A stretch of DNA of 64,000 nucleotides, from positions 1-64,000 of the forward strand of contig JAVVHA010000010.1 of the NCBI GenBank assembly GCA_032249735.1, in the 5' to 3' direction. The notes below the pieces were generated by a model. That model was given only the letters and a program-made list of their open reading frames with translations. It was not told where the DNA came from and did not search any database. This document shows positions 1 through 64,000 of this stretch, piece by piece; within the stretch, counting starts at the first letter, position 1; each line of letters begins with the position of its first letter. A program made the translations under genes and the position numbers. This DNA comes from Dehalococcoidia bacterium. GTDB taxonomy: Bacteria > Chloroflexota > Dehalococcoidia > SM23-28-2 > HRBIN24.

Positions 1-33
1 CCACTGCTCGTCGCTCAGCTCCCTGAACTCCAT
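1..33 (-). CDS. IS5-family transposase, N-terminal 11 codons (runs off left edge)
   Basis: Reading the minus strand from 33, an ATG opens MEFRELSDEQW. The ELSDEQW start is characteristic of IS4/IS5-type transposases (DUF4096 N-terminus). A strong Shine-Dalgarno GGGGGAGG sits a few bases upstream (about 37-46). The rest of the gene lies outside the window, so the family call rests on eleven residues plus context: the adjacent methylase frame is truncated just beyond it, as expected after an IS insertion. Confidence 0.6.
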   Translation of the reverse strand, partial: MEFRELSDEQW

Positions 34-59
34 GCTGCCTCCCCCTCGTTCCAGGGGAG

Positions 60-635
60 AGTCTACCCCTAACCGAGTTTCGAGACCAGTTCAAGAGCAC
101 CACCACGGAGCAGTTTCTACTGGAATGGCTCAACTATCAGGGGAAGCTTATCCGCCAGAGGCCCGAAGCCCTAAGGGTGGTCTACACCAGAAGCGGCACC
201 TACCTAACGGCTGCCGTCGTCGGAGTGAACGGTCTCGACGTGTGCGCTCTGTCAGTGGCGGGCTTCGTGGTGGACAACATGCTGTATAGCTACGAGGCGA
301 GCGACCCCTACGAGGCTCACTATCTGGCAGCCCTGCTCAACGCCCCCTGCATCGATGCCGCCGTCAAGCACTTCCAGACCAAGGGCGCCTTCGGGGAGAG
401 GGACATCCATCGCCGTCCCTTCGAGGTGCTGCCCAACCCTATACCCCTCTTCGACCCCGAGGACGGGAGGCATCTGCAACTCGCCGAGCTCTCAAGGCGG
501 TGCCACCAGCGGGTGGCAGGCATGGAGCTCTCCCAGTCCAGGGCCATCGGCCGCCTGCACCAGGAGGTGCGGGAGGCCCTCCGTGAGGAGCTGCAAGAGA
601 TAGACAGGCTGGCCAGGGAGCTGCTGGGGCTATAG
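60..635 (+). pseudogene. C-terminal fragment of an N6-adenine DNA methylase / type II R-M protein
   Basis: The frame is open from 27 to the stop at 633-635 but has no plausible start before an internal GTG at 177, and protein-like sequence (QFLLEWLNYQGKL) extends upstream of that. The region with AALLNAPCID, GERDIHRRPFE and NPIPLFDP followed by a helical tail resembles the TaqI-like C-terminal target-recognition region of Eco57I-type methylase/restriction proteins. The catalytic NPPY domain is missing. It is probably a remnant cut by the transposable element whose transposase starts at 33. It could instead be the end of a split gene. The exact fragment start is uncertain. Confidence 0.6.
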
Positions 636-696
636 CGAACGCACTCCATATGAGCACGGACAGGGGGTGGCTGCGTGGGGGGCCTGCCCAAAGGCT

Positions 697-726
697 GACT
701 TCGCAAAATCCCTCTATTGCGAAGTC
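697..726. repeat. perfect 10-bp inverted repeat with 10-nt loop
   Basis: GACTTCGCAA (697-706) and TTGCGAAGTC (717-726) are exact reverse complements around AATCCCTCTA. It lies about 60 bp after the methylase fragment in a gene-free stretch, with no T-run after it. It may be a terminator-like hairpin or a recombinase/excisionase site. Confidence 0.7.
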
Positions 727-767
727 CACTGAAATACAACATCCGTTGTCTAGACGGTGAGGGCAAA

Positions 768-834
768 CAGTGGCATCATGGCACCGCCTGGGGGAGGCAG
801 TTCGGGGCCCAACTGTGGCATAACTGCGGCACCG
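768..834. repeat. imperfect direct repeat pair in the integration region
   Basis: 768-786 (CAGTGGCATCATGGCACCG) and 813-834 (CTGTGGCATAAC.. ending GGCACCG) are related copies about 45 bp apart. They lie between the inverted repeat and the tRNA-Arg remnant. Their position would suit arm-type integrase sites, but this is inference. No ORF between 636 and 985 looks real. Confidence 0.35.
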
Positions 835-855
835 TATCTGAGTCCCCTATCTGGC

Positions 856-906
856 GCCTGGCTTCGGACCAGGAGGCTGCGGGTTCGAGTCCTGCCGGGG
901 GCGCCA
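856..906 (+). tRNA. tRNA-Arg(TCG) 3' half: likely att site remnant
   Basis: The segment holds a complete anticodon arm (CCTGG / CTTCGGA / CCAGG, anticodon TCG), a variable region, a TPsiC arm (GCGGG TTCGAGT CCTGC), the 3' acceptor strand CGGGGGC, discriminator G and encoded CCA. The required 5' acceptor strand GCCCCCG and a D-arm are absent upstream, where about 831 begins ACCGTAT. It is therefore not a functional tRNA. A duplicated tRNA 3' half is the typical scar left where an integrative element recombines into a tRNA gene. Confidence 0.75.
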
Positions 907-944
907 GGATTACCGCTGCCGAGCGCCAAGATTACCGCTGCAAA
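901..944. repeat. two tandem copies of a 22-bp unit
   Basis: GCGCCAGGATTACCGCTGCC at 901 and GCGCCAAGATTACCGCTGCA at 923 repeat with a 22-bp period. The first copy begins inside the CCA end of the tRNA-Arg remnant. This may reflect duplication at an integration junction. Confidence 0.55.
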
Positions 945-985
945 TCGCCAATGGCGGGCCTTAATGGGGGCACCAGATAGGACTC

Positions 986-1060
986 TGGAGGCGACGGCGG
1001 GATTCGAACCCGCGATCGGGGATTTGCAGTCCCCTGCCTTAACCCCTTGGCTACGTCGCC
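986..1060 (-). tRNA. tRNA-Cys(GCA)
   Basis: On the minus strand the acceptor GGCGACG (from 1060) pairs with CGTCGCC. The anticodon arm is GGGGA / CTGCAAA / TCCCC, giving anticodon GCA. The TPsiC loop is TTCGAAT. The discriminator is T (U73), the known tRNA-Cys identity base, followed by an encoded CCA. All four arms are present, so it should be functional. A good promoter lies upstream at 1085-1113. Confidence 0.95.
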
Positions 1061-1084
1061 GCCTGGGTCGGGGGCTCCACCACT

Positions 1085-1113
1085 ATTGTGCTAAGGGGCA
1101 GCGGGGCTGTCAA
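1085..1113 (-). promoter_or_regulatory. sigma-70-type promoter of tRNA-Cys
   Basis: On the minus strand, -35 TTGACA (1113-1108), a 17-bp spacer and -10 CACAAT (1090-1085). The predicted start near 1078 is about 18 bases before the tRNA 5' end. Confidence 0.7.
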
Positions 1114-1143
1114 GGCGGGCGTTAAGATAGCGTTAGGATGCCC

Positions 1144-1977
1144 ATGCCCGTGCTATATCTGGTAGCTACCCCCATCGGCAATCTGGAAGATATCACCCTG
1201 CGGGCCCTGCGCGTGCTGCGGGAGGTCTCCCTAGTGGCTGCCGAGGACACCAGGACGGCACGCAAGCTCCTATCCCACTACGGCATCAGGGCGCGTCTGC
1301 TGAGCTACCACGAGCACAACAAGGGAGCCCGCATACCTGTCATCCTGGAAGAGCTGCGGAAGGGCGATGTGGCCTTGGTCTCAGAGGCGGGTATGCCGGG
1401 GATATCAGACCCCGGGGTGGAGCTGGTGGCGGCGGCAGCCAAGGAGGGGTTCCGGGTGGTGCCGGTGCCCGGGCCCTCGGCGGTGGTAGCTGCCCTGGCC
1501 GTCTCCGGCCTCCCCACCAGCCAGTTCACCTTCCTGGGGTTCCTGCCGCGACGGGCGGGAGAGAGGCGCCGTCTCTTGGCCCAGGTGGCTGCCGAGGGGA
1601 GGACCCTGGTCATCATGGAGGCCCCCCACCGACTGCGGCAGTCCCTCCTGGACATGCTCCATACCTTGGGCGACCGCCGTGTAGCTGTCTGCCGGGAATT
1701 GACCAAGGCCTTTGAGGAGGTGTTCCGGGGGACCATCTCCCAGGCCCTGGCCCACTTCCCGGAGCCGCGGGGGGAGTTCACCCTGGTGGTGGAGGGGGCC
1801 CCTCCTCCCGGACGGGAGGTGGACCAGGAGCGGCTGCGAGAGGAACTGGCATACCTGCGGTCGCAAGGGATGCGGGCCAAGGAGGCGGTGGCCCAGGTAG
1901 TGGCTCAGTATGGAGTGCCCCGCCGCCTCGCCTACCGTCTCTGGCTTCAGGCCCTCAAACGGAGGCCCGTCACCTGA
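1144..1977 (+). CDS. rsmI: 16S rRNA 2'-O-ribose C1402 methyltransferase RsmI
   Basis: This SAM-dependent tetrapyrrole-methylase-fold enzyme modifies C1402 of 16S rRNA in the decoding centre. Visible family signatures are LYLVATPIGNLEDITLRA at the start, AEDTRTARKLL, SEAGMPGISDPG and the PVPGPSAVVAAL loop. The length of about 277 aa is typical. Two in-frame ATGs (1138, 1144) are possible. 1144 is preferred because TTAGGA then sits five bases upstream and the protein begins MPVLYLVATP like its relatives. metG follows 28 bp downstream. Confidence 0.95.
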   Translation: MPVLYLVATPIGNLEDITLRALRVLREVSLVAAEDTRTARKLLSHYGIRARLLSYHEHNKGARIPVILEELRKGDVALVSEAGMPGISDPGVELVAAAAKEGFRVVPVPGPSAVVAALAVSGLPTSQFTFLGFLPRRAGERRRLLAQVAAEGRTLVIMEAPHRLRQSLLDMLHTLGDRRVAVCRELTKAFEEVFRGTISQALAHFPEPRGEFTLVVEGAPPPGREVDQERLREELAYLRSQGMRAKEAVAQVVAQYGVPRRLAYRLWLQALKRRPVT

Positions 1978-1987
1978 CCCCTTATGC

Positions 1988-1993
1988 TACAAT
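1988..1993 (+). promoter_or_regulatory. extended -10 element for metG
   Basis: TATGCTACAAT ends in TACAAT preceded by TGC, an extended -10. A transcript would start near 2000, only about six bases before the metG ATG, so metG mRNA may be nearly leaderless from this site. No convincing -35 is seen. Confidence 0.4.
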
Positions 1994-2005
1994 CCTACCT
2001 TGGAG

Positions 2006-3688
2006 ATGGCCGAGAAGATCTTCATCGGGGTGGCATGGCCTTACGCTAATGGCTCCCTCCACACGGGGCAGATCGTGGGGGCCTACCTGCCGGCGGACAT
2101 CTTCGCCCGCTACCACCGCACCGTGGGCAACCAGGTGCTCATGGTCTCCGGGTCCGACCAGCATGGCACCCCCATCACCGTGCGGGCGGAGCAGGAGGGC
2201 AAGACCCCCGCCGAGCTGGCCGCCTATTACCATAAGGAGTTCCTGGAGACGTGGCGCCGGCTGGGCATCAGCTTCGACATCTACACCTCCACGGGCACCG
2301 AGAACCACGCCCGCACCGTCCATGACATCTTCCTCAAGCTATACGAGCGGGGGGACATCTACAAGGGGACCATGAGGCTCCCCTATTGTCCCCAGGAGGG
2401 GCGCTTCCTCCTAGACCGGTACGTGGAAGGCACCTGCCCCGTCTGCGGCTATGAGGGGGCCCGGGGCGACCAGTGCGACCAGTGCGGCCACGTCCTGGAC
2501 CCCGTGGACCTCCTGAACCCCAGGTGTCGCTTCGATGGCTCCAGGCCGGAGATAAGGGAGTCGGAGCATTTCTTCCTCCGCCTCAGCGCCTACACCGACC
2601 GCCTAAAGAAGTGGCTTTCCACCGATAAGGCCCACTGGCGCAAGAACGTCCTCCACTTCTCCCTGGGGGCCCTGGAGCAGGGGCTGCGGGATCGGGCCAT
2701 CACCCGTGATATCACCTGGGGGGTGCCCATCCCCCTGCCAGGATACGAGGACAAGCGCATCTACGTCTGGTTCGAGGCTGTCATCGGCTACCTCTCGGCC
2801 ACCAAGGAGTGGGCCCAGCGCCAGGGAGACCCGGAGAAGTGGCGGGAGTTCTGGCAGGACCCCAAGTGCAAGACCTATTACTTCATCGGCAAGGACAACA
2901 TCCTCTTCCACACCATCATCTGGCCCATGCAGCTTATGGCCTACTCCGACGCCACCGGCGAGCACTATAACCTTCCTTACGATGTCCCCGCCAACCAGTA
3001 CCAGACGGTGCGGGGCAGCAAGGCCTCCACTAGCCGCAACCTGGCCGTCTGGGTGCTGGACTTCCTCTCCCGCTATGATGCCGACCAGCTCCGTTACTAC
3101 CTGGCGGCCACCATGCCCGAGACAGCCGACTCCGACTTCACCTGGGCGGAGTTGGTGCGCCGCAACAACGACGAGCTGGTGGCCACCTGGGGCAACCTGG
3201 TCAACCGCGTCCTCGCCTTCGCCTATCGCCACTTCGACCGGGTGGTCCCTACCCCTGCCCAGATCATGGCCCGGGACCGGATGTTGCTCCAGCGCATCGA
3301 GCAGGCTCTGCGCCAGACGGGGGAGAACATCCGCTGGTGCCGGTTTCGTGGGGGCCTGGAGGCGGCCATGGCTGGGGCGCGAGAGGCCAACCGCTATCTG
3401 GAGGAGAGCGCCCCCTGGCGTCTGGTGGAGGAGAACCGGCCCCGCTGCGCCACCGTCATTTACACTGCCCTGGCGGCCATCAACGGTTTGAAGGTGGCCT
3501 TTTACCCCTACCTGCCCTTCAGCTGTCAGCGCCTCCACCACATGCTGGGGTATAAGGGTTCTCTGGAGGCCCACGGGTGGAGGCTGGAGATGCCCCGCCC
3601 TGGCCAACATCTGGGCGAGCCGGAGCCCCTTTATCGCAAGCTGGATCCGGCCATGGTTGCCCAGGAGGAGGCCAGGTTAGGGGTCTAG
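2006..3688 (+). CDS. metG: methionyl-tRNA synthetase
   Basis: This class Ia synthetase charges tRNA-Met. It has a Rossmann fold from the N-terminus, a four-cysteine zinc knuckle (CPVCGYEGARGDQCDQC), WGVPIPLPG, a KMSKS-region loop and an anticodon-binding helical domain (WGNLVNRVL). It is about 560 aa and lacks the C-terminal EMAP-like tRNA-binding domain. The start is the ATG at 2006 (MAEKIFIGVAWPYANG). The frame is open upstream, but that part is unlike the family. Signature motifs are unusual: the HIGH-equivalent reads HTGQ (residues 19-22) and the KMSKS-equivalent reads KASTS (from about residue 339). Confidence 0.93.
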   Translation: MAEKIFIGVAWPYANGSLHTGQIVGAYLPADIFARYHRTVGNQVLMVSGSDQHGTPITVRAEQEGKTPAELAAYYHKEFLETWRRLGISFDIYTSTGTENHARTVHDIFLKLYERGDIYKGTMRLPYCPQEGRFLLDRYVEGTCPVCGYEGARGDQCDQCGHVLDPVDLLNPRCRFDGSRPEIRESEHFFLRLSAYTDRLKKWLSTDKAHWRKNVLHFSLGALEQGLRDRAITRDITWGVPIPLPGYEDKRIYVWFEAVIGYLSATKEWAQRQGDPEKWREFWQDPKCKTYYFIGKDNILFHTIIWPMQLMAYSDATGEHYNLPYDVPANQYQTVRGSKASTSRNLAVWVLDFLSRYDADQLRYYLAATMPETADSDFTWAELVRRNNDELVATWGNLVNRVLAFAYRHFDRVVPTPAQIMARDRMLLQRIEQALRQTGENIRWCRFRGGLEAAMAGAREANRYLEESAPWRLVEENRPRCATVIYTALAAINGLKVAFYPYLPFSCQRLHHMLGYKGSLEAHGWRLEMPRPGQHLGEPEPLYRKLDPAMVAQEEARLGV

Positions 3689-3692
3689 GGCC

Positions 3693-4502
3693 ATGCTGGT
3701 AGACGCCCACTGCCACCTTCAGGACCAGCGGTTCGACCCCGACCGCTCCCAGGTGCTGGAGAGGGCCCGCGCCGCCGGCGTGGGCGCCCTGGTGGTGGTG
3801 GGCTGGGACCTCCCCTCCAGCCAAAGGGCGGTCGATCTGGCCGATGACCACCCTGACATCTACGCCGTCATCGGTGTCCACCCCCACTTCGCTTCCTCTT
3901 ACAATGGGCGGGTGGGCCGTAGCCTGAGGCGGATGGCCCTCTCAGCTAAGGTGGTGGGCATCGGGGAGACGGGCCTGGACTTCTATCGCAACCTCTCGCC
4001 CCCTGAGGCCCAGCGCCGGGCCTTCCGTGCCCAGCTGGAGCTGGCCGCTGAGCTGCGTCTGCCGGTGGTAGTCCACTCCCGCAACGCCGACGAGGAGACC
4101 TATGCCCTGATCCGGGAACACTGCCTCCGCTCCCCCTGGCCCCAGGGAGCCCCCAGGGGGCAGATGCACTGCTTTGCTGGCGACCTGACCCTCGCCCTTG
4201 CCTACATAGAGCTGGGCTTCTTCATCTCTATCCCCGCCACCTGCACCTATCCCCGTAACGAGCGGCTGAAGGCGGTGGTCCAGGGGGTGCCTCTGCGATG
4301 GCTCACGGTGGAGACCGATTCCCCATATCTGCCGCCGCAGGGGCGGCGTGGCCAGCGCAATGAGCCTGCCTTTTTGCCCCAAACGGTGCAGGCCATCGCC
4401 GCCCTGCGGGCCGAGGATTACCGTAAGGTGGCTAAGGGGACAGCTCAAGCGGCCGCTTGGCTCTTCGGCCTGGGCGACTTGACGGGGGCGGGTGAGGCAT
4501 GA
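3693..4502 (+). CDS. tatD: TatD-family metal-dependent hydrolase
   Basis: This amidohydrolase-fold nuclease family acts as a Mg-dependent 3'-5' exonuclease or deoxyribonuclease in several bacteria. Metal ligands are visible in DAHCHL (residues 4-9), GETGLDFYR, the VHSRN and MHCFAGD histidines and ETDSPYLPP near residue 210. The 269 aa length is typical. It lies four bases after metG, a pairing common in bacteria, and its TGA overlaps the next ATG (ATGA), indicating translational coupling. The substrate cannot be fixed from sequence. Confidence 0.92.
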   Translation: MLVDAHCHLQDQRFDPDRSQVLERARAAGVGALVVVGWDLPSSQRAVDLADDHPDIYAVIGVHPHFASSYNGRVGRSLRRMALSAKVVGIGETGLDFYRNLSPPEAQRRAFRAQLELAAELRLPVVVHSRNADEETYALIREHCLRSPWPQGAPRGQMHCFAGDLTLALAYIELGFFISIPATCTYPRNERLKAVVQGVPLRWLTVETDSPYLPPQGRRGQRNEPAFLPQTVQAIAALRAEDYRKVAKGTAQAAAWLFGLGDLTGAGEA

Positions 4503-5461
4503 CGACCACCTCCCTCTATGGCCCTGTGCAGGCTGACCTAGCCCTGGTGGAGGAGACCCTGGCCGCTGTCTGCCGCGTGGACCATGAGCCCCTGGCCAAG
4601 ATGCTGGAGCTAGCCCTTTCGGGAGCGGGGAAGCGCATAAGGCCGGCCCTAGTGCTGCTGGCCGGCACCTTTGGCCATTACCGCCTGGACCTCCTGGTGC
4701 CTTTGGCCGCCTCGGTGGAGCTTTTGCATACTGCCACCCTTGTCCACGACGATGTCATCGACAACTCCGAGGTGCGGCGGGGCCGGCCCACTGTCAATAA
4801 GGCCTTCCAGAACAACATCGCCGTCATGGTGGGGGACTACATGTTCGCCCATGCTGCCGAGCTGGTGACCCGAACGGGGAGCCTGGAGGTGGTGAAGCTC
4901 TTCGCCCACACCCTTATGGTCATGGCCAAGGGCGAGATCGGGCAGGATGTGCGGGCCTACGATGTCCGCCAGGACGTGCAGGAGTACCTGGCGCGCATCG
5001 CCGGCAAGACCGCTTCCCTCTTCGCCACCGCCTGTCAGGGCGGGGCCATGGTGGCCCAGGTGCCGGAGCCATGGGCAAAGGCCCTCTGGGACTACGGCCA
5101 TCACCTGGGGATGGCCTTCCAGATCGTGGATGACATCCTGGACTTCACGGGGAATGAGGCGGAGCTGGGCAAACCTGTGGGTAGCGATCTGTTGCAGGGC
5201 ACTCTCACCCTTCCCTCCCTCCTCCTGATGCAGCGGTGGCCGGACGACAACCCCGTGCAGCGCTACTTCCAGGAGAGGCGACCGGAGCTGGTGGCGGAGG
5301 CCGTGGCCATCATCAGGGCCTCCGACATCCCCGAGGAGTGCCATGACATGGCCCGCCGCTTTGGGGAAGCGGCCAAGGCTGCCCTCACCCCGTTGCCGGC
5401 CACCGCCGCCCGCCGCACCCTGGAGGGGCTGGTGGATTACATCTTACAGCGGCGCAGCTAG
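4499..5461 (+). CDS. trans-polyprenyl diphosphate synthase
   Basis: This head-to-tail prenyltransferase extends allylic diphosphates with IPP, probably giving the side chain of menaquinone or another quinone used by complex I. The first aspartate-rich motif is HDDVIDNSEVRRGRPT near residue 83 and the second is VDDILDFTG near residue 210. A GKTASLFATAC helix lies between. The 320 aa length fits a hexa- to octaprenyl synthase, but chain length is not decided by what is visible. The start ATG overlaps the tatD stop by 4 bp. Its TAG stop shares CTAG with the convergent gene. Confidence 0.92.
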   Translation: MTTTSLYGPVQADLALVEETLAAVCRVDHEPLAKMLELALSGAGKRIRPALVLLAGTFGHYRLDLLVPLAASVELLHTATLVHDDVIDNSEVRRGRPTVNKAFQNNIAVMVGDYMFAHAAELVTRTGSLEVVKLFAHTLMVMAKGEIGQDVRAYDVRQDVQEYLARIAGKTASLFATACQGGAMVAQVPEPWAKALWDYGHHLGMAFQIVDDILDFTGNEAELGKPVGSDLLQGTLTLPSLLLMQRWPDDNPVQRYFQERRPELVAEAVAIIRASDIPEECHDMARRFGEAAKAALTPLPATAARRTLEGLVDYILQRRS

Positions 5462-5925
5462 TCCTTGGACTCGGCCCGCCCCTGGGGCGTGAGGATGGTG
5501 CGTGACTTGGGTGGGCGCCGCTGCTTGGGGGAAGGGACGATGAGGCGCTCCCCCACCTTCTGCATGCCCCACTTGTCCAGATAGCGGGCCTCCTCCTTCT
5601 CCGCCCGCTCCCGCTCCTTCTTCTCCTCCAATTCGCCCTTGGAGGGTTTGGGCTGGGGCTCGGGTTCGGCCAGCTCGGGGTGTTCGTAGTGACGCATGCG
5701 CTTGGCCAGCGTCTTCACCTCTCGGCCCAGGTGCCAGTAGGTGCCCTTATCGGGGAGGCGACGGGGATAGCCGTCGCGAACGGTAAAAGCGTTGAAGGTG
5801 GACATGATGCGTTGGCCCTCCCCATGGCATTGAGGGCAAGGGGCGGGAAGGGCGGCATCCCGCATGGGGCGGAAGTACTCAAAGATGCCATCGCAGCGGC
5901 GGCAGTAGTACTCATAGAGCGGCAT
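5458..5925 (-). CDS. FmdB-type zinc-ribbon protein with charged C-terminal extension
   Basis: It starts MPLYEYYCRRCDGIFEYF, the FmdB/CxxC regulatory domain pattern, with two CxxC knuckles (CRRC, CPQC) in the first 40 residues. A highly charged, probably coiled-coil segment (ELEEKKERERAEKEEARY) and a basic tail follow, making 155 aa, longer than a usual FmdB protein. The family function is unknown. It is the downstream copy of a tandem pair and overlaps its partner by 14 bp. Its stop shares CTAG with the convergent prenyl synthase. Confidence 0.85.
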   Translation of the reverse strand: MPLYEYYCRRCDGIFEYFRPMRDAALPAPCPQCHGEGQRIMSTFNAFTVRDGYPRRLPDKGTYWHLGREVKTLAKRMRHYEHPELAEPEPQPKPSKGELEEKKERERAEKEEARYLDKWGMQKVGERLIVPSPKQRRPPKSRTILTPQGRAESKD

Positions 5926-6214
5926 GGTGGTCCCTCCCTGAGCCCTGAGCCTCCCTCGTCTCCTCCTTATCCACTGGGGCGATGGTGCGTTGGAACTTGG
6001 GCGGCCGGTTGTAGACGGGGCGGTGGTGGTAGGGGAGGCGCTGGGGGTATCCCTGGCGCCAGGAGCGGGCGGCGAAGCTGGTGGGCATGATGCGCACCGC
6101 CTCCCGCCCACAGCGGGGGCAAGGAGCGGGGAGGTCCGATTCCCGCAGGGGACGCAGGGCCTCAAAGACATGGTCGCACTGGCGACAGTAATACTCATAG
6201 AGGGGCATCTCCAT
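5912..6214 (-). CDS. FmdB-type zinc-ribbon protein (short paralogue)
   Basis: This protein of about 100 aa starts MEMPLYEYYCRQCDHVFEAL with CRQC and CPRC knuckles, followed by a basic, Pro/Tyr-rich tail. The ATG at 6214 overlaps the recO TGA by one base (TGATG), with GAGAGGTGG just upstream. A second ATG at 6208 is the alternative. It is closely related to the next gene, so a tandem duplication is likely. Function unknown; co-transcription with recO and recR is suggested by spacing only. Confidence 0.85.
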   Translation of the reverse strand: MEMPLYEYYCRQCDHVFEALRPLRESDLPAPCPRCGREAVRIMPTSFAARSWRQGYPQRLPYHHRPVYNRPPKFQRTIAPVDKEETREAQGSGRDHHAAL

Positions 6215-6987
6215 CACCACCTCTCGGCAGATATTAACGGGCTGTAGCGCAGCTTGTCCAGAAAGCGTAGGGAGGCTGCCTCCCCCTCCAGCAGGTGGGC
6301 GATGTAGCCCCGGAGGTGGGCCTCCACCTCCTGGGCTACTGTGGGAGGAAGGCGGAGGCCAGCCACCTGCTGGGCAGTACCTCTTTGTAGGAGGCGCAGG
6401 GCGCGCAGGGCGGCCCCGCTGATGGGTGGAGCCCCGTGGGCACATAGGGGGCAGAGGGTGCCGCCGGCCACAGGGGAGAAGGCCCCGCCGCCGGCAGGGA
6501 GGGGATGGCCACAGGCGAGGCACCGGTCCAGCTCGGGCCCAAAACCGCTGAGGCGCAATAGGCAGGCCTCGAAGCGACGAGCCCATATCTGGGGGTGGTG
6601 GCCCTTCTCCAGACGGCGCAGGGTCTCCAAGAGGAGCAGGTAGGGCCCTTGGGCCTCCGCTCCCTGTGGCAGGAAGCGGTCCGCCAGCTCACACAGATAT
6701 ATGGCCAGCCCCAGGCGGTCCAGATCGGCCTGCAGGGAGGGGAAGGCCTCCATGGTCTGACACCCGGCCACCACGTAGCGGGTGCGTCCCAGGGCCAGCT
6801 GCACCAGCACGCGGGTGAGGGGCTGGAGGTGGCCCCCCATGCGGCTCTTGGTGCGGCGCACCCCCTTGGCCTTGGCCTCCACCTTGCCATGATGGGGGGT
6901 GAGGAGGGTGAGGAGGCGATCGGCCTCCCCCAGGGGGCGGTGGCGAAGGACGATGGCCTCCGTCTTCAGCAGGTGGGGCGAGGGCAC
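6214..6987 (-). CDS. recO: DNA repair protein RecO
   Basis: RecO anneals ssDNA and, with RecR, loads RecA onto SSB-coated DNA. The N-terminal OB fold (TEAIVLRHRPLGEADRLLTL) is followed by a helical domain and a four-Cys zinc site (CLACGHPLP ... CPLC) near residues 160-185. At 257 aa it is normal size. It lies two bases after recR on the same strand, so the two partner proteins are encoded together. Confidence 0.93.
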   Translation of the reverse strand: MPSPHLLKTEAIVLRHRPLGEADRLLTLLTPHHGKVEAKAKGVRRTKSRMGGHLQPLTRVLVQLALGRTRYVVAGCQTMEAFPSLQADLDRLGLAIYLCELADRFLPQGAEAQGPYLLLLETLRRLEKGHHPQIWARRFEACLLRLSGFGPELDRCLACGHPLPAGGGAFSPVAGGTLCPLCAHGAPPISGAALRALRLLQRGTAQQVAGLRLPPTVAQEVEAHLRGYIAHLLEGEAASLRFLDKLRYSPLISAERW

Positions 6988-6989
6988 GG

Positions 6990-7589
6990 CTACAGCTCCT
7001 GTCGTCCCTCCAGGGCCCGGGCCAGGGTCACCTCATCGGCATATTCGATGTCGGCGCCCATGGGCAGGCCGCGGGCGGGGCGGGTGACCTTCACCCCCAG
7101 GGGGCGTAGGAGACGGGCCAAGTACATAGCCGTGGCCTCCCCCTCCAAGGTGGGGTTAGTGGCCATGATGACCTCGCGCACTTCCCCTTGGCGCAGGCGG
7201 TCCAGCAGCTCGGCCACCTTCAGGTCTTGGGGCCCTACGCCGTCCATGGGGGAGATGACACCGTGGAGGACGTGGTAGAGGCCGCGGTAGCGGCCGCTGC
7301 GCTCGATGGCCAGGGCGTCCAGGGGCTCCTCCACCACGCATATGATGGAACGGTCGCGGTGAGGGTCGGCGCAGAGGCGGCAGGGGTCGATGTCCGTCAG
7401 GTTCTGGCACTGAGAGCAGTAGGTGAGGCGTTCCTGGGCCTCCACGATGGCCTCTGCCAGGGCGCGGGCCTCGGGAGACCGGACGATGTGGTAGGCCAGG
7501 CGCTGGGCTGTCTTGGGGCCGATGCCTGGGAGCTTATGGAGCTCCTCTATAAGGCGGGCTAGGGGCCCTGTCAGCGTCGTCTCCCACAA
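6990..7589 (-). CDS. recR: recombination protein RecR
   Basis: RecR forms a ring clamp that works with RecO in gap repair. Domains in order: helix-hairpin-helix [15 protein letters not shown] (residues about 20-35), C4 zinc finger [16 protein letters not shown], and a Toprim domain beginning [15 protein letters not shown]. The 199 aa length is standard. It is 63 bp downstream of dnaX. The ybaB/ebfC gene that commonly separates dnaX and recR is absent. Confidence 0.96.
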
Positions 7590-7652
7590 GGCTGGGGTAC
7601 CTCCAGAAGCCCATTATAAGGCGCGCGGGATGGGGTGGGCAGGGCAAGGGGC

Positions 7653-9134
7653 CTATTGGGGAGGCTCCTGGTTGCGCAAAAGGGGGATGGCGCCGTGGCG
7701 CAAGGCCTCCTCCAGGAGATGTCCCCCCTTAGGCCTGTGGGGTGTCTCCCCCAGCTCGCACCGCACGGCCACCCGGCGGCCCAGGACGCGGGCCGCCGCC
7801 TGCTCCAGCACCTCCAGGTATTCTGGTCGGTCCACCTGCTGCACCAGCTGGGGGAAGGGGAAGGCGAGGACGAGGGTGTCGCCCTCGAGGGCCTTCAGGG
7901 TAGCCTGGCGGACGTAGTGGGAGAGGCTCAGGTTCATCTGCTGGCAGGCCTTGGCCAGCTCCTCCACCAGTTGGGGGCTGGGCGGAGGTGTGGGGGATGG
8001 GGCCTCCTCCTGTAGGGGCGGCGAGGGAAGGGCTACCTCGTGGGACGGGGTAGGTGGCGGGGCCATGAGACGAGCCAGGGCCAGCTCCAAGGGAAGGGGG
8101 GAGAAGGGGTCTTCACGCAGATCGACGGTGGCCAGGGCCTGCAGGGCCCCCACCACCTTCTGGGGAGAGGTGTGGGAGGCCAGGGCCTGCACCTCTTCCA
8201 TCTCCTCGGGGGCGAGGCCAGCTAGATCGGGGGCGCCGGCCTGCACCAGCAGGAGCTGACGCAAAAACTCCACGGCCTCGGCCGCCAGGCGGCGCATGTC
8301 GGCCCCCTCTTCCTGGGCGGCGGCCACGGCCCTAAGGGCGTCTGCCAGGTTCCCGTGGAGGATGCATCTGGCGAGCTCCCGTCCCCTTCCCCTGCTCTCA
8401 AGGCCCAGGGCGGCCTGCACCTGCTCCGGGCTGGGGGATGGGCCATAATGGGTTGTGACCTGCTCCAGCAGGTTGATGGCGTCCCTTAGGGAGCCGGCGG
8501 CGCATCGGGCGATGTCCCGCAGGCTGGCGGCCGTCAGGGAGAAGCCTTCCTCGCTACAGATGTCGGAGAGCCTCTTCACCGCCGCCTCCAGTGGTATGCG
8601 GCGTAGGTCGAAGCGCTGGCAGCGGGAGATGATGGTGGGAGGTAGCTTATGGGGCTCGGTAGTGGCCAGGACGAAGATAACATGCGGGGGTGGCTCCTCT
8701 AGGGTCTTAAGGAGGGCGTTGTGGGCTTCCTGGGTGAGCATGTGCACCTCGTCCACCAGGTACACCTTATACCGGCCCCCCATGGGGGCCAGGCCCACCC
8801 GTTCCCGCAGGCGGCGGATCTCGTCGATGCCACGGTTGCTGGCAGCGTCCATCTCCACCAGGTCTGGGGCCTGCCCCCTGAGGTACTCCTGGCAGGAGGG
8901 GCAGCGGTTGCAAGGCTCCCCATCTTGGGGGGAGGGGCAGTTGACGGCTTTGGCAATGAGGCGCCCCAGGGAGGTCTTGCCGGTGCCACGGGGGCCACAG
9001 AGGAGGTAGGCATGGGCCAGGCGTCCGGTGGCCACAGCGTTGCGCAGGGTGCGGGTGACGTGGTCCTGCCCCACCACCTCGGCAAAGCGCTGGGGACGCC
9101 ACTTGCGGTAGAGGACTTGCCCTTGCTCCTCCAT
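7653..9134 (-). CDS. dnaX: DNA polymerase III subunit gamma/tau
   Basis: This clamp-loader ATPase has N-terminal LYRKWRPQRFAEVVGQ, Walker A GPRGTGKTS (about residue 47), a zinc module CPSPQDGEPCNRCPSC, Walker B VYLVDEVHM and sensor ISRCQRF, then the clamp-loader domain III. The C-terminal part is proline-rich and short (total 493 aa). No A-rich slippery site was noticed, so one product is assumed. A TATACT (minus strand, 9150-9145) just upstream could be its -10. The start ATG has no strong Shine-Dalgarno (GGCGTAGG). Confidence 0.95.
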   Translation of the reverse strand: MEEQGQVLYRKWRPQRFAEVVGQDHVTRTLRNAVATGRLAHAYLLCGPRGTGKTSLGRLIAKAVNCPSPQDGEPCNRCPSCQEYLRGQAPDLVEMDAASNRGIDEIRRLRERVGLAPMGGRYKVYLVDEVHMLTQEAHNALLKTLEEPPPHVIFVLATTEPHKLPPTIISRCQRFDLRRIPLEAAVKRLSDICSEEGFSLTAASLRDIARCAAGSLRDAINLLEQVTTHYGPSPSPEQVQAALGLESRGRGRELARCILHGNLADALRAVAAAQEEGADMRRLAAEAVEFLRQLLLVQAGAPDLAGLAPEEMEEVQALASHTSPQKVVGALQALATVDLREDPFSPLPLELALARLMAPPPTPSHEVALPSPPLQEEAPSPTPPPSPQLVEELAKACQQMNLSLSHYVRQATLKALEGDTLVLAFPFPQLVQQVDRPEYLEVLEQAAARVLGRRVAVRCELGETPHRPKGGHLLEEALRHGAIPLLRNQEPPQ

Positions 9135-9184
9135 CCTACGCCCTAGTATAAGTGTTCGGAAGCCAGGGCGTGGACTAGCCTATG

Positions 9185-9673
9185 TCAAGTGGAGGGATGG
9201 CCGTAGCTCCCCTCTCCGGGCCCGTAGCCGAGGCGGGTCAGGATCTCCTCCTCCCGGGCGCGCATGATGCGCTCCTCCTGGGGCTGGGAGTGGTCGTAGC
9301 CCAGAAGGTGCAAGATGCCGTGCACCAGTAGGTGGGCCACCTCCTGTTGCAGGGTCCGTCCCCCTTCTTGTGCCTGGCGTTGGGCGGTGGGGAGGGAGAT
9401 GACCACCTCCCCCAGAGGCCTGGGGATACGGGGGACTCGTGGGAATTCCTCGCCCTCCTGCAGAGAGAAGGAGAGGACGTCAGTGGGGGCGTCCTCGTGG
9501 GCGTAGGTGCGGTTCAGCTCCCGCACTGTATCGTCGTCGGCCACTACGATGCCCAGCTGCCCGTCCCCTAGCCCTTCGGCCAGGAGGGCGGTGCGGGCCA
9601 CCTCCCGCAGCCAGCGGGAGGGCAAGCGGCGGTGGAAGGGGGGGTGGACCCGGACATCGATGCGCAGAGGCAT
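9185..9673 (-). CDS. ybeY: endoribonuclease / rRNA maturation factor YbeY
   Basis: This metalloprotein acts in 16S rRNA 3' processing and ribosome quality control. The zinc-binding signature HLLVHGILHLLGYDH is seen near residues 118-132, with TDVLSFSL upstream. It has 162 aa. It begins one base after the nuoN stop on the same strand, so it is probably the last cistron of the complex I transcript, an unusual partner. Confidence 0.95.
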   Translation of the reverse strand: MPLRIDVRVHPPFHRRLPSRWLREVARTALLAEGLGDGQLGIVVADDDTVRELNRTYAHEDAPTDVLSFSLQEGEEFPRVPRIPRPLGEVVISLPTAQRQAQEGGRTLQQEVAHLLVHGILHLLGYDHSQPQEERIMRAREEEILTRLGYGPGEGSYGHPST

Positions 9674-9674
9674 G

Positions 9675-11141
9675 TTAGATGAGGGCTCCCGCCGCCCTCT
9701 CGGCGGCCTCCAGCAGGGGGAAAGGGAAGATGCCCACCACCAGGAGGCCCACGGTGGCGGCAGCCGTCACTGCTCCCAGTAGGGGGGTGGGGCGCACCTC
9801 CCCGGGGGCCGCAGGCTCTCCCACGAACATGGTCAACACCACCCGTAGGTAGTAATAGGCAGAGACGACGCTGTTGACCACCCCTAGCACCGCCAGCCAC
9901 ACCAGGTGGGCCTGGATGGCGGCGTTGAAGATGTAAAGCTTGGCCACGAACCCAGCGGTGGGAGGTATCCCCGTGAGGGACACAAGACACATGGTCAGGG
10001 CCAAGGCCAGCAGGGGCGAGCGGCGGGCCATTCCTGAGTAATCGGCTATCTCGTCTGTGCCGATGTGGCGGGAGATGGCGATGATGACGGCAAAAGCGCC
10101 CATGTTGGTGAAGGCATAAGACCCCAGGAAGAAGAGGACGCCTCCCGTCCCCAGCTCCCGTTGCGGGTCGCCGGCGGCCACCGCCGCCAGGCCGATGAGG
10201 AAATACCCCGCCTGAGCGATGGAGCTGTAACCAAGCATCCGCTTGATATCGCTCTGAACCAGGGCCATGACGTTGCCCAGCACCATGGATAGAGCAGAGA
10301 GGACGGCGAACATCGTGGCCCATTCGCGGGCCAGGGGCTCCACCCCCAAGGCGTCCACGAATACCCGTAGGGCAGCGGCAAAGCCCCCGGCTTTGGACGC
10401 CACCGAGAGGTAGGCCGTCACCGGCGTGGGCGCCCCTTGGTACACGTCTGGCACCCACATCTGGAAGGGGACGATGGCCATCTTGAAGCCCAGGCCGGCG
10501 GCCAGGAAGATGAAGGCCAGCACCATCACTGGCCGTCGCTCCGCCAGGGCGGCGGGCACTGCCTCCCGCACCTGGGCCAGGGAGGTGTGGCCCGTGGCGC
10601 CGAAGAGGAGGGCGATGCCATAGAGGGTTATGGCGGCGCTTATGGCCCCCAGGACGATGTACTTGATGGCGGCCTCGGCTCCCCGATCGTCCCGGAGGAA
10701 GCCCACCAGCACGAACTGGGCCAGGCTGGTGAGCTCCAGGGCTACGAACAGGGAGATGAGGTCGGTGGCCCCTGCCAGGGTCATGAGCCCCGCCCCCGAG
10801 GCCAACATGAGAGCGTAATACTCCGCCTGGTGGCGTCCCTCCCCCAGATAGTCGGGAGAGACCAGCACAGCCGCCCCCGTCACCGCCGCCACCAGCAGGG
10901 CGAAGTAGAGGGAGAAGGCGTCCAGGGTATAGGCCCCTTGGAAGGCGGCCCCTTCAGAGCCGGCCATGGCGTGGGCCGCCCCCCAGGCCACCGCCCCTGC
11001 CGGCCCTAGGACAGCCAGGGCCCAAGTCCCCCTGCCCCGCCAAGGCCCCAGCAAGGGCAAAAGGAAGGCATCGGCCAGGAGGAGGGCGCCAGCCACCGCT
11101 AGCATCACCAGGATGGGGCCCACCAGGTTAACGCTCTCCAT
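9675..11141 (-). CDS. nuoN: NADH-quinone oxidoreductase subunit N
   Basis: This antiporter-like membrane subunit of complex I probably carries one of the proton channels. About 14 hydrophobic segments are visible. The proton-antiporter core contains FKMAIVPFQMWVPDVYQGAPTP and DIKRMLGYSSIAQAGY, both typical of NuoN. It has 488 aa. It directly follows nuoM with no gap. Confidence 0.96.
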   Translation of the reverse strand: MESVNLVGPILVMLAVAGALLLADAFLLPLLGPWRGRGTWALAVLGPAGAVAWGAAHAMAGSEGAAFQGAYTLDAFSLYFALLVAAVTGAAVLVSPDYLGEGRHQAEYYALMLASGAGLMTLAGATDLISLFVALELTSLAQFVLVGFLRDDRGAEAAIKYIVLGAISAAITLYGIALLFGATGHTSLAQVREAVPAALAERRPVMVLAFIFLAAGLGFKMAIVPFQMWVPDVYQGAPTPVTAYLSVASKAGGFAAALRVFVDALGVEPLAREWATMFAVLSALSMVLGNVMALVQSDIKRMLGYSSIAQAGYFLIGLAAVAAGDPQRELGTGGVLFFLGSYAFTNMGAFAVIIAISRHIGTDEIADYSGMARRSPLLALALTMCLVSLTGIPPTAGFVAKLYIFNAAIQAHLVWLAVLGVVNSVVSAYYYLRVVLTMFVGEPAAPGEVRPTPLLGAVTAAATVGLLVVGIFPFPLLEAAERAAGALI

Positions 11142-12608
11142 CTAGGCCAACCTCTCGGCGATGGGCCTTACTCCCAGCTCCACCAGGTCCATCAGCACCG
11201 CTGGATAGAGGCCTATGAGGAGGATAGCCGCCATAAGGGCCATGGTGGGCACCCTCTCCCACCAGGCCACCGCCTCCCTAAGCCCATGCCAGGGGCGCCG
11301 CGGCTCCCCCCAGAAGACCCGCTGTACCATCCAAAGGATGTAGGCGGCGGCCAGTAGCACCCCCAACACCCCCATAATGGCCAAGGCCTGGTGCTTGGGG
11401 AAGGTGCCCAGGAACACCGTCGCCTCCGAGACGAAACCCGCTAGGGATGGCAGGCCCAGCGAGGCCAGGCCGGCGAACACCATCACCACCGTCAGGTAGG
11501 GGAGATGGGGGGCCAGGCCCCCTAGGTTTCGGATCTCCCGCGTGTGAGTACGCTCGTACACCAGCCCCACCATGACGAACAGAAGACCCGTTATGAGCCC
11601 GTGGGTGAACATCTGCATGGAGGCCCCCACCAGCCCCACCGTGCCCAGGGCCGAGGCCCCCAACAAAACGTATCCCATATGGCTGACGCTGGAGTAGGCG
11701 ATGAGGCGCTTGAGGTCGTCCTGCATGAGGGTGGCCAGCGCTCCATAGAGGATGCTGGCGGCAGCGAAGGCCCCCAGATATAGGGAGGCCTGCTGGGCCA
11801 CCTCCGGCAGGATGGAGAGGCATAGGCGTAGGATGCCATATCCCCCCATCTTTAGCAGCACCCCGGCCAAAATGACGCTCACTGCCGTGGGGGCATCGGT
11901 GTGGGCATCGGGGAGCCAGGTGTGCAAGGGCACCACCGGCAGCTTGACGCCAAAGCCCACCATCAGGAAGGCGAAGATGGCCTCCGCCGGCAAGACCGCC
12001 TCCCGCAGAGGCCCCATCGCTTGCAGCTCCCGCATGTCGAAGGTCCCCGCCGCCAGCCCCAGGGCTAGGATGCCCACCAACATGAAGGCGGAGCCGAAGA
12101 AGGTGAAGAACACGTATTTCCAGGCCGAATAGATGCGCCTCCCCGTCCCCCAGATGGAGATGAGGAAATACATGGGCACCAGCTCCAGCTCAAAAAAGAG
12201 GAAGAAGAGCACCAGGTCCAGGGCGGAGAAGACGCCCAGAAGGCTTGTCTCCAGCACCAAAAGCCAGGCGAAATACTCCTTAGGCCTTAGCTGCACATCC
12301 CACGATACCAGCACGGCCACCGTCGTGAGGAAGGCCGTCAGCACCACTAGGGGCAAAGAGAGGCCGTCCACCCCTAGCATGTATTGGATAGCGAAGGGGG
12401 CCAACCGGGAGCTGAGCCATTGGTGTCGGTCCACGAACTGGAACTGCTCCCCACCTCGGTCGTAAGCAGCGAAGAGGGTAAGGGCCAGGGCCAGACAGAC
12501 CAGGGAGGTGGCCAGGGCCAGCCACCGTGCCTCCATCTGACGGTGGCGGGGCAGGAGGGCTACCGCCGCCGCCCCCGCCAGAGGCAAGAACACTAAAAGC
12601 GAGAGCAC
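11142..12608 (-). CDS. nuoM: NADH-quinone oxidoreductase subunit M
   Basis: Antiporter-like complex I membrane subunit. Typical signatures: FFELELVPMYFLI, KLPVVPLHTWLPDAHTDAPT and DDLKRLIAYSSVSHMGY. The 488 aa chain is nearly all transmembrane helices. It sits 12 bp after nuoL and abuts nuoN. Confidence 0.97.
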   Translation of the reverse strand: MLSLLVFLPLAGAAAVALLPRHRQMEARWLALATSLVCLALALTLFAAYDRGGEQFQFVDRHQWLSSRLAPFAIQYMLGVDGLSLPLVVLTAFLTTVAVLVSWDVQLRPKEYFAWLLVLETSLLGVFSALDLVLFFLFFELELVPMYFLISIWGTGRRIYSAWKYVFFTFFGSAFMLVGILALGLAAGTFDMRELQAMGPLREAVLPAEAIFAFLMVGFGVKLPVVPLHTWLPDAHTDAPTAVSVILAGVLLKMGGYGILRLCLSILPEVAQQASLYLGAFAAASILYGALATLMQDDLKRLIAYSSVSHMGYVLLGASALGTVGLVGASMQMFTHGLITGLLFVMVGLVYERTHTREIRNLGGLAPHLPYLTVVMVFAGLASLGLPSLAGFVSEATVFLGTFPKHQALAIMGVLGVLLAAAYILWMVQRVFWGEPRRPWHGLREAVAWWERVPTMALMAAILLIGLYPAVLMDLVELGVRPIAERLA

Positions 12609-12620
12609 CTTATACCTCCC

Positions 12621-14546
12621 TTATGGGTTGGACATCAGGATGACGACCACGGCCACAATGGCCCCCAGGGCGATGGCCGCCCCGTACACCTGGGCCTGCC
12701 CCACCTGGACCAGGCGTAGCCTATGGGCCGCGGCCCGCAAGAAAGCTGCCACCCCATTGGCCAGGCCGTCCACCACCCTCTGGTCCCAGAGGTGGAGGCC
12801 CCTTGCCACCCCCTGCAGCACAAGCCCCCTGGCGACGGCCCCCTCATATAGGTCGTCCAGGAAGAACTTGCGCTCCAGCACCAAGGGCAGCGGCCAGAGG
12901 GCCCGACGTACCGTCTCCGCCTTCACCAGTCCCAGCCCGTAGATGGCCCAAGCCACCACCAAGCCGCCCACCCCTATCGCTACCGAGGCCGCGGCGATGC
13001 CTGGTCGGAATTGGGGCTCGGCTGCCAGCCCCTCCTGGGGCAGGGACCCCAGCAGCAGCTCCTCCAGCCCTTTGCCCAAGTTCACCAGCCCGACAGTGAC
13101 CGCCAGGGCGGCCAGGGCCACCATGGGCAGGATCATCACCGGCGGCGACTCGTGAGGGCCATGGTGGCCGTGTCCACCTGCCTCCCCGCCGCGGTACTGG
13201 CCGCCGAAGGTGAGGAAGAGGAGGCGGCCCATATACAAGGCGGTGAGGAAGACCCCCACCAGCAGGGCCCAGAACACCTGAGGCCGCGTTTCCCAAGCTA
13301 CGGCCAACAGCTCGTCCTTGCTCCAGAACCCTGCCAGGGGGAAGATGCCCACCAAGGCCAGGGCGGCCACAGCGGTGGTGGCGAAGGTGACGGGCATGGG
13401 GCGGGCCAACCCCCCCATCTTGCGCATATCGAAGGTGCCTGTGGCGTGGTTCACCGAGCCCGCCCCCAGGAAGAGGAGGGCCTTAAAAAAGGCGTGGGTG
13501 AACAGGTGGAAGATGGCCGGGGCGAAGCCCAATGCCCCCAGCCCGGCCATCATGTACCCCAACTGACTGATGGTGGAGTAGGCCAGCACCCGCTTGATAT
13601 CTGTCATCACCAGACCCAGGAGGCCAGCCATCACCGCCGTCACCGCACCGATGACGGCCACAGTGGTGGAGGCCTCCTCCGACAGGGCATAGATGGGGAA
13701 GAGGCGGGCCACCAAGTATACGCCTGCCGCCACCATGGTGGCGGCATGGATGAGGGCCGAGACAGGGGTGGGACCCTCCATGGCGTCGGGCAGCCACACG
13801 TGCAACGGGAACTGGGCCGACTTGCCCGCCGCCCCGGCGAACACCCCCCCAGCGAAGAAGGCCAGGACGCCGGCTCCCATTCCCCCCCTAAGGGCCGCCT
13901 CCTGGATAGCTGCTATGTCCAGCTCCCCCGTCTCCCTCCAGACCAAGAGGATGGCCGAGAGGAGCCCCAGATCCCCTAGTCTGGTCACCAGGAAGGCCTT
14001 GGTGGCCGCCCGTCTGGCGGCATCCCTCTGGAACCAGAACCCGATGAGCAGATAGGAGCACAGCCCCACCAGCTCCCAGAACACGAACAACTGCAGGATG
14101 CTGGCGGCCGCCACTAGCCCCAGCATGGAGCCAGTGAAAAGGCTCATGAAGGCGAAGTAGCGGCTGTAGCCTGGGTCCTCAGCCATATACCCCTGTGAGT
14201 AGACCTGGACCATCAGGGAGACGCCGCTGACCACCACCAGCATGATGGCGCTGAGGCCGTCCAGGCGGAGGCCTATGTCCACCCTCAAGTCCCCCACCTC
14301 TACCCACCGATGAGGGGCGAAGCCTAGGGGATGGCCATGGGCCCCGGCCGCCGAGTCCAGAGCCCACAGCGAGAGCCCCAGGGATACGGCGATGCCCAAG
14401 ATGGTGAGATAGCCGCTCCACGCTGGGGCCCAGAAGCGCAGCCCTAAAACTCGTAATAAGGAGGCGAAGGATATGATGGCAAAAGACCCCAAGGGGGCCA
14501 GGACGATGGCCCAGACCGCCGCCTCCGGGACCTCTGGCAGCATCAT
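12621..14546 (-). CDS. nuoL: NADH-quinone oxidoreductase subunit L
   Basis: The largest antiporter-like membrane subunit (about 640 aa), with the C-terminal amphipathic helix that spans the membrane arm. Signatures: FWELVGLCSYLLIGFW, KSAQFPLHVWLPDAMEGPTP and DIKRVLAYSTISQLGYM. The frame is open further upstream, but the start is placed at the ATG pair 14546/14543 after GAGGAAGGT, overlapping the stop of the preceding 64-aa gene as ATGA. Confidence 0.96.
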   Translation of the reverse strand: MMLPEVPEAAVWAIVLAPLGSFAIISFASLLRVLGLRFWAPAWSGYLTILGIAVSLGLSLWALDSAAGAHGHPLGFAPHRWVEVGDLRVDIGLRLDGLSAIMLVVVSGVSLMVQVYSQGYMAEDPGYSRYFAFMSLFTGSMLGLVAAASILQLFVFWELVGLCSYLLIGFWFQRDAARRAATKAFLVTRLGDLGLLSAILLVWRETGELDIAAIQEAALRGGMGAGVLAFFAGGVFAGAAGKSAQFPLHVWLPDAMEGPTPVSALIHAATMVAAGVYLVARLFPIYALSEEASTTVAVIGAVTAVMAGLLGLVMTDIKRVLAYSTISQLGYMMAGLGALGFAPAIFHLFTHAFFKALLFLGAGSVNHATGTFDMRKMGGLARPMPVTFATTAVAALALVGIFPLAGFWSKDELLAVAWETRPQVFWALLVGVFLTALYMGRLLFLTFGGQYRGGEAGGHGHHGPHESPPVMILPMVALAALAVTVGLVNLGKGLEELLLGSLPQEGLAAEPQFRPGIAAASVAIGVGGLVVAWAIYGLGLVKAETVRRALWPLPLVLERKFFLDDLYEGAVARGLVLQGVARGLHLWDQRVVDGLANGVAAFLRAAAHRLRLVQVGQAQVYGAAIALGAIVAVVVILMSNP

Positions 14547-14737
14547 ACCTTCCTCAAGATCTCCCTGGCCACGTGGGCCTTCCCCCAGGGCACATAGATG
14601 ACGTGGGGCTCCAGCTCCGCCGCCTCCTGCCAACCGGAGGCCGGCACCACCAGCACGGCCAGGGCCTCAGCGTTGAAAAGCTCCTTCCACATCTCCGCTA
14701 CGTAGGCGTTGCTCACCTCCATGAACTTAGCCCACAT
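14543..14737 (-). CDS. small DUF2007-like protein embedded in the complex I operon
   Basis: A 64-aa ORF fills the space between nuoK (4 bp upstream) and nuoL (4-bp overlap, ATGA), so it is almost certainly translated. MEVSNAYVAEMWKELFNAEA then a beta-type LAVLVVP and a C-terminal VIYVPWGKAHVAREIL resemble the ferredoxin-like DUF2007 fold (putative signal-transducing protein). It has no cysteines and no membrane segment. A role in complex I assembly or regulation is conceivable, but nothing shows it directly. Confidence 0.7.
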   Translation of the reverse strand: MWAKFMEVSNAYVAEMWKELFNAEALAVLVVPASGWQEAAELEPHVIYVPWGKAHVAREILRKV

Positions 14738-14741
14738 GCCC

Positions 14742-15056
14742 TCACCACCTCAGTACATCGGCCCGGTCCACGTCCACCGTCTGCCGCCGGCGGTAGAAGG
14801 CCATGGCCAGGGCCAGGGCCACCGCCGCCTCGGCCGCTGCCACAGTGATGGAGAAGACCACCAGCACCTGGCCAGCCAGAGCCTCCGCGGCCTCCAAGAA
14901 CCGGGAAAAGGCCACCAGCGTCACATTGGCCCCGTTAAACATGAGCTCTATGCCCATGAGCACACCTATGATGTTCCGCTTGGACAGGCTCAGGAGGAGG
15001 CCGATGCCGAAAAGGATGGCCCCCACTACCAGGAAGTGTTCCAGCCCCACGGACAT
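14742..15056 (-). CDS. nuoK: NADH-quinone oxidoreductase subunit K
   Basis: Small membrane subunit (104 aa, three transmembrane helices) with the buried glutamates of the proton pathway: GIELMFNGANVTLVAF carries the helix-2 Glu and AAAEAAVALALA the helix-3 Glu. It starts MSVGLEHFLVVG and is four bases after nuoJ. Confidence 0.96.
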   Translation of the reverse strand: MSVGLEHFLVVGAILFGIGLLLSLSKRNIIGVLMGIELMFNGANVTLVAFSRFLEAAEALAGQVLVVFSITVAAAEAAVALALAMAFYRRRQTVDVDRADVLRW

Positions 15057-15059
15057 CCT

Positions 15060-15551
15060 TCACTCCTCCCGTACCAGCACTATGGCCCCCAACATGGCCG
15101 CCAGGAGGAGGACGGAGGCTACCTCGAAGGGCAAGACGTAGCGGCTGAGGAGAGCTTCGCCGATGGCCGCTGCCGTCTCCGTTAGCCCCTCCTTGACCTG
15201 TGGCCCCCAGTGGGCCACTAGGGCCATCGTCGTCATGAGGGCGGTTATGGCCACCGCCAAGGCGAGGGCCGGCCAGCGCATGGCCGTCTCCGAATTGTCG
15301 CGGGCCCCCCTGGGCGTGAGGGCGATGACGAAGACCATCAGCACGGATATGGCTCCGGCATATATGAGGACCTGGGCCACGGCCAGAAAATCGGCCGAGA
15401 GGAGGACGAAGAGCCCCGCCACCCCCAGGAAGCTGCCCACCAGGGCCACCACCGCCCGCACCAAATCCCGCACCAATGCCACGGCCAGGGCCGAGCCCAC
15501 TGCGATGGCGCTCAGGGCCCAGAAGGCGGCTACGGCGCCCACGCCCTCCAA
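15060..15551 (-). CDS. nuoJ: NADH-quinone oxidoreductase subunit J
   Basis: Membrane subunit with five hydrophobic helices (163 aa). The NuoJ signature LSADFLAVAQVLIYAGAIS, which includes the helix involved in coupling, is clear. It directly follows nuoH; the usual nuoI between them is absent. Confidence 0.96.
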   Translation of the reverse strand: MEGVGAVAAFWALSAIAVGSALAVALVRDLVRAVVALVGSFLGVAGLFVLLSADFLAVAQVLIYAGAISVLMVFVIALTPRGARDNSETAMRWPALALAVAITALMTTMALVAHWGPQVKEGLTETAAAIGEALLSRYVLPFEVASVLLLAAMLGAIVLVREE

Positions 15552-15552
15552 C

Positions 15553-16812
15553 TCAGGCCTCCCTGGCCTCCTCCAAGGGGCGGTAGTAGATAGCCCCCAC
15601 CTCTTGCACCAAGAGGGGGCGCGCAGGCCTCCGCTCAGGCCGCAGCTGGCCCAGAAGCACGGCCCACCCCACCACCAGCACCCCCGCTAAGGCCAGGTTG
15701 CCCAGGGCGAAGGCCGGGAGTATTGCCGCTGCTGGTGCCCCCGTCTCACGCCACACCAGCACCTCCAGGCCGGCCACCAGCGTGTTCAGGAGCATCAGCG
15801 GCAGTAGGAACTTCCAGGCAAAGCCCATGAGCTGGTCGATGCGCAGGCGGGGCAGGGTCCCTCGCAGCCAGATGAAGAGGAAAAAGGCGCCATACACCTT
15901 GGCCAGGAAGATGACCCACCCCGGCACCCACTCCTCCAGGCCCCAGAGGGTCCAGCCCCCAAGCCAGAGGGTGGCCACCACCGCCGCCACGGCAAAGCCC
16001 GCTATATACTCCGCCAGCTGGAACATGCCCCAACGGATACCCCCATACTCCGTGTGGTAACCGGCCACGATCTCCGACTCCGCCTCGGCGATATCGGTGG
16101 GGGTGCGATTCACCTCTACAGCGCTGGCTATGATGAATCCTAGCAGGGCCAGGGGCTGCAGGAACACCAGCCACGCCTTGTATTGGCCTTGCCAGGCCAC
16201 GATGTCCCCCAGGCGCATGCTGCCCACGAAGATGGGGGCCGAGAGCAGGGCCAACACCTGCACCACCTCATAGGAGATGAGCATGGCCACGCTCCGCATG
16301 GCCCCCAGAAGGGAGTACTTGTTGGACGATGACCACCCGGCTACGAAGATGAAGAAGATGGCCGTGGAGCTGATGGCCGCCAGGTAGAGCACCCCCACGT
16401 TCAAGTCTGCCAGCACCATCCTCTCCCCGAAGGGGAATACGGCCATCACCGTAATGGCCGGCACCACCACCGCGATGGGCGCCAACCAGAAGAGGAGCCG
16501 GTCTGCCCCTCTTGGGGTCACCATCTCCTTGGCCAGCACCTTTAAGGCATCGGCTATGGGCTGCAGGAGGCCAAAGGGCCCGGCCCTGTTGGGGCCCAGG
16601 CGCACCTGCATGCGGGCTATAAGGCGCCTCTCGGCCCAGATGAAGAAGAGCTGGCTGCCAAGGGCCCACCCCAGCAAGGCCAACATGCCCACCAGGGATG
16701 AGACCACGTAGAGAAGCCAGGAAGGGGCCCCCACATCGGCCAACCATTCCAGGAAGGCGCCCACGGCATTGCCCAGGTCCCGCATGTCCCACCAGGGGGC
16801 CAGGGGTCTCAC
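15553..16812 (-). CDS. nuoH: NADH-quinone oxidoreductase subunit H
   Basis: The membrane subunit that forms the quinone-chamber entrance together with NuoB and NuoD. Diagnostic loops: [20 protein letters not shown] and [20 protein letters not shown]. It has about 8 helices and 419 aa, with a short C-terminal extension. Start ATG 16812 overlaps the nuoD stop by 4 bp (ATGA). Confidence 0.97.
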
Positions 16813-17903
16813 CGGTCCACCTCCCCCAACACGATGTCTACGCTGCCCAGGGTGATGATGGCATCGGCCACCGTCAGCCCCCGCACCATCTCAGGCAGGG
16901 GGGTGAGGTTGATGAGGGAGGGGGGCCGGATGTGGAAACGGAAGGGGGAAGGGCCGCCATCGCTCACCACATAGAATCCCAGCTCCCCCCGCGGCGACTC
17001 AATGCGTCCGTATGCCTCCCCCGGGGGAGGCCTGAGGGCTAGGGGGACCGGCGTCTGCACTGGCCCAGGAGGGATCATATGCAGGGCTTGCTCCAGGATG
17101 CGGACCGACTGGCGCATCTCCGCCAGCCGCACCAGGAAGCGGTCGTAGCAGTCGCCGTGGGTGCCCACGGGGATATCGAACTCCACCTGGTCGTAGGCGG
17201 CATAGGGATCGGCTTTGCGGATGTCCCAGGCCACCCCCGAGCCCCGCAACATGGGCCCGGAGACGGAGTAGGCGATGGCCTTGTCGGCCGGGAGGATGCC
17301 TATGCCCCGAGCACGGGCTACGATGATCTCGTTCTCCACCAGGAGCTCTTCGTATTCGCTGATGCGATGGGGCAGCTCCTGGACCAGGGCCCGCAGGCGG
17401 GGCAGGAACTCAGGGGGAAGGTCGCGGGCCACCCCACCGATGCGCATATAATTGGTGGTGAGGCGGGCACCGCAGGCCAGCTCGAAGAGGTCCAGCACCT
17501 TCTCCCGCTCCCGCAGCATGTACATGAGGGGGGTGTGCCAGGCGCCACAGTCGTTGACGAAGGTGCCGATGGCCATGCAATGGGAGGCGATGCGCTGCAG
17601 CTCGGCCATGATGGTGCGGATCCAGTGGGCCCTGGGCGGCACCTCGATGCCTGCCAGCTTCTCCACCGCCAAACAGTAGGCCAGGTTACCCGTCATGGCC
17701 GAGAGGTAGTCGGTGCGATCGGTGAAGGGGATGTTCTGGGTCCAGCTACGTTCCTCCGCCAGCTTCTCCATGGAGCGGTGGAGGTAGCCCATGATCATCT
17801 CGCAGTCCACGATGCGCTCCCCATCCAGGGTGAGCTTCATGCGGAAGACGCCATGGGTGCTGGGGTGCTGAGGGCCCACATTGACCACCAGGGGCTCGCC
17901 CAT
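16809..17903 (-). CDS. nuoD: NADH-quinone oxidoreductase subunit D
   Basis: The 49-kDa-type subunit that lines the quinone site. [17 protein letters not shown] near the N-terminus, [12 protein letters not shown] and the C-terminal [13 protein letters not shown] are textbook. The 364 aa length matches stand-alone NuoD. It starts 4 bp after nuoC, with no fusion to NuoC. Confidence 0.97.
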
Positions 17904-17907
17904 CGCT

Positions 17908-18426
17908 TCATCCCCTCCCCTCGCCCCGCCATTGGGGCTCGCCTGGGAAGGCCTCTAGCCCTGGCATGCGGCCGCCGGGCATGCCCAGCCAGTCCTTACG
18001 CAGGGGATGGCCTGGGAACCCCTCCCAGAGGAAGAGGCGCCGCAGGTTGGGGTGTCCGCGGAAGCGGATGCCCATGAGGTCGTATGCCTCCCGCTCCTGG
18101 AGGGTGGCCCCTGGCCAAACGGTGACCACGGAAGGGAGCTCAGGGTCGTCACGGTCCCAAAGCTTGGCCTTCATGACCCCCAGGTGGTTGTGGCGCAGGG
18201 ACTGCATATGATAGACCACCTCGAAGTGGTCCAGGCGGTCCACCGCCGTAAGGCAGGTGAGGAACCGGAGGTCCAATTGGGGGTCGTCGCGCAAGAAGAG
18301 CCCTACCTCAGCCACCCGCTCCGGGTCCACCTCCACCCACTCGGGGTTGGCGTCCACCACCGCCCCAGGCAGGGAGGTATCGATGCGGTGGGCCAGCTCC
18401 AGCCCCGAGAGAAGGCGTGTGGCCAT
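17908..18426 (-). CDS. nuoC: NADH-quinone oxidoreductase subunit C
   Basis: The 30-kDa-type peripheral-arm subunit (172 aa). The conserved [20 protein letters not shown] block and [14 protein letters not shown] are present. It starts 3 bp after nuoA, leaving no room for nuoB, which normally sits here. Confidence 0.96.
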
Positions 18427-18429
18427 AGC

Positions 18430-18801
18430 TCACATCCACTCCAGGGCGCCCTTGCGCCAGGCGTAGACCAGGCCCAGTAGCAGGACCACCACGAAGGTAA
18501 GGACCTCCACGAACCCGGCCACCGCCACCCGCGGGAAGGAGGTGGCCCAGGGGAATAGGAAGACGGCCTCCACGTCGAAGATGACGAAGAGGAGGGCGAA
18601 GATGTAGTAGCGGATGTTGAACTGCACCCAGGTGGGGCCCTCGGTCGTCACGCCGCACTCGTAGGTGTCTTCCTTCACGGGGTTGGGACGCTCAGGCCGC
18701 AGCCCCAGACGCCCTAGGAGCCAGGAGGTAGCGACCCCGCCCACAGGAAATATGAGGGCTAGGGCCAACAGAAGCCCCACCTGTCCCCACTCGGAGAGCA
18801 T
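18430..18801 (-). CDS. nuoA: NADH-quinone oxidoreductase subunit A
   Basis: Membrane subunit with three helices (123 aa). YECGVTTEGPTWVQFNIRYY and FVIFDVEAVFLFPWA are the conserved loop and helix. It is the first gene of the complex I cluster, and a promoter lies at 18840-18868. No strong Shine-Dalgarno precedes the ATG. Confidence 0.97.
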   Translation of the reverse strand: MLSEWGQVGLLLALALIFPVGGVATSWLLGRLGLRPERPNPVKEDTYECGVTTEGPTWVQFNIRYYIFALLFVIFDVEAVFLFPWATSFPRVAVAGFVEVLTFVVVLLLGLVYAWRKGALEWM

Positions 18802-18839
18802 GACCGAGGTTTGTGAACGCCTTCGCTTGTCGGGGCCCT

Positions 18840-18868
18840 AGTATAGCACAGGGGGTGAGGAGGGACAA
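18840..18868 (-). promoter_or_regulatory. promoter of the nuo operon
   Basis: Minus strand: -35 TTGTCC (18868-18863), 17-bp spacer, -10 TATACT (18845-18840). It predicts a leader of about 30 nt before nuoA and is back to back with the rpsB promoter. Confidence 0.75.
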
Positions 18869-18872
18869 GGCG

Positions 18873-18901
18873 GTGACCGGTGGCCCCGCCTATGCTATAC
18901 T
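18873..18901 (+). promoter_or_regulatory. promoter of the rpsB operon
   Basis: -35 GTGACC (18873-18878), 17-bp spacer, -10 TATACT (18896-18901). It begins five bases from the edge of the nuo promoter. It rules out starts of rpsB upstream of about 18908. Confidence 0.75.
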
Positions 18902-18936
18902 GCCCTGCGGAAACGGAAGAGGGGAGGTCGGAGACG

Positions 18937-19734
18937 TTGCCACAACCGGTACCAATGAAGGCCCTTCTGGAGGCGGGGGTGCACTTCGGCCACCCTACCC
19001 GCCGCTGGAACCCCAAGATGAGGCGGTTCATCTTCACCCAGCGCAACGGCATCCACATCATCGACCTGCAGAAGACGGTGGAGAAGCTGGAGGAGGCCTT
19101 GCGCTTCGTCCGGGAGACGGTGGCCCAAGGGGGCACCATCCTCTTTGTGGGCACCAAACGCCAGGCGCGGGACATCATCGAGGAGGAGGCCCAGCGCTGT
19201 GGCATGCCCTACGTCAACACCCGCTGGCTTGGAGGGACTCTCACCAACTTCCAGACCATCCAGTCCCGCATCGACTACCTGGTGCGGCTGGAAGACGCCA
19301 AGGCGCGTGGGGAGTGGGCCCGCCTCTCCAAGAAGGAGGCCGCCCGCATGGAACGCATCGTCCAGAAGCTCAATCGCCATTTGGCGGGCCTCAAAGAGAT
19401 GACCCGCCTGCCCGCGGCCCTCTACGTGGTGGACGCCACCCGGGAACAGATCGCCGTGGCCGAGGCCCGCCGCATGGGCATCCCCGTAGTGGCCATGGTG
19501 GACACCGACTGTGACCCCGACCTCATCGACTACCCCATCCCCAGCAACGATGACGCTGTCCGGGCCATAAAGCTTATCACCTCCCAGATAGCGGATGCCG
19601 TGCTGGAGGGCCTGGCCGAGAGGGAGGCTGTGGCCAAGGCGGAGGCAGAGGCGGGGGAGGAGGAGCTGGCCGTCCTTAGGGAGACGGGCTACGTCTTCAC
19701 GCCCGATGAGCCCTCCTCCCAGGAGGAGTCTTAG
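18937..19734 (+). CDS. rpsB: 30S ribosomal protein S2
   Basis: The chain begins [20 protein letters not shown] and contains [28 protein letters not shown] and [18 protein letters not shown], all S2 hallmarks; about 265 aa. The TTG at 18937 is chosen as start. It has GGGGAGG nine bases upstream and agrees with S2 N-termini, while the ATG at 18880 lies inside the promoter. tsf follows, as in most bacteria. Confidence 0.95.
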
Positions 19735-19782
19735 GAGCCCTAATACCATCGTCATGACATCCTCAGATGGAGGGGTGCACAG

Positions 19783-20286
19783 GTGACGGTATCAGCGCAG
19801 GCGGTGAAGGCCCTCAGGGAGCTGACGGGCGCCGGCGTCATGGAGTGCAAGCGGGCCCTGGAGGAGGCCGGCGGCGACCTGGAGCGGGCCAAGGAGATCC
19901 TTAAGGAGCGGGGGCTGGCCCTGGCGGAGAAGAGGGCCGGCCGGGAGACGGCCCAGGGCCTGATACACGCCTATATCCACCACGATGGCCGCGTAGGCGC
20001 CCTGGTGGAGGTCAACTGCGAGACGGACTTTGTGGCCCGCACCGACGAGTTCCGGGCCCTGGTGCAAGCGGTGGCCTTGCAGGTAGCGGCCATGAATCCT
20101 CAGTACATCTCCGAGGAGGAGATGCCCCCCGGCCAGGGGGATCCCCGTGAGCTCTGCCTCCTCTCCCAGCCCTACGTGCGGGACGAGTCGCGCACGGTGG
20201 GCGACCTGGTAAGGGAGGTCATCGCTAAGACGGGGGAGAACGTACGTATTCGCCGGTTCGCCCGCTTCGAGCTGGGCCGCTATTAG
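19783..20286 (+). CDS. tsf: elongation factor Ts, short form
   Basis: Nucleotide exchange factor for EF-Tu. The N-terminal UBA-like part ALRELTGAGVMECKRALEEA and the core VEVNCETDFVARTDEF are present. At 167 aa it lacks the second core subdomain of E. coli EF-Ts, as do the short forms known in some other phyla. GTG start with AGGGG nearby; 48 bp after rpsB. Confidence 0.96.
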   Translation: MTVSAQAVKALRELTGAGVMECKRALEEAGGDLERAKEILKERGLALAEKRAGRETAQGLIHAYIHHDGRVGALVEVNCETDFVARTDEFRALVQAVALQVAAMNPQYISEEEMPPGQGDPRELCLLSQPYVRDESRTVGDLVREVIAKTGENVRIRRFARFELGRY

Positions 20287-21048
<762 letters not shown>

Positions 21049-21055
21049 GCCAGAG

Positions 21056-21622
21056 GTGAGGGAGGAGGTGGATGCCATTCTCAAGGAGGCCAAAGCGCGC
21101 ATGGCCAAGGCTGTGGAGGTATTGGCCCACGACTTGGCCAGCATCCGCACGGGGCGGGCCAGCCCCGCCCTGGTGGAGAACATCAAGGTGGACTATTACG
21201 GCACCCCCACCCCTATAAAACAGCTGGCCACCATCACCGCCCCTGAGGCTCGCCTCATCGTCATCCAGCCTTGGGACCGCTCCCTGATCAAGGCCATAGA
21301 GAAGGCCATCCAGCAGTCGGAGTTGGGCGTCACCCCCACCGACGACGGCACCGTCATCCGCATCGTCCTCCCGCCCCTGTCGGAGGAGAGGCGGCGGGAG
21401 GTGGCCAAGGTGGTGCGGCAGCGGGTGGAACAGGGGCGGGTGGCCGTGCGTAATGTGCGCCGCGACGCCCACGACCACCTGCGTCAACTGGAGCGGGAGC
21501 ACAAGATCTCCGAGGACGAGTTCCGGCGGGCGGAGCAGGAGCTACAGAAGCTCACCGATTCCTTCATCAAGGAGGTGGACCAGCTGGGGGAGGCCAAGGA
21601 AGAGGAGGTGCTGAAGGTCTGA
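21056..21622 (+). CDS. frr: ribosome recycling factor
   Basis: Splits post-termination ribosomes with EF-G. The RRF three-helix and beta-domain pattern is clear: [50 protein letters not shown] and [14 protein letters not shown]. It is 188 aa with a GTG start. Confidence 0.96.
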
Positions 21623-21633
21623 GGCGCTCCCCG

Positions 21634-22434
21634 TTGGTGGCTACCGCTCCCTCGCCCCCCAGCCCCGGGCCCGCCCAGGAGCCTCCTCCCCCATTGCCCC
21701 TGGCACGGGTGCCCTTGCATGTGGCTATCATCATGGACGGCAACGGGCGTTGGGCCCGCGAGAGGGGGCTCCCCCGCCTGGCCGGCCATCGGGCGGGGAC
21801 GGAGAACCTGAGGCGGGTCATCCGCCGCTTCGGCGACTATGGCGTCAAGTATCTCACCCTTTACGCCTTCTCCACCGAGAACTGGCTTCGGCCCAGGCGG
21901 GAGGTGGAGGGGCTCATGCGGCTTCTGCGTCAGGTCATCCGCCGTGAGCTGTCCCACTTGCACGAGAACGGCGTCCGCCTCCTCCACATCGGCCGCCTGG
22001 AAGGCCTCCCCCCGCGGCTGCAGCGGCAGGTGCGGGAGGCTATGGAGCTGACTAAGGACAACCAGCGCATGACCCTCGTCATCGCCTTCAACTATGGGGG
22101 GAGGGCGGAGTTGGTGGACGCCATAAGGCGCATCGTGGCTGCAGGGATCCCCCCAGAAAAGGTGGACGAGGCGGTGGTGGCTGCACATTTGTACACTGCC
22201 GGCCTTCCCGACCCTGACCTCATCATCCGCACGGGGGGGGAGATGCGCCTCTCCAACTTCCTCCTCTGGCAGGGCGCCTATGCCGAGTTCTACTCCACGC
22301 CTGTATATTGGCCGGATTTCCAGGAGCGAGACATAGACCAAGCTCTGTTAGCCTATTCCCGCCGCCAGCGGCGGTTTGGCCGCCTGCCCCAAGATGAGAG
22401 CGATTATCCCCGGCCGTGGGACGGCCACCGCTGA
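21634..22434 (+). CDS. uppS: isoprenyl transferase (undecaprenyl diphosphate synthase)
   Basis: This cis-prenyltransferase makes the lipid carrier for cell-wall synthesis. Motifs: [19 protein letters not shown] with the catalytic Asp, [36 protein letters not shown] and [15 protein letters not shown] with YAEFY. A 25-residue proline-rich leader precedes the conserved region, so the start (TTG 21634 or GTG 21637) is uncertain. It overlaps cdsA. Confidence 0.95.
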
Positions 22435-23254
22435 CGCCCTGCTGGCCAGGACTCTCTCGGGGCTGGTGGGGGTGCCGGCCATACTGGGCATCGCCTGGCT
22501 GGGGGGGGTGGCCTTCGCCCTGGGGACGGGGGCGGTGCTGGTGACGGGCGCGGCGGAGCTCCTTGCAGCGGCCATGCCCCCGGCGCGGCGGGGAGAGCTC
22601 CTGCCTTGGCGGCAGAGGCCCTTGGCCTATCTAGGGCTGGCGCTGGTGGCCCTGATGGTGGCCGCCGCCTATCACGGTGGAGAGTGGTGGACGGGTGCTG
22701 CTGCCCTGGCGGTGGCCCTGCTCCTCCTGGCCTCCATCTTGCGCCCCCGCCCATCCCAGGTCTTGGGGGAGTGGGGGCTGACGACGGCCGCTGTCCTCTA
22801 CGTGGGCTTGCTGGGAAGCCACCTGGTGGGCCTACGCCAGGGGGCGCAGGGGCTGGACTGGACCATTCTGGCCATCTTCGGCGCCTTCACCACTGATACA
22901 TCCGCCTATCTGGTAGGGAGGGCGGTGGGGCGAAGGCGCATGGCTCCCCACTTGAGCCCTGGCAAGACCTGGGAGGGGACGCTGGGGGGGCTCCTCCTGG
23001 GGGCGGGGGGAGTGGTCCTCATCAACTGGGCCACCGGCCTGCGGCTGAGGCCCGGGGAGCTGGCTCCCCTAGCTGCCCTCCTGCCCGTGGCCGCCGTCCT
23101 GGGCGATTTGGGGGAATCGTTCATCAAGCGGGGCACAGGGACGAAGGACGCCTCTGCCCTCATCCCCGGCCATGGCGGCTTTCTGGATAGGCTCGACTCC
23201 GTATTGCTCACTGCCCCCCTGGTATACTATTGGCGTCTATGGGTGGTAGGGTGA
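22376..23254 (+). CDS. cdsA: phosphatidate cytidylyltransferase
   Basis: Integral membrane enzyme (about 8 helices) making CDP-diacylglycerol. The CdsA signature is in the C-terminal third: [12 protein letters not shown] and [33 protein letters not shown]. The ATG at 22394 is an alternative start. Either choice overlaps uppS by 41-59 bp, and the 3' end overlaps dxr. Confidence 0.93.
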
Positions 23255-24396
23255 GGGCGCTGGCCATCATCGGCTCCACCGGCTCCATCGGCCGGCAGGC
23301 CCTGGAGGTGGTAAGGGCTCTGCCTGAGCGGCTGCAGGTAATGGGGCTGGCGGCGGGCAACAACATAGACCTCCTGAAGGAGCAGGCCCGCCTCTTCCGC
23401 CCCCGCTATGTTTACGCCGCCTCTGGGCGTCATGTCCTGCCCCACCTGCAGGAGGCGGTACCCGGCTGCCAGTGGGCAACGCCTGAGGAGATGGCCACCG
23501 CCCCGGACGTGGACATCGTCTTGGTGGCCACTGTGGGGGGCGCTGGCCTCATGCCCACCCTGGTGGCCCTTAAGGCGGGCAAGGTGGTGGCCTTGGCCAA
23601 CAAAGAGGTGCTGGTGATGGCTGGCCACCTGGTGATGGAGGCGGCCCGCCTGGGCGGGGGCGAGCTGCGGCCGGTGGACTCGGAGCACTCGGCCATCTGG
23701 CAGTGCTTGTGGGGGGAGGAAGCCAGCAGGGTGACCCGCCTCGTCCTCACCGCCTCAGGGGGCCCCTTCCGCGATATCCCTCTGGAGGAGCTGGAGCGGG
23801 TGACGGCTCAGCAGGCCCTGTGCCACCCCACCTGGCGCATGGGGCCCAAGGTGACGGTGGACTCGGCCACCCTCCTCAATAAGGGGTTGGAGTGCTTAGA
23901 GGCCCGCTGGCTCTTCGACATCCCCCTGGAACGCATAGAGGTGGTGATACATCGGGAGAGCATCGTCCACTCTTTGGTAGAGTTCTGCGATGGTTCGGTG
24001 AAGGCCCAGCTCAGCCCTCCGGACATGCGCCTGCCCATCCAGCTGGCCCTCACCTACCCGGAGCGGGTGGCGGGAGTAGAGGTGCCCCGGCTGGACTTGG
24101 CCCTCCTGGGGGCCCTCCACTTCGGCCCTGTGGATTTGGGCCGCTATCCCTGCCTAGGTCTGGCCCTGGAGGTGGGGCGACGCGGCGGCACCTACCCTGC
24201 TGTCCTCTCTGGGGCCGATGAGGTGGCGGTGCAGGCCTTCCTGGCCGGCCATATACGCTTTTTGGATATCTATCGTCTGCTCCTGGACGTGCTGGAGGCT
24301 CATGTCCCAGTGGGTCGGCCAGACCTGGCCCAGGTGGTAGCCGCCTACGAGTGGGCCAAAGCACGGGCCGAGGAGTGGGTGAGGGCGCGGATGTGA
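23251..24396 (+). CDS. dxr: 1-deoxy-D-xylulose 5-phosphate reductoisomerase
   Basis: Second step of the MEP isoprenoid pathway. NADPH-binding IIGSTGSIGRQALEVV at the N-terminus, ALANKEVLVMAG, VDSEHSAIWQCL, the flexible-loop SGGPFR, HPTWRMGPKVTVDSATLLNKGLE and the IHRESIVHSLVEF segment are all present. GTG 23251 gives a 4-bp overlap with cdsA and a family-like N-terminus; the ATG at 23239 is an alternative. About 381 aa. Confidence 0.95.
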   Translation: MRALAIIGSTGSIGRQALEVVRALPERLQVMGLAAGNNIDLLKEQARLFRPRYVYAASGRHVLPHLQEAVPGCQWATPEEMATAPDVDIVLVATVGGAGLMPTLVALKAGKVVALANKEVLVMAGHLVMEAARLGGGELRPVDSEHSAIWQCLWGEEASRVTRLVLTASGGPFRDIPLEELERVTAQQALCHPTWRMGPKVTVDSATLLNKGLECLEARWLFDIPLERIEVVIHRESIVHSLVEFCDGSVKAQLSPPDMRLPIQLALTYPERVAGVEVPRLDLALLGALHFGPVDLGRYPCLGLALEVGRRGGTYPAVLSGADEVAVQAFLAGHIRFLDIYRLLLDVLEAHVPVGRPDLAQVVAAYEWAKARAEEWVRARM

Positions 24397-25478
24397 ACCC
24401 CCAGGCTATCCTGGCCTTTGTAGGCATTCTGGCCTTCCTCATCGTGGCCCATGAGGCGGGTCACTTCCTCACGGCCAAGCTGGCGGGAGTTAAGGTGCTG
24501 GAGGCGGGGCTGGGCTACCCTCCCCGCCTGTGGGCCTTCCGTTTCCGCGACACCATCTATTCCCTCAACCTCCTCCCCTTGGGGGGGTTCGTCCGCCTCC
24601 TGGGGGAGGAGGACCCCAGCCACCCGCAGAGCCTGGCCGCCCAGCCGGCATGGGTCAGGTTGGTGGTTTTGGCTTCCGGATCCTTCATGAATCTGGCTCT
24701 TCCCGTCTTTCTGTTTGCCGTGGCCTTCATGATACCGCGGGAGGTGCCGGTGGGGTTGGTGACCATCGCCTCGGTGCTGCCGGACTCCCCAGCGGCGGAG
24801 GCAGGGCTGAGGCCGGGGGACGTCATCCTAGCCATCAACGGGCAGAAGGTCTCCAACGTCCAAGAGGTGGGCCGCCTGGTGCGCCTCAATATGGGGGAGG
24901 TGCTGCAGTTCACCATCAAGCGGCCCACGGGCTCCTTCGGCTTCTTAGGGAGTGGTGGGGGGGAGGTGCTGACCCTGCCGGTGAAGGCCCGCTTTCGCTC
25001 CAGCGCTCCCACAGGCATCCGCATATACATGACGGGCACCTATACCGTGCGGGAGCGCTCACCCCCTTGGCAGGCCGTGGCTCAGGGCTGGACGGCCACC
25101 ATCGATGCCCTCATCTTGGCTCGCAACGAGGTCATCTCCTGGTTCACGGGGGGAGGGAGGCCCCAGGTGACGGGGCCTGTGGGCATCGCCCAGGCCACGG
25201 AGGAGGTGGTGGAGACATGGGGCTGGCGGGCCCTCCTGGACTTCTCAGCTCTCCTCTCCATCAACTTGGCCATCATAAACCTCCTCCCCCTACCCATGCT
25301 GGACGGGGGGCGCATCCTCTTCGTCCTGCTGGAGGTGGTGCGCAGGGGTAAGCGCATCGCCCCCGAGAAGGAGGCCCTAGTGCACCTCATCGGCCTGGCG
25401 GCTATCATAAGCTTGGCGGTGATCGTCACTTACTTCGATGTGCTGCGCATCATAAGAGGGGAGGGCATGGCGCCGTGA
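24393..25478 (+). CDS. rseP: RIP site-2 zinc metalloprotease
   Basis: Intramembrane protease of the RseP/M50 family that cleaves anti-sigma factors or membrane remnants. The active site HEAGHF is in the first helix (about residue 20), a single PDZ domain follows (VLPDSPAAEAGLRPGDVILAINGQ), and the third metal ligand is in NLLPLPMLDGGRIL. GTG 24393 overlaps the dxr TGA (GTGA). It has about 361 aa. No anti-sigma partner is seen nearby. Confidence 0.94.
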   Translation: MNPQAILAFVGILAFLIVAHEAGHFLTAKLAGVKVLEAGLGYPPRLWAFRFRDTIYSLNLLPLGGFVRLLGEEDPSHPQSLAAQPAWVRLVVLASGSFMNLALPVFLFAVAFMIPREVPVGLVTIASVLPDSPAAEAGLRPGDVILAINGQKVSNVQEVGRLVRLNMGEVLQFTIKRPTGSFGFLGSGGGEVLTLPVKARFRSSAPTGIRIYMTGTYTVRERSPPWQAVAQGWTATIDALILARNEVISWFTGGGRPQVTGPVGIAQATEEVVETWGWRALLDFSALLSINLAIINLLPLPMLDGGRILFVLLEVVRRGKRIAPEKEALVHLIGLAAIISLAVIVTYFDVLRIIRGEGMAP

Positions 25479-26668
25479 GGGAGCTAGAGAGCATGTTCAC
25501 CTTGGCCCCCCGCCGCAAGACCAGGCCCATCTGGGTGGGGACGGTGCAGATCGGAGGCGACGCTCCCATCGCCGTCCAGTCCATGACCAATACCGACACG
25601 GCCGACGTGGCGGCCACCCTGCGTCAGATCCGGGAGCTGGCGGAGCTGGGCTGTGACATAGTGCGGGTGGCGGTGCCCGATAGGGAGGCGGCGGAGGCCC
25701 TGCCGGAGCTGGTGAAGAAGAGCCCCGTCCCCCTCATCGCCGACATCCATTTCGACCACCGCCTGGCCCTCATGGCCCTGCGGGCGGGCATTCACGGCCT
25801 GCGCCTCAACCCAGGCACCATCCGTGACCAGGAGAAGGTGAAGGAGGTGGTGAGGGAGGCCAAGGCCCGCCAGGTGCCCATCCGGGTTGGGGTCAACGAG
25901 GGCAGCCTCCCCCCCCTTCCCCCCCTCAAGGAAGGGGAGGAGCCACCTCCCAAATGGCGGCGTATGGTGGATGCTGCCCTCTGGGAGATCCAGATCCTGG
26001 AGGACCTGGGGTTCTCCGACATCAAGATCTCCCTCAAGGCCTTCGATGTGCCCACTATGGTCACCGCCTACCGCGAGATGGCCAAGTTGGTGGAATACCC
26101 CTTCCACCTGGGGGTGACGGAGGCTGGTCCTCCCAGGTCGGGGGCGGTGCGCTCGGCGGTGGGCATCGGCATCCTCCTGGCTGAGGGGATCGGGGACACC
26201 ATCCGCGTCTCCTTGGCTGCCGACCCGCGGGAGGAGGTGCCGGTGGCCTGGGAGATCCTCAAGGCCCTCAACCTCCGTCAGCGGGGGCCCACCATCGTGG
26301 CCTGCCCCACCTGCGGCCGCATCGAGATCGACATGCTCCCCCTGGTGGAGAAGGTGGAGGCCTATTTCCAGAGGCTGGGTTATCCTATCACCGTGGCCGT
26401 CATGGGGTGCGTGGTCAACGGCCCCGGTGAGGCCCGGGAGGCAGACATCGGCATCGCCGGCGGCAAGGGGAAGGGGGCCATCTTCCGCAAGGGCCAGGTG
26501 GTACGAGTGGTGCCCGAGGATCAGTTCCTCACGGCCCTCATCGAGGAGGGGCATAAGGTGATACAGGAGAGGTTTGGGCAGGCCCCTCCCCCTCCCCAGA
26601 CCCCCTCCGAGGAGGTCATCCCCCTGACGGTGGCCCAGGATCCCCCGGGGCGGGTGGGGCGCCGCTAG
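25475..26668 (+). CDS. ispG: (E)-4-hydroxy-3-methylbut-2-enyl-diphosphate synthase
   Basis: [4Fe-4S] enzyme of the MEP pathway. The TIM-barrel half has VQSMTNTDTADV, LIADIHFDHR and GLRLNPGTI. The C-terminal half binds the cluster through CPTCGR and MGCVVNGPGEAREAD. GTG start overlaps the rseP stop by 4 bp. It has 397 aa, including a disordered tail of about 35 residues. The run dxr-rseP-ispG puts two MEP enzymes in one coupled unit. Confidence 0.96.
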   Translation: MRELESMFTLAPRRKTRPIWVGTVQIGGDAPIAVQSMTNTDTADVAATLRQIRELAELGCDIVRVAVPDREAAEALPELVKKSPVPLIADIHFDHRLALMALRAGIHGLRLNPGTIRDQEKVKEVVREAKARQVPIRVGVNEGSLPPLPPLKEGEEPPPKWRRMVDAALWEIQILEDLGFSDIKISLKAFDVPTMVTAYREMAKLVEYPFHLGVTEAGPPRSGAVRSAVGIGILLAEGIGDTIRVSLAADPREEVPVAWEILKALNLRQRGPTIVACPTCGRIEIDMLPLVEKVEAYFQRLGYPITVAVMGCVVNGPGEAREADIGIAGGKGKGAIFRKGQVVRVVPEDQFLTALIEEGHKVIQERFGQAPPPPQTPSEEVIPLTVAQDPPGRVGRR

Positions 26669-26672
26669 GGAT

Positions 26673-26969
26673 ATGACCCTAGAGGTGCGTCTGGCCTTCC
26701 TTCTCTTCTTCTTCCTGCTCTGGGGCATGGGCGGGCTTTTGCCGTGGACGGTGGCGGCCGTGTGGCGTCGCGGGCGGGGGGTGGTGCTGGCCCTCCCCCT
26801 GGCACCCACAGGAGGCATGGGGGTGGGCGTCCTCACCCCCCTCCTGGGGGCCGATGATGGGCGGGGTTTCCTCGTAAGCCTGGCGGCCTCGGTGATGGGT
26901 GGGGCCCTGGCCACCGCCGCCGGCATATGGTTAGAGGCCCACCTGGCGCCGCCGCCCAGGGGGCGGTGA
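26673..26969 (+). CDS. small membrane protein, unknown
   Basis: 98 aa with two or three hydrophobic segments (LAFLLFFFLLWGMGGLLPWTV, an Ala/Gly-rich central stretch, SLAASVMGGALATAAGIWL). It starts 4 bp after ispG, and its TGA overlaps the next GTG, so it is a genuine cistron of the MEP operon. No recognised family. Confidence 0.7.
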   Translation: MTLEVRLAFLLFFFLLWGMGGLLPWTVAAVWRRGRGVVLALPLAPTGGMGVGVLTPLLGADDGRGFLVSLAASVMGGALATAAGIWLEAHLAPPPRGR

Positions 26970-27892
26970 GGCTAAAATATGTCGTGATGGCGCCCTACGC
27001 CTTGTCCACTATGTGGTGGCAGGGGCGGTTCCCCAACCTGGGGGAGTTCGCTCGTGCTGCCCGGCGCCTGGGGTTCCCCAACGTGGAGATAAGCTACGTG
27101 GTGGGGCCAGAGGGGGTGGAGGAGCTGCTGGCTTCCCATGAGGTGGGCATCACGTCGGTCCATAACCCTGTCCCCCGCGTCTTCATCGATGGACGGAGCA
27201 GCGAACAGTTCAACCTGGCCGCCACCGACGAGGACGAGAGGCGTCTGGCGGTGGAGCTGGGACGCCGCACCCTGGAGGTGGCCGCCCGAGCGGGAGCCAG
27301 GGCGGTGGTGGTGCACATGGGCCATCTGCCCCAGGGCTTGGCGCCGGAGCGCGAGCTCCGCCGTCTCTATGACCAAGGCCTAAGGGAGGGGGAGGAGGTG
27401 GAGGCCTTGCGCAGCATGTGCCGCCGCCTTCGGGCGGAGGCAGTGCCGCCCTACCTAGAGCAGGCCCGGCGCTCTCTGGAGGAGCTGGCCGAGAAGGCCA
27501 CCTCCCTGGGGGTGGCCATCGCCCTAGAGAACCGGTTCCACTATCACGAAATCCCCACCGTCGAAGAGGCGCAGCAGCTCCTGTCTCCCTATCCCCCTCA
27601 CCTAGTAGGATACTGGCACGACGTGGGCCACGCTGAGGTCCTAGACCGCCTGGGCCTGGTGCCCAAGGAGAGGTGGCTGAAGGAGCTGGGGGACCGCTGC
27701 CTGGGCTCTCACCTACACGATGTGGTAGGCCTTACCGACCACCGTGCTCCCGGCCAAGGGACCGCCGATTGGGACTACATCTCCCGCTATCTCCCTGCCC
27801 ATGCCCTGCGGGTGCTAGAGATCAACCAAGAGGTGCCGGAGGAGCAAGTGGTTGGAGCCCTCGACTTTTTGCGCCAGCGTGGCCTGCTGTGA
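26966..27892 (+). CDS. AP endonuclease 2 / xylose isomerase-like TIM barrel protein
   Basis: A sugar-phosphate isomerase/epimerase-type barrel (308 aa). Candidate metal ligands: VVVHMGHL, ALENRFHYHEIPT with a conserved Glu, GYWHDVGHAEV and GSHLHDV. GTG 26966 overlaps the preceding gene as GTGA with AGGGGG upstream. The substrate is unknown; the operon position after isoprenoid genes gives no clear hint. Confidence 0.8.
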   Translation: MRLKYVVMAPYALSTMWWQGRFPNLGEFARAARRLGFPNVEISYVVGPEGVEELLASHEVGITSVHNPVPRVFIDGRSSEQFNLAATDEDERRLAVELGRRTLEVAARAGARAVVVHMGHLPQGLAPERELRRLYDQGLREGEEVEALRSMCRRLRAEAVPPYLEQARRSLEELAEKATSLGVAIALENRFHYHEIPTVEEAQQLLSPYPPHLVGYWHDVGHAEVLDRLGLVPKERWLKELGDRCLGSHLHDVVGLTDHRAPGQGTADWDYISRYLPAHALRVLEINQEVPEEQVVGALDFLRQRGLL

Positions 27893-27980
27893 CGCCGCCC
27901 ACGCCGCTGAGTCCTCCACCCTGCGCTGCTCTGGAGGCTCCTCCTCCGGCTTGGGCGGGCTCCGTGCTATGATGGGCATC

Positions 27981-27991
27981 GGGACGCCAAG
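27981..27991 (+). promoter_or_regulatory. possible extended -10 for proS
   Basis: TATGAT preceded by TGC in the 120-bp gap before proS (near CCGTGCTATGATGG, about 27964-27973 onward) resembles an extended -10. No matching -35 at 17 bp. Nothing else is recognised in this gap. The exact position is approximate. Confidence 0.25.
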
Positions 27992-28012
27992 GTTCAGGTT
28001 GGGGCTTTGGCC

Positions 28013-29704
28013 ATGCGCCTCTCGCAGCTCTTCGGCCGCACCATGCGCCAGCCTCCGGCGGAGGCGGAGACGGCCTCTCACCGCCTGTTGGTGCAGGCGG
28101 GGCTGGTGGCCCAGCTGGCTGCCGGCATCTATTCCTACTTGCCCCTGGCCTGGAAGGTGCTGCGCAAGATAGAGGACATCGTGCGGGAGGAGATGGACGC
28201 TGCCGGCGGCCAGGAGCTGCACCTCCCTGCCCTCCACCCCCTGGAGATCTGGCAGGCCTCGGGCCGCCATCAGACCATGCGGGATGTCCTCTTCCACGTG
28301 CAGGACAAACGGGGGAGGGAGTTCGTCCTGGGCCCTACCCACGAGGAGGTCATCACCGACCTCTTCAAGCGCTACGTCCGCTCCTACCGGGACCTCCCCC
28401 TTCTGGTCTACCAGATCCAGACCAAGTTCCGGGACGAGCCCCGCCCCCGCGCCGGCCTCATACGGCTGCGGGAGTTCATTATGAAGGACCTCTACAGCTT
28501 CGATGCCGACTGGGAGGGGCTGGACGTCTCTTACCAGAAGATGCTGGAGGCCTATGCCCGGGTCTTCCAACGGTGCGGGGTGCCAGCGGTGCCCGTCCTG
28601 GCCGATGCTGGTGCCATGGGTGGCAGGGACACCCATGAGTTCATGTACTTGACGGATGTGGGCGAGGACTCCTGTCTCTTCTGCCCCGCCTGCGGCTATG
28701 CGGCCAACGCTGAGGTGGCCACCTTCCGCAAACTCCCTGTCCACGCCGATGAGCCCCCCAGGCCCCTGGAGGAGGTCCACACCCCAGGGGTCACCACCAT
28801 CGCCCAGCTGGCCCGCTTCCTGGGAGTGCCCGAGTCCCGGACCTGCAAGGCCGTCTTCTACATGGCCGATGGCCGCCCTGTCCTGGCCGCCGTCCGGGGG
28901 GATATGGACGTCAACCAGACCAAGCTAAAGCGGGCCATTGGTGCTGTGGAACTCCACTACATGGCGGAGGACGAGGTGGCCCGGGCTGGCCTGGTGGCCG
29001 GCTCTGCCTCCGCTGTGGGCCTTGAGGGGGCCATAGTGGTGGCCGACGACCTCCTCCTGCAAGAACGGAACCTGGTGGCAGGTGCCAACCGCCCCGATTA
29101 TCACCTCCTGAACGTCAACTATGGGCGGGACTGGCAGGCGGACGTAGTGGCCGATATCGCCCTGGCCGGCCATGGCCATCCCTGCCCCCAGTGCGGTGAG
29201 CCCCTGGAGCTGCGGCGAGGGGTGGAGCTGGGGCAGGTCTTCAAGTTGGGGACCCATTACTCGGAGAAGATGGGGGCTACCTTCCTGGATAGGGATGGGC
29301 AGCGCCGGCCGGCCATCATGGGCTGTTATGGCATCGGCATCGACCGGCTGCTGGCGGTGGTAGTGGAGGCCAACCACGATAAGGACGGCATCATCTGGCC
29401 CCGCGAGCTGGCCCCCTATCGGGGGCATCTGGTGGCCATCGCCGTGGACCGCCCAGAGGTGAGGGAGGTGGCCGAGGAGATCTACCGCCGACTCAAGGCC
29501 GCTGGACTGGAGCCCCTCTACGACGACCGTGAGGAGACACCAGGGGTCAAGCTCAAGGACGCCGACCTCCTGGGCATGCCCCTACGCGTCACCGTCAGCC
29601 CCCGCACCTTAGAGAGGGGAGCGGCGGAGCTGAAACTGCGGAGCTCACCTGAGACCCGCCTCGTGCCTTTGGAGGAAGTGGTGCAGGCGGTGGCTCAGGC
29701 CTAG
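28013..29704 (+). CDS. proS: prolyl-tRNA synthetase (bacterial type, with editing insert)
   Basis: Class II synthetase. Motif 1 and 2 regions (GIYSYLPLAWKVLRKIEDIVREE split by turns; FRDEPRPRAGLIRLREF), the YbaK-like editing insertion between motifs 2 and 3 (TCKAVFYMADG ... DVNQTKLKRA) and motif 3 GCYGIGIDRLLAV are visible, followed by the anticodon domain. About 563 aa, the normal size of ProS with the insert. The ATG at 28013 is preferred over a TTG two codons upstream. It is convergent with relA. Confidence 0.96.
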   Translation: MRLSQLFGRTMRQPPAEAETASHRLLVQAGLVAQLAAGIYSYLPLAWKVLRKIEDIVREEMDAAGGQELHLPALHPLEIWQASGRHQTMRDVLFHVQDKRGREFVLGPTHEEVITDLFKRYVRSYRDLPLLVYQIQTKFRDEPRPRAGLIRLREFIMKDLYSFDADWEGLDVSYQKMLEAYARVFQRCGVPAVPVLADAGAMGGRDTHEFMYLTDVGEDSCLFCPACGYAANAEVATFRKLPVHADEPPRPLEEVHTPGVTTIAQLARFLGVPESRTCKAVFYMADGRPVLAAVRGDMDVNQTKLKRAIGAVELHYMAEDEVARAGLVAGSASAVGLEGAIVVADDLLLQERNLVAGANRPDYHLLNVNYGRDWQADVVADIALAGHGHPCPQCGEPLELRRGVELGQVFKLGTHYSEKMGATFLDRDGQRRPAIMGCYGIGIDRLLAVVVEANHDKDGIIWPRELAPYRGHLVAIAVDRPEVREVAEEIYRRLKAAGLEPLYDDREETPGVKLKDADLLGMPLRVTVSPRTLERGAAELKLRSSPETRLVPLEEVVQAVAQA

Positions 29705-29720
29705 GGGGCTGCGACGACAG

Positions 29721-31904
29721 TCAGGCTCCCCGGGCCGTAGGGCTCAACTCCCTCTTGACGGCCGTAACCCCGCGAACCCCTTCCAGCTTGGCCAGGAGGC
29801 GGATGAGCTGAGAGAGGCCCTGGGTCTCCAGGGTCACGTAGATGGTGATGGTCCCATCATCGTGCTCCTGGGAGCGGATGCCCGTCATGTTCACCCCCTC
29901 CTCGGCCACTAGGGTGGAGATATCGCGCATGAGGCCTACTCGGTCCCAGGCGTCGATGCGCACGGCCACGGGGTAGACGTGGCCCGGGGCACCCCACTCC
30001 ACCTCCACCAGCCGCTCCCGCTCCAGGGCTGGCAGGTTGGGGCAGTCGGTGCGGTGCACCGATACTCCCTCCCCACGAGAGACATATCCCACGATGGGGT
30101 CGCCAGGCATAGGCTGGCAACAACGGGCCAGACGAGTGAGGAGGTCGCCACTGCCCAGCACCCGCACGCCAGCTGCCGAGACCAAGGGCTGATGGCGAGG
30201 GCGATGGGGCGCCTGAGGGGGCGGCTCCAAAAGGTGGGGTATGCGGGTGAGGACCTGGTGAGGGCTTAACTCCCCGTATCCCAGGCGGAAGAAGAGCTCC
30301 TCCACGTCCGTGAGGCCGAAGGCCCGCACAAGCTCTCCCTCTACCTGGGCCAGCTCCAGGCCGAGGCGGGAGAGCTCCTTAAGGAGCATCTCGCGGCCGC
30401 GGGCCACGTTTTCCGCCCGCTCCTGCCGCTTGAACCATTGACGTATCTTCTGGCGGGCGTGGCTGGTATGGACGTAGCCCAGCTCAGGGTTGAGCCAGTC
30501 GCGGGAGGGCCCTTTGGCTGTCTTGCTGACGATGATCTCCACCACGTCGCCGTTCTGGAGCTGGTAATTGAGGGGGACGAGGCGGCCGTTGACCTTGGCC
30601 CCCACGCACCGGTGGCCCAGGTCGGTGTGGATGCGGTAGGCGAAGTCGATGGGGGTGGCACCACGGGGGAGCTCCTTCACCTCCCCCTTGGGGGTGAAGA
30701 CGAAGACCTGGTCTTGGAAGATGTCACTCTTGATGGCCTCCACTAGCTCCTGGGCGCCAGCCATCTCTTGGTGCCACTGCAGGAGCTGGCGCAGCCAGGC
30801 CAGTCGCTCTTGGTATCGGCGGTCCGGTTTCTCCCCCTCCTTGTAGCGCCAGTGGGCGGCCACGCCGTATTCGGCCACCTGGTGCATCTCGTGGGTGCGG
30901 ATCTGCACCTCTAAGGGGCGGCCCCCGGGGCCCATCACAGTGGTGTGCAGGGATTGGTACATGCTCTGCTTGGGCTTGGCGATGTAGTCGTCGAAGGTGC
31001 CCGGCAGGGGGGTGAAGATGCTATGGACGATGCCCAGGGCCCGATAACACTCGGGCACGCTGTCCACCAAGATGCGCACTGCCAGCAAGTCATAGATCTC
31101 GTGGGGGTTGCGCCCCTCAGCGGCGTACCGCTGCATCTTCTGGTAGATGCTGTAGATGTGCTTGGCCCGCCCCTGCACCTGGGCCGAGAGACCGTGGCGG
31201 GAAAGCTCCTCCTGGAGGAGACGGCACACATGGTTGATATAGCGCTGACGGGCCTCCCGCTTGGTGGCCAGCATATCGGCGATGGCCCGGTACTTGTCGG
31301 GCTCCAGGTAGCGGAAGGCCAAGTCCTCCAGCTGCCACTTGAACTGCCAGATGCCCAGGCGGGCAGCCAGAGGGGCGTAGATCTCCAGGGTCTCGCGGGC
31401 GATGCGCACCTGGTCCTCCCGGGGGAGAGCGTACAGGGTGAGCATGTTGTGGAGGCGGTCGGCCAGCTTGATGAGGACCACCCGCAGGTCGCGGGCCATG
31501 GCCAAGAACATCTTGCGCAAGTTTTCGGCCTGCATCCTCTCCCCTGCAGCCCGGTCCTCCAAGGTCTCCCAAGGGATCTGGCCCAGCTTGGTGACCCCTT
31601 CCACTAGGGAGGCCACCCCTTCCCCGAAGAGCTGGCGAAGATCTTGGTTGGGGATGCCACAGTCCTCCTGCACGTCGTGGAGGAGGGCGGCGGCCACTGT
31701 CTCGGCGTCCAGCTGTAGCTCGGCCATGCTATAGGCCGTGTGCAAGGGGTGGGTGATGGCTGGGTCGCCGGAGCGGCGGAATTGGCCTTGGTGGCAGCGG
31801 GAGGCAAACTCCAAGGCCCTCTCCACCAAGGCTACGCCGGTGGAGGGTAGGTATTGGCGTGCCCGCTCAAGGAGCTCCTGAGGGGAGATGTTACGGGCCT
31901 TCAT
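29721..31904 (-). CDS. relA: bifunctional (p)ppGpp synthetase/hydrolase (Rel/SpoT)
   Basis: Stringent-response enzyme of 727 aa. HD hydrolase: CHQGQFRRSGDPAITHP, LLHDVQEDC, KLADRLHNM. Synthetase: GRAKHIYSIYQKM, YDLLAVRILVDS and IQIRTHEMH-like EVQIRTHEMHQVAEYGVAAH. TGS: VFVFTPKGEVKELPRGATPIDFAY split over the domain. A C-terminal zinc-finger region (CCQPMPGDPI) and ACT domain complete the long form. All metal-binding residues of the HD domain seem present, so both activities are expected. It starts 19 bp after an SDR gene on the same strand. Confidence 0.96.
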   Translation of the reverse strand: MKARNISPQELLERARQYLPSTGVALVERALEFASRCHQGQFRRSGDPAITHPLHTAYSMAELQLDAETVAAALLHDVQEDCGIPNQDLRQLFGEGVASLVEGVTKLGQIPWETLEDRAAGERMQAENLRKMFLAMARDLRVVLIKLADRLHNMLTLYALPREDQVRIARETLEIYAPLAARLGIWQFKWQLEDLAFRYLEPDKYRAIADMLATKREARQRYINHVCRLLQEELSRHGLSAQVQGRAKHIYSIYQKMQRYAAEGRNPHEIYDLLAVRILVDSVPECYRALGIVHSIFTPLPGTFDDYIAKPKQSMYQSLHTTVMGPGGRPLEVQIRTHEMHQVAEYGVAAHWRYKEGEKPDRRYQERLAWLRQLLQWHQEMAGAQELVEAIKSDIFQDQVFVFTPKGEVKELPRGATPIDFAYRIHTDLGHRCVGAKVNGRLVPLNYQLQNGDVVEIIVSKTAKGPSRDWLNPELGYVHTSHARQKIRQWFKRQERAENVARGREMLLKELSRLGLELAQVEGELVRAFGLTDVEELFFRLGYGELSPHQVLTRIPHLLEPPPQAPHRPRHQPLVSAAGVRVLGSGDLLTRLARCCQPMPGDPIVGYVSRGEGVSVHRTDCPNLPALERERLVEVEWGAPGHVYPVAVRIDAWDRVGLMRDISTLVAEEGVNMTGIRSQEHDDGTITIYVTLETQGLSQLIRLLAKLEGVRGVTAVKRELSPTARGA

Positions 31905-31923
31905 GTCCTCTTTATGAAGTCTA

Positions 31924-32745
31924 TCACATCCTTCTGTCCCTCAAAGGTCGGGGCGTACGGGAGCGCAGCCAGAGGGTCTTAAGGCCCCATTCCACCAGCC
32001 CGGGGGCCAGGTCCGCGGCCAGCACAGCCATGCGGTCGGCCCAGCTCACATAGGCCCATCGCTCCTCCCGCCTTATGGCCCGCAGGATGCGACGGGCCAC
32101 GGCCGAAGCCGTGGCCGCCCTGAGGAGAGGGGAGGGCGTGGGCAGCTCCACCTCTTTTATGCTGTGGCGATGGAAGGGGGTGGCCGTATACCCAGGGAAG
32201 ACGGCGACGACTTTTATCCCATAAGGGGCCAGCTCCACCCGCAGGGCGCTGGAGAGGGCGGCCAAGGCGGCCTTGGTGGCCGAGTATATGGCACCGTAGG
32301 GCATAGCCACCCTAGCAGCTACCGAGGAGACGTTAACTATGACGCCTCTCCCCTGGGCCCGCATGTGGGGCACCACGGCCTGGATGCAGTGGATGGCTCC
32401 TAGCAGGTTCACGTCCAGAACATAGCGCATGTTGTCCACGTCTCCCTCGGCCACGGTGGCGTCCAGGCCCAGGCCAGCGTTATTTATGAGTATGTCAATC
32501 CCGCCCAGGGCCTCCAACGTCTCATTGGTCATGGCCTGCACCGATTCCCGCTCTCGGACATCGGTGGGGACCACCAGGCACCGTCCGGGGGCCTCTGCCA
32601 GCTCCTGGGCCAGCTCCTCTAATGCCTCCCGCTGACGGGAGGCCAGGACAACATGGGCGCCAGCCAGGGCCAGGGCCCTAGCGGTGGCCCGCCCGATGCC
32701 GCTGGAGGCGCCGGTGACGATGGCGCGTGCGCCCTCTATGCGCAT
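31924..32745 (-). CDS. short-chain dehydrogenase/reductase
   Basis: Classical SDR of 273 aa: TGASSGIGRATARAL nucleotide-binding loop, NNAGLG, catalytic Ser in VNVSSVAARV and YSATK catalytic motif. The extended C-terminal region is hydrophobic (WADRMAVLAADLAPGLVEWGL) and may be membrane-associated. ATG 32745 has GGAGGGG upstream; the longer upstream frame overlaps the hisS promoter and is rejected. Substrate unknown. Confidence 0.88.
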   Translation of the reverse strand: MRIEGARAIVTGASSGIGRATARALALAGAHVVLASRQREALEELAQELAEAPGRCLVVPTDVRERESVQAMTNETLEALGGIDILINNAGLGLDATVAEGDVDNMRYVLDVNLLGAIHCIQAVVPHMRAQGRGVIVNVSSVAARVAMPYGAIYSATKAALAALSSALRVELAPYGIKVVAVFPGYTATPFHRHSIKEVELPTPSPLLRAATASAVARRILRAIRREERWAYVSWADRMAVLAADLAPGLVEWGLKTLWLRSRTPRPLRDRRM

Positions 32746-32760
32746 GCTCCCCTCCTGCTC

Positions 32761-32789
32761 TTGTGATGTGGGCGGCCTTCTAGTATGCT
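32761..32789 (+). promoter_or_regulatory. promoter of hisS
   Basis: -35 TTGTGA (32761-32766), 17-bp spacer, -10 TATGCT (32784-32789). Start predicted near 32796, then GAGAGGGG before the ATG at 32819. It lies in the divergent gap with the SDR gene. Confidence 0.65.
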
Positions 32790-32818
32790 CGCATAGGGCA
32801 GAGAGGGGAATATGGGCC

Positions 32819-34078
32819 ATGCCTTTGCGCTACCGAGCTCCCCGGGGAACTCAGGACATCCTCCCCGAAGAGCAGCCCTACTGGGACTACGTGCGGGAGG
32901 CCGCTCAACGCCTCTGTCGCCTCTTCGGCTATGAGCGCATAGACACCCCCGTCTTCGAGGTGGCTGCCCTCTTCATACGCACCACGGGAGAGGCCACGGA
33001 CATCGTGCAGAAGGAGATGTACGTGTTCAAGGACCGTGGTGGGCAGGAGATGGCCCTGAGGCCGGAGGGCACCGCTCCCGTTTGCCGCGCTTACCTGGAG
33101 CATGGCCTGGCCAGCCGCCCCCGCCCCCTGCGCCTCTGGTACTGGGCGCCCATCTTCCGATACGACCGTCCCCAGGCGGGCCGGTACCGTCAGCATCACC
33201 AGTTCGGGGTCGAGGCCCTGGGGGACGCCAGCCCAGCTATGGACGCCGAGGTGATAGAGCTCTTGTGGCGTTTCTACCAGGAGCTGGGGCTGGAGGGTCT
33301 CTCCATCCACCTCAACTCCCTGGGGGATGATAGATGCCGGCCGCGGTACGTGGAGGAGCTGCGCCGCTACTACCAGGGGCGGCTGGAGCGGGCCTGCCCC
33401 GATTGCCAGGCCCGTTACCACCGCAACCCCCTGCGCCTTTTGGACTGCAAGCGGGACGAGTGCCAGCCCCTTGTAGCTGCGGCCCCGCCCATCACCGACT
33501 ATCTATGCCAGGAGTGCCTGGGCCACTTGGAGGACCTAAAAGAGCATCTGAAGGCCTTGGACATACCCTACGTCCTTAATCCGCGGTTGGTGCGGGGCTT
33601 CGACTACTACACACGCACCGTCTTCGAGGTGTACCCGCCCCAGGAGGGAGCGCAGTCGGCCGTAGGGGGAGGGGGCCGGTACGACGGTCTGGTGGAGGGG
33701 CTTGGCGGCCCCCCCACGCCAGCCGTGGGCTTTGGCACGGGCATCGAGCGCATCATCATGAACCTGAAGCGACAGGAGGTGGCTATTCCCCCTGCCCCCC
33801 GACCCCAGGTCTACGTGGCCTGGCAGGGAGCCGAAGCCCGCCTCCCTGCCGTGCGCCTGGCCAGCCAGCTGCGGCGGCAAGGGGTGGCGGCTATGGCTGC
33901 CACCGGCGACCGTTCCCTGAAGGCCCAGATGCGCCAGGCCGATGCCCGTGGCATCCCCTATGTGGCCATCCTGGGGCCGCAGGAGCTGGCCCAGGGCACT
34001 GTCACCCTGCGGCGCCTGGCCGATGGCCACCAGGAAACGGTGCCCCAGGACCAGCTGGCTACTAGGCTAATGGTATAA
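32819..34078 (+). CDS. hisS: histidyl-tRNA synthetase
   Basis: Class II synthetase of 419 aa. RAPRGTQDILPEEQ at the start, LRPEGTAPVCRAYLEH (motif 2 region), the histidine loop LVRGFDYYTRTVFEV and motif 3 GFGTGIERIIM are clear, followed by the anticodon domain. The frame is open further upstream, but ATG 32819 gives the family N-terminus and lies after the promoter. Confidence 0.96.
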   Translation: MPLRYRAPRGTQDILPEEQPYWDYVREAAQRLCRLFGYERIDTPVFEVAALFIRTTGEATDIVQKEMYVFKDRGGQEMALRPEGTAPVCRAYLEHGLASRPRPLRLWYWAPIFRYDRPQAGRYRQHHQFGVEALGDASPAMDAEVIELLWRFYQELGLEGLSIHLNSLGDDRCRPRYVEELRRYYQGRLERACPDCQARYHRNPLRLLDCKRDECQPLVAAAPPITDYLCQECLGHLEDLKEHLKALDIPYVLNPRLVRGFDYYTRTVFEVYPPQEGAQSAVGGGGRYDGLVEGLGGPPTPAVGFGTGIERIIMNLKRQEVAIPPAPRPQVYVAWQGAEARLPAVRLASQLRRQGVAAMAATGDRSLKAQMRQADARGIPYVAILGPQELAQGTVTLRRLADGHQETVPQDQLATRLMV

Positions 34079-34079
34079 T
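34074..34079 (+). promoter_or_regulatory. extended -10 for prfA-prmC
   Basis: TATAAT preceded by TGG overlaps the hisS stop codon (TGGTATAATGA), an exact consensus extended -10. No -35 match. It would give a leader of about 30 nt containing the hairpin at 34087-34105. Confidence 0.5.
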
Positions 34080-34086
34080 GACCCCT

Positions 34087-34105
34087 GGGGGCCCTCTCGG
34101 CCCCC
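34087..34105 (+). other. GC hairpin between hisS and prfA
   Basis: GGGGGCC (34087-34093), loop CTCTC, GGCCCCC (34099-34105): a perfect 7-bp stem. No T-run follows, so it is either a weak terminator of hisS or a structure in the prfA leader. prfA has no evident Shine-Dalgarno. Confidence 0.6.
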
Positions 34106-34114
34106 CCATCCGCT

Positions 34115-35185
34115 ATGTGGGAGAGGCTCGAGGAGCTAGAGCGTCGGTTCCAGGACATCGTCAACGAGATGGCCCGCCCGGAGGTGGCCGCCGACTATGG
34201 CCGCTTGCAGGCCCTGGTGCGGGAGCATGCTGCCCTGGAGCCGCTGGTCTCCCTCTATCGCCGCTATAAGGAAGCGAGGCGTCGGGCCGAGGAGGCGGAG
34301 GCCCTTCTAGAGGGGGAGGCGGACCCGGAGCTCATGGCCCTGGCCCGCGCCGAACTGGCGGCGGCCCAGGAGGAGATGGCGCGTCTGGAGAGGGAGCTGA
34401 GGCTGGCCCTCCTCCCCAAGAGCCCCTACGACAAGAAGGACGTCATTATGGAGATAAGGGCTGCTGCTGGGGGGGAGGAGGCTGCCCTCTTCGCCGCCGA
34501 CCTCTTCCGCATGTACACCCGCTACGCCGAGCGCCAGGGGTGGGAGGTGGAGGTCATCTCTAGCAACCCCAGTGACCTAGGGGGTTTCAAGGAGATCATC
34601 TTCGAGGTGAGGGGAGAGGGGGCCTACTCCCGCCTCAAGCACGAATCGGGCGTCCACCGCGTCCAGAGGATACCCATCACCGAGGCCGGGGGGCGCATCC
34701 ACACCTCCACCGCCACCGTGGCTGTCCTGCCCGAGCCCGATGAGGTGGACCTGCACATCGATGAGAAGGACCTGCGCATTGAGACCTTTGGCTCCTCGGG
34801 CCCCGGCGGCCAACACATGCAGAAGACGGCCTCCGCTGTGCGCATAACTCACATCCCCACGGGCATCACCGCCGTCTGCCAGGACGACCGTTCCCAGATC
34901 CGTAACCGCCAGAGGGCTATGCAACTCCTGCGGGCCCGCCTGCTGGACCTGGAGCGCCGGCGCCAACAGGAGCAGCTGGACGCCGCTCGTCGCTCTCAGG
35001 TGGGCACGGGGGAGAGGGCGGAGAAGATCCGCACCTATAACTTCCCCCAGGATCGGGTTACCGACCATCGCATCGGCCTCACCATTCATAATTTGCAGGC
35101 GGTCCTGGACGGGGAATTGGACCCCATCATCGATGCCCTCATTCAGGCGGAGGAGGAGCGGCTACTGCAGGAGCAGCTGGCGTGA
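34115..35185 (+). CDS. prfA: peptide chain release factor 1
   Basis: Terminates translation at UAA/UAG. Domain 2 and the peptidyl-transferase loop are recognisable: VIMEIRAAAGGEEAALFAADL, HRVQRIPITEAGGRIHTSTATVAVLPE, and GGQ at residues 231-233. Around GGQ the sequence reads GPGGQHMQKTASAVR where most RF1 proteins have GAGGQHVNTTDSAVR. It is 356 aa with prmC coupled downstream, the enzyme that methylates this glutamine. Confidence 0.95.
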   Translation: MWERLEELERRFQDIVNEMARPEVAADYGRLQALVREHAALEPLVSLYRRYKEARRRAEEAEALLEGEADPELMALARAELAAAQEEMARLERELRLALLPKSPYDKKDVIMEIRAAAGGEEAALFAADLFRMYTRYAERQGWEVEVISSNPSDLGGFKEIIFEVRGEGAYSRLKHESGVHRVQRIPITEAGGRIHTSTATVAVLPEPDEVDLHIDEKDLRIETFGSSGPGGQHMQKTASAVRITHIPTGITAVCQDDRSQIRNRQRAMQLLRARLLDLERRRQQEQLDAARRSQVGTGERAEKIRTYNFPQDRVTDHRIGLTIHNLQAVLDGELDPIIDALIQAEEERLLQEQLA

Positions 35186-36036
35186 ACTTAAGGGAGGCGG
35201 TGTCCTGGGCCCGCCGGCTCCTAGCGGGGGCGGGCGTGTCTGATGCTCCCCTGGAAGCTGAGATCCTCCTCTGCCACGCCTTAGGGCTGGGGCGAGCCCA
35301 ACTGTACGCCCACCTCCGCCATCCCCTGCCTCCCGATGCCCTGCGTCCCCTGCTTTGCCTGGTGGGGAGGCGCATGTCCCGCCAGCCCCTCCCCTATATC
35401 GTGGGCCGGCGGGAGTTCTATGGCTTAGACCTGGCGGTGACCCCTGCCGCCATGATCCCCCGTCAGGAGACGGAGCTATTGGTGGAGCTGGCTCTGGAGT
35501 GGCTGGCGTCCCACCCTGGCCCCCGCCTGGTGGTGGATGTGGGCACCGGGTGCGGGGCCATCGCCTTGGCGGTGGCCCGCCACGCCCAGGAGGAGGTGCG
35601 GGTGGTGGCCACCGAGGTGTCGCCGCCAGCTCTGGCCCTGGCCTGGCAGAACGCCCATCGCCTGGGCCTGGCGGGGCGAGTGCAGATGGTGCTGGCCGAC
35701 CTCCTTTCCCCTCTGCGGGGCCCCATCGACCTGGTGGTGGCCAACCTCCCCTACATACCCACCGCCGAGCTGGCCTCCGCCCCCCCTGAGCTGCGCTGGG
35801 AACCGCGGGTGGCCCTGGACGGCGGACCCGATGGCCTGCGCCTGGTGGCCCGCCTCCTCTCCCAGCTCCCCGCCCGCCTCGCCCCCGGCGGCGCCGCCCT
35901 CCTAGAGCTGGCCCCACAGCAGGTGGAGCAGGCCCTGGCCCTGGCCCGCCACCACCTCCCCACCGCCCGTCCCCAGCTCTATCGCGACCTGGCCCGCCTC
36001 CCCCGTGCCCTCCTCCTCCACCTCCCGCCCCATTGA
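35182..36036 (+). CDS. prmC: peptide chain release factor N5-glutamine methyltransferase
   Basis: SAM-dependent methyltransferase that modifies the Gln of the release-factor GGQ loop. The N-terminal helical RF-binding domain is followed by VVDVGTGCGAIALAVAR (SAM site) and the catalytic tetrapeptide as NLPY (VVANLPYIPTAEL) in place of the usual NPPY. 284 aa. GTG start overlaps the prfA TGA by 4 bp. Confidence 0.93.
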   Translation: MNLREAVSWARRLLAGAGVSDAPLEAEILLCHALGLGRAQLYAHLRHPLPPDALRPLLCLVGRRMSRQPLPYIVGRREFYGLDLAVTPAAMIPRQETELLVELALEWLASHPGPRLVVDVGTGCGAIALAVARHAQEEVRVVATEVSPPALALAWQNAHRLGLAGRVQMVLADLLSPLRGPIDLVVANLPYIPTAELASAPPELRWEPRVALDGGPDGLRLVARLLSQLPARLAPGGAALLELAPQQVEQALALARHHLPTARPQLYRDLARLPRALLLHLPPH

Positions 36037-36061
36037 CACATCCTCCTTGTCCTCTTAGCAT
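36033..36061 (+). promoter_or_regulatory. promoter of the sulfate-assimilation operon
   Basis: -35 TTGACA (36033-36038, overlapping the prmC stop), 17-bp spacer, -10 TAGCAT (36056-36061). The roughly 50-nt leader contains TCAC-GTG-GTGA (36075-36085), a small palindrome that could be an operator, and ends in a strong AAGGAGGGGG. No riboswitch-sized structure fits in the gap. Confidence 0.65.
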
Positions 36062-36116
36062 ATTCTCCAGAATGTCACGTGGTGAACTCGACAAATCGTA
36101 AAAAGGAGGGGGCTAC

Positions 36117-38018
36117 GTGGTCAGGTCGGTGGGGTTAGAGGAGCCGTCGTGGGAGCTGGTGCTGAGGCGCAACAGCATCGAGAGGCTGAAGGAGGAGAAG
36201 TTTCCGCTGGACATCATCCACGAGCTGCCGGAGCTCATCGCCCGGGGGTACGAGGCGGTGCCGGAGGAGGACATGGTCCGCCTCTACTGGTGGGGCATTG
36301 CTCACGACAAGCCCAAGGTGGGGACGTTCATGGTGCGCATCAAGGTGGCTGGGGGGCTATTGGCCCCTTGGCAGCTGCGGGCCATCGGCGCCATATCCAT
36401 GCGCTATGGCCGCAACTATGGCGAGCTGACCACCCGCCAGGGGATCCAGCTCCACTGGGTACGCATGGAGAAGTTGCCGGAGGTCCTTGCGGCCATCCAA
36501 GAGGCTGGCCTCACCACTGTGGGGGCGGAGGGGGACACGGTGCGCAACATCACCACCTGCCCTGTGGCCGGCATCAGCCGGGAGGAGCTGTTCGATGTTC
36601 GGCCAACCATCGCTGCGGTGGCCCGCTTCTTCTGGGGCAACCGCGATTACTCCAACCTCCCTCGCAAGCAGAAGTTCACCATCAGCGCCTGCCCCTACCA
36701 GTGCAACGCCCCTGAGATCCACGATGTGGCCCTGGTGGGGGTCATGAAGGAGGGGCGTCCGGGCTTCGCCGTGCGGGTGGGAGGAGGCCTCTCCGCCACC
36801 CCCCGCATCTCCCGCGACCTGGGCGTCTTCGTGCCGGTGGAGGAGGCGGTGGATGTGCTGAGGGCGGTGACGGACGTCTGGCAGCACAACAACCGGTACC
36901 GCCTCAGCCGGGCCAAGGCGCGCATCAAGTTCCTGATGGACGACTACGGCCCGGAGGCTGTGCGGGCCATGGTGGAGGAGCGGCTGGGCCGCCCCCTGGA
37001 GGATGGGGCCGCCCCCCCTCCCATAGGGGAGGGCGACCACATGGGCATCCATCCCCAGCGTCAGGAGGGCCTCTATTACGTAGGGTTCCCTGTCCCCAAT
37101 GGCCGTATGACGGGCAGCCAGATGCAGCAGCTGGCGGACGTGGTGGAAACGGTGGGGGGAGACATCCGCCTCACCCGCGAGCAGAACTTCATCGTCGGCA
37201 ACGTGCCTGAGGACCGCTTGGGATGGCTATTGGAGCAGGTAGCCCGACTGGGCTTCCCCCATGACCGGCACCGCTTGTACGCCAACTCCACCGCCTGCAC
37301 CAGCCATGAGTTCTGCAACTACTCGGTGGCGGAGACCAAGGGGAAGCTGGAGGAGATAGTGCATGCCCTGGAGGAGAGGTTCGGCAGGCGCATCGAAGGG
37401 CTCAAGATCTACATGGACGGGTGCCCCCACGCCTGCGCCCACCATTGGGTGGGGGAGATAGGTCTGCAGGGGACCACCGCCCCCGGCCCGGGCCTTAGCA
37501 AGATCGAGGCCTACGACATCACCCTGCGTGGGGGTCTGGGGCCCAAGGCGGCCATCGGCAGGCCCATCCTCCGCCGCATCCCTCACCATCAGGTCACACA
37601 GGTGTTGGAGAGGCTGGTGGAGGCATGGCTCAGGGAGCGGGAGGCGCGTGGCCAGCCCTACTCCTTCCGCGACTTCTGCGACCATCACACCGATGAGGAG
37701 CTCCAGGCCATCGCCTTGGGCCAGCCTCTCAAGGAGGAGAAGCGGATGGCCATCGTCCGCATCCCTGGCCCCTTGTTGGACGCCACGGGGGGCTTGGACA
37801 CGGTGGAGGTGCCGCCAGGGACGGTGCGGGAGGCCATCGAGGCTGCGGGCCGCCTCTTCCCTCAGCTCAAGGCGCGCGTCCTAACCTCGCAAGGGGAGGT
37901 GGACCCATCGGTGAACCTCTATGTCAACGAGGAAGACATCCGCGCCCTTCAGGGGCTGGACACCCCCCTCCAAGTGGGGGACGAGCTGGTCATCCTCTTG
38001 GCTATGTCCGGTGGCTAA
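36117..38018 (+). CDS. siroheme [4Fe-4S] sulfite reductase fused to a CysO/MoaD-like sulfur carrier
   Basis: Residues 1 to about 540 are a ferredoxin-type nitrite/sulfite reductase with both pseudo-symmetric halves (LTTRQGIQLHWV, SACPYQCNAPE, LTREQNFIVGNV) and the siroheme/cluster cysteines ACTSHEFC (CX5C) and DGCPHAC (CX3C). Context makes sulfite the likely substrate. After residue 543 the same frame enters a ubiquitin-like beta-grasp domain of about 90 aa (VNLYVNEEDIRAL) that ends exactly in LLAMSGG, the di-glycine tail needed for thiocarboxylation, much like CysO of mycobacteria. GTG start with AAGGAGGGGG. An internal ATG at 37746 begins the second domain with its own Shine-Dalgarno. Confidence 0.92.
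   Translation: MVRSVGLEEPSWELVLRRNSIERLKEEKFPLDIIHELPELIARGYEAVPEEDMVRLYWWGIAHDKPKVGTFMVRIKVAGGLLAPWQLRAIGAISMRYGRNYGELTTRQGIQLHWVRMEKLPEVLAAIQEAGLTTVGAEGDTVRNITTCPVAGISREELFDVRPTIAAVARFFWGNRDYSNLPRKQKFTISACPYQCNAPEIHDVALVGVMKEGRPGFAVRVGGGLSATPRISRDLGVFVPVEEAVDVLRAVTDVWQHNNRYRLSRAKARIKFLMDDYGPEAVRAMVEERLGRPLEDGAAPPPIGEGDHMGIHPQRQEGLYYVGFPVPNGRMTGSQMQQLADVVETVGGDIRLTREQNFIVGNVPEDRLGWLLEQVARLGFPHDRHRLYANSTACTSHEFCNYSVAETKGKLEEIVHALEERFGRRIEGLKIYMDGCPHACAHHWVGEIGLQGTTAPGPGLSKIEAYDITLRGGLGPKAAIGRPILRRIPHHQVTQVLERLVEAWLREREARGQPYSFRDFCDHHTDEELQAIALGQPLKEEKRMAIVRIPGPLLDATGGLDTVEVPPGTVREAIEAAGRLFPQLKARVLTSQGEVDPSVNLYVNEEDIRALQGLDTPLQVGDELVILLAMSGG
37746..38018 (+). CDS. possible internally initiated free CysO-like sulfur carrier (90 aa)
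   Basis: In-frame ATG 37746 starts the beta-grasp domain precisely (MAIVRIPGPLL). AAGGAGGAG (37731-37739) lies six bases upstream, better than most Shine-Dalgarno sites in the window. The free protein would end in SGG like CysO, ThiS and MoaD. The operon could thus make both the fusion and a soluble carrier; the repeat of AAGGAGGAG could instead be chance in a Lys-Glu-Glu stretch. Confidence 0.45.
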   Translation: MAIVRIPGPLLDATGGLDTVEVPPGTVREAIEAAGRLFPQLKARVLTSQGEVDPSVNLYVNEEDIRALQGLDTPLQVGDELVILLAMSGG

Positions 38019-38036
38019 AGACGAGGAGGTGAGGCC

Positions 38037-38825
38037 ATGGCCCAGCGTGTGCTCTTCGACGACCTGGAGATCGGCGAGATCGCCATGGAGCTGGACGACA
38101 AGGAGCCCCAGGAGGTCATCGCTTGGGCCATCGAGACCTTTGGCGATGGGGTGGCGGTGGTCACCGCCCTCCAGGCCGAGGGAACGGTGGTGCTGGACAT
38201 GGCCTATCGCCTCAAGCCTGACATCTGGGTCATCACTGTGGACACGGGCAGGCTCCCCCAGGCCACCTATGAGTTCCTGGACCGGGTGCGGGAGCGGTAT
38301 CACCAGGCCCGCTGGCGCGTCCTCTTCCCCGACCGGCGGGAGGTGGAGGCCATGGTGCGCCGTCATGGGGTGAACCTGTTCTACAAAGCGGTGCCCTTGC
38401 GGCTCCTGTGCTGCCAGATCCGGAAGGTCCGGCCCCTGGTGGAGGCCCTCGGGGAGCTGGACGCCTGGTTCACAGGCCTGCGGCGCGAGCAATGGGCCTC
38501 CCGGGCCGCCATCCGCAAGGTGGAGCTGGATCACGACCATGGGGGCATCGTCAAGGTCAACCCTTTGGCCGACTGGACCAAGGAGGAGGTTTGGGAGTAC
38601 ATCCGCCAGCACAACCTCCCCTACCACCCACTCTACGACCGGGGGTATACCAGCATCGGCTGCGAGCCCTGCACCCGCCCCATTCAGCCAGGGGAGGACG
38701 ACCGGGCCGGCCGTTGGTGGTGGGAGGTGGGGGCCCCCAAAGAGTGCGGCATCCACTGTCCCATCGAGACGGGGGGCTTCGAGCATGAGGCGGAGGCCAT
38801 CCTCAAGGAGGCCCACGGCCTATGA
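38037..38825 (+). CDS. cysH: adenylyl-sulfate (APS) reductase, [4Fe-4S] type
   Basis: Reduces APS to sulfite and AMP with thioredoxin. The cluster motif is complete: LLCCQIRKVRPL and GCEPCTRPIQPGEDDRAGRWWWE, which separates APS-specific from PAPS-specific enzymes. The C-terminal KECGIH holds the catalytic Cys. VVTALQAEG replaces the usual SGG-type PP-loop wording. 262 aa; 18 bp after the sulfite reductase, with GACGAGGAGG before the ATG. Confidence 0.94.
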   Translation: MAQRVLFDDLEIGEIAMELDDKEPQEVIAWAIETFGDGVAVVTALQAEGTVVLDMAYRLKPDIWVITVDTGRLPQATYEFLDRVRERYHQARWRVLFPDRREVEAMVRRHGVNLFYKAVPLRLLCCQIRKVRPLVEALGELDAWFTGLRREQWASRAAIRKVELDHDHGGIVKVNPLADWTKEEVWEYIRQHNLPYHPLYDRGYTSIGCEPCTRPIQPGEDDRAGRWWWEVGAPKECGIHCPIETGGFEHEAEAILKEAHGL

Positions 38826-39283
38826 GCGGGGAACCTCTGGCCCTCACCGCCGAAGAGAGGGAGATCCTGGGGCTGGAGCTGGCCTCCCTGGTTCCTGCCC
38901 TAGAGGGGGAGAGGCGCCAGCTCTACCAAGCCCTCGCCCAAGCGGTGGCGGATGGCCAGGTGCCCTCCTCTTTAGTGCCCCCCTTGGAGGGCCTGCTGGA
39001 CCTGGCCCTGGAGACGGGGCGCGCCCGCCTCCTCTACCGCGCTGAGGGGGAGAGGGTCCTCACCGACCTCTTCCGTCGCACCCCCAAAGGGAGGGAGCTG
39101 GCCCGCCTCCTGGAGGAGGTGAACAAGGCCCTCTCCTCCCTAGAGGGGCGCACCCTCAGGAGGGTGCAGGTGGCCATGCGCACCCTGGGCCACTTCACCA
39201 TCGCCCTGGAGGTGGAGGGAGCGGGGGTGACGCTGGCTGTGCGTCCTCAGGGGGTGACGGTGGAGAGCATCTCGGTAGGCTAG
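38822..39283 (+). CDS. unknown protein in the sulfate operon
   Basis: 153 aa, acidic and mostly helical in its N-terminal two thirds (LTAEEREILGLELASLVP, LARLLEEVNKALSSLEG), then beta-like repeats (VAMRTLGHFTIALEV, VTLAVRPQGVTVESISVG). No cysteines, membrane span or recognised motif. Start ATG overlaps the cysH stop (ATGA), and cysC follows within 18 bp, so it belongs to the operon. Confidence 0.75.
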   Translation: MSGEPLALTAEEREILGLELASLVPALEGERRQLYQALAQAVADGQVPSSLVPPLEGLLDLALETGRARLLYRAEGERVLTDLFRRTPKGRELARLLEEVNKALSSLEGRTLRRVQVAMRTLGHFTIALEVEGAGVTLAVRPQGVTVESISVG

Positions 39284-39301
39284 GTGGAGGGAGGCATCCC
39301 A

Positions 39302-39868
39302 ATGCAGGAACAGGGGTTCGTGGTGTGGCTAACAGGGCTTTCGGGGGCTGGGAAGAGCACCTTGGCCCACGCCCTGGCCCAGGCCCTTGAGGTCATAGGC
39401 TGGCGGGTGGAGGTGCTAGACGGCGACGTGGTGCGCCAGCACTTCAGCAAAGGCCTGGGCTTCAGCCGCGAGGACCGCTTGGAGAACATGAAGCGGGTGG
39501 CCTATGTGGCCCATCTGCTGGCCCGCAACGGGGTGGCCGTCATCGTCGCGCTCATCTCCCCCTACCGTGAGGGGAGGGATTACGCCCGCCAGCTGATAGG
39601 CCGCTTCGTGGAGGTGTACGTGCGCTGCCCCCTGGAGGTCCTCATCGCCCGCGATGTCAAAGGCCTCTATGCCAAGGCCCTGCGGGGGGAGATCCCTCAG
39701 TTCACCGGCATAAGCGACCCTTATGAGGAGCCCCTCTCTCCCGAGGTTGTGGTGGACACCCATAGGGAGACGGTCCAGGAGAGCCTGGCCAAGCTATGGC
39801 AAGCCCTGAGGGAGCGGGGATACGTCGGGGGGCCCCTGCCGGTCCTGACGGAGGAGGTGGCCTCATGA
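39302..39868 (+). CDS. cysC: adenylyl-sulfate (APS) kinase
   Basis: Phosphorylates APS to PAPS. P-loop GLSGAGKST at about residue 13, [24 protein letters not shown], the lid [19 protein letters not shown] and [14 protein letters not shown] are typical. 188 aa from ATG 39302, which has GGAGGGAGG seven bases upstream; an upstream GTG at 39284 is less likely. Its presence beside an APS-specific reductase suggests PAPS is needed for something other than assimilation. Confidence 0.94.
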
Positions 39869-41103
39869 AGGAGATGACATCCCAGGGCAAACCTCCTCCG
39901 GGGAGCGGCCCTGCTGACGATGGGGCCCAGGTGCCCACCACCGTGCCGCCCCATGGCGGGAGGTTGGTGAACCGCGTCCTGCCTCCCGAGCGGGCGCAGG
40001 AGGTGCGGGAGCGGGCCCCCTCTTTACCCCAGGTACGCCTTACCCCTAGGCAGCTCTCGGATCTCCAGATGATCGCCCAGGGGGCCTTCAGCCCTCTGGA
40101 GGGGTTCATGGGGCGCCGTCACTACCTAAGCGTTTTGCGCCACATGCGTCTGGCCGATGGCACCGTCTGGCCTTTGCCGGTGACCCTGGCCGTGGGGGAG
40201 GAGGCGAAGGGCCTGCGGGAGGGGAGGGAGGTAGCCCTCATCTCGCCCGATGGCCAGCTGGCGGGCATCCTGGAGCTGGAGGAGCGCTACTCATACGACA
40301 AGGAGGAGGAGGCGCGCCGCGTCTTCCGCACCGACGACCCCCAACACCCCGGGGTGGCTGCCCTCCTCAGCCAGGGGGACGTGCTCCTGGCGGGAAAGGT
40401 ATGGGCCCTGGAGGTGGATCGCGGCCCTTTCCCCCAGTACCACCGCACCCCCGCTGAGACCCGTGCCGAGTTCGCTAGGCGGGGCTGGCGTACCGTGGTG
40501 GGGTTCCAGACCCGTAATCCCATCCATCGGGCCCATGAGTATATACAGAAGTGCGCCCTGGAGGTGGTGGACGGCCTCCTGATCCACCCCCTGGTGGGCG
40601 AGACCAAGGCCGACGATGTGCCAGCGGCTATACGCCTTCGCTGCTATGAGGCCCTCCTGGAGGGATACTTCCCCCGGGAGAGGGTGGTGTTATCGGTGTT
40701 TCCAGCTTTCATGCGGTATGCCGGGCCGCGGGAGGCTGTGTTCCATGCCATCTGTCGCAAGAACTATGGTTGTACCCACTTTATCGTCGGGCGCGACCAC
40801 GCTGGGGTAGGCCGTTACTACGGCCCCTACGATGCCCAGCATATATTCAGGGAGTTCCGGCCCGAGGAGCTGGGCATCACCCCCCTCTTCTTTGAGAACG
40901 CCTTTTACTGCCGCCGCTGCGGGGCCATGGCCACCGCCAAGACCTGCCCTCACCCTCCCGAGGCGCGGGTGGAGCTCTCGGGGACGCAGGTGAGGGAGAT
41001 GTTGCAGCAGGGCCAGCCCCCTCCCCCCGAGTTCACTCGCCCCGAGGTGGCTCGCATCCTCCTGGAGGCCAGGGGGTTGGCCCCTGGGACGCTTCGGCCT
41101 TAA
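39865..41103 (+). CDS. sat: sulfate adenylyltransferase (ATP sulfurylase)
   Basis: Makes APS from sulfate and ATP. Homo-oligomeric Sat type: [15 protein letters not shown] (nucleotide-binding QXRN and HxxH), [17 protein letters not shown], and a zinc-binding segment [26 protein letters not shown] lies near the end. 412 aa with a proline-rich N-terminal tail of about 45 residues. ATG overlaps the cysC stop (ATGA). It completes sulfate to sulfide in one operon. Confidence 0.95.
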
Positions 41104-41118
41104 CATGGCTTATGGGAT

Positions 41119-41451
41119 ATGGCCGACAGAGTGGGCCAAAAGGGGAAGGGTAACGGCGGCCTCCCCGACGATTGGGCCCTGGCCGAGGTGCCCCTGCAGG
41201 ACTTCCTGGATGGGCTACGGGAGATGGATGGGGCCCGGGAGGAGGACCTTTCCCATCTGAGCGAGGACGAGATCGAGGCGCGCCTGCGTGGGCGCAAGGG
41301 CATAAAGAGCCTGTTGCGGGCGGGCCTGGACTTCGCTGTGCGCCGGACCCGTGATGCCCTGGGCCAGCCAGTGGTGATGATCGTGGTGGGGGCAGCCGTC
41401 GCCGTGGCCCTCTACCGGCTGCAAAGACGTAGGCGGCGCCCGTCCTCCTAA
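41119..41451 (+). CDS. small protein with C-terminal membrane segment, unknown
   Basis: 110 aa: an acidic N-terminal half (LQDFLDGLREMDGAREEDL), then a single hydrophobic helix PVVMIVVGAAVAVALYRL and a basic tail, i.e. a tail-anchored topology. It follows sat by 15 bp and has only a weak ribosome site (GGGAT). Not recognised. Confidence 0.6.
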   Translation: MADRVGQKGKGNGGLPDDWALAEVPLQDFLDGLREMDGAREEDLSHLSEDEIEARLRGRKGIKSLLRAGLDFAVRRTRDALGQPVVMIVVGAAVAVALYRLQRRRRRPSS

Positions 41452-41514
41452 GCTTGATCACAAGCCTCCAACGCTGCACCATCCCAGGGGGAACCCCTCG
41501 TCAGGGGCGAAGAC

Positions 41515-43224
41515 ATGAGGGAGCAGGAGGCGAGGGACAGAGCCGCATATTCGGCCGTGGTGAGGCGGGACACTCGTCCCCTCCCCTTGCCACGCACCGC
41601 TCCTAGGTGGGGGCGGCTTTGGCGCCCTTGGCTCTGGGAGGTGGGGGTGGTGGTGGGGGCGCTGGCCCTGGCCGCAGCGGTGCGTCTGAGCTTCGTCTTG
41701 TCGGCCGACTTCCCCCTCAACGATGGTGGCCTCTTCTACATCATGGCCCGCGATGTCCAGGAGAACCGCTTCCTCCTGCCCTGGCATACTAGCTACAATG
41801 GCCTGGACATCCCCTTCGCCTACCCGCCCCTGGCCTTCTATTTGGCGGCGGCCGTGGACCTAGTGGGGCCGTGGAGCCTGCTGGACGTTATGCGGTTCGT
41901 CCCTACGGTGGCTAACGTGTTGACGGTGGGCGCCTTTTACCTCCTGGCGCGGGCTGTCCTGGGACGGGGGTGGGCCGCTGCCTTCGCCCTTTTCCTCTAC
42001 GCCCTGCTCCCCCGCGTATATCTATGGCAGTTGGGCGGTGGTGGCCTGACTCGCTCCCTCGGTCTGCTGTGGGCTGTGTTGGCCCTGTGGCAGGGATACC
42101 TTATGTTCCGCCATGGTAGGGGGCCACGGCCTCTGGCGGTCCTCTTCGCCGCCCTAGCTGTCGTAACCCACCCCGAGATGGGGTGGTTGGTGGCCTTCAG
42201 CTACCTCTTGTTCTTGGTGGCCTATGGGCGAAGCCTGCCGGGGCTAAAGACAGCGGCGACGACGGCAGCGGCGGTGGCTATCCTCACCGTTCCCTGGTGG
42301 GGAACGGTGGTGGCTCGGCACGGCCTGTCCACCTTGGTGGACGCTTCCCACACTGGGAAGTCCGACTGGCTTTCCTGGGGTTTCCTCAACCATATCCACA
42401 TCTACATCGCTGAGGAGCCCTTCTTCCCCCTCATGGCCATCCTGGGGTATGGAGGGATGGCCGTAGCCCTGGCCATGGGGCGGCCCTTCCTGCCCCTCTG
42501 GTTCCTCCTGGTGTTATATATCGACCCCCGTGTGGCTGGCACCAGCGCCATGCTCCCTATGGCCATGGCAGGGGGGCTGCTCTTGGCCACCCTTTTAGAT
42601 ATAGCCATGAAGGAGGCGACTCCTCTGCCCAGTCTGATATCGCGCCTCTGGCGGGGGGGCGCCAGGTGGGCCCCTTGGGCTTATGGGGGCCTGGCCCTAC
42701 TGGCGTTATATGCCATCTATTCCTCCCTGCGGGCGGACGCCTGGGCCCCCACCCCCTTGGCAGCCCTGCCATCGTCCGTGCGGGAGGCCATGGACTGGAT
42801 AGCCCACCACACGCCCGAAGGCGCCCGCTTTGTGGTAGTGCACGGGAGCGGCAACCCCTGGACCGACTCCGTTTCCGAGTGGTTCCCAGCCCTCACGGGG
42901 CGGCGAAGCGTAGCCACCGTCCAAGGCTCCGAATGGTTGGGCAAGGAGACGTTCCAGCGTCAGTTGGCAGCCTTTTACGACCTGCAGGGGTGTGCCTATG
43001 AAGGGGCCTTCTGCCTGGACCGATGGGCCACCTCCTTCGGTGCAGCCTATGACTATGTTTTCATCCCGTGCGCTGAGGGGTGGGAGTGCGCCCAGTCCCT
43101 GCGTCTATCGCTGTCCATGGACAGCCGTTACCTTCTCCTCTATAACGGCAGGGGAGGATACGTCTACTGGCGGGCCAGGGGGACAGCCCTGGCGGATCCC
43201 GCCTTGGCCCTAGGGGCCCTGTGA
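41515..43224 (+). CDS. multi-spanning GT-C/GT39-like glycosyltransferase
   Basis: 569 aa with about 10-11 transmembrane helices beginning WEVGVVVGALALAAAVRL. The first periplasmic loop carries FPLNDGGLFYIMARDV, whose Asp is in the position of the catalytic acidic residue of lipid-linked GT-C enzymes. A soluble C-terminal domain of about 150 residues follows the last helix. Probably transfers a sugar from a polyprenyl-phosphate donor. A possible weak promoter (TTGATC-17 bp-CACCAT) lies upstream. Confidence 0.72.
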   Translation: MREQEARDRAAYSAVVRRDTRPLPLPRTAPRWGRLWRPWLWEVGVVVGALALAAAVRLSFVLSADFPLNDGGLFYIMARDVQENRFLLPWHTSYNGLDIPFAYPPLAFYLAAAVDLVGPWSLLDVMRFVPTVANVLTVGAFYLLARAVLGRGWAAAFALFLYALLPRVYLWQLGGGGLTRSLGLLWAVLALWQGYLMFRHGRGPRPLAVLFAALAVVTHPEMGWLVAFSYLLFLVAYGRSLPGLKTAATTAAAVAILTVPWWGTVVARHGLSTLVDASHTGKSDWLSWGFLNHIHIYIAEEPFFPLMAILGYGGMAVALAMGRPFLPLWFLLVLYIDPRVAGTSAMLPMAMAGGLLLATLLDIAMKEATPLPSLISRLWRGGARWAPWAYGGLALLALYAIYSSLRADAWAPTPLAALPSSVREAMDWIAHHTPEGARFVVVHGSGNPWTDSVSEWFPALTGRRSVATVQGSEWLGKETFQRQLAAFYDLQGCAYEGAFCLDRWATSFGAAYDYVFIPCAEGWECAQSLRLSLSMDSRYLLLYNGRGGYVYWRARGTALADPALALGAL

Positions 43225-43226
43225 TG

Positions 43227-44396
43227 TCAGGCGTTGGTGGCCGGCGAGGGGCGAGGCCGGGCTAGTTCCATCTGCCAGGCCTTCCCCTCCGTCTTGATGG
43301 CTGGGGCCACCACCAGCTCGGCCTGGTGGAACTCGCCGATGGTGCGGGCCCCACACATGCCCATGGCGGTGCGGATGGCGCCCACCAGGTTCTCGGTGCC
43401 ATCGGTGCGGGATGTGGGGCCAAAGAGGAGGCGCTCCAGGGTGGTGTCCACCCCCGTGCGCACCCTGGTGCCACGGGGAAGGGAGGCGTGGCCGGTGGAC
43501 ATGCCCCAGGAGTAGCCTTGGCCCGGGGCTTCCTGGGTGCGGGCGAAGACGGTTCCCAGCATGACAGCATCGGCCCCCGCTGCTAGAGCCTTGCAGACGT
43601 CGCCACCGCTGCGCATCCCGCCATCGGTGATGATGGGCACGTAGCGGCCCGTTTCCTTGAAGTGCTGGTCGCGGGCGGCGGCACACTCGATGGTGGCCGT
43701 GATCTGAGGCACGCCGATGCCCAGGACCTCCCGGGAGGTGCAGCTGGCCCCAGGCCCCACCCCCACTAGCACGGCGGCCACCCCCGTCTCCATAAGCTCC
43801 TTAGCGGCGCCATAGGTGACGGTGTTCCCCACCATCACCGGAACCTTCAGCTCTTCCACCAGCTCGTTGAGGACAAGCCCCCTGGGGGAGCGGGAGATGT
43901 GCCTGGCGGTGGTCACTGTGGACTGGACGACGAAGATGTCGGCGCCTGCCTCCACTGCGATGGGGGCCAAGCGCTTGGTGTTAGCTGGGGTGGCGGCTAC
44001 AGCGCAAACCACCCCCTCCGCCTTGATCTGGCGTATCCGTTCCACTATAAGGTCCTCGCGAATGGGAGCGGCATACAGCCTCTGAAGGACAGCTGCTGCC
44101 TCCTCTTGGGAGGCAGAGATGATCTCGGCGATGGCGGCGTAGGGGTCTTGGTAGCGGGTATAGAGGCCCTCCAGGTTGAGGACAGCTAGCCCCCCAAGGC
44201 GGCCAAAGGCCACGGCGAACCGGGGGTCCACCACGGCATCCAGGGCGGCGGCCAGGATGGGGATGGGAAAGGTGTAAGGCCCCAGTTGGAAGCTCACGTC
44301 CGTCAGCTCCGGGTTGACGGTCACCTCCCCCGGCACGATGGCCACGTCATCGAATCCGTAGGCCGGCCGCAGGGGCTTGGAGAAAGGTATGCTCAT
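43227..44396 (-). CDS. guaB3: GuaB3-family IMP dehydrogenase-related protein
   Basis: IMPDH/GMPR-fold barrel without CBS domains. AYGFDDVAIVPGEVTVNPE, VVQSTVTTARH, VLVGVGPGASCTSREVLGIGVPQ (catalytic Cys loop) and the phosphate site ITDGGMRSGGDVCKALAAGADAVM (split over the barrel) are visible. About 389 aa. Start at 44396 because the promoter at 44444-44472 excludes the ATG at 44453. GuaB3 is an understudied paralogue; IMP dehydrogenase and GMP reductase activity are both possible. Confidence 0.9.
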   Translation of the reverse strand: MSIPFSKPLRPAYGFDDVAIVPGEVTVNPELTDVSFQLGPYTFPIPILAAALDAVVDPRFAVAFGRLGGLAVLNLEGLYTRYQDPYAAIAEIISASQEEAAAVLQRLYAAPIREDLIVERIRQIKAEGVVCAVAATPANTKRLAPIAVEAGADIFVVQSTVTTARHISRSPRGLVLNELVEELKVPVMVGNTVTYGAAKELMETGVAAVLVGVGPGASCTSREVLGIGVPQITATIECAAARDQHFKETGRYVPIITDGGMRSGGDVCKALAAGADAVMLGTVFARTQEAPGQGYSWGMSTGHASLPRGTRVRTGVDTTLERLLFGPTSRTDGTENLVGAIRTAMGMCGARTIGEFHQAELVVAPAIKTEGKAWQMELARPRPSPATNA

Positions 44397-44443
44397 ACTT
44401 AGCTCATCCTCCTCCCAGGGAGCGCCAGGGGGTTTTAAAGGAG

Positions 44444-44472
44444 AATATACCAACAGGGCGAGTGGGAGTCAA
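44444..44472 (-). promoter_or_regulatory. promoter of guaB3
   Basis: Minus strand: -35 TTGACT (44472-44467), 17-bp spacer, -10 TATATT (44449-44444). Leader of about 40 nt to the ATG at 44396 with GGAGGAGG inside. Its -35 lies six bases from the -35 of the divergent tRNA-Ala promoter. Confidence 0.75.
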
Positions 44473-44477
44473 GGACG

Positions 44478-44506
44478 TTGACGGGCGAAGCCAGGGCTCC
44501 TAAAAT
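44478..44506 (+). promoter_or_regulatory. promoter of tRNA-Ala
   Basis: -35 TTGACG (44478-44483), 17-bp spacer, -10 TAAAAT (44501-44506), about 11 bases before the tRNA 5' end. Confidence 0.75.
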
Positions 44507-44516
44507 AGCCAGCGGT

Positions 44517-44592
44517 GGGGATATAGCTCAACTGGGAGAGCGCCGCCTTCGCATGGCGGAGGTTGCGGGTTCGAGCCCCGCTATCTCCACCA
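44517..44592 (+). tRNA. tRNA-Ala(CGC)
   Basis: Acceptor GGGGATA pairs with TATCTCC (one G-T wobble). D arm with AGCTCAACTGGGAGAGC, anticodon arm CCGCC / TTCGCAT / GGCGG giving anticodon CGC, TPsiC arm GCGGG TTCGAGC CCCGC, discriminator A and encoded CCA (44590-44592). All arms are intact. Confidence 0.95.
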
Positions 44593-44614
44593 GATAGGGT
44601 TGAAAGGGAGAAGG

Positions 44615-44640
44615 GGCCATGGGGGTATCCCATGGCCTTT
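44615..44640 (+). terminator. hairpin after tRNA-Ala
   Basis: GGCCATGGG (44615-44623), loop GGTAT, CCCATGGCC (44629-44637), then TTTGACTTTG. The 9-bp stem is perfect and is followed by a short T-rich tail, so it probably terminates the tRNA transcript. Confidence 0.65.
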
Positions 44641-44644
44641 GACT

Positions 44645-44674
44645 TTGCCCAAGGGATAAGTGCACCGCTAGAAT
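44645..44674 (+). promoter_or_regulatory. probable dnaJ promoter
   Basis: -35 TTGCCC (44645-44650), 18-bp spacer, -10 TAGAAT (44669-44674). No CIRCE-type inverted repeat (TTAGCACTC) is seen in the gap, so HrcA control is not indicated. Confidence 0.5.
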
Positions 44675-44690
44675 GCTTGGTGGCGAGACC

Positions 44691-45803
44691 ATGGCCCAAA
44701 AGAGGCGCGACTATTACGAGGTGTTGGGCGTCCCCAGGGACGCCAGCATGGAGGAGATCAAGCGCGCCTTTCGCCGGTTGGCCATGAAGTACCACCCCGA
44801 CCGCAACAAGTCCCCCGATGCTGAGGCCAAATTCAAGGAGATCAATGAGGCTTACCAGGTCCTTTCCGACCCCCAGAAGAGGGCAGCCTACGACCGCTAC
44901 GGCCCGGCTGGCATGGAGGCCATGGAGAGGGGGCGCCCCTTCGATGGCGCCCCCTTTGGGGGCTGGGGAGACATCTTCGAGGCCTTCTTCGGCACCGCCA
45001 CCCGCCGCCAGCCCCAGCGGGGGGCGGACCGCCGCGTATCCCTGGAGTTGGAGCTAGCGGAGGCCGCCTTCGGCTGTGAGAAGGAGGTGGAGGTGGTGCG
45101 GGTGGAGGAGTGCCCGCGCTGCGGCGGCGCCGGTACCGAGCCCGGCACCCGGCCTGTGGCCTGCCCGTCGTGTCAAGGGTTGGGGGAGGTGCGGCGGGTG
45201 CATCGCAGCTTTTTCGGCCAGTTCATCAACGTGGCCACCTGCCCCCAATGTCGGGGCCAGGGCACGGTGGTGACCCACCCCTGCCGAGAGTGTCAAGGGA
45301 CGGGACGCCAAAAGCGGGCCCGGCGTCTGTGGGTGAAGGTGCCCCCGGGGGTGGACGATGGCACCCAGTTGCGGCTGACAGGCGAGGGTGACGTGGGCCA
45401 GGACGGGGGGCCCCCAGGTAACCTATACGTGGTGGTGCATGTGCGCCCTCATGCCCAGTTCCGGCGGGAGGGCTACGACCTCCTCTACTCTCTGGAGCTG
45501 AACATGGCCCAGGCCGCTTTGGGGTGTCGTGTCCGAATCCCCACCCTGGAGGGAGGAGAAGAGGTTCTGCACGTGCCCCCGGGGACGCAACCAGGTGAGG
45601 AGTTCGTCATAAAGGGCAAGGGAGTCCCTCACCTCCAGGGTGGTGGCAGAGGCGATCTGCGTGTGCAGGTGAGGGTGACGGTGCCCAAGGAGCTGAGCGC
45701 CGAGCAGAGGCGGCTCCTGGAGGCCCTGGCCGAGTCCCTGGGCACGCCAGTCCATGAGGGTGGGAGGGGCATCCTGGGCCGCATCCTGGATGCCCTGGGC
45801 TGA
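44691..45803 (+). CDS. dnaJ: molecular chaperone DnaJ
   Basis: Hsp40 co-chaperone of DnaK. J domain at residues 5-70 with the HPD motif (KYHPDRN), a short G/F region ([13 protein letters not shown]), four CxxCxGxG-type zinc repeats ([32 protein letters not shown]) and the C-terminal substrate domain. About 370 aa. ATG 44691 is chosen because the ATG at 44673 lies in the -10 element. dnaK and grpE are not adjacent. Confidence 0.96.
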
Positions 45804-45808
45804 GGCCC

Positions 45809-46714
45809 ATGTGGACGGAGATCTCCGTCGAGGTGGACGCTCGCGATGCCGAGCTAGTGGCTGAGGTTTTGGCCCAGCGCTGCCCGCGGGTGGCCGTGGA
45901 GTACCGGGGCCCCTTCCCCCTGTTGGAGCCCTGGACGGCGGAGCTGGCCCCGGCGCAAAAGGGCCAGCGGGCCTTGGTGCGTCTCTACCTCCACGAGGAC
46001 GAGGCCCAGGCACGCCACTCCCTGCGGTTAGCCCTCCGATTCGTCCCCCTGAGCGGGCCGGTCCGCTGGCGTCCCTTGCGGCGCCTGAGGGAGGACAGGT
46101 GGCAGCGGGTGTGGCAGCGTCATTTCCGGGCCAAGCGCATCGGCAGGGTGGTGGTGCGGCCATCGTGGCAAACTGTGCAAGCCCGGGCGGGGGAGGTGGT
46201 GGTGGAGATCGACCCCGGCGCCGCCTTCGGCACCGGCCAACACCCCACCACCGCTATGTGCCTGCAGGCCCTCGGGCGGCTGGTGGAGCCAGGGATGCGG
46301 GTTTTGGACGTGGGGACGGGGACGGGTATCCTGGCCATCGCTGCCGTTAAGCTGGGGGCGGCCTGGGCCCTGGCCCTGGACATCGACCCGCAGGCGGTTC
46401 GTGTGGCCATGGATAACGCCCACCGCAACGGGGTGGCGGGCATGGTGGAAGTCAGGCATGGTACCCTCACCGGCGAGGTGCTGGCCCATGGCCCCTTCCA
46501 TCTGGTGGTGGCCAACATCGATGGCCTGACGGTGCGCCGCCTTGCCCCCATGTTGGCGGAGGCCCTGGCCCCCCACGGCAAGCTAGTGGTTAGCGGCTTT
46601 TTGCGGGAAGGGCAAGGGGAGGTGGAGGGGGCCCTGGCCCAGGAGGGCCTTCATACTCTGGAGAGGATGTCTGAGGGAGTATGGGCAGCATTGGTCATGG
46701 GCAAAGATGCGTAG
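45809..46714 (+). CDS. prmA: ribosomal protein L11 methyltransferase
   Basis: SAM-dependent trimethylation of L11. The conserved VVVEIDPGAAFGTGQHPTT block is followed by VLDVGTGTGILAIAAVKLGA and VVANIDGLTVRRL (NxxY-like region). 301 aa with the N-terminal L11-recognition domain. It lies 5 bp after dnaJ and overlaps rsmE by 8 bp; the dnaJ-prmA-rsmE order is common. Confidence 0.95.
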   Translation: MWTEISVEVDARDAELVAEVLAQRCPRVAVEYRGPFPLLEPWTAELAPAQKGQRALVRLYLHEDEAQARHSLRLALRFVPLSGPVRWRPLRRLREDRWQRVWQRHFRAKRIGRVVVRPSWQTVQARAGEVVVEIDPGAAFGTGQHPTTAMCLQALGRLVEPGMRVLDVGTGTGILAIAAVKLGAAWALALDIDPQAVRVAMDNAHRNGVAGMVEVRHGTLTGEVLAHGPFHLVVANIDGLTVRRLAPMLAEALAPHGKLVVSGFLREGQGEVEGALAQEGLHTLERMSEGVWAALVMGKDA

Positions 46715-47444
46715 GTTCTTCGTGGAACCAGGGACCGTCCAAGGGCGGCAGGTGAGTTTAGGCCAGGAGCTGGTCCACCGCCTGGCGAGGGTCTTGCGCA
46801 TGCGCCCCGGGGAGCAGTTCGTCCTGTTCGATGGCTCGGGGCGGGAGTGGGTGATGGAGCTTAAGGATGTCTCCCGCCGCTCGGCCCTGGCGACGGTGGT
46901 GGGCCATGCCGAGCCCCCGCCCGAGCCCCAGGTCTCCGTTGTCCTCTACATGTGCCTTATAAAGGAGCCTCGGTTCGAGCTGGTCCTTGAGAAGGCCACC
47001 GAGCTGGGTGTGGGGGCCATTGTGCCAGTGGTGGCCAAGCGCTCGGTGGTCCGCCCCTGGAAGGAGGGGGGAGCCAAGCAGGAGCGGTGGTGGCGGCTGG
47101 TGGTGGAGGCCACCGAGCAGTGTGGGCGGGCCCGCCCTCCCGACCTCCTAGCACCCATCCCCTTCGCCCAGGCCGTGCGGCAGGCGCGAGGTTTGCGTTT
47201 GCTCCCTTGGGAACGGGAGGCTCAGCAGGGCCTGCGGGAGGCTTTGCGCCGATGGGAAGGGGATCGCCGCCAGGTGAGCGTCCTAATAGGGCCAGAGGGG
47301 GGCCTGGAGGTGGAGGAGGTGGAGATGGCCCAGGAGGCTGGTTTCCAGGTGGTGTCCATGGGCCGCCGCATACTGAGGGCGGAGACGGCGGCCCTGGCGG
47401 CGCTAGCTGTCATCATGTACGAGACGGGCGAGTTGGGGCCTTAG
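46707..47444 (+). CDS. rsmE: 16S rRNA m3U1498 methyltransferase RsmE
   Basis: SPOUT-fold methyltransferase. N-terminal PUA-like domain (RRFFVEPG, LARVLRMRPGEQFVLFDG) and C-terminal knot with KATELGVGAIVPV, TEQCGRA, LIGPEGGLEVEEVE and LGRRILRAETA-like MGRRILRAETAAL. 245 aa. Its stop overlaps the convergent peptidase stop (TTAG). Confidence 0.95.
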   Translation: MRRFFVEPGTVQGRQVSLGQELVHRLARVLRMRPGEQFVLFDGSGREWVMELKDVSRRSALATVVGHAEPPPEPQVSVVLYMCLIKEPRFELVLEKATELGVGAIVPVVAKRSVVRPWKEGGAKQERWWRLVVEATEQCGRARPPDLLAPIPFAQAVRQARGLRLLPWEREAQQGLREALRRWEGDRRQVSVLIGPEGGLEVEEVEMAQEAGFQVVSMGRRILRAETAALAALAVIMYETGELGP

Positions 47445-48346
47445 GGGCCCGGCGCCCCTTCCACCCAGGCCAGAGGGTCGACGCGCTGCCCGTGGACCAC
47501 CAGCTCCCAATGGAGGTGGGGGCCGCTGGCCAGGCCTGTATCGCCTACCTGGCCGATCTGCTGTCCTCTGCTCACCCATTGGCCTTCTTGGACGAGGATG
47601 GCCCCCAGGTGGTGGTAGCCGGTGAACACCCCCGCCCCGTGGTCGATGACCACCGATAACCCCCGCAAGTGCAGGTGGCGGGCCAGCACCACCCGCCCGG
47701 CGGACGGGGCCACCACCGGCGTTCCGGCGGGGGCGGCGATGTCGACACCTGTGTGGCGGGAATAGGGGCCGCCATTGAAGGAGCGCAAGGTGCCGAAGGG
47801 GTCGCTCACTTCCCCATCTAGAGGGAGGGCCCAGGGCCCCCACCAGGCCCGCACGGGGAGGGAGAGGGCATAGGCGCGGCCCAGGGCCTCTGCCTCCTCC
47901 CTGATGGCCTGGGCGTCCAACAGCAGGGAGGCCTCCTGGGGCGCCAGCCATATTTCCTCTTGAAGAAACGGGTGGGGGGCCACGTCCACCGTCGTCCTGG
48001 CCAGACTCTGGCCCCCTGCCTCCACCACCACCTCATAGGAGCCCGCGGGCAGGTCGGGGGGCACGGGGACGTAGGCGATGGCCGCCCCTCCCTCCAACGA
48101 CATGGGGTATGTAGCCGAGGCCAATGAGACGGTGAGGGGCTCAGGGGGTGCAGGGTGTAGGGCCAATAGGAAGGCGGCTCCCTGTCGTACCGGCCCCATG
48201 GTCGTGATGGTGGGGGTCCAAGTGGGGGAGGGGAGGACCATGGGAGGGGTGGGAGTGGGGACCATGGCCTGAAGGCTCAGGGGAGCCCTCTCCCCACAAG
48301 CCATGAGCAACAACGCAAGCGCCCAGGCCCACGCCCTGGCAGTCAT
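47441..48346 (-). CDS. M23-family metallopeptidase lipoprotein
   Basis: A lipoprotein signal (WAWALALLLMAC, lipobox LMAC with Cys17) precedes a Pro/Thr-rich linker, a beta-sandwich region and an M23 domain. Zinc ligands: H and D in RHTGVDIAAP, and HLHWEL. Likely a cell-wall endopeptidase or an EnvC-like activator anchored outside the membrane. The Shine-Dalgarno is missing; TAAACT (48361-48356) lies nine bases before the ATG, suggesting a leaderless mRNA. Confidence 0.9.
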   Translation of the reverse strand: MTARAWAWALALLLMACGERAPLSLQAMVPTPTPPMVLPSPTWTPTITTMGPVRQGAAFLLALHPAPPEPLTVSLASATYPMSLEGGAAIAYVPVPPDLPAGSYEVVVEAGGQSLARTTVDVAPHPFLQEEIWLAPQEASLLLDAQAIREEAEALGRAYALSLPVRAWWGPWALPLDGEVSDPFGTLRSFNGGPYSRHTGVDIAAPAGTPVVAPSAGRVVLARHLHLRGLSVVIDHGAGVFTGYHHLGAILVQEGQWVSRGQQIGQVGDTGLASGPHLHWELVVHGQRVDPLAWVEGAPGP

Positions 48347-48391
48347 TTTACAGATAGTTTAACGTCCAGGACGGCAGGCTGTCCCCTCGGG

Positions 48392-48400
48392 TGGTATAAT
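48392..48400 (+). promoter_or_regulatory. extended -10 promoter of the moxR operon
   Basis: TGGTATAAT: a perfect TATAAT (48395-48400) with upstream TG. No -35 consensus. The leader contains GGGGG-ATCTG-CCCCC (48430-48444), a small hairpin, and a strong AGGAGGAG (48459-48466) before the ATG at 48470. Confidence 0.65.
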
Positions 48401-48469
48401 CGCAAAGAAACGGAATGCGGGAAGTGGAAGGGGGATCTGCCCCCATTAGCCCCAGCATAGGAGGAGACC

Positions 48470-49423
48470 ATGGGTGAGGCTAGGGAGCTGGCGGGGCGCA
48501 TCATCGCCAATGTCCAGCGGGTGATGGTGGGCAAGGAGAAGGAGGTGGAGCTAGCGGTCATTGCCCTCATGAGCGGCGGCCACCTCCTCATAGAAGATGT
48601 GCCAGGGGTGGGCAAGACTATGCTGGCCCGTAGCCTGGCCCGCTCCACGGGCTGCACCTTCCGCCGTGTCCAGTTCACCCCAGACCTTCTACCCACTGAC
48701 GTCACCGGCGCATCGGTCTACAACCAGAAAACGGGGGACTTCGAGTTCCGTCCGGGGCCCATCATGGCCCAGATCGTCCTGGCCGACGAGATCAACCGGG
48801 CCAGCCCCCGCACGCAATCGGCCCTCTTAGAGGCCATGGAGGAACGGCAGGTGACGGTGGACGGGGTCAGCCATCCCCTCCCCCGCCCCTTCATGGTGCT
48901 AGCCACCCAGAACCCCATCGAGTACGAGGGCACCTTTCCTCTCCCAGAGGCCCAGCTAGACCGCTTCCTGATGCGTCTGCACCTGGGATATCCCAGCGTA
49001 CAGGACGAGGTGACCATCATGGATCGGCAGGTGGAGAGGCACCCCATCGAGACCTTGGAGGCGGTATGCGGGCCACAGGACATCCTAGCCCTGCAGGAGG
49101 CGGTGAAGGGGGTGTGGGTGGACCCCCTGGTGAAGCTATACATCGCCCAACTGGTGGACGCCACCCGCAAGCATGAGGCCGTCTACCTGGGGGCCTCGCC
49201 ACGGGGCTCCCTGGCCCTCCAGCGGGCCTGCCAGGCCAAGGCCCTGGTGGAGGGGAGGGACTTCGTCCTGCCCGACGACGTGAAGGAGCTGGCCTACCCG
49301 GTGCTGGGGCACCGCATCATCGTGTCACCGGCCAGTCGTGTGCGGGGAGTCACGTCCCAGCAGGTGGTGGAGGAATGTCTGGGGCGGTTGGTGGTGCCAG
49401 GGGTGCGCGCTCGTCGGCCCTAG
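48470..49423 (+). CDS. MoxR-family AAA+ ATPase
   Basis: MoxR-class chaperone ATPase of 317 aa. Walker [14 protein letters not shown], Walker [13 protein letters not shown], sensor [22 protein letters not shown] and arginine-finger region, then the C-terminal lid. In such operons MoxR acts with the DUF58 protein and a membrane transglutaminase-like protein, both encoded next. Substrate unknown. Confidence 0.93.
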
Positions 49424-50679
49424 CACGCTGGCGGCGTTTGCCCTGGAACCTGGTGTGGGCCCTGGCCTTGGCCTCGGCCCTGCTGGTGCTGGGGTGGGCC
49501 TCGGGCTACTGGATCCTGCTGCGAGCGGCCTATCTGCTGCTGGCCTTGGTGGTGCTGGCCTGGGTATGGAGTCGCTTCAGCTTGCGGGGCTTGGAGGTGG
49601 AGGTGGAGCGGCGGCCCGCGCGTCTACAGGCCGGCCAGGATGTGACCATCGAGGTGCGGGTGCGCAACTCCAGCAACTTCCCCAAGCTGTGGTTGGAGGT
49701 GGAGGATATCACCGAGGTGCCAGGGGGGCGGGCCAAGGCGGTGCTCATGGTGGCGGCCCATGGGTATCGCGTATGGCAGGCCAGGATACCGTGCCCCCGG
49801 CGGGGACGGTACAGGTTTGGGCCCTTGGTGATGACGGGGGGCGACCCTTTTGGGCTATTCCGGAGGGCCAAGTCCTTTGGTGGCCGGTGGGAGGTCCTGG
49901 TCTACCCTGCGCCTGTCCCCCTCCCCTACTTTTGGGTGCCGGCTGCTCAATTCCCCGGGGAGGGGCCTCTGGGCCGCCCATCCCCATATCTCAGCCCCAG
50001 CGCCGCTGGTGTCCGTGAATACGAGCCTGGGGACCCCGTGAGTCGCATCCACTGGCTCACCACCGCCCGCTTAGGGCGCCTCATGGCCAAGACCTTCGAC
50101 TATCACCCCGCTAGCGACGTCTGGCTGGTTTTGGACCTGGAGGAGGGGGTGCATGCGGGGCAGGGGGAGGAGAGCACCGAGGAGTATATGGTGACGGCTG
50201 CCTGCTCCATGGCCCGCCGCCTCCTGGACGCTGACCTGCGAGTGGGGATGGTGGGGATAGGCAGGGAGCCCATCCTCCTGCCGCCGGCCCGGGGGCCTCA
50301 TCAGTACGAGCGCATGGCCGAAGCCCTGGCCCTGGTGCGGGCCGATGGCCGGACGCCCCTGGACCAGGTGCTGGTGGGCCACCAGCGGAGCTTTGGCCGC
50401 AACAGCACACTGGTGGTCATCACCCCTTCGCCTACCCAGCAATGGGCCGAGGTGTTGGCCAACCTGGGTCGGCGGGGGATACAGGCGGTGGCTGTCCTCC
50501 TGGAGGCCGATACCTTCGGGGGGGCCAAGGGCCCCATCCTCCCCTACGGGGCCCTGGTGGCCGGCGATGTGCTGGTCTATTGCCTGCGCCGGGGGGATGA
50601 CCTCTCCCTGGCCCTGGGCCTGCGGGGGGCCCGGCACCTCCCGGGCAGGGGTGCCGTCCCTAGGAGGGATGGAGGATGA
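49375..50679 (+). CDS. DUF58 protein with N-terminal membrane anchor
   Basis: 434 aa. Two hydrophobic segments near the N-terminus ([18 protein letters not shown] and [18 protein letters not shown]), an Ig-like extracellular part, then the DUF58 core [19 protein letters not shown] and a vWA-like C-terminal region ([12 protein letters not shown] with DxD-like acidic residues). Overlaps moxR by 49 bp; the next gene overlaps by 4 bp. Partner of the MoxR ATPase. Confidence 0.88.
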
Positions 50680-53141
50680 CGGCGGCGCGACAGGCGGCGC
50701 GGTGGATGGTGGACTGGGAGGAGTGGCTCAGCCTCGGCCTGGCCTATCTGGTCTTCTTGAGCGTAGCCTGGAGCATCCAGCGGGCCTCCTGGGCTAGCCC
50801 CATGCCTTCTCTTTGGCTGCTGGGCATTGGGGGCCTTTTGGCTGGTTGGGTCCTGGCCCGTCTGCCCATGCCCTGGCCTCTGGCCTGGGGAACGGCGGTG
50901 GTGTGGGGGCTTTTGGCCACCTTCCTGCAGGCCCTCTTCCTCATCCCAGGGGCGGGGCTTGGGGAGAAGGTGGACATCCTCTACCTGCGCTTTGAGCGCT
51001 ACTTTCACATCGTCTTCTCGGGCGGCATCAGCAACGACACGTTGCCCTTCTTGGTGCTGGTGGCGGGCCTCACCTTTGGCGGGGCCTTCCTGATGGCGTG
51101 GTCTTTGTTCCGGTGGCACACGGCCTGGCCAGCGTTGGCCCTGGGTGGGGCCACCTTGCTGGTGAACTTCGTGGTCCTGGACCGGGGGGTGTTGGGGGCC
51201 TTCCTCCTGTTCGCCATCTCGGGGTTACTGCTGTTGGCGCGCGCCAACCTGATGGGCCACCAGCGCCGTTGGCAGCGGGAGGGGGTGGCCTACCCTGCCC
51301 TGCTGAGCCCTGCCCACCTCCATCTGGCCTTCTGGGGTGTCCTGCTCCTCTTGTTGGTGGCCTGGACGGTGCCCACGGCCTACGGACGCCCCCTGGCCCA
51401 CCTATGGGGGGCGGTGAGCGCCCCCTTCAGGGGCCTGGCCGACGATTGGGCGCGCCTGGTGGGCCCCCTCAGGGGTGGCCGGCTTCCCCGAGGTGTAGAC
51501 CTGTCCCAGGTGTTGCCCTTGCGGGGGGGCCTGGGCCTGCCCATAGACGGCGAACTGGCGCGAGTGCGCCTGCCTGAGGATTCCAAGCCCGTGCCCCTCC
51601 TCCTGCGCATCGCTGCCTATGAGGATTACGCCTTGGGGGGATGGAAGGCCAGCCGAAGGACGGAGGTGGAGTGGCCCTTCCAGGCCCTGGAGCCCCCCCA
51701 GAACCTGCCCGTGGAGCCCACCACGGTGCAGGTAGAGGTGCTAAGGGGAGGGGCGCCCGCCTCCCTCGTAATGGTGCCTGGCCAGCCCCTCCCGGTGGCC
51801 TTCATCACCGCCGATGGCACCTTAAAGGTGAAGGCCTTAGTCCCTGATGAGGCCATACTCAAGGTCTCTTGGCAGGACGGAGAGCCCAGGGTTGCCAAAG
51901 GGAAGGAAGTCCCCGATGTCCTTAGGAGCGTGGGCGTTTCCTGGGACGACGAAGCCCTGCGCCGCGCCCTGCTGCGCCAAGGCTACTTGCTCCTCCGGGC
52001 CGACCGCCGCGATGGGCGCCTGAAAATGGTGGAGGTGGTGCCCCTGGAGGCGGTGGCCTCTTCCACCCTGATGCCTCAGCATAGCCTCTCCCCAGGAGCC
52101 ACCTACCGGGCCGTGGGCGTGGTCCCCGCCCCCCCTACGGACAGCTCGAGCCAGGGGTCCGCCGATTACCCTTGGTGGGTGAGGGATATATACCTGGCCC
52201 TGCCGCCCGAGCTGCCGGCGCGGGTGGTGGAGCTAGCGCGCCAAGTGGCCGGTCAAGCCCCCACGCCACTGGCCAAGGTTCAAGCCATCAGGCGTTTCCT
52301 CTCTAGGTACCCTGTGGACCAGCTCTTGGAGACGCCCCCAGGCCGGGACGTGGTGGATCACTTCCTGTTTGAGGCACGGCGGGGCCCGGTGGAGGCGCAC
52401 GCCTCGGCCATGGTCATCATGCTCAGGGCAGTGGGGGTGCCGGCGCGGCTGGCTGTGGGGCTCCTCCTCTCCCCAGGTGACTACGATGAAGAAGCGAAGG
52501 CCTATCGCGTCACTGCTAGTCGGGCCATGGCCTGGCCTGAGGTCTATTTCCCAGGACATGGGTGGGTCCCCTTTGCCCCTGACAGGGAGGACGTAGGCAT
52601 CTTCAATGCCCTCTTCCAGTACGGCCTTCCCGTGCCCATCGGCCTCTTCGGCCCCCTAGGCCCTGAGGACTCCCTCCTTGCGGAGATCCTGGGCACACCC
52701 GAGCCACCGCTGGAGGGGACTCCCTCGCCGCAGGTAGGTAGTGGGAGGGGGGTGGGAGGGCCCCTAATGTGGGCCCTCTTGGCAACAGCCGGGGCCATCG
52801 CCTTGGGAGGGGTGGCTCTCCGCCTTATCTGGCAGAAGCTCTTCTCCCGTTTGCCCGAGGCGCAGCAGATCTGGGAGAAGACGGTGCTCCTGGCAGGATG
52901 GGCGGGGCTAGGGCCTAGGCCTGGCGAGACCCCCCATGAGTTTGCTCGTCGCCTGGGCCGGGCCCTGCCGGGATTCAGCGACCTCACGCCTCTGGCCCAC
53001 GGCTACTGTCTGAGCCGCTACGGCCGCCGTCCGCCGCCCCAGCAGCTTTTGGAGCACCTGCAGCGGCTCTGGCCTCACCTCCGGGGGGCTCTGCTATGGC
53101 AGATGGTGCGCCGTCCTTGGCGTGTGGGTAGAGCATCGTGA
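50676..53141 (+). CDS. membrane protein with transglutaminase-like domain lacking the catalytic triad
   Basis: 821 aa: about 6 helices at the N-terminus, a soluble region (residues 240-690) with a transglutaminase core, one more helix (PLMWALLATAGAIALGGVAL), and a DUF4129-like tail (RPGETPHEFARRL). Aligning by eye with family members, the catalytic Cys position is Val572 (RGPVEAHASAM), the His is Met618 (RAMAWPEVYFP) and the Asp is Ala634 (WVPFAPD). All three being lost points to a non-enzymatic protein-binding domain. ATG overlaps the DUF58 stop. Confidence 0.88.
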   Translation: MTAARQAARWMVDWEEWLSLGLAYLVFLSVAWSIQRASWASPMPSLWLLGIGGLLAGWVLARLPMPWPLAWGTAVVWGLLATFLQALFLIPGAGLGEKVDILYLRFERYFHIVFSGGISNDTLPFLVLVAGLTFGGAFLMAWSLFRWHTAWPALALGGATLLVNFVVLDRGVLGAFLLFAISGLLLLARANLMGHQRRWQREGVAYPALLSPAHLHLAFWGVLLLLLVAWTVPTAYGRPLAHLWGAVSAPFRGLADDWARLVGPLRGGRLPRGVDLSQVLPLRGGLGLPIDGELARVRLPEDSKPVPLLLRIAAYEDYALGGWKASRRTEVEWPFQALEPPQNLPVEPTTVQVEVLRGGAPASLVMVPGQPLPVAFITADGTLKVKALVPDEAILKVSWQDGEPRVAKGKEVPDVLRSVGVSWDDEALRRALLRQGYLLLRADRRDGRLKMVEVVPLEAVASSTLMPQHSLSPGATYRAVGVVPAPPTDSSSQGSADYPWWVRDIYLALPPELPARVVELARQVAGQAPTPLAKVQAIRRFLSRYPVDQLLETPPGRDVVDHFLFEARRGPVEAHASAMVIMLRAVGVPARLAVGLLLSPGDYDEEAKAYRVTASRAMAWPEVYFPGHGWVPFAPDREDVGIFNALFQYGLPVPIGLFGPLGPEDSLLAEILGTPEPPLEGTPSPQVGSGRGVGGPLMWALLATAGAIALGGVALRLIWQKLFSRLPEAQQIWEKTVLLAGWAGLGPRPGETPHEFARRLGRALPGFSDLTPLAHGYCLSRYGRRPPPQQLLEHLQRLWPHLRGALLWQMVRRPWRVGRAS

Positions 53142-53683
53142 GGCGGAAGCTGGTCCAGACCCCCCTGGGCCTTGTGCCTCTGGTCTTCACCGCCTCCGGC
53201 CTTAGGGCGGTGGGGATGCCCGCCGTCTCAGCAGCCGAGGCTGAGGCCTGGGCCGCTGACATGGGCGCCAGGGACGAGGCGGATGACCCTTTGGCACAAG
53301 AGGTGGCCATGCTCCTGCAGCGGTACGGTGCTGGCATCCCCACATCATTCCTCTCCATTCCCCTGGACTGGGAGGGGGTGAGCCATTTCTGCCGGCGTGT
53401 GCTGGAGGAGGTGCGCCTCATACCGTGGGGGGAGGTGCGCACCTACTCCTGGCTGGCCCTAATGGTGGGCCAGCCGCGGGGGGCCCGGGCTGTCGGCCAG
53501 GCCCTGGCCCGCAACCCCTTTCCCATAGTCGTACCTTGTCACCGCGTGGTGGGAAGGGATGGATCTTTTCGGGGGTATGGCGGGGGTATAGAGTGGAAAG
53601 AGCGTCTTCTTCGCCTGGAGGGATTAGAAGTAGGCCTTCACCTCGCCCCACGGCTCCAAAAGGGCCCTCAGGTGGGATACTAG
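53138..53683 (+). CDS. ogt: methylated-DNA--protein-cysteine S-methyltransferase
   Basis: Suicide repair of O6-alkylguanine. The active-site PCHRVV is in VVPCHRVVGRDGSFRGYGGG; the DNA-binding helix region RLIPWGEVRTYSWLA-like (VRLIPWGEVRTYSWLA) and the GARAVGQALARNP hinge precede it. 181 aa. GTG start overlaps the previous stop (GTGA). The last 20 codons overlap the end of convergent dnaE. Confidence 0.94.
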   Translation: MRRKLVQTPLGLVPLVFTASGLRAVGMPAVSAAEAEAWAADMGARDEADDPLAQEVAMLLQRYGAGIPTSFLSIPLDWEGVSHFCRRVLEEVRLIPWGEVRTYSWLALMVGQPRGARAVGQALARNPFPIVVPCHRVVGRDGSFRGYGGGIEWKERLLRLEGLEVGLHLAPRLQKGPQVGY

Positions 53684-56600
53684 CTCCTGACAGAGGTGGA
53701 CCTTGGGTAGAGCCAGGTCCACCTCCTCCCCATCCTTCTGGCGTATGGAGAGGACCACGGGGTCGCCACCGGGGTATGACCTCAGGAGGCCCATGACTTG
53801 GCGCAACCTCTCCTGGTCACCTTCTGTGTCCTCCGTCTCCTGAAGGAGGAGGTGGAGGCGGCGGCCATTGTTGGTCTGGGGGCTTTGGGTGGAGATGCCC
53901 AGGGTGGAGGGGTCGAAGGGACCATCCTGATAGGCCACGGCCCGCAGCACGCTCAGCTGCACCCTCTCCTCACCCCGGTGGCGCACGCGCGCCCGGGCCA
54001 CCACGATGTTGCCGTGGCGCCAGAGAGGGCGCGTCTCCTCCAGGGTCTCGGGCCAGATGGTCAGCTCGGCCACCCCTGAGAGGTCTTCTAGTTGGACGGT
54101 GCAGAACTGGCGGCCATCGCGGGTGGAGAGGGTGCGCACATGGGCTACGTATCCGCCCACCACCACATCTCGCCCGTCCATCTCCGGCGATATCTCCGCC
54201 AGGTGGCAGGAGAGGTAGGGAGCCAGCTCCCGCGCTGCCCGGGAGAAGGGGTGCTCTGAGAAGTAGACGCCCAAGAGCTCCTTCTCCCAGGAGAGGCGAC
54301 GCCCCTGGGGGGCCCGCACGTTGGGCAGGTCGATATGATTCATGCCATCCCCTCCGCCCCAGAGGTCGAAGAGGCTAGCCTGCCCCGTCTCCCGGGCCCG
54401 CACCGACTGCTGGGCCAAGGCGACCAGCTTGTCCAAAGCGGCCAAGATGGCGCCGCGGTCGGCGCCGAGGGAGTCCAAGGCGCCAGCCTTAACGAGGCTC
54501 TCCAACGCCCGCTTGTGGATGGCGCCTTGGGGGAGGCGGCAGAAGAAGTCCTCCACCCCTTTGAAGGGCCCGCCCCGCTGACGCTCGGCCACTATATCCT
54601 CGGCCACCCCTTCGCCCACGTTCTTGATGTTGGCTAGGCCGAAGCGGATGGCCCGCCGGCCCTCGTGTTCCTCCAGGCTGAAGTTGACCTGGCTGCGGTT
54701 AACATCAGGAGGCAGGACGGGGATGCCCAGGCGGAGGCATTCGGCGTAGGCCTCGGCCACCCGCGCCGTGGGGTCGGGGCGGCGGCTGGCCAGCCGCAGG
54801 ACGGCCGTCATGTACTCCTCAGGGTAGTGGGCCTTGAGATAGGCCGTCTGATAGGCGATGCGGGCGTAGGAGACGGCATGGGCCTTGTTAAAGGCATATC
54901 CAGCGAAGGGCTCGATAAGCTCGAAGATGGTCTCGGCCGTCTCCTTGGAGTAGCCGCGGGCCATGGCCCCCTGGATGAACCGCTCCCGCTCCGCCTCCAT
55001 GAGGGAGCGGATCTTCTTGCCCATGGCCTTGCGCATGAGGTCCGCCTCCCCCAGGGAGTAGCCGGCGAACTTCTGGGCGATGAGCAGCACCTGGTCCTGG
55101 TAGACGATGACCCCATAGGTCTCGTCCAGGATCTCGGCCAGATCGGGGTGGGGATAGCGGATGGGCGCCAGGCCGTGCTTGGCCCGGATATAGGTGGGGA
55201 TGTGCTGCATGGGGCCGGGGCGGTAAAGGGCCACCATGGCCGCCAGGTCCTTGATGGAGGTAGGGCGCAGCTCCTGGATGTAGCGGCGCATCCCCGCCGA
55301 CTCCAGCTGGAAGACGCCGAAGGTCTCCCCTCGCGAAAGCATCTGGTAGGTCTCGGGATCGCCGTCGGGGAGTTGGCCCAGGTCGATGTCGATGCCCCGC
55401 GTCTCGCGGATGAGGTCTAGGGCGGTGCGCAGGATGGTGAGGTTAGCCAGGCCTAAGAAGTCCATCTTCAAAAGGCCCAGGGCGGCCACGTCATCCATGT
55501 CGTACTGGGTGGTGGGGAGGGCATGGGGGTCGTCGCGCCCCGAGGGGGGCCTTTGGAGGGGGAGGAACTCGGTAAGAGGCCTGGGAGCGATGACCAGGCC
55601 GGCAGCATGGGTGGAGGCATGCCTGGCCACCCCTTCCAGGGCGCGGGCGATATCCACCAGTCGCCGCACCTGAGGGTCCGACTCATAGGCCTGGCGCAGC
55701 TGGGGGCTCTCCTGGAGGGCCCGCTCGATGGTCACCACCCCGAAGGATGGGGGCAGGTGGGGCACCATCCTGGCCACTCGGTCCACGTCGGCGTAGCTCC
55801 AGCCCAGGGCCCGCCCCACGTCTCGCAGGGAGGCGCGGGCCCCCAGGGTGCCGAAGGTGATGATCTGGGCCACCCGGTCGCGCCCGTACCGCTCGGCGGC
55901 GTAGCGGATCATCTCGTCCCGCCGGTCCTCGGCGAAGTCCAGATCCACGTCGGGCATCTCCTTGCGCTGGTGGTGGATAAAACGCTCGAAGACCAGCCGG
56001 TGCTCCAGAGGGTCGATGTCCGTGACCCCTAGGCAATAGAGGATGATGGAGGCGGCAGCAGAGCCCCGCACGCCCATGAAGATGCCGCGCTCGCGGGCAT
56101 ACTTGGCGATCTGATAGACCACCAGTATGTAGTTGGTAAAGCCCGTATCCTGGACCACCGCCAGCTCATATTCCAGGCGGCGGCGGGCCTCCTCGTTGTG
56201 AGGGCCGTACCGGCGCAGAAGTCCCTCCTGGCAGAGGTGAGTGAGGTATTGATGGGGGGTGAAGCCCGCTGGCACCTCTGCCTCGGGGATGTGGAGCTGG
56301 CCGAACTCCAGCTCCAGGTGGCAGCTCTCCGCCACCATCCAGGTGTTGTCGATGGCCTCCGGCAGCTCGGGGAAGAGCTGGCGCATCTCCTCCTCCGACT
56401 TGAGGTAATAGGAGGTGGGGTCGCCAGCCATGCGCATGCGGTGGGGGTCGTCCAGGGTGGTGCCGGTGCTGATGCACAATCGCACCTCCTGGAGGGCCCA
56501 GTCCTCCTTATGGATGTAGTGGACGTCGTTGGTGGCCACCAGGGGGATGCCCGTCTCCCGGGAGAGCCTCACCAGCTGGCGGTTGAGGGTGGGGCCCTCC

Positions 56601-57130
56601 TCCAGCTGGTGCTCCTGGATCTCCAGGTAGAAGTGGCCATCAAATACCTCCCGGTAGTAGCGAGCCAGGCGCATGGCCTCCTCATAGCGCCCAGCCAGAA
56701 GGAGCCTAGGTATCTCGCCCGAGACGCACCCCGATAGGCCCACCAGCCCCTCGGCGTGGGCCTCCAGCAGCTCGCGGTCGATGCGGGGCTTGTAGAAGAA
56801 GCCCTCCAGATGGGCCTTGGTCATGAGCTGGATGAGGTTCTGATAGCCGCGCAGGTTGCGGGCCAAGATGATCATGTGATAGGGCTGCTTTTCTTGAGGG
56901 TCGCGGCTGTGCCGAGAGCCCTGGGCCACATACGCCTCCACCCCGATGATGGGCTTTATCCCCCGGCTCTTGGCCTCCCGATAGAACTGGATGGCCCCAT
57001 AGAGAACGCCATGGTCGGTGATGGCCACCGCCTCCTGGCCTAGCTCCCGCACCCGCTCCATAAGGGCCGGGATCTTGCAAAGGCCGTCCAGGAGAGAGTA
57101 CTCCGTGTGAAGGTGAAGGTGAACAAACAT
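53624..57130 (-). CDS. dnaE: DNA polymerase III alpha subunit
   Basis: Replicative polymerase of 1168 aa. PHP domain with HLHTEYSLLDG and ITDHGVLYG (metal-site residues kept), catalytic aspartates in MPDVDLDFAEDRR (about residue 393), GVRGSAAASIILYCLGVT, a finger region with GVIVYQDQVLLIAQKFAGYS, tandem HhH, and an OB domain (VVVGGYVAHVRTLSTRDGRQF split). This is the DnaE1 type. ATG preceded by AGGAG; promoter at 57159-57187. Confidence 0.97.
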   Translation of the reverse strand: MFVHLHLHTEYSLLDGLCKIPALMERVRELGQEAVAITDHGVLYGAIQFYREAKSRGIKPIIGVEAYVAQGSRHSRDPQEKQPYHMIILARNLRGYQNLIQLMTKAHLEGFFYKPRIDRELLEAHAEGLVGLSGCVSGEIPRLLLAGRYEEAMRLARYYREVFDGHFYLEIQEHQLEEGPTLNRQLVRLSRETGIPLVATNDVHYIHKEDWALQEVRLCISTGTTLDDPHRMRMAGDPTSYYLKSEEEMRQLFPELPEAIDNTWMVAESCHLELEFGQLHIPEAEVPAGFTPHQYLTHLCQEGLLRRYGPHNEEARRRLEYELAVVQDTGFTNYILVVYQIAKYARERGIFMGVRGSAAASIILYCLGVTDIDPLEHRLVFERFIHHQRKEMPDVDLDFAEDRRDEMIRYAAERYGRDRVAQIITFGTLGARASLRDVGRALGWSYADVDRVARMVPHLPPSFGVVTIERALQESPQLRQAYESDPQVRRLVDIARALEGVARHASTHAAGLVIAPRPLTEFLPLQRPPSGRDDPHALPTTQYDMDDVAALGLLKMDFLGLANLTILRTALDLIRETRGIDIDLGQLPDGDPETYQMLSRGETFGVFQLESAGMRRYIQELRPTSIKDLAAMVALYRPGPMQHIPTYIRAKHGLAPIRYPHPDLAEILDETYGVIVYQDQVLLIAQKFAGYSLGEADLMRKAMGKKIRSLMEAERERFIQGAMARGYSKETAETIFELIEPFAGYAFNKAHAVSYARIAYQTAYLKAHYPEEYMTAVLRLASRRPDPTARVAEAYAECLRLGIPVLPPDVNRSQVNFSLEEHEGRRAIRFGLANIKNVGEGVAEDIVAERQRGGPFKGVEDFFCRLPQGAIHKRALESLVKAGALDSLGADRGAILAALDKLVALAQQSVRARETGQASLFDLWGGGDGMNHIDLPNVRAPQGRRLSWEKELLGVYFSEHPFSRAARELAPYLSCHLAEISPEMDGRDVVVGGYVAHVRTLSTRDGRQFCTVQLEDLSGVAELTIWPETLEETRPLWRHGNIVVARARVRHRGEERVQLSVLRAVAYQDGPFDPSTLGISTQSPQTNNGRRLHLLLQETEDTEGDQERLRQVMGLLRSYPGGDPVVLSIRQKDGEEVDLALPKVHLCQELVSHLRALLEPWGEVKAYF

Positions 57131-57158
57131 GTTCTCCTATTCCCCTCGGGACAGCACC

Positions 57159-57187
57159 ATTATGAACCAGGGGCTCTGCCTGGACAA
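57159..57187 (-). promoter_or_regulatory. promoter of dnaE
   Basis: Minus strand: -35 TTGTCC (57187-57182), 17-bp spacer, -10 CATAAT (57164-57159). The -35 is the same hexamer as that of the nuo promoter. Leader of about 25 nt. Confidence 0.65.
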
Positions 57188-57193
57188 GAGGGC

Positions 57194-57982
57194 TTAGGGC
57201 GTCAGCTGCAGGGCGGTGCCCCCCGTCCAGCCCCCGTCCACCGGCAGGGCCACGCCGGTGATGAAGGAGGCCTCGTCGGAGGCCAGGAAGAGCACTGCTC
57301 TGGCCACCTCCTCCGGCTCGCCCACCCGGCCTAGGGGGTGGAGCCGCCCCAGGCGCCGCCATGCCTCCTCAGGGTTGGCGGCGAACAGGTCGGGCAGGCC
57401 GCGCTCCACCATGGGCGTGCGGATGACCCCTGGGCAGACGGCGTTGACGCGGATGCCCAGGGGTGCCAGCTCTACGGCCAGCGCCTTGGTGAGGAGGATG
57501 ACCCCGCCCTTGGAGGCACAATAAGTGGAGAGGCCGGCTATGCCCTCGATGCCTGCCACCGAGGCTGTGTTGATGATGGCCCCCCCGCCCACTTTGGCCA
57601 TCTCGGGCACGGCGTGCTTGCAGCCTAGGTACACTCCTTTGAGGTTGATGTCCATGAGCCAGCGCCACCGCTCCTCCGACACCTCGCTAATGGGCGCCAC
57701 CATCTCCACGCCGGCGTTATTGAACAGCACATCTAGTCGGCCGAAGCGGTTCACCGTCTCCTGGACCATACGGCGCACGTCTTCCTCACGGGCCACGTCC
57801 ACCTGCATCCAGGCCGCCTCTCCCCCTTTGGAGATGATGGCATCGGCGGTGGCCTTGACCCCCTCGCCGTTGATGTCGGTGCACATGACCCGCGCCCCCT
57901 CCTGGGCGAACACCAGGGCGGTGGCCCTGCCGATGCCCGAGGCGGCCCCGGTGACGATGGCGACCTTGCCCTCCAACCTCAT
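57194..57982 (-). CDS. SDR-family oxidoreductase (FabG-like)
   Basis: Classical SDR of 262 aa: TGAASGIGRATALVF, NNAGVE, INTASVAG with catalytic Ser, YCASKGG catalytic Tyr/Lys and CPGVIRTPM; the C-terminal ITGVALPVDGGW is typical of NAD(P)-dependent members. It lies 15 bp after the alpha/beta hydrolase on the same strand, probably one transcript. Substrate unknown. Confidence 0.92.
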   Translation of the reverse strand: MRLEGKVAIVTGAASGIGRATALVFAQEGARVMCTDINGEGVKATADAIISKGGEAAWMQVDVAREEDVRRMVQETVNRFGRLDVLFNNAGVEMVAPISEVSEERWRWLMDINLKGVYLGCKHAVPEMAKVGGGAIINTASVAGIEGIAGLSTYCASKGGVILLTKALAVELAPLGIRVNAVCPGVIRTPMVERGLPDLFAANPEEAWRRLGRLHPLGRVGEPEEVARAVLFLASDEASFITGVALPVDGGWTGGTALQLTP

Positions 57983-57997
57983 GACTCCTCCCTTCCT

Positions 57998-58810
57998 CTA
58001 GGTCTTCATCGGCACCTGTGACAGGAACTCCACGATGGTCTGGCATGACTCCGCTGGCTTCTCCCAGAAGTAGACATGCCCCGCCCCCTCGATGATGACC
58101 AGGCGGGAGCCGGGGATACGCTCGTGCAGGATGTAGGCGTTCTGGGGTGGAATGAGTACGTCCTGGTCGCCGTGGATGATGAGGGTGGGGGCCCTGATCT
58201 GGGGCAGGCGGTCATAGGAGTCGAAGGCCTGGATGGCCGCCGCTTGGCGGTTCATGGTATCGACGGGGGTGGGGTTCTCCAGAGACCGACGGAGCATGAG
58301 CTCTAGGAACTCCCTCCCCTCCTCCAGGAAGCGGGGTGAGCAGATGGCTGGCCACGATTTGCGAATCTGCTCCTCGCGGGAGAGGCCCGGCTCAGGCATC
58401 ATGAGTTGGATCACCTCAGGCCTTGGGGGCACGCCCTTGACCCAGCCAGGGGTGGTGCAACCCAGCACCAGCCCGCCCACCAGATGGGGGTGTCGCAAGG
58501 CCAGCTCTTGGGCGATCATGCCACCCATGGAGACGCCGTAGACGTGAGCCCTGGAAAGGCCCAGGGCCTGCAACAGACCGGCGGCGTCGTCGGCCATCAT
58601 GGCGATGGAGTATTCCACCTGGGGCTTGTCCGAGTGGCCGGCGCCCCGGTTATCGAAGCGAATGGTGCGGAAGTGACGGGAGAGGAGGCGGACGGTCTCG
58701 TCGCCCCAGGAGTGGTGCTGGCCACCGAAGCCCATGATCATGAGAAGGGGTGGGCCTTGCCCTTCCTCCACGTAGTAGATGTTGATGCCGTTGGCCTGCA
58801 CCGTGGGCAT
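57998..58810 (-). CDS. alpha/beta-fold hydrolase
   Basis: 270 aa. Nucleophile elbow GVSMGGM, oxyanion region MGFGGQHHSW, acid in HGDQDVLIPP and catalytic His in GAGHVYFWEKP form a full triad. ATG 58810 follows AGGAGGGAAGG; longer upstream frames are rejected. Related to 3-oxoadipate enol-lactonase and haloperoxidase-like esterases. The neighbours (SDR, luciferase-like oxidoreductase) hint at a catabolic set. Confidence 0.9.
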   Translation of the reverse strand: MPTVQANGINIYYVEEGQGPPLLMIMGFGGQHHSWGDETVRLLSRHFRTIRFDNRGAGHSDKPQVEYSIAMMADDAAGLLQALGLSRAHVYGVSMGGMIAQELALRHPHLVGGLVLGCTTPGWVKGVPPRPEVIQLMMPEPGLSREEQIRKSWPAICSPRFLEEGREFLELMLRRSLENPTPVDTMNRQAAAIQAFDSYDRLPQIRAPTLIIHGDQDVLIPPQNAYILHERIPGSRLVIIEGAGHVYFWEKPAESCQTIVEFLSQVPMKT

Positions 58811-58903
58811 GACCTTCCCTCCTGAGCCGGATCTGGGGTATACGTTACCGTGAGGGAGCCACCGTGGCAAGGGGGTGCAGCCCAGTCCATTAGGAGGGTG
58901 GAG

Positions 58904-59818
58904 ATGAGCGAGGTCAAGTTCGGTGTGGTGATGCCCTGGGCGGCCGTCCGCCTGGAGGAGGCGGAGCGGGCGGAGGAACTGGGGTTCGATTCCATATGGA
59001 CATCGGAGCACATCTTCTTTTACGGGCCCATACTGGATGCCTTCACCTCCTTAGCGGCCATCGCCGCCCGCACCAAGCGGATCCTTTTGGGAACGGCGGT
59101 GACCTTGCTCCCCCTGCGGCCGGCGGCGGTGGTGGCTAAGGAGGCCACCACCGTGGACATCATCTCCGGGGGGCGCCTCATCCTGGGGATAGGGGTTGGG
59201 GGCGAGTTCCCCAAGGAGTTCGAGGCCTGCGGCGTGCCGGTGCGCGAGCGGGGGGCCAGGGCCAACGAGGCCATCCGCATCCTCCGCCTGCTGTGGCGGG
59301 AGGACGACGTACGCTATGAGGGACGGTTCTGGCGGCTGCCGGGCGTCACCCTTCAGCCCAAGCCCGTCCAGCCTGGGGGGCCGCCCATCTGGGTGGCGGG
59401 GCGCTCGGAGGCGGCCATGCGGCGGGCAGGCAGGCTGGGGGATGGCTACATGCCATACCTATTCTCCCCCGAGCGGTTCCGGGACGGCTGGGAGAAGGTG
59501 CGACGTTACGCCCAGGAGGCGGGAAGAGACCCCGACCAGATCACCCCTGCCCTATACCAGTTCATCTCCCTGGGCGACTCCTATGAGGAGGCCAAGGCAC
59601 GGGCGGTGCAGGACCTCTCGGTGCGCTATAACCAACCCTTCGAGGGGATCGTGGACCGCTATGTGGTGATGGGGAGGCCGGAGGAGTGCGTGCGGCGTCT
59701 GGAGCAGTACGTGGAGGCTGGGGTGAGGCACTTCCTCTTGGTGCCCATCTTCCCCCAGGGGCGCTTTCTGGAGCACCTGGAGGTCTACGCGCGGGACGTC
59801 ATCCCCCGCCTGCGCTAG
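58904..59818 (+). CDS. LLM-class (luciferase-like) flavin/F420 oxidoreductase
   Basis: 304 aa TIM barrel: FGVVMPWAAVRLEEAERAEE, GFDSIWTSEH, GTAVTLLPLRPAAVVAKEA, LGIGVGGEFPKEFEACG and the PIWVAGRSEAAMRRAGRLGDG block are typical of F420-dependent members. ATG 58904 has AGGAGGGTGGAG upstream. The sequence alone does not separate FMN from F420 use. Divergent from the hydrolase; convergent with ask, sharing CTAG. Confidence 0.9.
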   Translation: MSEVKFGVVMPWAAVRLEEAERAEELGFDSIWTSEHIFFYGPILDAFTSLAAIAARTKRILLGTAVTLLPLRPAAVVAKEATTVDIISGGRLILGIGVGGEFPKEFEACGVPVRERGARANEAIRILRLLWREDDVRYEGRFWRLPGVTLQPKPVQPGGPPIWVAGRSEAAMRRAGRLGDGYMPYLFSPERFRDGWEKVRRYAQEAGRDPDQITPALYQFISLGDSYEEAKARAVQDLSVRYNQPFEGIVDRYVVMGRPEECVRRLEQYVEAGVRHFLLVPIFPQGRFLEHLEVYARDVIPRLR

Positions 59819-61035
59819 GCCTCCGCCAGCTGGAAGGCGCGATGGAGGGCCTGCACGGCGTCCTGAATGCGGCGGGCATCGATGAGACAGGTGATGCGGA
59901 TCTCGCTGGTGGTGATGAGTTCGATGTTGATGCCCGCCTCATATAGGGCGCGGAACATGGTGGCGGCATAGCCTGGCGCGCTTTGCATCCCCGCCCCCAC
60001 GATGCTCACCTTGGCCAGCCCCTCGTCCCATAGCACCTCCCGCGCCCCAATCTGCTGGGCCACGGGGCGGACTATCTCCACCGCTCGCCGCAGATCGCCC
60101 TTGGAGACGGTGAAGGTGAGGTCGGTGAGGCGCTCCACGGAGGCGTTCTGGACGATGGTGTCCACCGATATGCCCGCCTCCGCCAAGGGGCCGAAGATGG
60201 CGGCGGCGATGCCTGGGCGGTCGGGGACGCCACGGATGGTGATGCGGCCCACATCGGTGTCGTGGGCGATGCCCATGACCCGGTTGCGCTGCTCCATGCT
60301 CTCCCCCTCCTGGCAGATGAGGGTGCCTGGGGCCTCGGTGAAGCTGGAGGCCACGTAAATGGGCACCTTATAGGCCCATCCCAGTTCCACAGCCCGGGGA
60401 TGCATCACCCGGGCTCCTTGGCTGGCCAGCTCCAGCATCTCCTCATAGGAGATGCGTGTCAGCTTACGGGCCTCAGGGACCAGCCTGGGATCGGCAGTAT
60501 ATATGCCCTCCACGTCGGTATAGATCTCGCAGCGGTGGGCGCCCAGGGCGGCGGCCAGGGCCACGGCGGTGGTGTCGGAGCCCCCACGCCCTAGGGTGGT
60601 GATATCCATCTCATCGGTGATGCCCTGGAAGCCGGCCACCACGGGCACGCGCCCCGCCTGCAGATGGGAGAGGATACGGGAGGGGTCCACCCGCAGGATG
60701 CGGGCCCGCCCGTAACGCCGGTCGGTGCCTATGCCCGCCTGGGCGCCCGTGAGGGCGATGGCTGGCACCCCCAGGGCCTTGAGGGCCATGGCCAGCAGGG
60801 TGCAGGAGACCACCTCCCCTGTGGAGAGGAGGAGGTCCAGCTCCCGGGCCTCCGGCTCGGGGCTCACCTGGTGGGCCAGCTCGATGAGGCGGTCGGTGGT
60901 GTCCCCCATGGCCGATACCACCACCACCAGGTCGTCGCCCTGGGCGCGGCGGGCGGCGATGCGTTGGGCCACCGCCTTGAGGCGCTGGGCATCGGCTACC
61001 GATGTGCCGCCGTACTTCTGCACTACCAGGCTCAT
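59815..61035 (-). CDS. lysC: aspartate kinase
   Basis: First step of Lys/Thr/Met synthesis. VQKYGGTSVADAQRL, the GRGGSDTTAVALAAALGA active-site segment and YTDVEGIYTADPR, followed by two ACT domains (GRITIRGVPDRPGIAAAIF and KVSIVGAGMQSAPGYAATMF), which imply allosteric feedback by Lys and/or Thr. 406 aa. Its ATG overlaps the thrB stop (ATGA). Confidence 0.96.
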   Translation of the reverse strand: MSLVVQKYGGTSVADAQRLKAVAQRIAARRAQGDDLVVVVSAMGDTTDRLIELAHQVSPEPEARELDLLLSTGEVVSCTLLAMALKALGVPAIALTGAQAGIGTDRRYGRARILRVDPSRILSHLQAGRVPVVAGFQGITDEMDITTLGRGGSDTTAVALAAALGAHRCEIYTDVEGIYTADPRLVPEARKLTRISYEEMLELASQGARVMHPRAVELGWAYKVPIYVASSFTEAPGTLICQEGESMEQRNRVMGIAHDTDVGRITIRGVPDRPGIAAAIFGPLAEAGISVDTIVQNASVERLTDLTFTVSKGDLRRAVEIVRPVAQQIGAREVLWDEGLAKVSIVGAGMQSAPGYAATMFRALYEAGINIELITTSEIRITCLIDARRIQDAVQALHRAFQLAEA

Positions 61036-61925
61036 GGGCTCTCCTCGGCCAGGTGGGCGCCAACAGTAGTGGGGGAGGTGAGGATGGTCCGGCCGGCTAG
61101 CCCCATTCGGGCAGCCATGTCATCCAGGGCCTGGGCCACCCTTTCGGCATCCTCCAAGGCGAAGGCGGCCACCGTAGGACCTGCCCCCGAGAGGTAGGCT
61201 CCCAGGGCACCAGCCTTCATGGCGGCCTCCAGCAGGGGGCGCAGAGGAGGGAACAGGCGGGCCCTGTATGGCTGGTGGATTCGATCGTCGCTGGCCTCGG
61301 CCAGATGCTCCAGACGGCCGGTGGCCAGGGCGGCCACCAGGAGAGCTACCCGGGCCAGGCTATAGACGGCATCGGCGCGGGGGATGGACTGGGGCACCGC
61401 TTGCCGGGCCAGAGCGGTGGGAAGCTCCTGCTGGGGGACGAAGAGGACCACCCGCAAACCCGGCGGTGGCTCCAGCCCCATATGGACGATACCTCCATCG
61501 TCACGGCGGGCCACGATCTGCAGTCCGCCGAAGATAGCCGGGGCAGCATTGTCAGCGTGGCCTTCCATCTCTGTAGCCAGCAGGAGGATGTCCTCTTTGT
61601 CCAAGGGGTGGCCGGCCAGGGCATTGGCGGCCAGGAGGCCGCCCACCCGGGCGATGGCGCTGGCCCCCAGGCCGCGGGCCACAGGGACCGACCCTTCATA
61701 GCAAGCGTAGATTCCCCGCGGGGGGTGGGCGCCCAGGTGATGGAAGAGATGGAGGGCGGCCTCCACGGCCAGCAGGGCTATGGGCTCCTTGGGAGGGGGC
61801 ACGGGCCGGTCGTGGGCCTCCAGGTGGACGGAGCCCCAGAGATCCAGGGCCAGGCCCAAACAATCGAAGCCCGGGCCTAGGTTAGCGCTGGTGGCCGGGA
61901 CGCGCACAACGACGCTGCGGGCCAT
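61032..61925 (-). CDS. thrB: homoserine kinase
   Basis: GHMP kinase of the threonine branch. VPATSANLGPGFDCLGLAL, the phosphate loop PVARGLGASAIARVGG (GLGASA where GLGSSA is usual) and C-terminal LSGAGPTVAAF. About 297 aa from ATG 61925, which follows GTGGGGGG. Coupled to aspartate kinase, consistent with Thr synthesis. Confidence 0.94.
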   Translation of the reverse strand: MARSVVVRVPATSANLGPGFDCLGLALDLWGSVHLEAHDRPVPPPKEPIALLAVEAALHLFHHLGAHPPRGIYACYEGSVPVARGLGASAIARVGGLLAANALAGHPLDKEDILLLATEMEGHADNAAPAIFGGLQIVARRDDGGIVHMGLEPPPGLRVVLFVPQQELPTALARQAVPQSIPRADAVYSLARVALLVAALATGRLEHLAEASDDRIHQPYRARLFPPLRPLLEAAMKAGALGAYLSGAGPTVAAFALEDAERVAQALDDMAARMGLAGRTILTSPTTVGAHLAEESP

Positions 61926-61974
61926 GCCCCCCACAGCACCATGCTAGCACGCGGTGGTGAAGGAAGGAACGACC

Positions 61975-62595
61975 TTACCGCTCCTGCAGAAGGGCGGAGA
62001 GGCGCTGCCAGATGAGCTGGGTCACCTCCCCTGGGGGGAGGGAGGCATCCACCACCAAGAAGCGCTGGGGCTCCTCGCGCGCCAGGGAGAGGAAGCCCTG
62101 GCGCACGCGTCGATGGAAATCGAGCCCCTCGCCCCCGATACGGTCGCGGTGGGGCTTGCGGGCCAGGGCGGCCTCTGGCTCCATGTCCAGAAGGACCGTG
62201 AGGTGGGGGGTGAGGCCATAGCTAGCCATCTGGCACACCTGGCGCACCATCTGTAGGTCTAGGCCTCGGCCATAGCCTTGGTAGGCTATGGTGGAATCGG
62301 TAAACCGCTCGCAGATGACTGTCTGGCCTGCCCTGAGGGCTGGCAGGATGACCTCCGCCGCATGTTGGGCACGGTCGGCGGCGAAGAGGAAGAGCTCTGC
62401 CCAGGGAGAAGGGCTGGCGCCTTTCTGGAGGAGGAGGCGGCGCAACCGGCGCCCCAACGCGGTGCCGCCTGGCTCACGGGTGAGGATGGTGGGACAGCCG
62501 CTGCGATAAAGGAGGCGGGCCAGGGCCCGGGCCTGGGTGCTCTTGCCCACCCCCTCCCCTCCCTCCAGAGTGAGGAAGAGGGCTTCCCCAGGCAT
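61975..62595 (-). CDS. tmk: thymidylate kinase
   Basis: dTMP to dTDP. P-loop EGGEGVGKSTQAR at residues 11-23, TREPGGTALG, ERFTDSTIAYQGYGRG and the LID region PHRDRIGGEGLDFH. 206 aa. It starts 6 bp after the AAA-R3H gene on the same strand. Confidence 0.96.
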   Translation of the reverse strand: MPGEALFLTLEGGEGVGKSTQARALARLLYRSGCPTILTREPGGTALGRRLRRLLLQKGASPSPWAELFLFAADRAQHAAEVILPALRAGQTVICERFTDSTIAYQGYGRGLDLQMVRQVCQMASYGLTPHLTVLLDMEPEAALARKPHRDRIGGEGLDFHRRVRQGFLSLAREEPQRFLVVDASLPPGEVTQLIWQRLSALLQER

Positions 62596-62601
62596 GGCCC
62601 C

Positions 62602-64000
62602 TTATTCCGGGGGGCGGGGCAAGATGCGCACCCGCCGGTAGGGATCCCTGCCTACGCTCTCGCTGGCCAAGTTATATCGCTGGGCCAACAGGTGCTGGAG
62701 GCGCCGTATATAGGCGTTCTGGGGAGACAGCTCCACGGGCTCCTCCTGCTGCAGCACCTGGCCGATGGCCTCCTCCGCCTCTCGCAGGGCGGCGGCCACT
62801 GGGTCGCCCGCCCGTTCCCTTTGCATGGCCATGAACACCTGCTCCAGCTGATACACGTTGTTGCTCTTGACCACATAGATGGGGATGCCCCGCTCCTCCG
62901 CCTCCCGCACCACCTGGGGGCGACGCCGATAATGGCTGCGCAAGACGATGAGGGCATCGGCCTCGTCCAGGGAGTGGACGATGGTGCCTGGGAAGTGGGT
63001 CTCTTGCAGGGCCTGTTGGGCCCGTTCCCGGGAGACGCCGTACAAGTAGATATGGCGTCGGCGGGTGGGCGGCGGTTCGGCGGAGGCAGCGGCCTCGGCA
63101 AAGGGGAGGGTGACGCCACGCCGGACGGGGGTCTCCACCCGCGCCTCCTGGAGTATCTGGACCTCTCCCTCGGGGGTGAGGGCCCGCAGCTCGGGCTGGA
63201 CGGGATAGCCCCGCAGGATGGCGTCCACGGTGGCCGCCACGTCCCGGTGGATGGCCACTTGGTTGAAGCCTTTTATCTCCACCACCATATCGAAGGTGGG
63301 GGGTGCCCGCCGCTCCAGTATGGCCTTCTGGGTGCCGCGCCGCCTGGCCTCCTCATCGGAGAGGGTCACCGACTGCACCCCGCCCACCAGGTCTGAGAGG
63401 GTGGGGTTGAGGATGAGGTTGTCCAAGGTGTTGCCGTGGGCGGTGGCCACCAGCTGCACGCCCCGCTCGGCGATGGTGCGGGCGGCTGCCGCCTCCTGCT
63501 CGGTGCCGATCTCGTCGATGATGATGACCTCCGGCATGTGATTCTCCACGGCCTCGATCATCACCTTGTGTTGGAGATGGGGGGAGGGGACCTGCATGCG
63601 ACGGGCGGAGCCGATGCCGGGGTGGGGGATATCGCCATCGCCGGCGATCTCGTTGGAGGTGTCCACCACGATGACCCGCTTGTGGAGCTCGTCGGCCAGG
63701 TAGCGGGCCGCCTCCCTCAGGAGGGTGGTCTTGCCCACCCCCGGCCGGCCCAGAAGAAGGATGCTCTTACCAGTGGCTAGCAGGTCCTGGATGATGCGCA
63801 CGGTGCCAAACACGGCCCGCCCCACTCGCAGGGTGAGGCCCACGATGCGGCCCTTGCGGTTGCGGATGGCCGATATGCGGTGCAGGGTCCGCTCGATGCC
63901 CGCCCGGTTGTCGGAGGTGAACTCCCCCACGCGGCTGACCACGTAATCGATGTCCTCGTGGGTCACCTCCTTGTCGCTGAGGGTTACCTCCCGACCGGGG
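62602..64000 (-). CDS. SpoIIIAA/Ycf45-like AAA ATPase with C-terminal R3H domain (partial, runs off right edge)
   Basis: The frame continues past the apparent GTG at 63966 to the window edge with family-like residues (REVTLSDKEVTHEDID), so the N-terminus is outside. Seen in order: FTSDNRAGIERTLHRIS, Walker A LLGRPGVGKTTLLREAARYL, VVDTSNEIAGDG, Walker B VIIIDEIGTEQEA, a nucleotide-sensor region, a segment like a DNA-modifying or regulatory insert, and a C-terminal R3H nucleic-acid-binding domain (RRLQHLLAQRYNLASESVG). Relatives include SpoIIIAA and plastid Ycf45; the function outside sporulation is unknown. Confidence 0.88.
   Translation of the reverse strand, partial: PGREVTLSDKEVTHEDIDYVVSRVGEFTSDNRAGIERTLHRISAIRNRKGRIVGLTLRVGRAVFGTVRIIQDLLATGKSILLLGRPGVGKTTLLREAARYLADELHKRVIVVDTSNEIAGDGDIPHPGIGSARRMQVPSPHLQHKVMIEAVENHMPEVIIIDEIGTEQEAAAARTIAERGVQLVATAHGNTLDNLILNPTLSDLVGGVQSVTLSDEEARRRGTQKAILERRAPPTFDMVVEIKGFNQVAIHRDVAATVDAILRGYPVQPELRALTPEGEVQILQEARVETPVRRGVTLPFAEAAASAEPPPTRRRHIYLYGVSRERAQQALQETHFPGTIVHSLDEADALIVLRSHYRRRPQVVREAEERGIPIYVVKSNNVYQLEQVFMAMQRERAGDPVAAALREAEEAIGQVLQQEEPVELSPQNAYIRRLQHLLAQRYNLASESVGRDPYRRVRILPRPPE

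Follow-up and report, generated by a model that had tools for sequence, protein, structure and literature searches.

A truncated tRNA-Arg(TCG) copy in a draft Dehalococcoidia genome as the probable right attachment site of an integrative element

Introduction

The window, i.e., the whole stretch of 64,000 nucleotides that was analysed, starts at base 1 of contig C10, and part of a tRNA-Arg(TCG) gene lies close to this start. How did half of a tRNA gene come to stand there? The initial annotation had read it as the right boundary of an integrative element that used the tRNA gene. The genome (G000) is a draft of 28 contigs, 1.73 Mb, with a contamination estimate of 1.49%.

Results

Truncated tRNA copy

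Positions 856-906 hold four parts of tRNA-Arg(TCG), namely the anticodon arm, the T arm, the 3' strand of the acceptor stem and the CCA. The duplicated stretch is somewhat longer.

854..909, plus strand: predicted attR core, 3' part of tRNA-Arg(TCG) from the anticodon arm to CCA plus three bases; 56 bp identical to C23:3177-3122

The 51-bp segment described earlier was thus correct but slightly short at both ends. In the search of the own genome, these 56 bp were aligned to C23:3122-3177 (minus strand) at 100% identity with an E-value of 7.6e-23. The second-best match of the fragment was 32 bp at 97%, within tRNA-Arg(TCT) on C17.

ARAGORN called no tRNA at the window fragment. The Rfam tRNA model matched positions 828-903 with 30.1 bits, barely above the gathering score of 29. 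A functional tRNA at 828-903 was rejected, because its 5' half is mispaired element DNA and ARAGORN was silent. A structured RNA spanning the junction was also rejected, with a fold z-score of 0.26. An inverted repeat (846-858/969-981, 92% over 13 nt), of which one arm belongs to the element end and its partner to the host flank, is probably due to chance.

Intact tRNA and integrase

An intact tRNA-Arg(TCG) was detected by ARAGORN in the same genome at C23:3125-3200, minus strand. A copy with the same 3' sequence had been expected to the left, beside a tyrosine recombinase, and the lack of any second genomic copy had been named as evidence against integration. The copy is present, on C23 instead of leftward, and it has an integrase gene beside it. 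C23 and C10 are separate contigs of the draft assembly, which also lacks the element's interior.

On the 3' side of the intact tRNA, three 11-bp direct repeats, the tyrosine integrase, a small ORF and a primase/helicase gene follow in this order. The repeats beside the integrase, i.e., ACTGCGGCATA ACTGCGGCACG ACTGCGGCAT, showed 18/20 matches at lag 11, which was reached in 0/2000 shuffles. The integrase is complete, with 355 aa (C23:1988-3055, minus strand), and carries the domains PF00589 (9.4e-20) and PF14659 (7.7e-11). In PHROGs it was assigned to phrog_1 integrase (3.3e-55). Its solved relatives are integrase and Xer structures, the best being 3nkh (7.2e-12), and no dif-like context was found at the gene. 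The HxxR box is the usual motif of tyrosine integrases; here, Arg takes the place of its first histidine, so the enzyme may be inactive.

The integrase is only distantly related to phage proteins. The best identity to a phage record was 32% (Thermus phage integrases), and every match to the 536 phage records and 60 plasmid records was below 60%. In the viral collection, 282 stretches were confirmed, and best-segment identity did not exceed 33% among the 80 kept. When the named genomes were scanned with an alignment of the integrase, a single distant locus came up, in Pseudalkalibacillus hwajinpoensis.

The small ORF after the integrase had no family match. The primase/helicase gene encodes a Prim-Pol/D5_N protein and is cut at C23:1 by a 53-bp repeated sequence; its continuation was absent from 19 stretches of the own genome and the window. 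The 53-bp sequence recurs, whole or partial, at or near seven other contig ends.

C23:1, C18:2, C16:2, C14:1, C8:85726, C6:91221, C11:81107 and C3:122879: 53-bp contig-end sequence

It is presumably the end of one assembly-breaking IS family.

Upstream of tRNA-Arg(TCG), at a distance of 1.5-2.1 kb, there is a tRNA-His in G000 and in six of the seven relatives examined (G001, G002, G003, G004, G007 and G010). The seventh, G012, has none within 1.8 kb of the contig start. The flank beyond the C23 tRNA-Arg is considered chromosomal because tRNA-His is also there in these six relatives.

Right end of the element

Four features precede the tRNA fragment in the window.

1..33, minus strand: start of a transposase-like ORF (IS), broken by the contig start and interrupting the gene at 69-635; 91% to C23:24626-24658
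69..635, plus strand: cargo of the element, encoding the 188-aa C-terminal portion of a type IIG restriction enzyme-methyltransferase; PADLOC PDLC03630, 3.2e-13
634..798, plus strand: right-end block, common to C5 (90%) and in part C26 (74%)
808..832, plus strand: predicted binding sites of the integrase, arm-type repeats ACTGTGGCATA ACTGCGGCAC; 24/25 identical to C23:3089-3065

The first two correspond to the methylase and IS fragments already noticed on the left. The transposase-like ORF, in the window and at C23:24626-24658, is putatively of IS5 type. Searches of the 69-635 product in Pfam and PHROGs gave zero matches. Phage structural or packaging genes were not found among the ORFs searched in C23:1-1987, window 1-853 and C9:1-7341, which are a small part of the elements.

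The block at 634-798 looks like a right-end module of conjectural role. It contains a hairpin (697-706/717-726) and, at 746, the motif TTGTCTAGAC. This TTGYCTAGAC-like motif also precedes the SeC right end of G002. Among the 60 relatives, the block gave just one match, of 21 bp, in G010. The 90% copy in the own genome (C5:470-633, locus L064) lies upstream of an intact tRNA-Met and has no recognisable tRNA fragment; it is perhaps a decayed element end. Its match to the neighbouring tRNA-Met, of 13 bp, is too short to count as such a fragment.

The arms, with the consensus ACTGYGGCAY and an 11-bp period, have the same direction on both sides of the core. About 20 bp ahead of the window tRNA fragment, the arm motif agreed with that of C23 in 20/21 bases (0/200 shuffles). 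Five integrase-side spacers were compared with four right-side spacers from this and the sister elements described below. The cognate pairs reached 20/21 (Arg), 19/21 (Thr) and 19/21 (SeC), and for all three, 0/200 shuffles were as good; the 17 other pairs gave 12-15/21. The arms of the Pro remnant matched the Arg right end in 15/21 (5/200 shuffles), which agrees with the ACTGCGGCAT arm they have in common. In the lag-11 test the arms came out weaker; shuffles as good numbered 16/2000 for the Arg right side, 453 for the Thr right side, 359 for the SeC right side and 912 for the Pro side. Lambda-type integrase systems have arm sites flanking the core. Arm-type repeats distinct from the core appear on both sides in a like manner in three elements.

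Because of the cognate arm match, C10 is tied to the C23 integrase. This bears on the strongest alternative, in which two islands entered one tRNA, in tandem or by replacement, and the fragment and the C23 integrase stem from different elements. C23 and C10 are unjoined, G004 shows that unrelated inserts can occupy tRNA-Arg(TCG), and an incomplete relative of the integrase lies on C15. Still, the C23 and window arms agree in 20/21 bases, against at most 14/21 for the C23 arms and any non-cognate right end tested, so two islands are an improbable source of this junction.

Host side and tandem repeat

The DNA to the right of the fragment belongs to the host.

901..944, plus strand: 22-bp tandem repeat, units 901-922 and 923-944, the first overlapping the core end; host side
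986..1060, minus strand: tRNA-Cys(GCA), with which the host genes on the right begin; ARAGORN
1138..1977, plus strand: host ORF read as rsmI, also beside tRNA-Cys in G001; named from reading the sequence

The housekeeping genes that had been placed on this side agree with tRNA-Cys and with the ORFs read as rsmI and metG, the latter named in the same way. TRF confirmed the tandem repeat (901-951, period 22, 86% matches, score 74), but it does not start exactly at the CCA (904-906), as had been stated. It starts at GCGCCA, three bases ahead, at 901. No counterpart was found elsewhere in the own genome or in the matches of the relatives. Its proposed meaning as a mark of integration has no support. 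It appears to be a host-side duplication, incidental and with no visible role.

Relatives and the integration site

The own genome and 60 relatives, i.e., 61 genomes, were searched with window 856-1977, and 57 gave some match. The Arg fragment ahead of tRNA-Cys was found in 0 of the 60 relatives; its presence in all relatives, which would have spoken against an insertion, is thus not observed. The intact tRNA-Arg(TCG) was present in 7/7 relatives whose neighbourhood was examined. In G001, the sole genome of the same genus among the relatives listed, tRNA-Cys adjoins the rsmI-like gene, an arrangement shared with the window; the Arg fragment is absent and the DNA on the left is different. No integrase of the C23 kind was found there at 1e-20. 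The exact empty site of the window element was in none of the relatives searched, because no listed relative has tRNA-Arg(TCG) beside tRNA-Cys.

Gene order near both tRNAs varies among the relatives. This, together with the 22-bp tandem duplication touching the end of the fragment, could suit a tRNA pseudogene left by duplication or rearrangement with no integration. However, the homology runs from the anticodon arm to just beyond the CCA, the intact copy has an integrase directly beside it, and either side carries cognate arms, which makes such a pseudogene very unlikely. That C23 or the C10 end is foreign to the genome by a binning or assembly artefact can practically be dismissed: the draft state and the contamination estimate allow for it, but C23 bears the tRNA-His flank of the six relatives and the fragment continues into host genes within one contig.

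G004, from another family of the order, has an independent 1.2-kb insert in tRNA-Arg(TCG) (L084:4548-5870). The intact gene is at L084:4548-4624 and a second 3' half starts from about L084:5820. Between them is a 264-aa ORF, methyltransferase-like by reading, and no related integrase. In G012 (L086), homologues of the downstream ORFs (about 98 and 426 aa) stand directly after the intact tRNA, so the site of the G004 insert is empty in G012. With this insert besides the window element, tRNA-Arg(TCG) has been used repeatedly in the order.

Sister elements and tRNA polarity

Further integrases of this clade, with identities of 50-68%, were found beside tRNA-Thr(CGT) on C9, tRNA-Lys(CTT) on G002:C25 and tRNA-SeC(TCA) on G002:C34. 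The SeC att pair is complete, i.e., L213 (G002:C9) 1188-1276 and L104 (G002:C34) 1300-1388, with an 89-bp core of the 3' type. The Thr element also has both junctions, and its layout is the mirror of the Arg layout: the integrase lies beyond the 5' end of the intact tRNA, and the second junction is a 46-bp copy of the tRNA 5' half on C26, ending at the anticodon stem. For Lys, a second copy measures 81 bp by hand count. It starts at a TTGACA box, reaches the anticodon stem and stops exactly at the end of contig C31, where right arms were not seen. In the Thr element, and very likely in the Lys element, the tRNA has the reverse orientation with respect to the element.

On C15 (L109, 1366-1950), an internally deleted integrase with a single ACTGCGGCAT arm lies 3' of tRNA-Pro(TGG). 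Across its first 60 aa, identity is about 88-90%, and the locus is the remnant of a third element.

Among 31 integrase loci, 19 have a tRNA within 400 bp; 14 of these face the integrase by the 3' end and five by the 5' end, three of the five judged by position. Neighbours of the types Lys(TTT), Ser(TGA) and Val(TAC) were likewise seen by position. The tree covers 22 of the 31 loci. It requires five changes of the 5' label, four of them forced by well-supported branches, a number inflated by L219, L221, L222, L223 and L225, which have no near tRNA and were kept in the tree as not 5'. Since 500/500 label shuffles did as well as these five changes, the 5' label does not track the tree. The nine loci outside the tree are L097, L100, L102, L105, L107 and L108 (no tRNA within 400 bp), L109 and L110 (incomplete) and L113 (tRNA 383 bp away). 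Branching among the four closest integrases is without resolution.

Discussion

The stretch 854-909 is, with high confidence, the attR of an integrative element inserted at tRNA-Arg(TCG) through site-specific recombination, with attL on C23. The right boundary proposed in the initial annotation is upheld by the 56-bp identity, the intact tRNA, the integrase and the matching arms. Two of the features used by Islander are present: an intact tDNA and an end fragment (56 bp, 100%) in the same genome bin, and an integrase gene (PF00589 and PF14659, phrog_1) inside the candidate island. The arms, core and flanks are oriented as for a 3' fragment downstream of its tDNA, with the copies on two contigs. 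The SeC element of G002 has a like layout, with both junctions present. We infer that C23:1-3121 and window 1-853 are the two ends of one element, which may be a phage, satellite, plasmid or ICE; arm function and integrase activity are putative. Against this reading stand the separation of C23 and C10, the interior missing from the assembly, the failure to find the exact empty site among the relatives listed, and the Arg in the HxxR box.

In the proposed mechanism, the C23 integrase would recombine two sites: attP, a tRNA 3' half carried by the element, and attB, the tRNA gene of the chromosome. The crossover would most likely lie at the start of the duplicated core, in the anticodon stem-loop. 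The 3' copy of the element would then complete the tRNA on the left (attL, C23), with the host upstream side retained, and the original 3' half would be displaced to the right end of the element (attR, window).

Concerning the sister elements, we lean towards the view that tRNA polarity is not fixed in this clade. The Arg and SeC elements, and Pro by position, duplicate the 3' half; Thr, and very likely Lys, duplicate the 5' half with element DNA upstream of the tRNA. The geometry, i.e., core, arms, integrase, and at the other end right module, arms, core, seems constant, and the arms seem specific to each element. It is reasonable to consider that the palindromic anticodon stem-loop would let a lineage flip its target. 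Polarity switching within one integrase clade was not found in the titles and abstract openings of the open-licence papers listed.

The finding locates one end of a mobile element split over two contigs in the draft assembly, and explains a possible false tRNA annotation at 828-903. The integrase, the tRNA target and one defence-type cargo gene of the element are now named. The Arg, Pro, SeC, Thr and Lys loci form a small natural series on the change of tRNA target and duplicated half in one integrase lineage.

Comparison with known systems

The Islander report lists 3919 islands, 3760 with 3' fragments and 159 with 5' fragments, and 2083 with anticodon-centred sites, and takes islands of 2-200 kb (PMC4383910). 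Like these tDNA-targeted islands and prophages, as described there, the Arg element has an intact tRNA with an adjoining integrase, a 3' fragment at the far end and a core starting on the anticodon side. It differs in that its ends are on two contigs and that sister elements of its clade use the 5' half.

The phage integrases of phrog_1, with Phage_int_SAM_3 and Phage_integrase domains, have the same domain order and length as the C23 integrase. However, the C23 integrase is only distant from them, and the short stretches of the element that were available showed no structural gene of a phage.

According to an archaeal review, related integrases switch tRNA targets, and use of the 5' half is typical of pTN3-like integrases and rare in bacteria (PMC8371274). 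The Thr and Lys elements resemble pTN3-like archaeal integrases (PMC8371274, PMC5495485) in that the duplicated part is the 5' half as far as the anticodon stem. In contrast to them, the core lies outside the integrase gene here, the gene stays whole, and the clade also uses the 3' half. The Arg element and both tRNA polarities are therefore of kinds already known.

Follow-up and report, generated by a model that had tools for sequence, protein, structure and literature searches.

ThiS-like domains at the C-terminus of sulfite reductases were described in two actinobacteria, Nocardioides and Acidothermus, within sulfate-assimilation neighbourhoods (Iyer, Burroughs and Aravind 2006, PMC1779556). 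The JAB, E1 and SirA genes in row 4e of that work describe a class of neighbourhoods and are not a requirement of the fusion (PMC1779556). Experimental follow-up of the fusion was not found in the literature searched. A protein-thiocarboxylate pathway to methionine (HcyS/HcyF/HcyD/MetY) was reportedly described from Wolinella by Krishnamoorthy and Begley in 2011, a work listed among the references of PMC6225789. In Halobacteria, NirA is joined to a rhodanese domain (PMC11237513). The source of the sulfur of CysO-type carriers was stated as unknown in 2011 (PMC3227635).

The window, i.e., the whole stretch of DNA analysed, comprises positions 1 to 64,000 of contig JAVVHA010000010.1, forward strand, to which all coordinates refer. 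It contains a gene of the architecture described in 2006, with the following features.

36104..36109, forward strand: perfect Shine-Dalgarno sequence AGGAGG, 7 nt upstream of the GTG start
36117..38018, forward strand: fused gene, NirA-type sulfite reductase plus CysO-type sulfur carrier, 633 residues (open reading frame, Pfam)
36147..37721, forward strand: siroheme/[4Fe-4S] sulfite reductase part, residues 11-535 (Pfam, structural relatives)
36300..36302, forward strand: residue A62, aligned with Tyr69 of M. tuberculosis NirA (alignment)
36528..36530, forward strand: residue E138, aligned with Cys161 of M. tuberculosis NirA (alignment)
36558..36560, forward strand: further cysteine, C148, in the N-terminal half of the reductase
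36666..36674, forward strand: Lys184-x-Lys186, the sulfite reductase pair at the substrate site (alignment)
36690..36704, forward strand: additional CX3C of the N-terminal reductase half (C192, C196), kept in fused and unfused relatives
37296..37316, forward strand: CX5C of the [4Fe-4S]-siroheme site, C394/C400, CTSHEFC
37422..37436, forward strand: CX3C of the [4Fe-4S]-siroheme site, C436/C440, CPHAC
37722..37754, forward strand: linker of variable sequence, residues 536-546, under less constraint than any other stretch of the fused protein
37732..37748, forward strand: AGGAGG and in-frame ATG (M544) at the exact domain border, where translation of a free carrier might begin internally
37755..38015, forward strand: CysO-type beta-grasp sulfur-carrier domain, residues 547-633 (Pfam, tree, model)
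38010..38015, forward strand: C-terminal Gly-Gly

The frame is open from end to end, without a stop or frameshift between the domains, as an earlier reading made from the sequence only had proposed. The siroheme [4Fe-4S] reductase of that reading was also confirmed: both cluster motifs are present and are invariant in the relatives. The Pfam families NIR_SIR (E 3e-48) and NIR_SIR_ferr (E 3e-39) match the reductase part, each in two copies, as in assimilatory NirA-type sulfite reductases. Residues 547-633 match ThiS (E 1e-9, 39 bits, cut-off 22.5), and the protein ends in Ser-Gly-Gly, in agreement with the ubiquitin-like domain that had been read there; all Pfam matches lie above their cut-offs. 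A frameshift or assembly artefact was ruled out by 13 intact copies in separate genomes; the fusion recurs in L003, an independent assembly with 85% identity, and in 11 further genomes. The earlier reading could not say whether the fusion had been described; it is not novel, as the same architecture was published in 2006 (PMC1779556). What is new is the fusion in Chloroflexota, its single origin, the evidence for selection, the capped tails, the pattern of CysE and the active-site correlate. The protein resembles the halobacterial NirA-rhodanese (PMC11237513) in combining a siroheme reductase with a sulfur-carrying domain, but differs from it in the fold and chemistry of the carrier.

The fused gene is followed by four genes, and together they are read as a sulfate-assimilation operon.

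38037..38825, forward strand: cysH, PAPS/APS reductase
38822..39283, forward strand: conserved family of 153 residues, no assigned name, same operon
39284..39868, forward strand: cysC, adenylylsulfate kinase
39796..41103, forward strand: sat, ATP sulfurylase, longest frame; the true start is probably further downstream

The order of the domains and the setting with PAPS reductase, ATP sulfurylase and APS kinase are as in the fusion of 2006, whereas E1 and JAMM, which belong to the row 4e neighbourhoods, are encoded elsewhere in this genome (PMC1779556). The cysH gene follows the fused gene in 13 of 13 cases, with the 153-residue gene next wherever the contig is long enough, and the same gene order is found in most operons of the tail-less relatives. 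In both Chloroflexota and the actinobacterial phylum, operons with and without the fusion carry the 153-residue family after cysH. Its member in the window had no relative in Pfam, NCBIfam or PDB, and its model (pLDDT 78), a helical N-terminal part followed by a four-strand meander, gave no fold match.

Relatives were searched in 400 Chloroflexota genomes and in 396 genomes from the phylum to which a Nitriliruptoraceae record belongs, the latter with a strict threshold (E 1e-18). The two-domain architecture was found in three of the former, in nine of the latter and in one more Chloroflexota record. This amounts to 13 fused proteins, four from Chloroflexota and nine from the actinobacterial phylum sampled. 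The best plasmid matches were rejected as members, as they stop before the tail and are unfused relatives. In the tree of the reductase part the 13 fused proteins form one clade with support 100/100, and 16 unfused proteins fall outside. In the tree of the carrier domain, which is given moderate weight for its few alignment columns, the 13 tails form one group (96/79), separate from the free CysO that these genomes also encode; the tails lie with CysO-like proteins, well away from MoaD and ThiS proper. Both trees are explained by a single fusion whose two parts were then inherited together, and the single clade in each rules out repeated independent fusions. The fusion was probably moved between the phyla by transfer, and the Nocardioides and Acidothermus proteins of 2006 are likely to belong to the same clade.

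The nearest solved relatives of the tail are 4n6e_B, the CysO serving BexX, and 3dwg_C, the M. tuberculosis CysO of the structure entry for the CysO-CysM complex; the MoaD-related 1v8c of Thermus ranks between them. The earlier assignment as CysO-like could therefore be narrowed to CysO-type. An AlphaFold model of the fused protein, for which only three sequences were usable, is reliable only in the tail and the reductase end (pLDDT mostly about 70-90), with a mean pLDDT of 56 in the reductase part. The tail was modelled as a beta-grasp, the fold expected by the sequence-only reading, and a fold search with the tail model again returned CysO (4n6e_B, TM 0.84; 3dwg_C, TM 0.80, by target length). 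A loss of the terminal Gly-Gly in homologues was not seen: it is kept in all 13 fused proteins and forms the exact C-terminal end in 11. In the other two, which are sisters, it is capped by two residues, as GGAR and GGAV (L074 and L076; genomes G678 and G408). Simple Nei-Gojobori estimates of dN/dS range from 0.08 to 0.30 for the tail, from 0.09 to 0.25 for the reductase and from 0.2 to 1.7 for the linker (16 codons). Purifying selection thus acts on the carrier domain, and these values and the 13 kept Gly-Gly ends show that it has been retained as a protein domain together with the terminal Gly-Gly that E1 chemistry requires.

The reductase part is nearest in sequence to Mycobacterium NirA/SirA (1zj8, the closest solved structure) and to plant nitrite reductases. 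It shares with the M. tuberculosis enzyme (1zj8) the Lys-x-Lys pair and the cluster motifs. Tobacco nitrite reductase has Lys-x-Asn226 at the substrate site, where its N226K mutant 3vlx also aligns. The Lys-x-Lys pair and the cys operon together point to sulfite as the substrate, which makes a nitrite reductase less likely; the enzyme is taken to be an assimilatory and probably ferredoxin-dependent sulfite reductase.

The fused clade differs from M. tuberculosis NirA (1zj8) in having a carrier tail and in lacking the Cys and Tyr of a cross-link. The cluster loop reads CTSHxFC or CTAHxFC in the fused proteins; in the unfused ones it reads CTG or CTS followed by one residue, Pro, one residue and Cys. 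A covalent Cys-Tyr bond beside the siroheme of M. tuberculosis NirA was reportedly found by Schnell et al. in 2005, a paper whose title is given in PMC10949509; the residues are taken here to be Cys161 and Tyr69. The pair, a feature of that enzyme and not of all sulfite reductases, is absent from all 13 fused proteins. The position of Cys161 holds Glu in 13 of 13, and Cys in all unfused relatives with coverage. The position aligned with Tyr69 holds Ala, Cys or Thr in the fused proteins and Tyr (one Phe) in the unfused; A62 is likely to be the equivalent residue, with a gap nearby in the pairwise alignment with 1zj8. Because the fused proteins form one clade, the change from Cys to Glu counts as one historical change and not as 13. 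Either a reshaping of the pocket that went with acquiring the tail or a coincidence on that branch would fit it. Were the siroheme pocket reshaped together with the gain of the tail, through the lost Cys-Tyr pair, the Glu for Cys and the new cluster loop CTSHxFC, reduced sulfur might even be passed unreleased to the adenylated tail, on a protein-bound route from sulfite to thiocarboxylate, which is considered unlikely. Fused and unfused relatives offer matched pairs for asking what the role of the Cys-Tyr cross-link is.

Three further cysteines were observed in the N-terminal half. C148 and the C192/C196 pair are kept wherever relatives have coverage, whether fused or unfused, but solved NirA and tobacco nitrite reductase lack them. 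By the internal symmetry of the reductase, the C192/C196 motif corresponds to the cluster CX3C in the C-terminal half. These cysteines may be a relic or may mark a second metal site.

The partners that the sequence-only reading had looked to, an E1, a CysM and a JAMM peptidase, are all encoded in the genome. The single E1 is fused to a MoaD-like domain, has no rhodanese domain and lies on contig 12; the JAMM (JAB) peptidase lies on contig 15. Both are thus outside the neighbourhood of the fused gene, and no E1 was found in the operon loci of the relatives. The best match of the CysM is M. tuberculosis CysM, with the residue aligned with Arg220 and the C-terminal extension kept. In mycobacterial CysM, Arg220 selects O-phosphoserine. 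The locus with this CysM (L015 5844-11971, contig C12) contains a cluster of genes for threonine synthase, a MoaD-like protein, a glutaredoxin-like protein, CysK, the MoaD-E1, a CysO-like protein and the CysM-like protein, the names of threonine synthase and the glutaredoxin-like protein being assigned by eye. The system is like the mycobacterial CysO-CysM-Mec-MoeZ pathway in its CysO-type carrier, its CysM with the O-phosphoserine-type Arg, its JAMM and its E1; it is unlike it in having the carrier as part of a sulfite reductase, an E1 that lacks rhodanese and an extra free CysO (PMC3227635).

Beyond the Gly-Gly of this free CysO (L015 6829-7194) lie four more residues (LAGG-DVGG); the related proteins of G378 and G400 have EGGR and ACGP. 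These residues would have to be trimmed by JAMM. In G408 and G678, JAMM, E1, CysO and CysM form clusters (L137, L138), and the free CysO ends exactly in Gly-Gly. JAMM beside E1 was rejected as a mark of capped tails, as each of the 21 genomes tested has a JAMM and the free CysO of these two genomes is uncapped; the link is weak and counts as one event, since G408 and G678 are sisters. The use of carrier sulfur in assimilation and the capped Gly-Gly tails that would need JAMM (G678, G408) recall the HcyS/HcyD system of Wolinella, but here the carrier is fused and not free, and the genome has no proper MetY-type enzyme (no convincing match; best 30.6 bits). For the same reason methionine synthesis by an HcyS/MetY route was rejected as the acceptor pathway.

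The preferred reading, which is given an even chance of being right, is that the E1-adenylated tail is loaded with the sulfide made by its own reductase and then delivers the sulfur to a CysM-type enzyme. Sat, CysC and CysH would activate sulfate and reduce it to sulfite, which the reductase part would turn into sulfide. The single E1 of the cell would adenylate the C-terminal glycine of the tail, and sulfide from the same polypeptide, locally concentrated, would displace AMP to form the thiocarboxylate. This would hand its sulfur to the CysM-type O-phosphoserine sulfhydrylase, with JAMM freeing the product or trimming capped tails. We infer the adenylation, the thiocarboxylate, sulfide as its source and CysM as the acceptor. 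Sulfide is able to attack the acyl-adenylate of such carriers, and an E1 without rhodanese fits the use of sulfide rather than of sulfane sulfur. The channelled loading suggested by the sequence-only reading is doubtful in its strict form, with sulfur passing straight from siroheme to tail, since adenylation requires a prior visit of the tail to a separate E1 protein; an effect of proximity and local concentration is the most that the anatomy suggests. A natural fusion of a carrier with the maker of sulfide names a candidate sulfur source for CysO-type carriers.

No proper CysE was found in nine of 13 fused genomes versus three of eight unfused ones, single absences being unsure in these draft genomes; in the nine, the ordinary O-acetylserine route looks absent, which counts for the preferred reading. 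CysE and CysK are present in the genome of the window and in its two nearest relatives, where free sulfide could be used directly, which counts against loading of the tail by its own sulfide. The position of the E1 gene outside the operon also counts against it, as do the free CysO proteins beside the fusion, which mean that the fused tail is not the sole carrier, and the E1 proteins with a rhodanese domain in G088 and five actinobacterial fused genomes, where a sulfane route is possible.

These E1-rhodanese proteins, the rhodaneses encoded elsewhere in the genome of the window and the existence of free CysO in any case are also what speaks for a working carrier loaded by the sulfane route (cysteine desulfurase, rhodanese, E1), with the fusion giving co-expression or co-localisation rather than loading by the reductase's own sulfide. 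This is rather unlikely, as rhodanese matches are missing from the E1 proteins of the window's genome, the two genomes nearest to it, G408 and G678, and as the sulfane route leaves unexplained why the sole fusion partner makes sulfide. In the E1 of G088 (L139 8246-9463, contig C4) the rhodanese-like stretch was observed at the N-terminus, the usual place being C-terminal.

The CysO-CysM complex (3dwg) and the flexible linker at the fusion point would also suit a docking module, one that binds CysM or E1 to have sulfide consumed close to its release and is itself never thiocarboxylated. Such a module would have no need of the terminal Gly-Gly, yet 13 of 13 proteins keep it, and docking is judged quite improbable. 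It is more doubtful still that the carrier acts as a free protein, released by proteolysis or initiated internally at M544, with the fusion as an economy of the operon. The perfect Shine-Dalgarno sequence and ATG at the exact domain border in the window's genome would serve this, but neither of the two closest relatives keeps the M544 start, and another perfect pair in mid-reductase shows that such pairs arise by chance. A ubiquitin-like conjugation (SAMP- or Urm1-like) joining the reductase to other proteins is scarcely credible, even with SAMP1 and CysO close in fold and with E1 and JAMM encoded, as the gene context is purely sulfur assimilation and we know of no precedent for conjugating a 70 kDa enzyme via its own C-terminus.

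Seven ThiS/MoaD domains were found in the genome, with an eighth, marginal match in a RelA/SpoT-like gene (29721-31904) that is presumably a TGS domain. A free MoaD ending exactly in Gly-Gly lies beside a putative aldehyde ferredoxin oxidoreductase, named by eye (L018 4441-7784, contig C11), a pairing that resembles known tungsten-cofactor loci.
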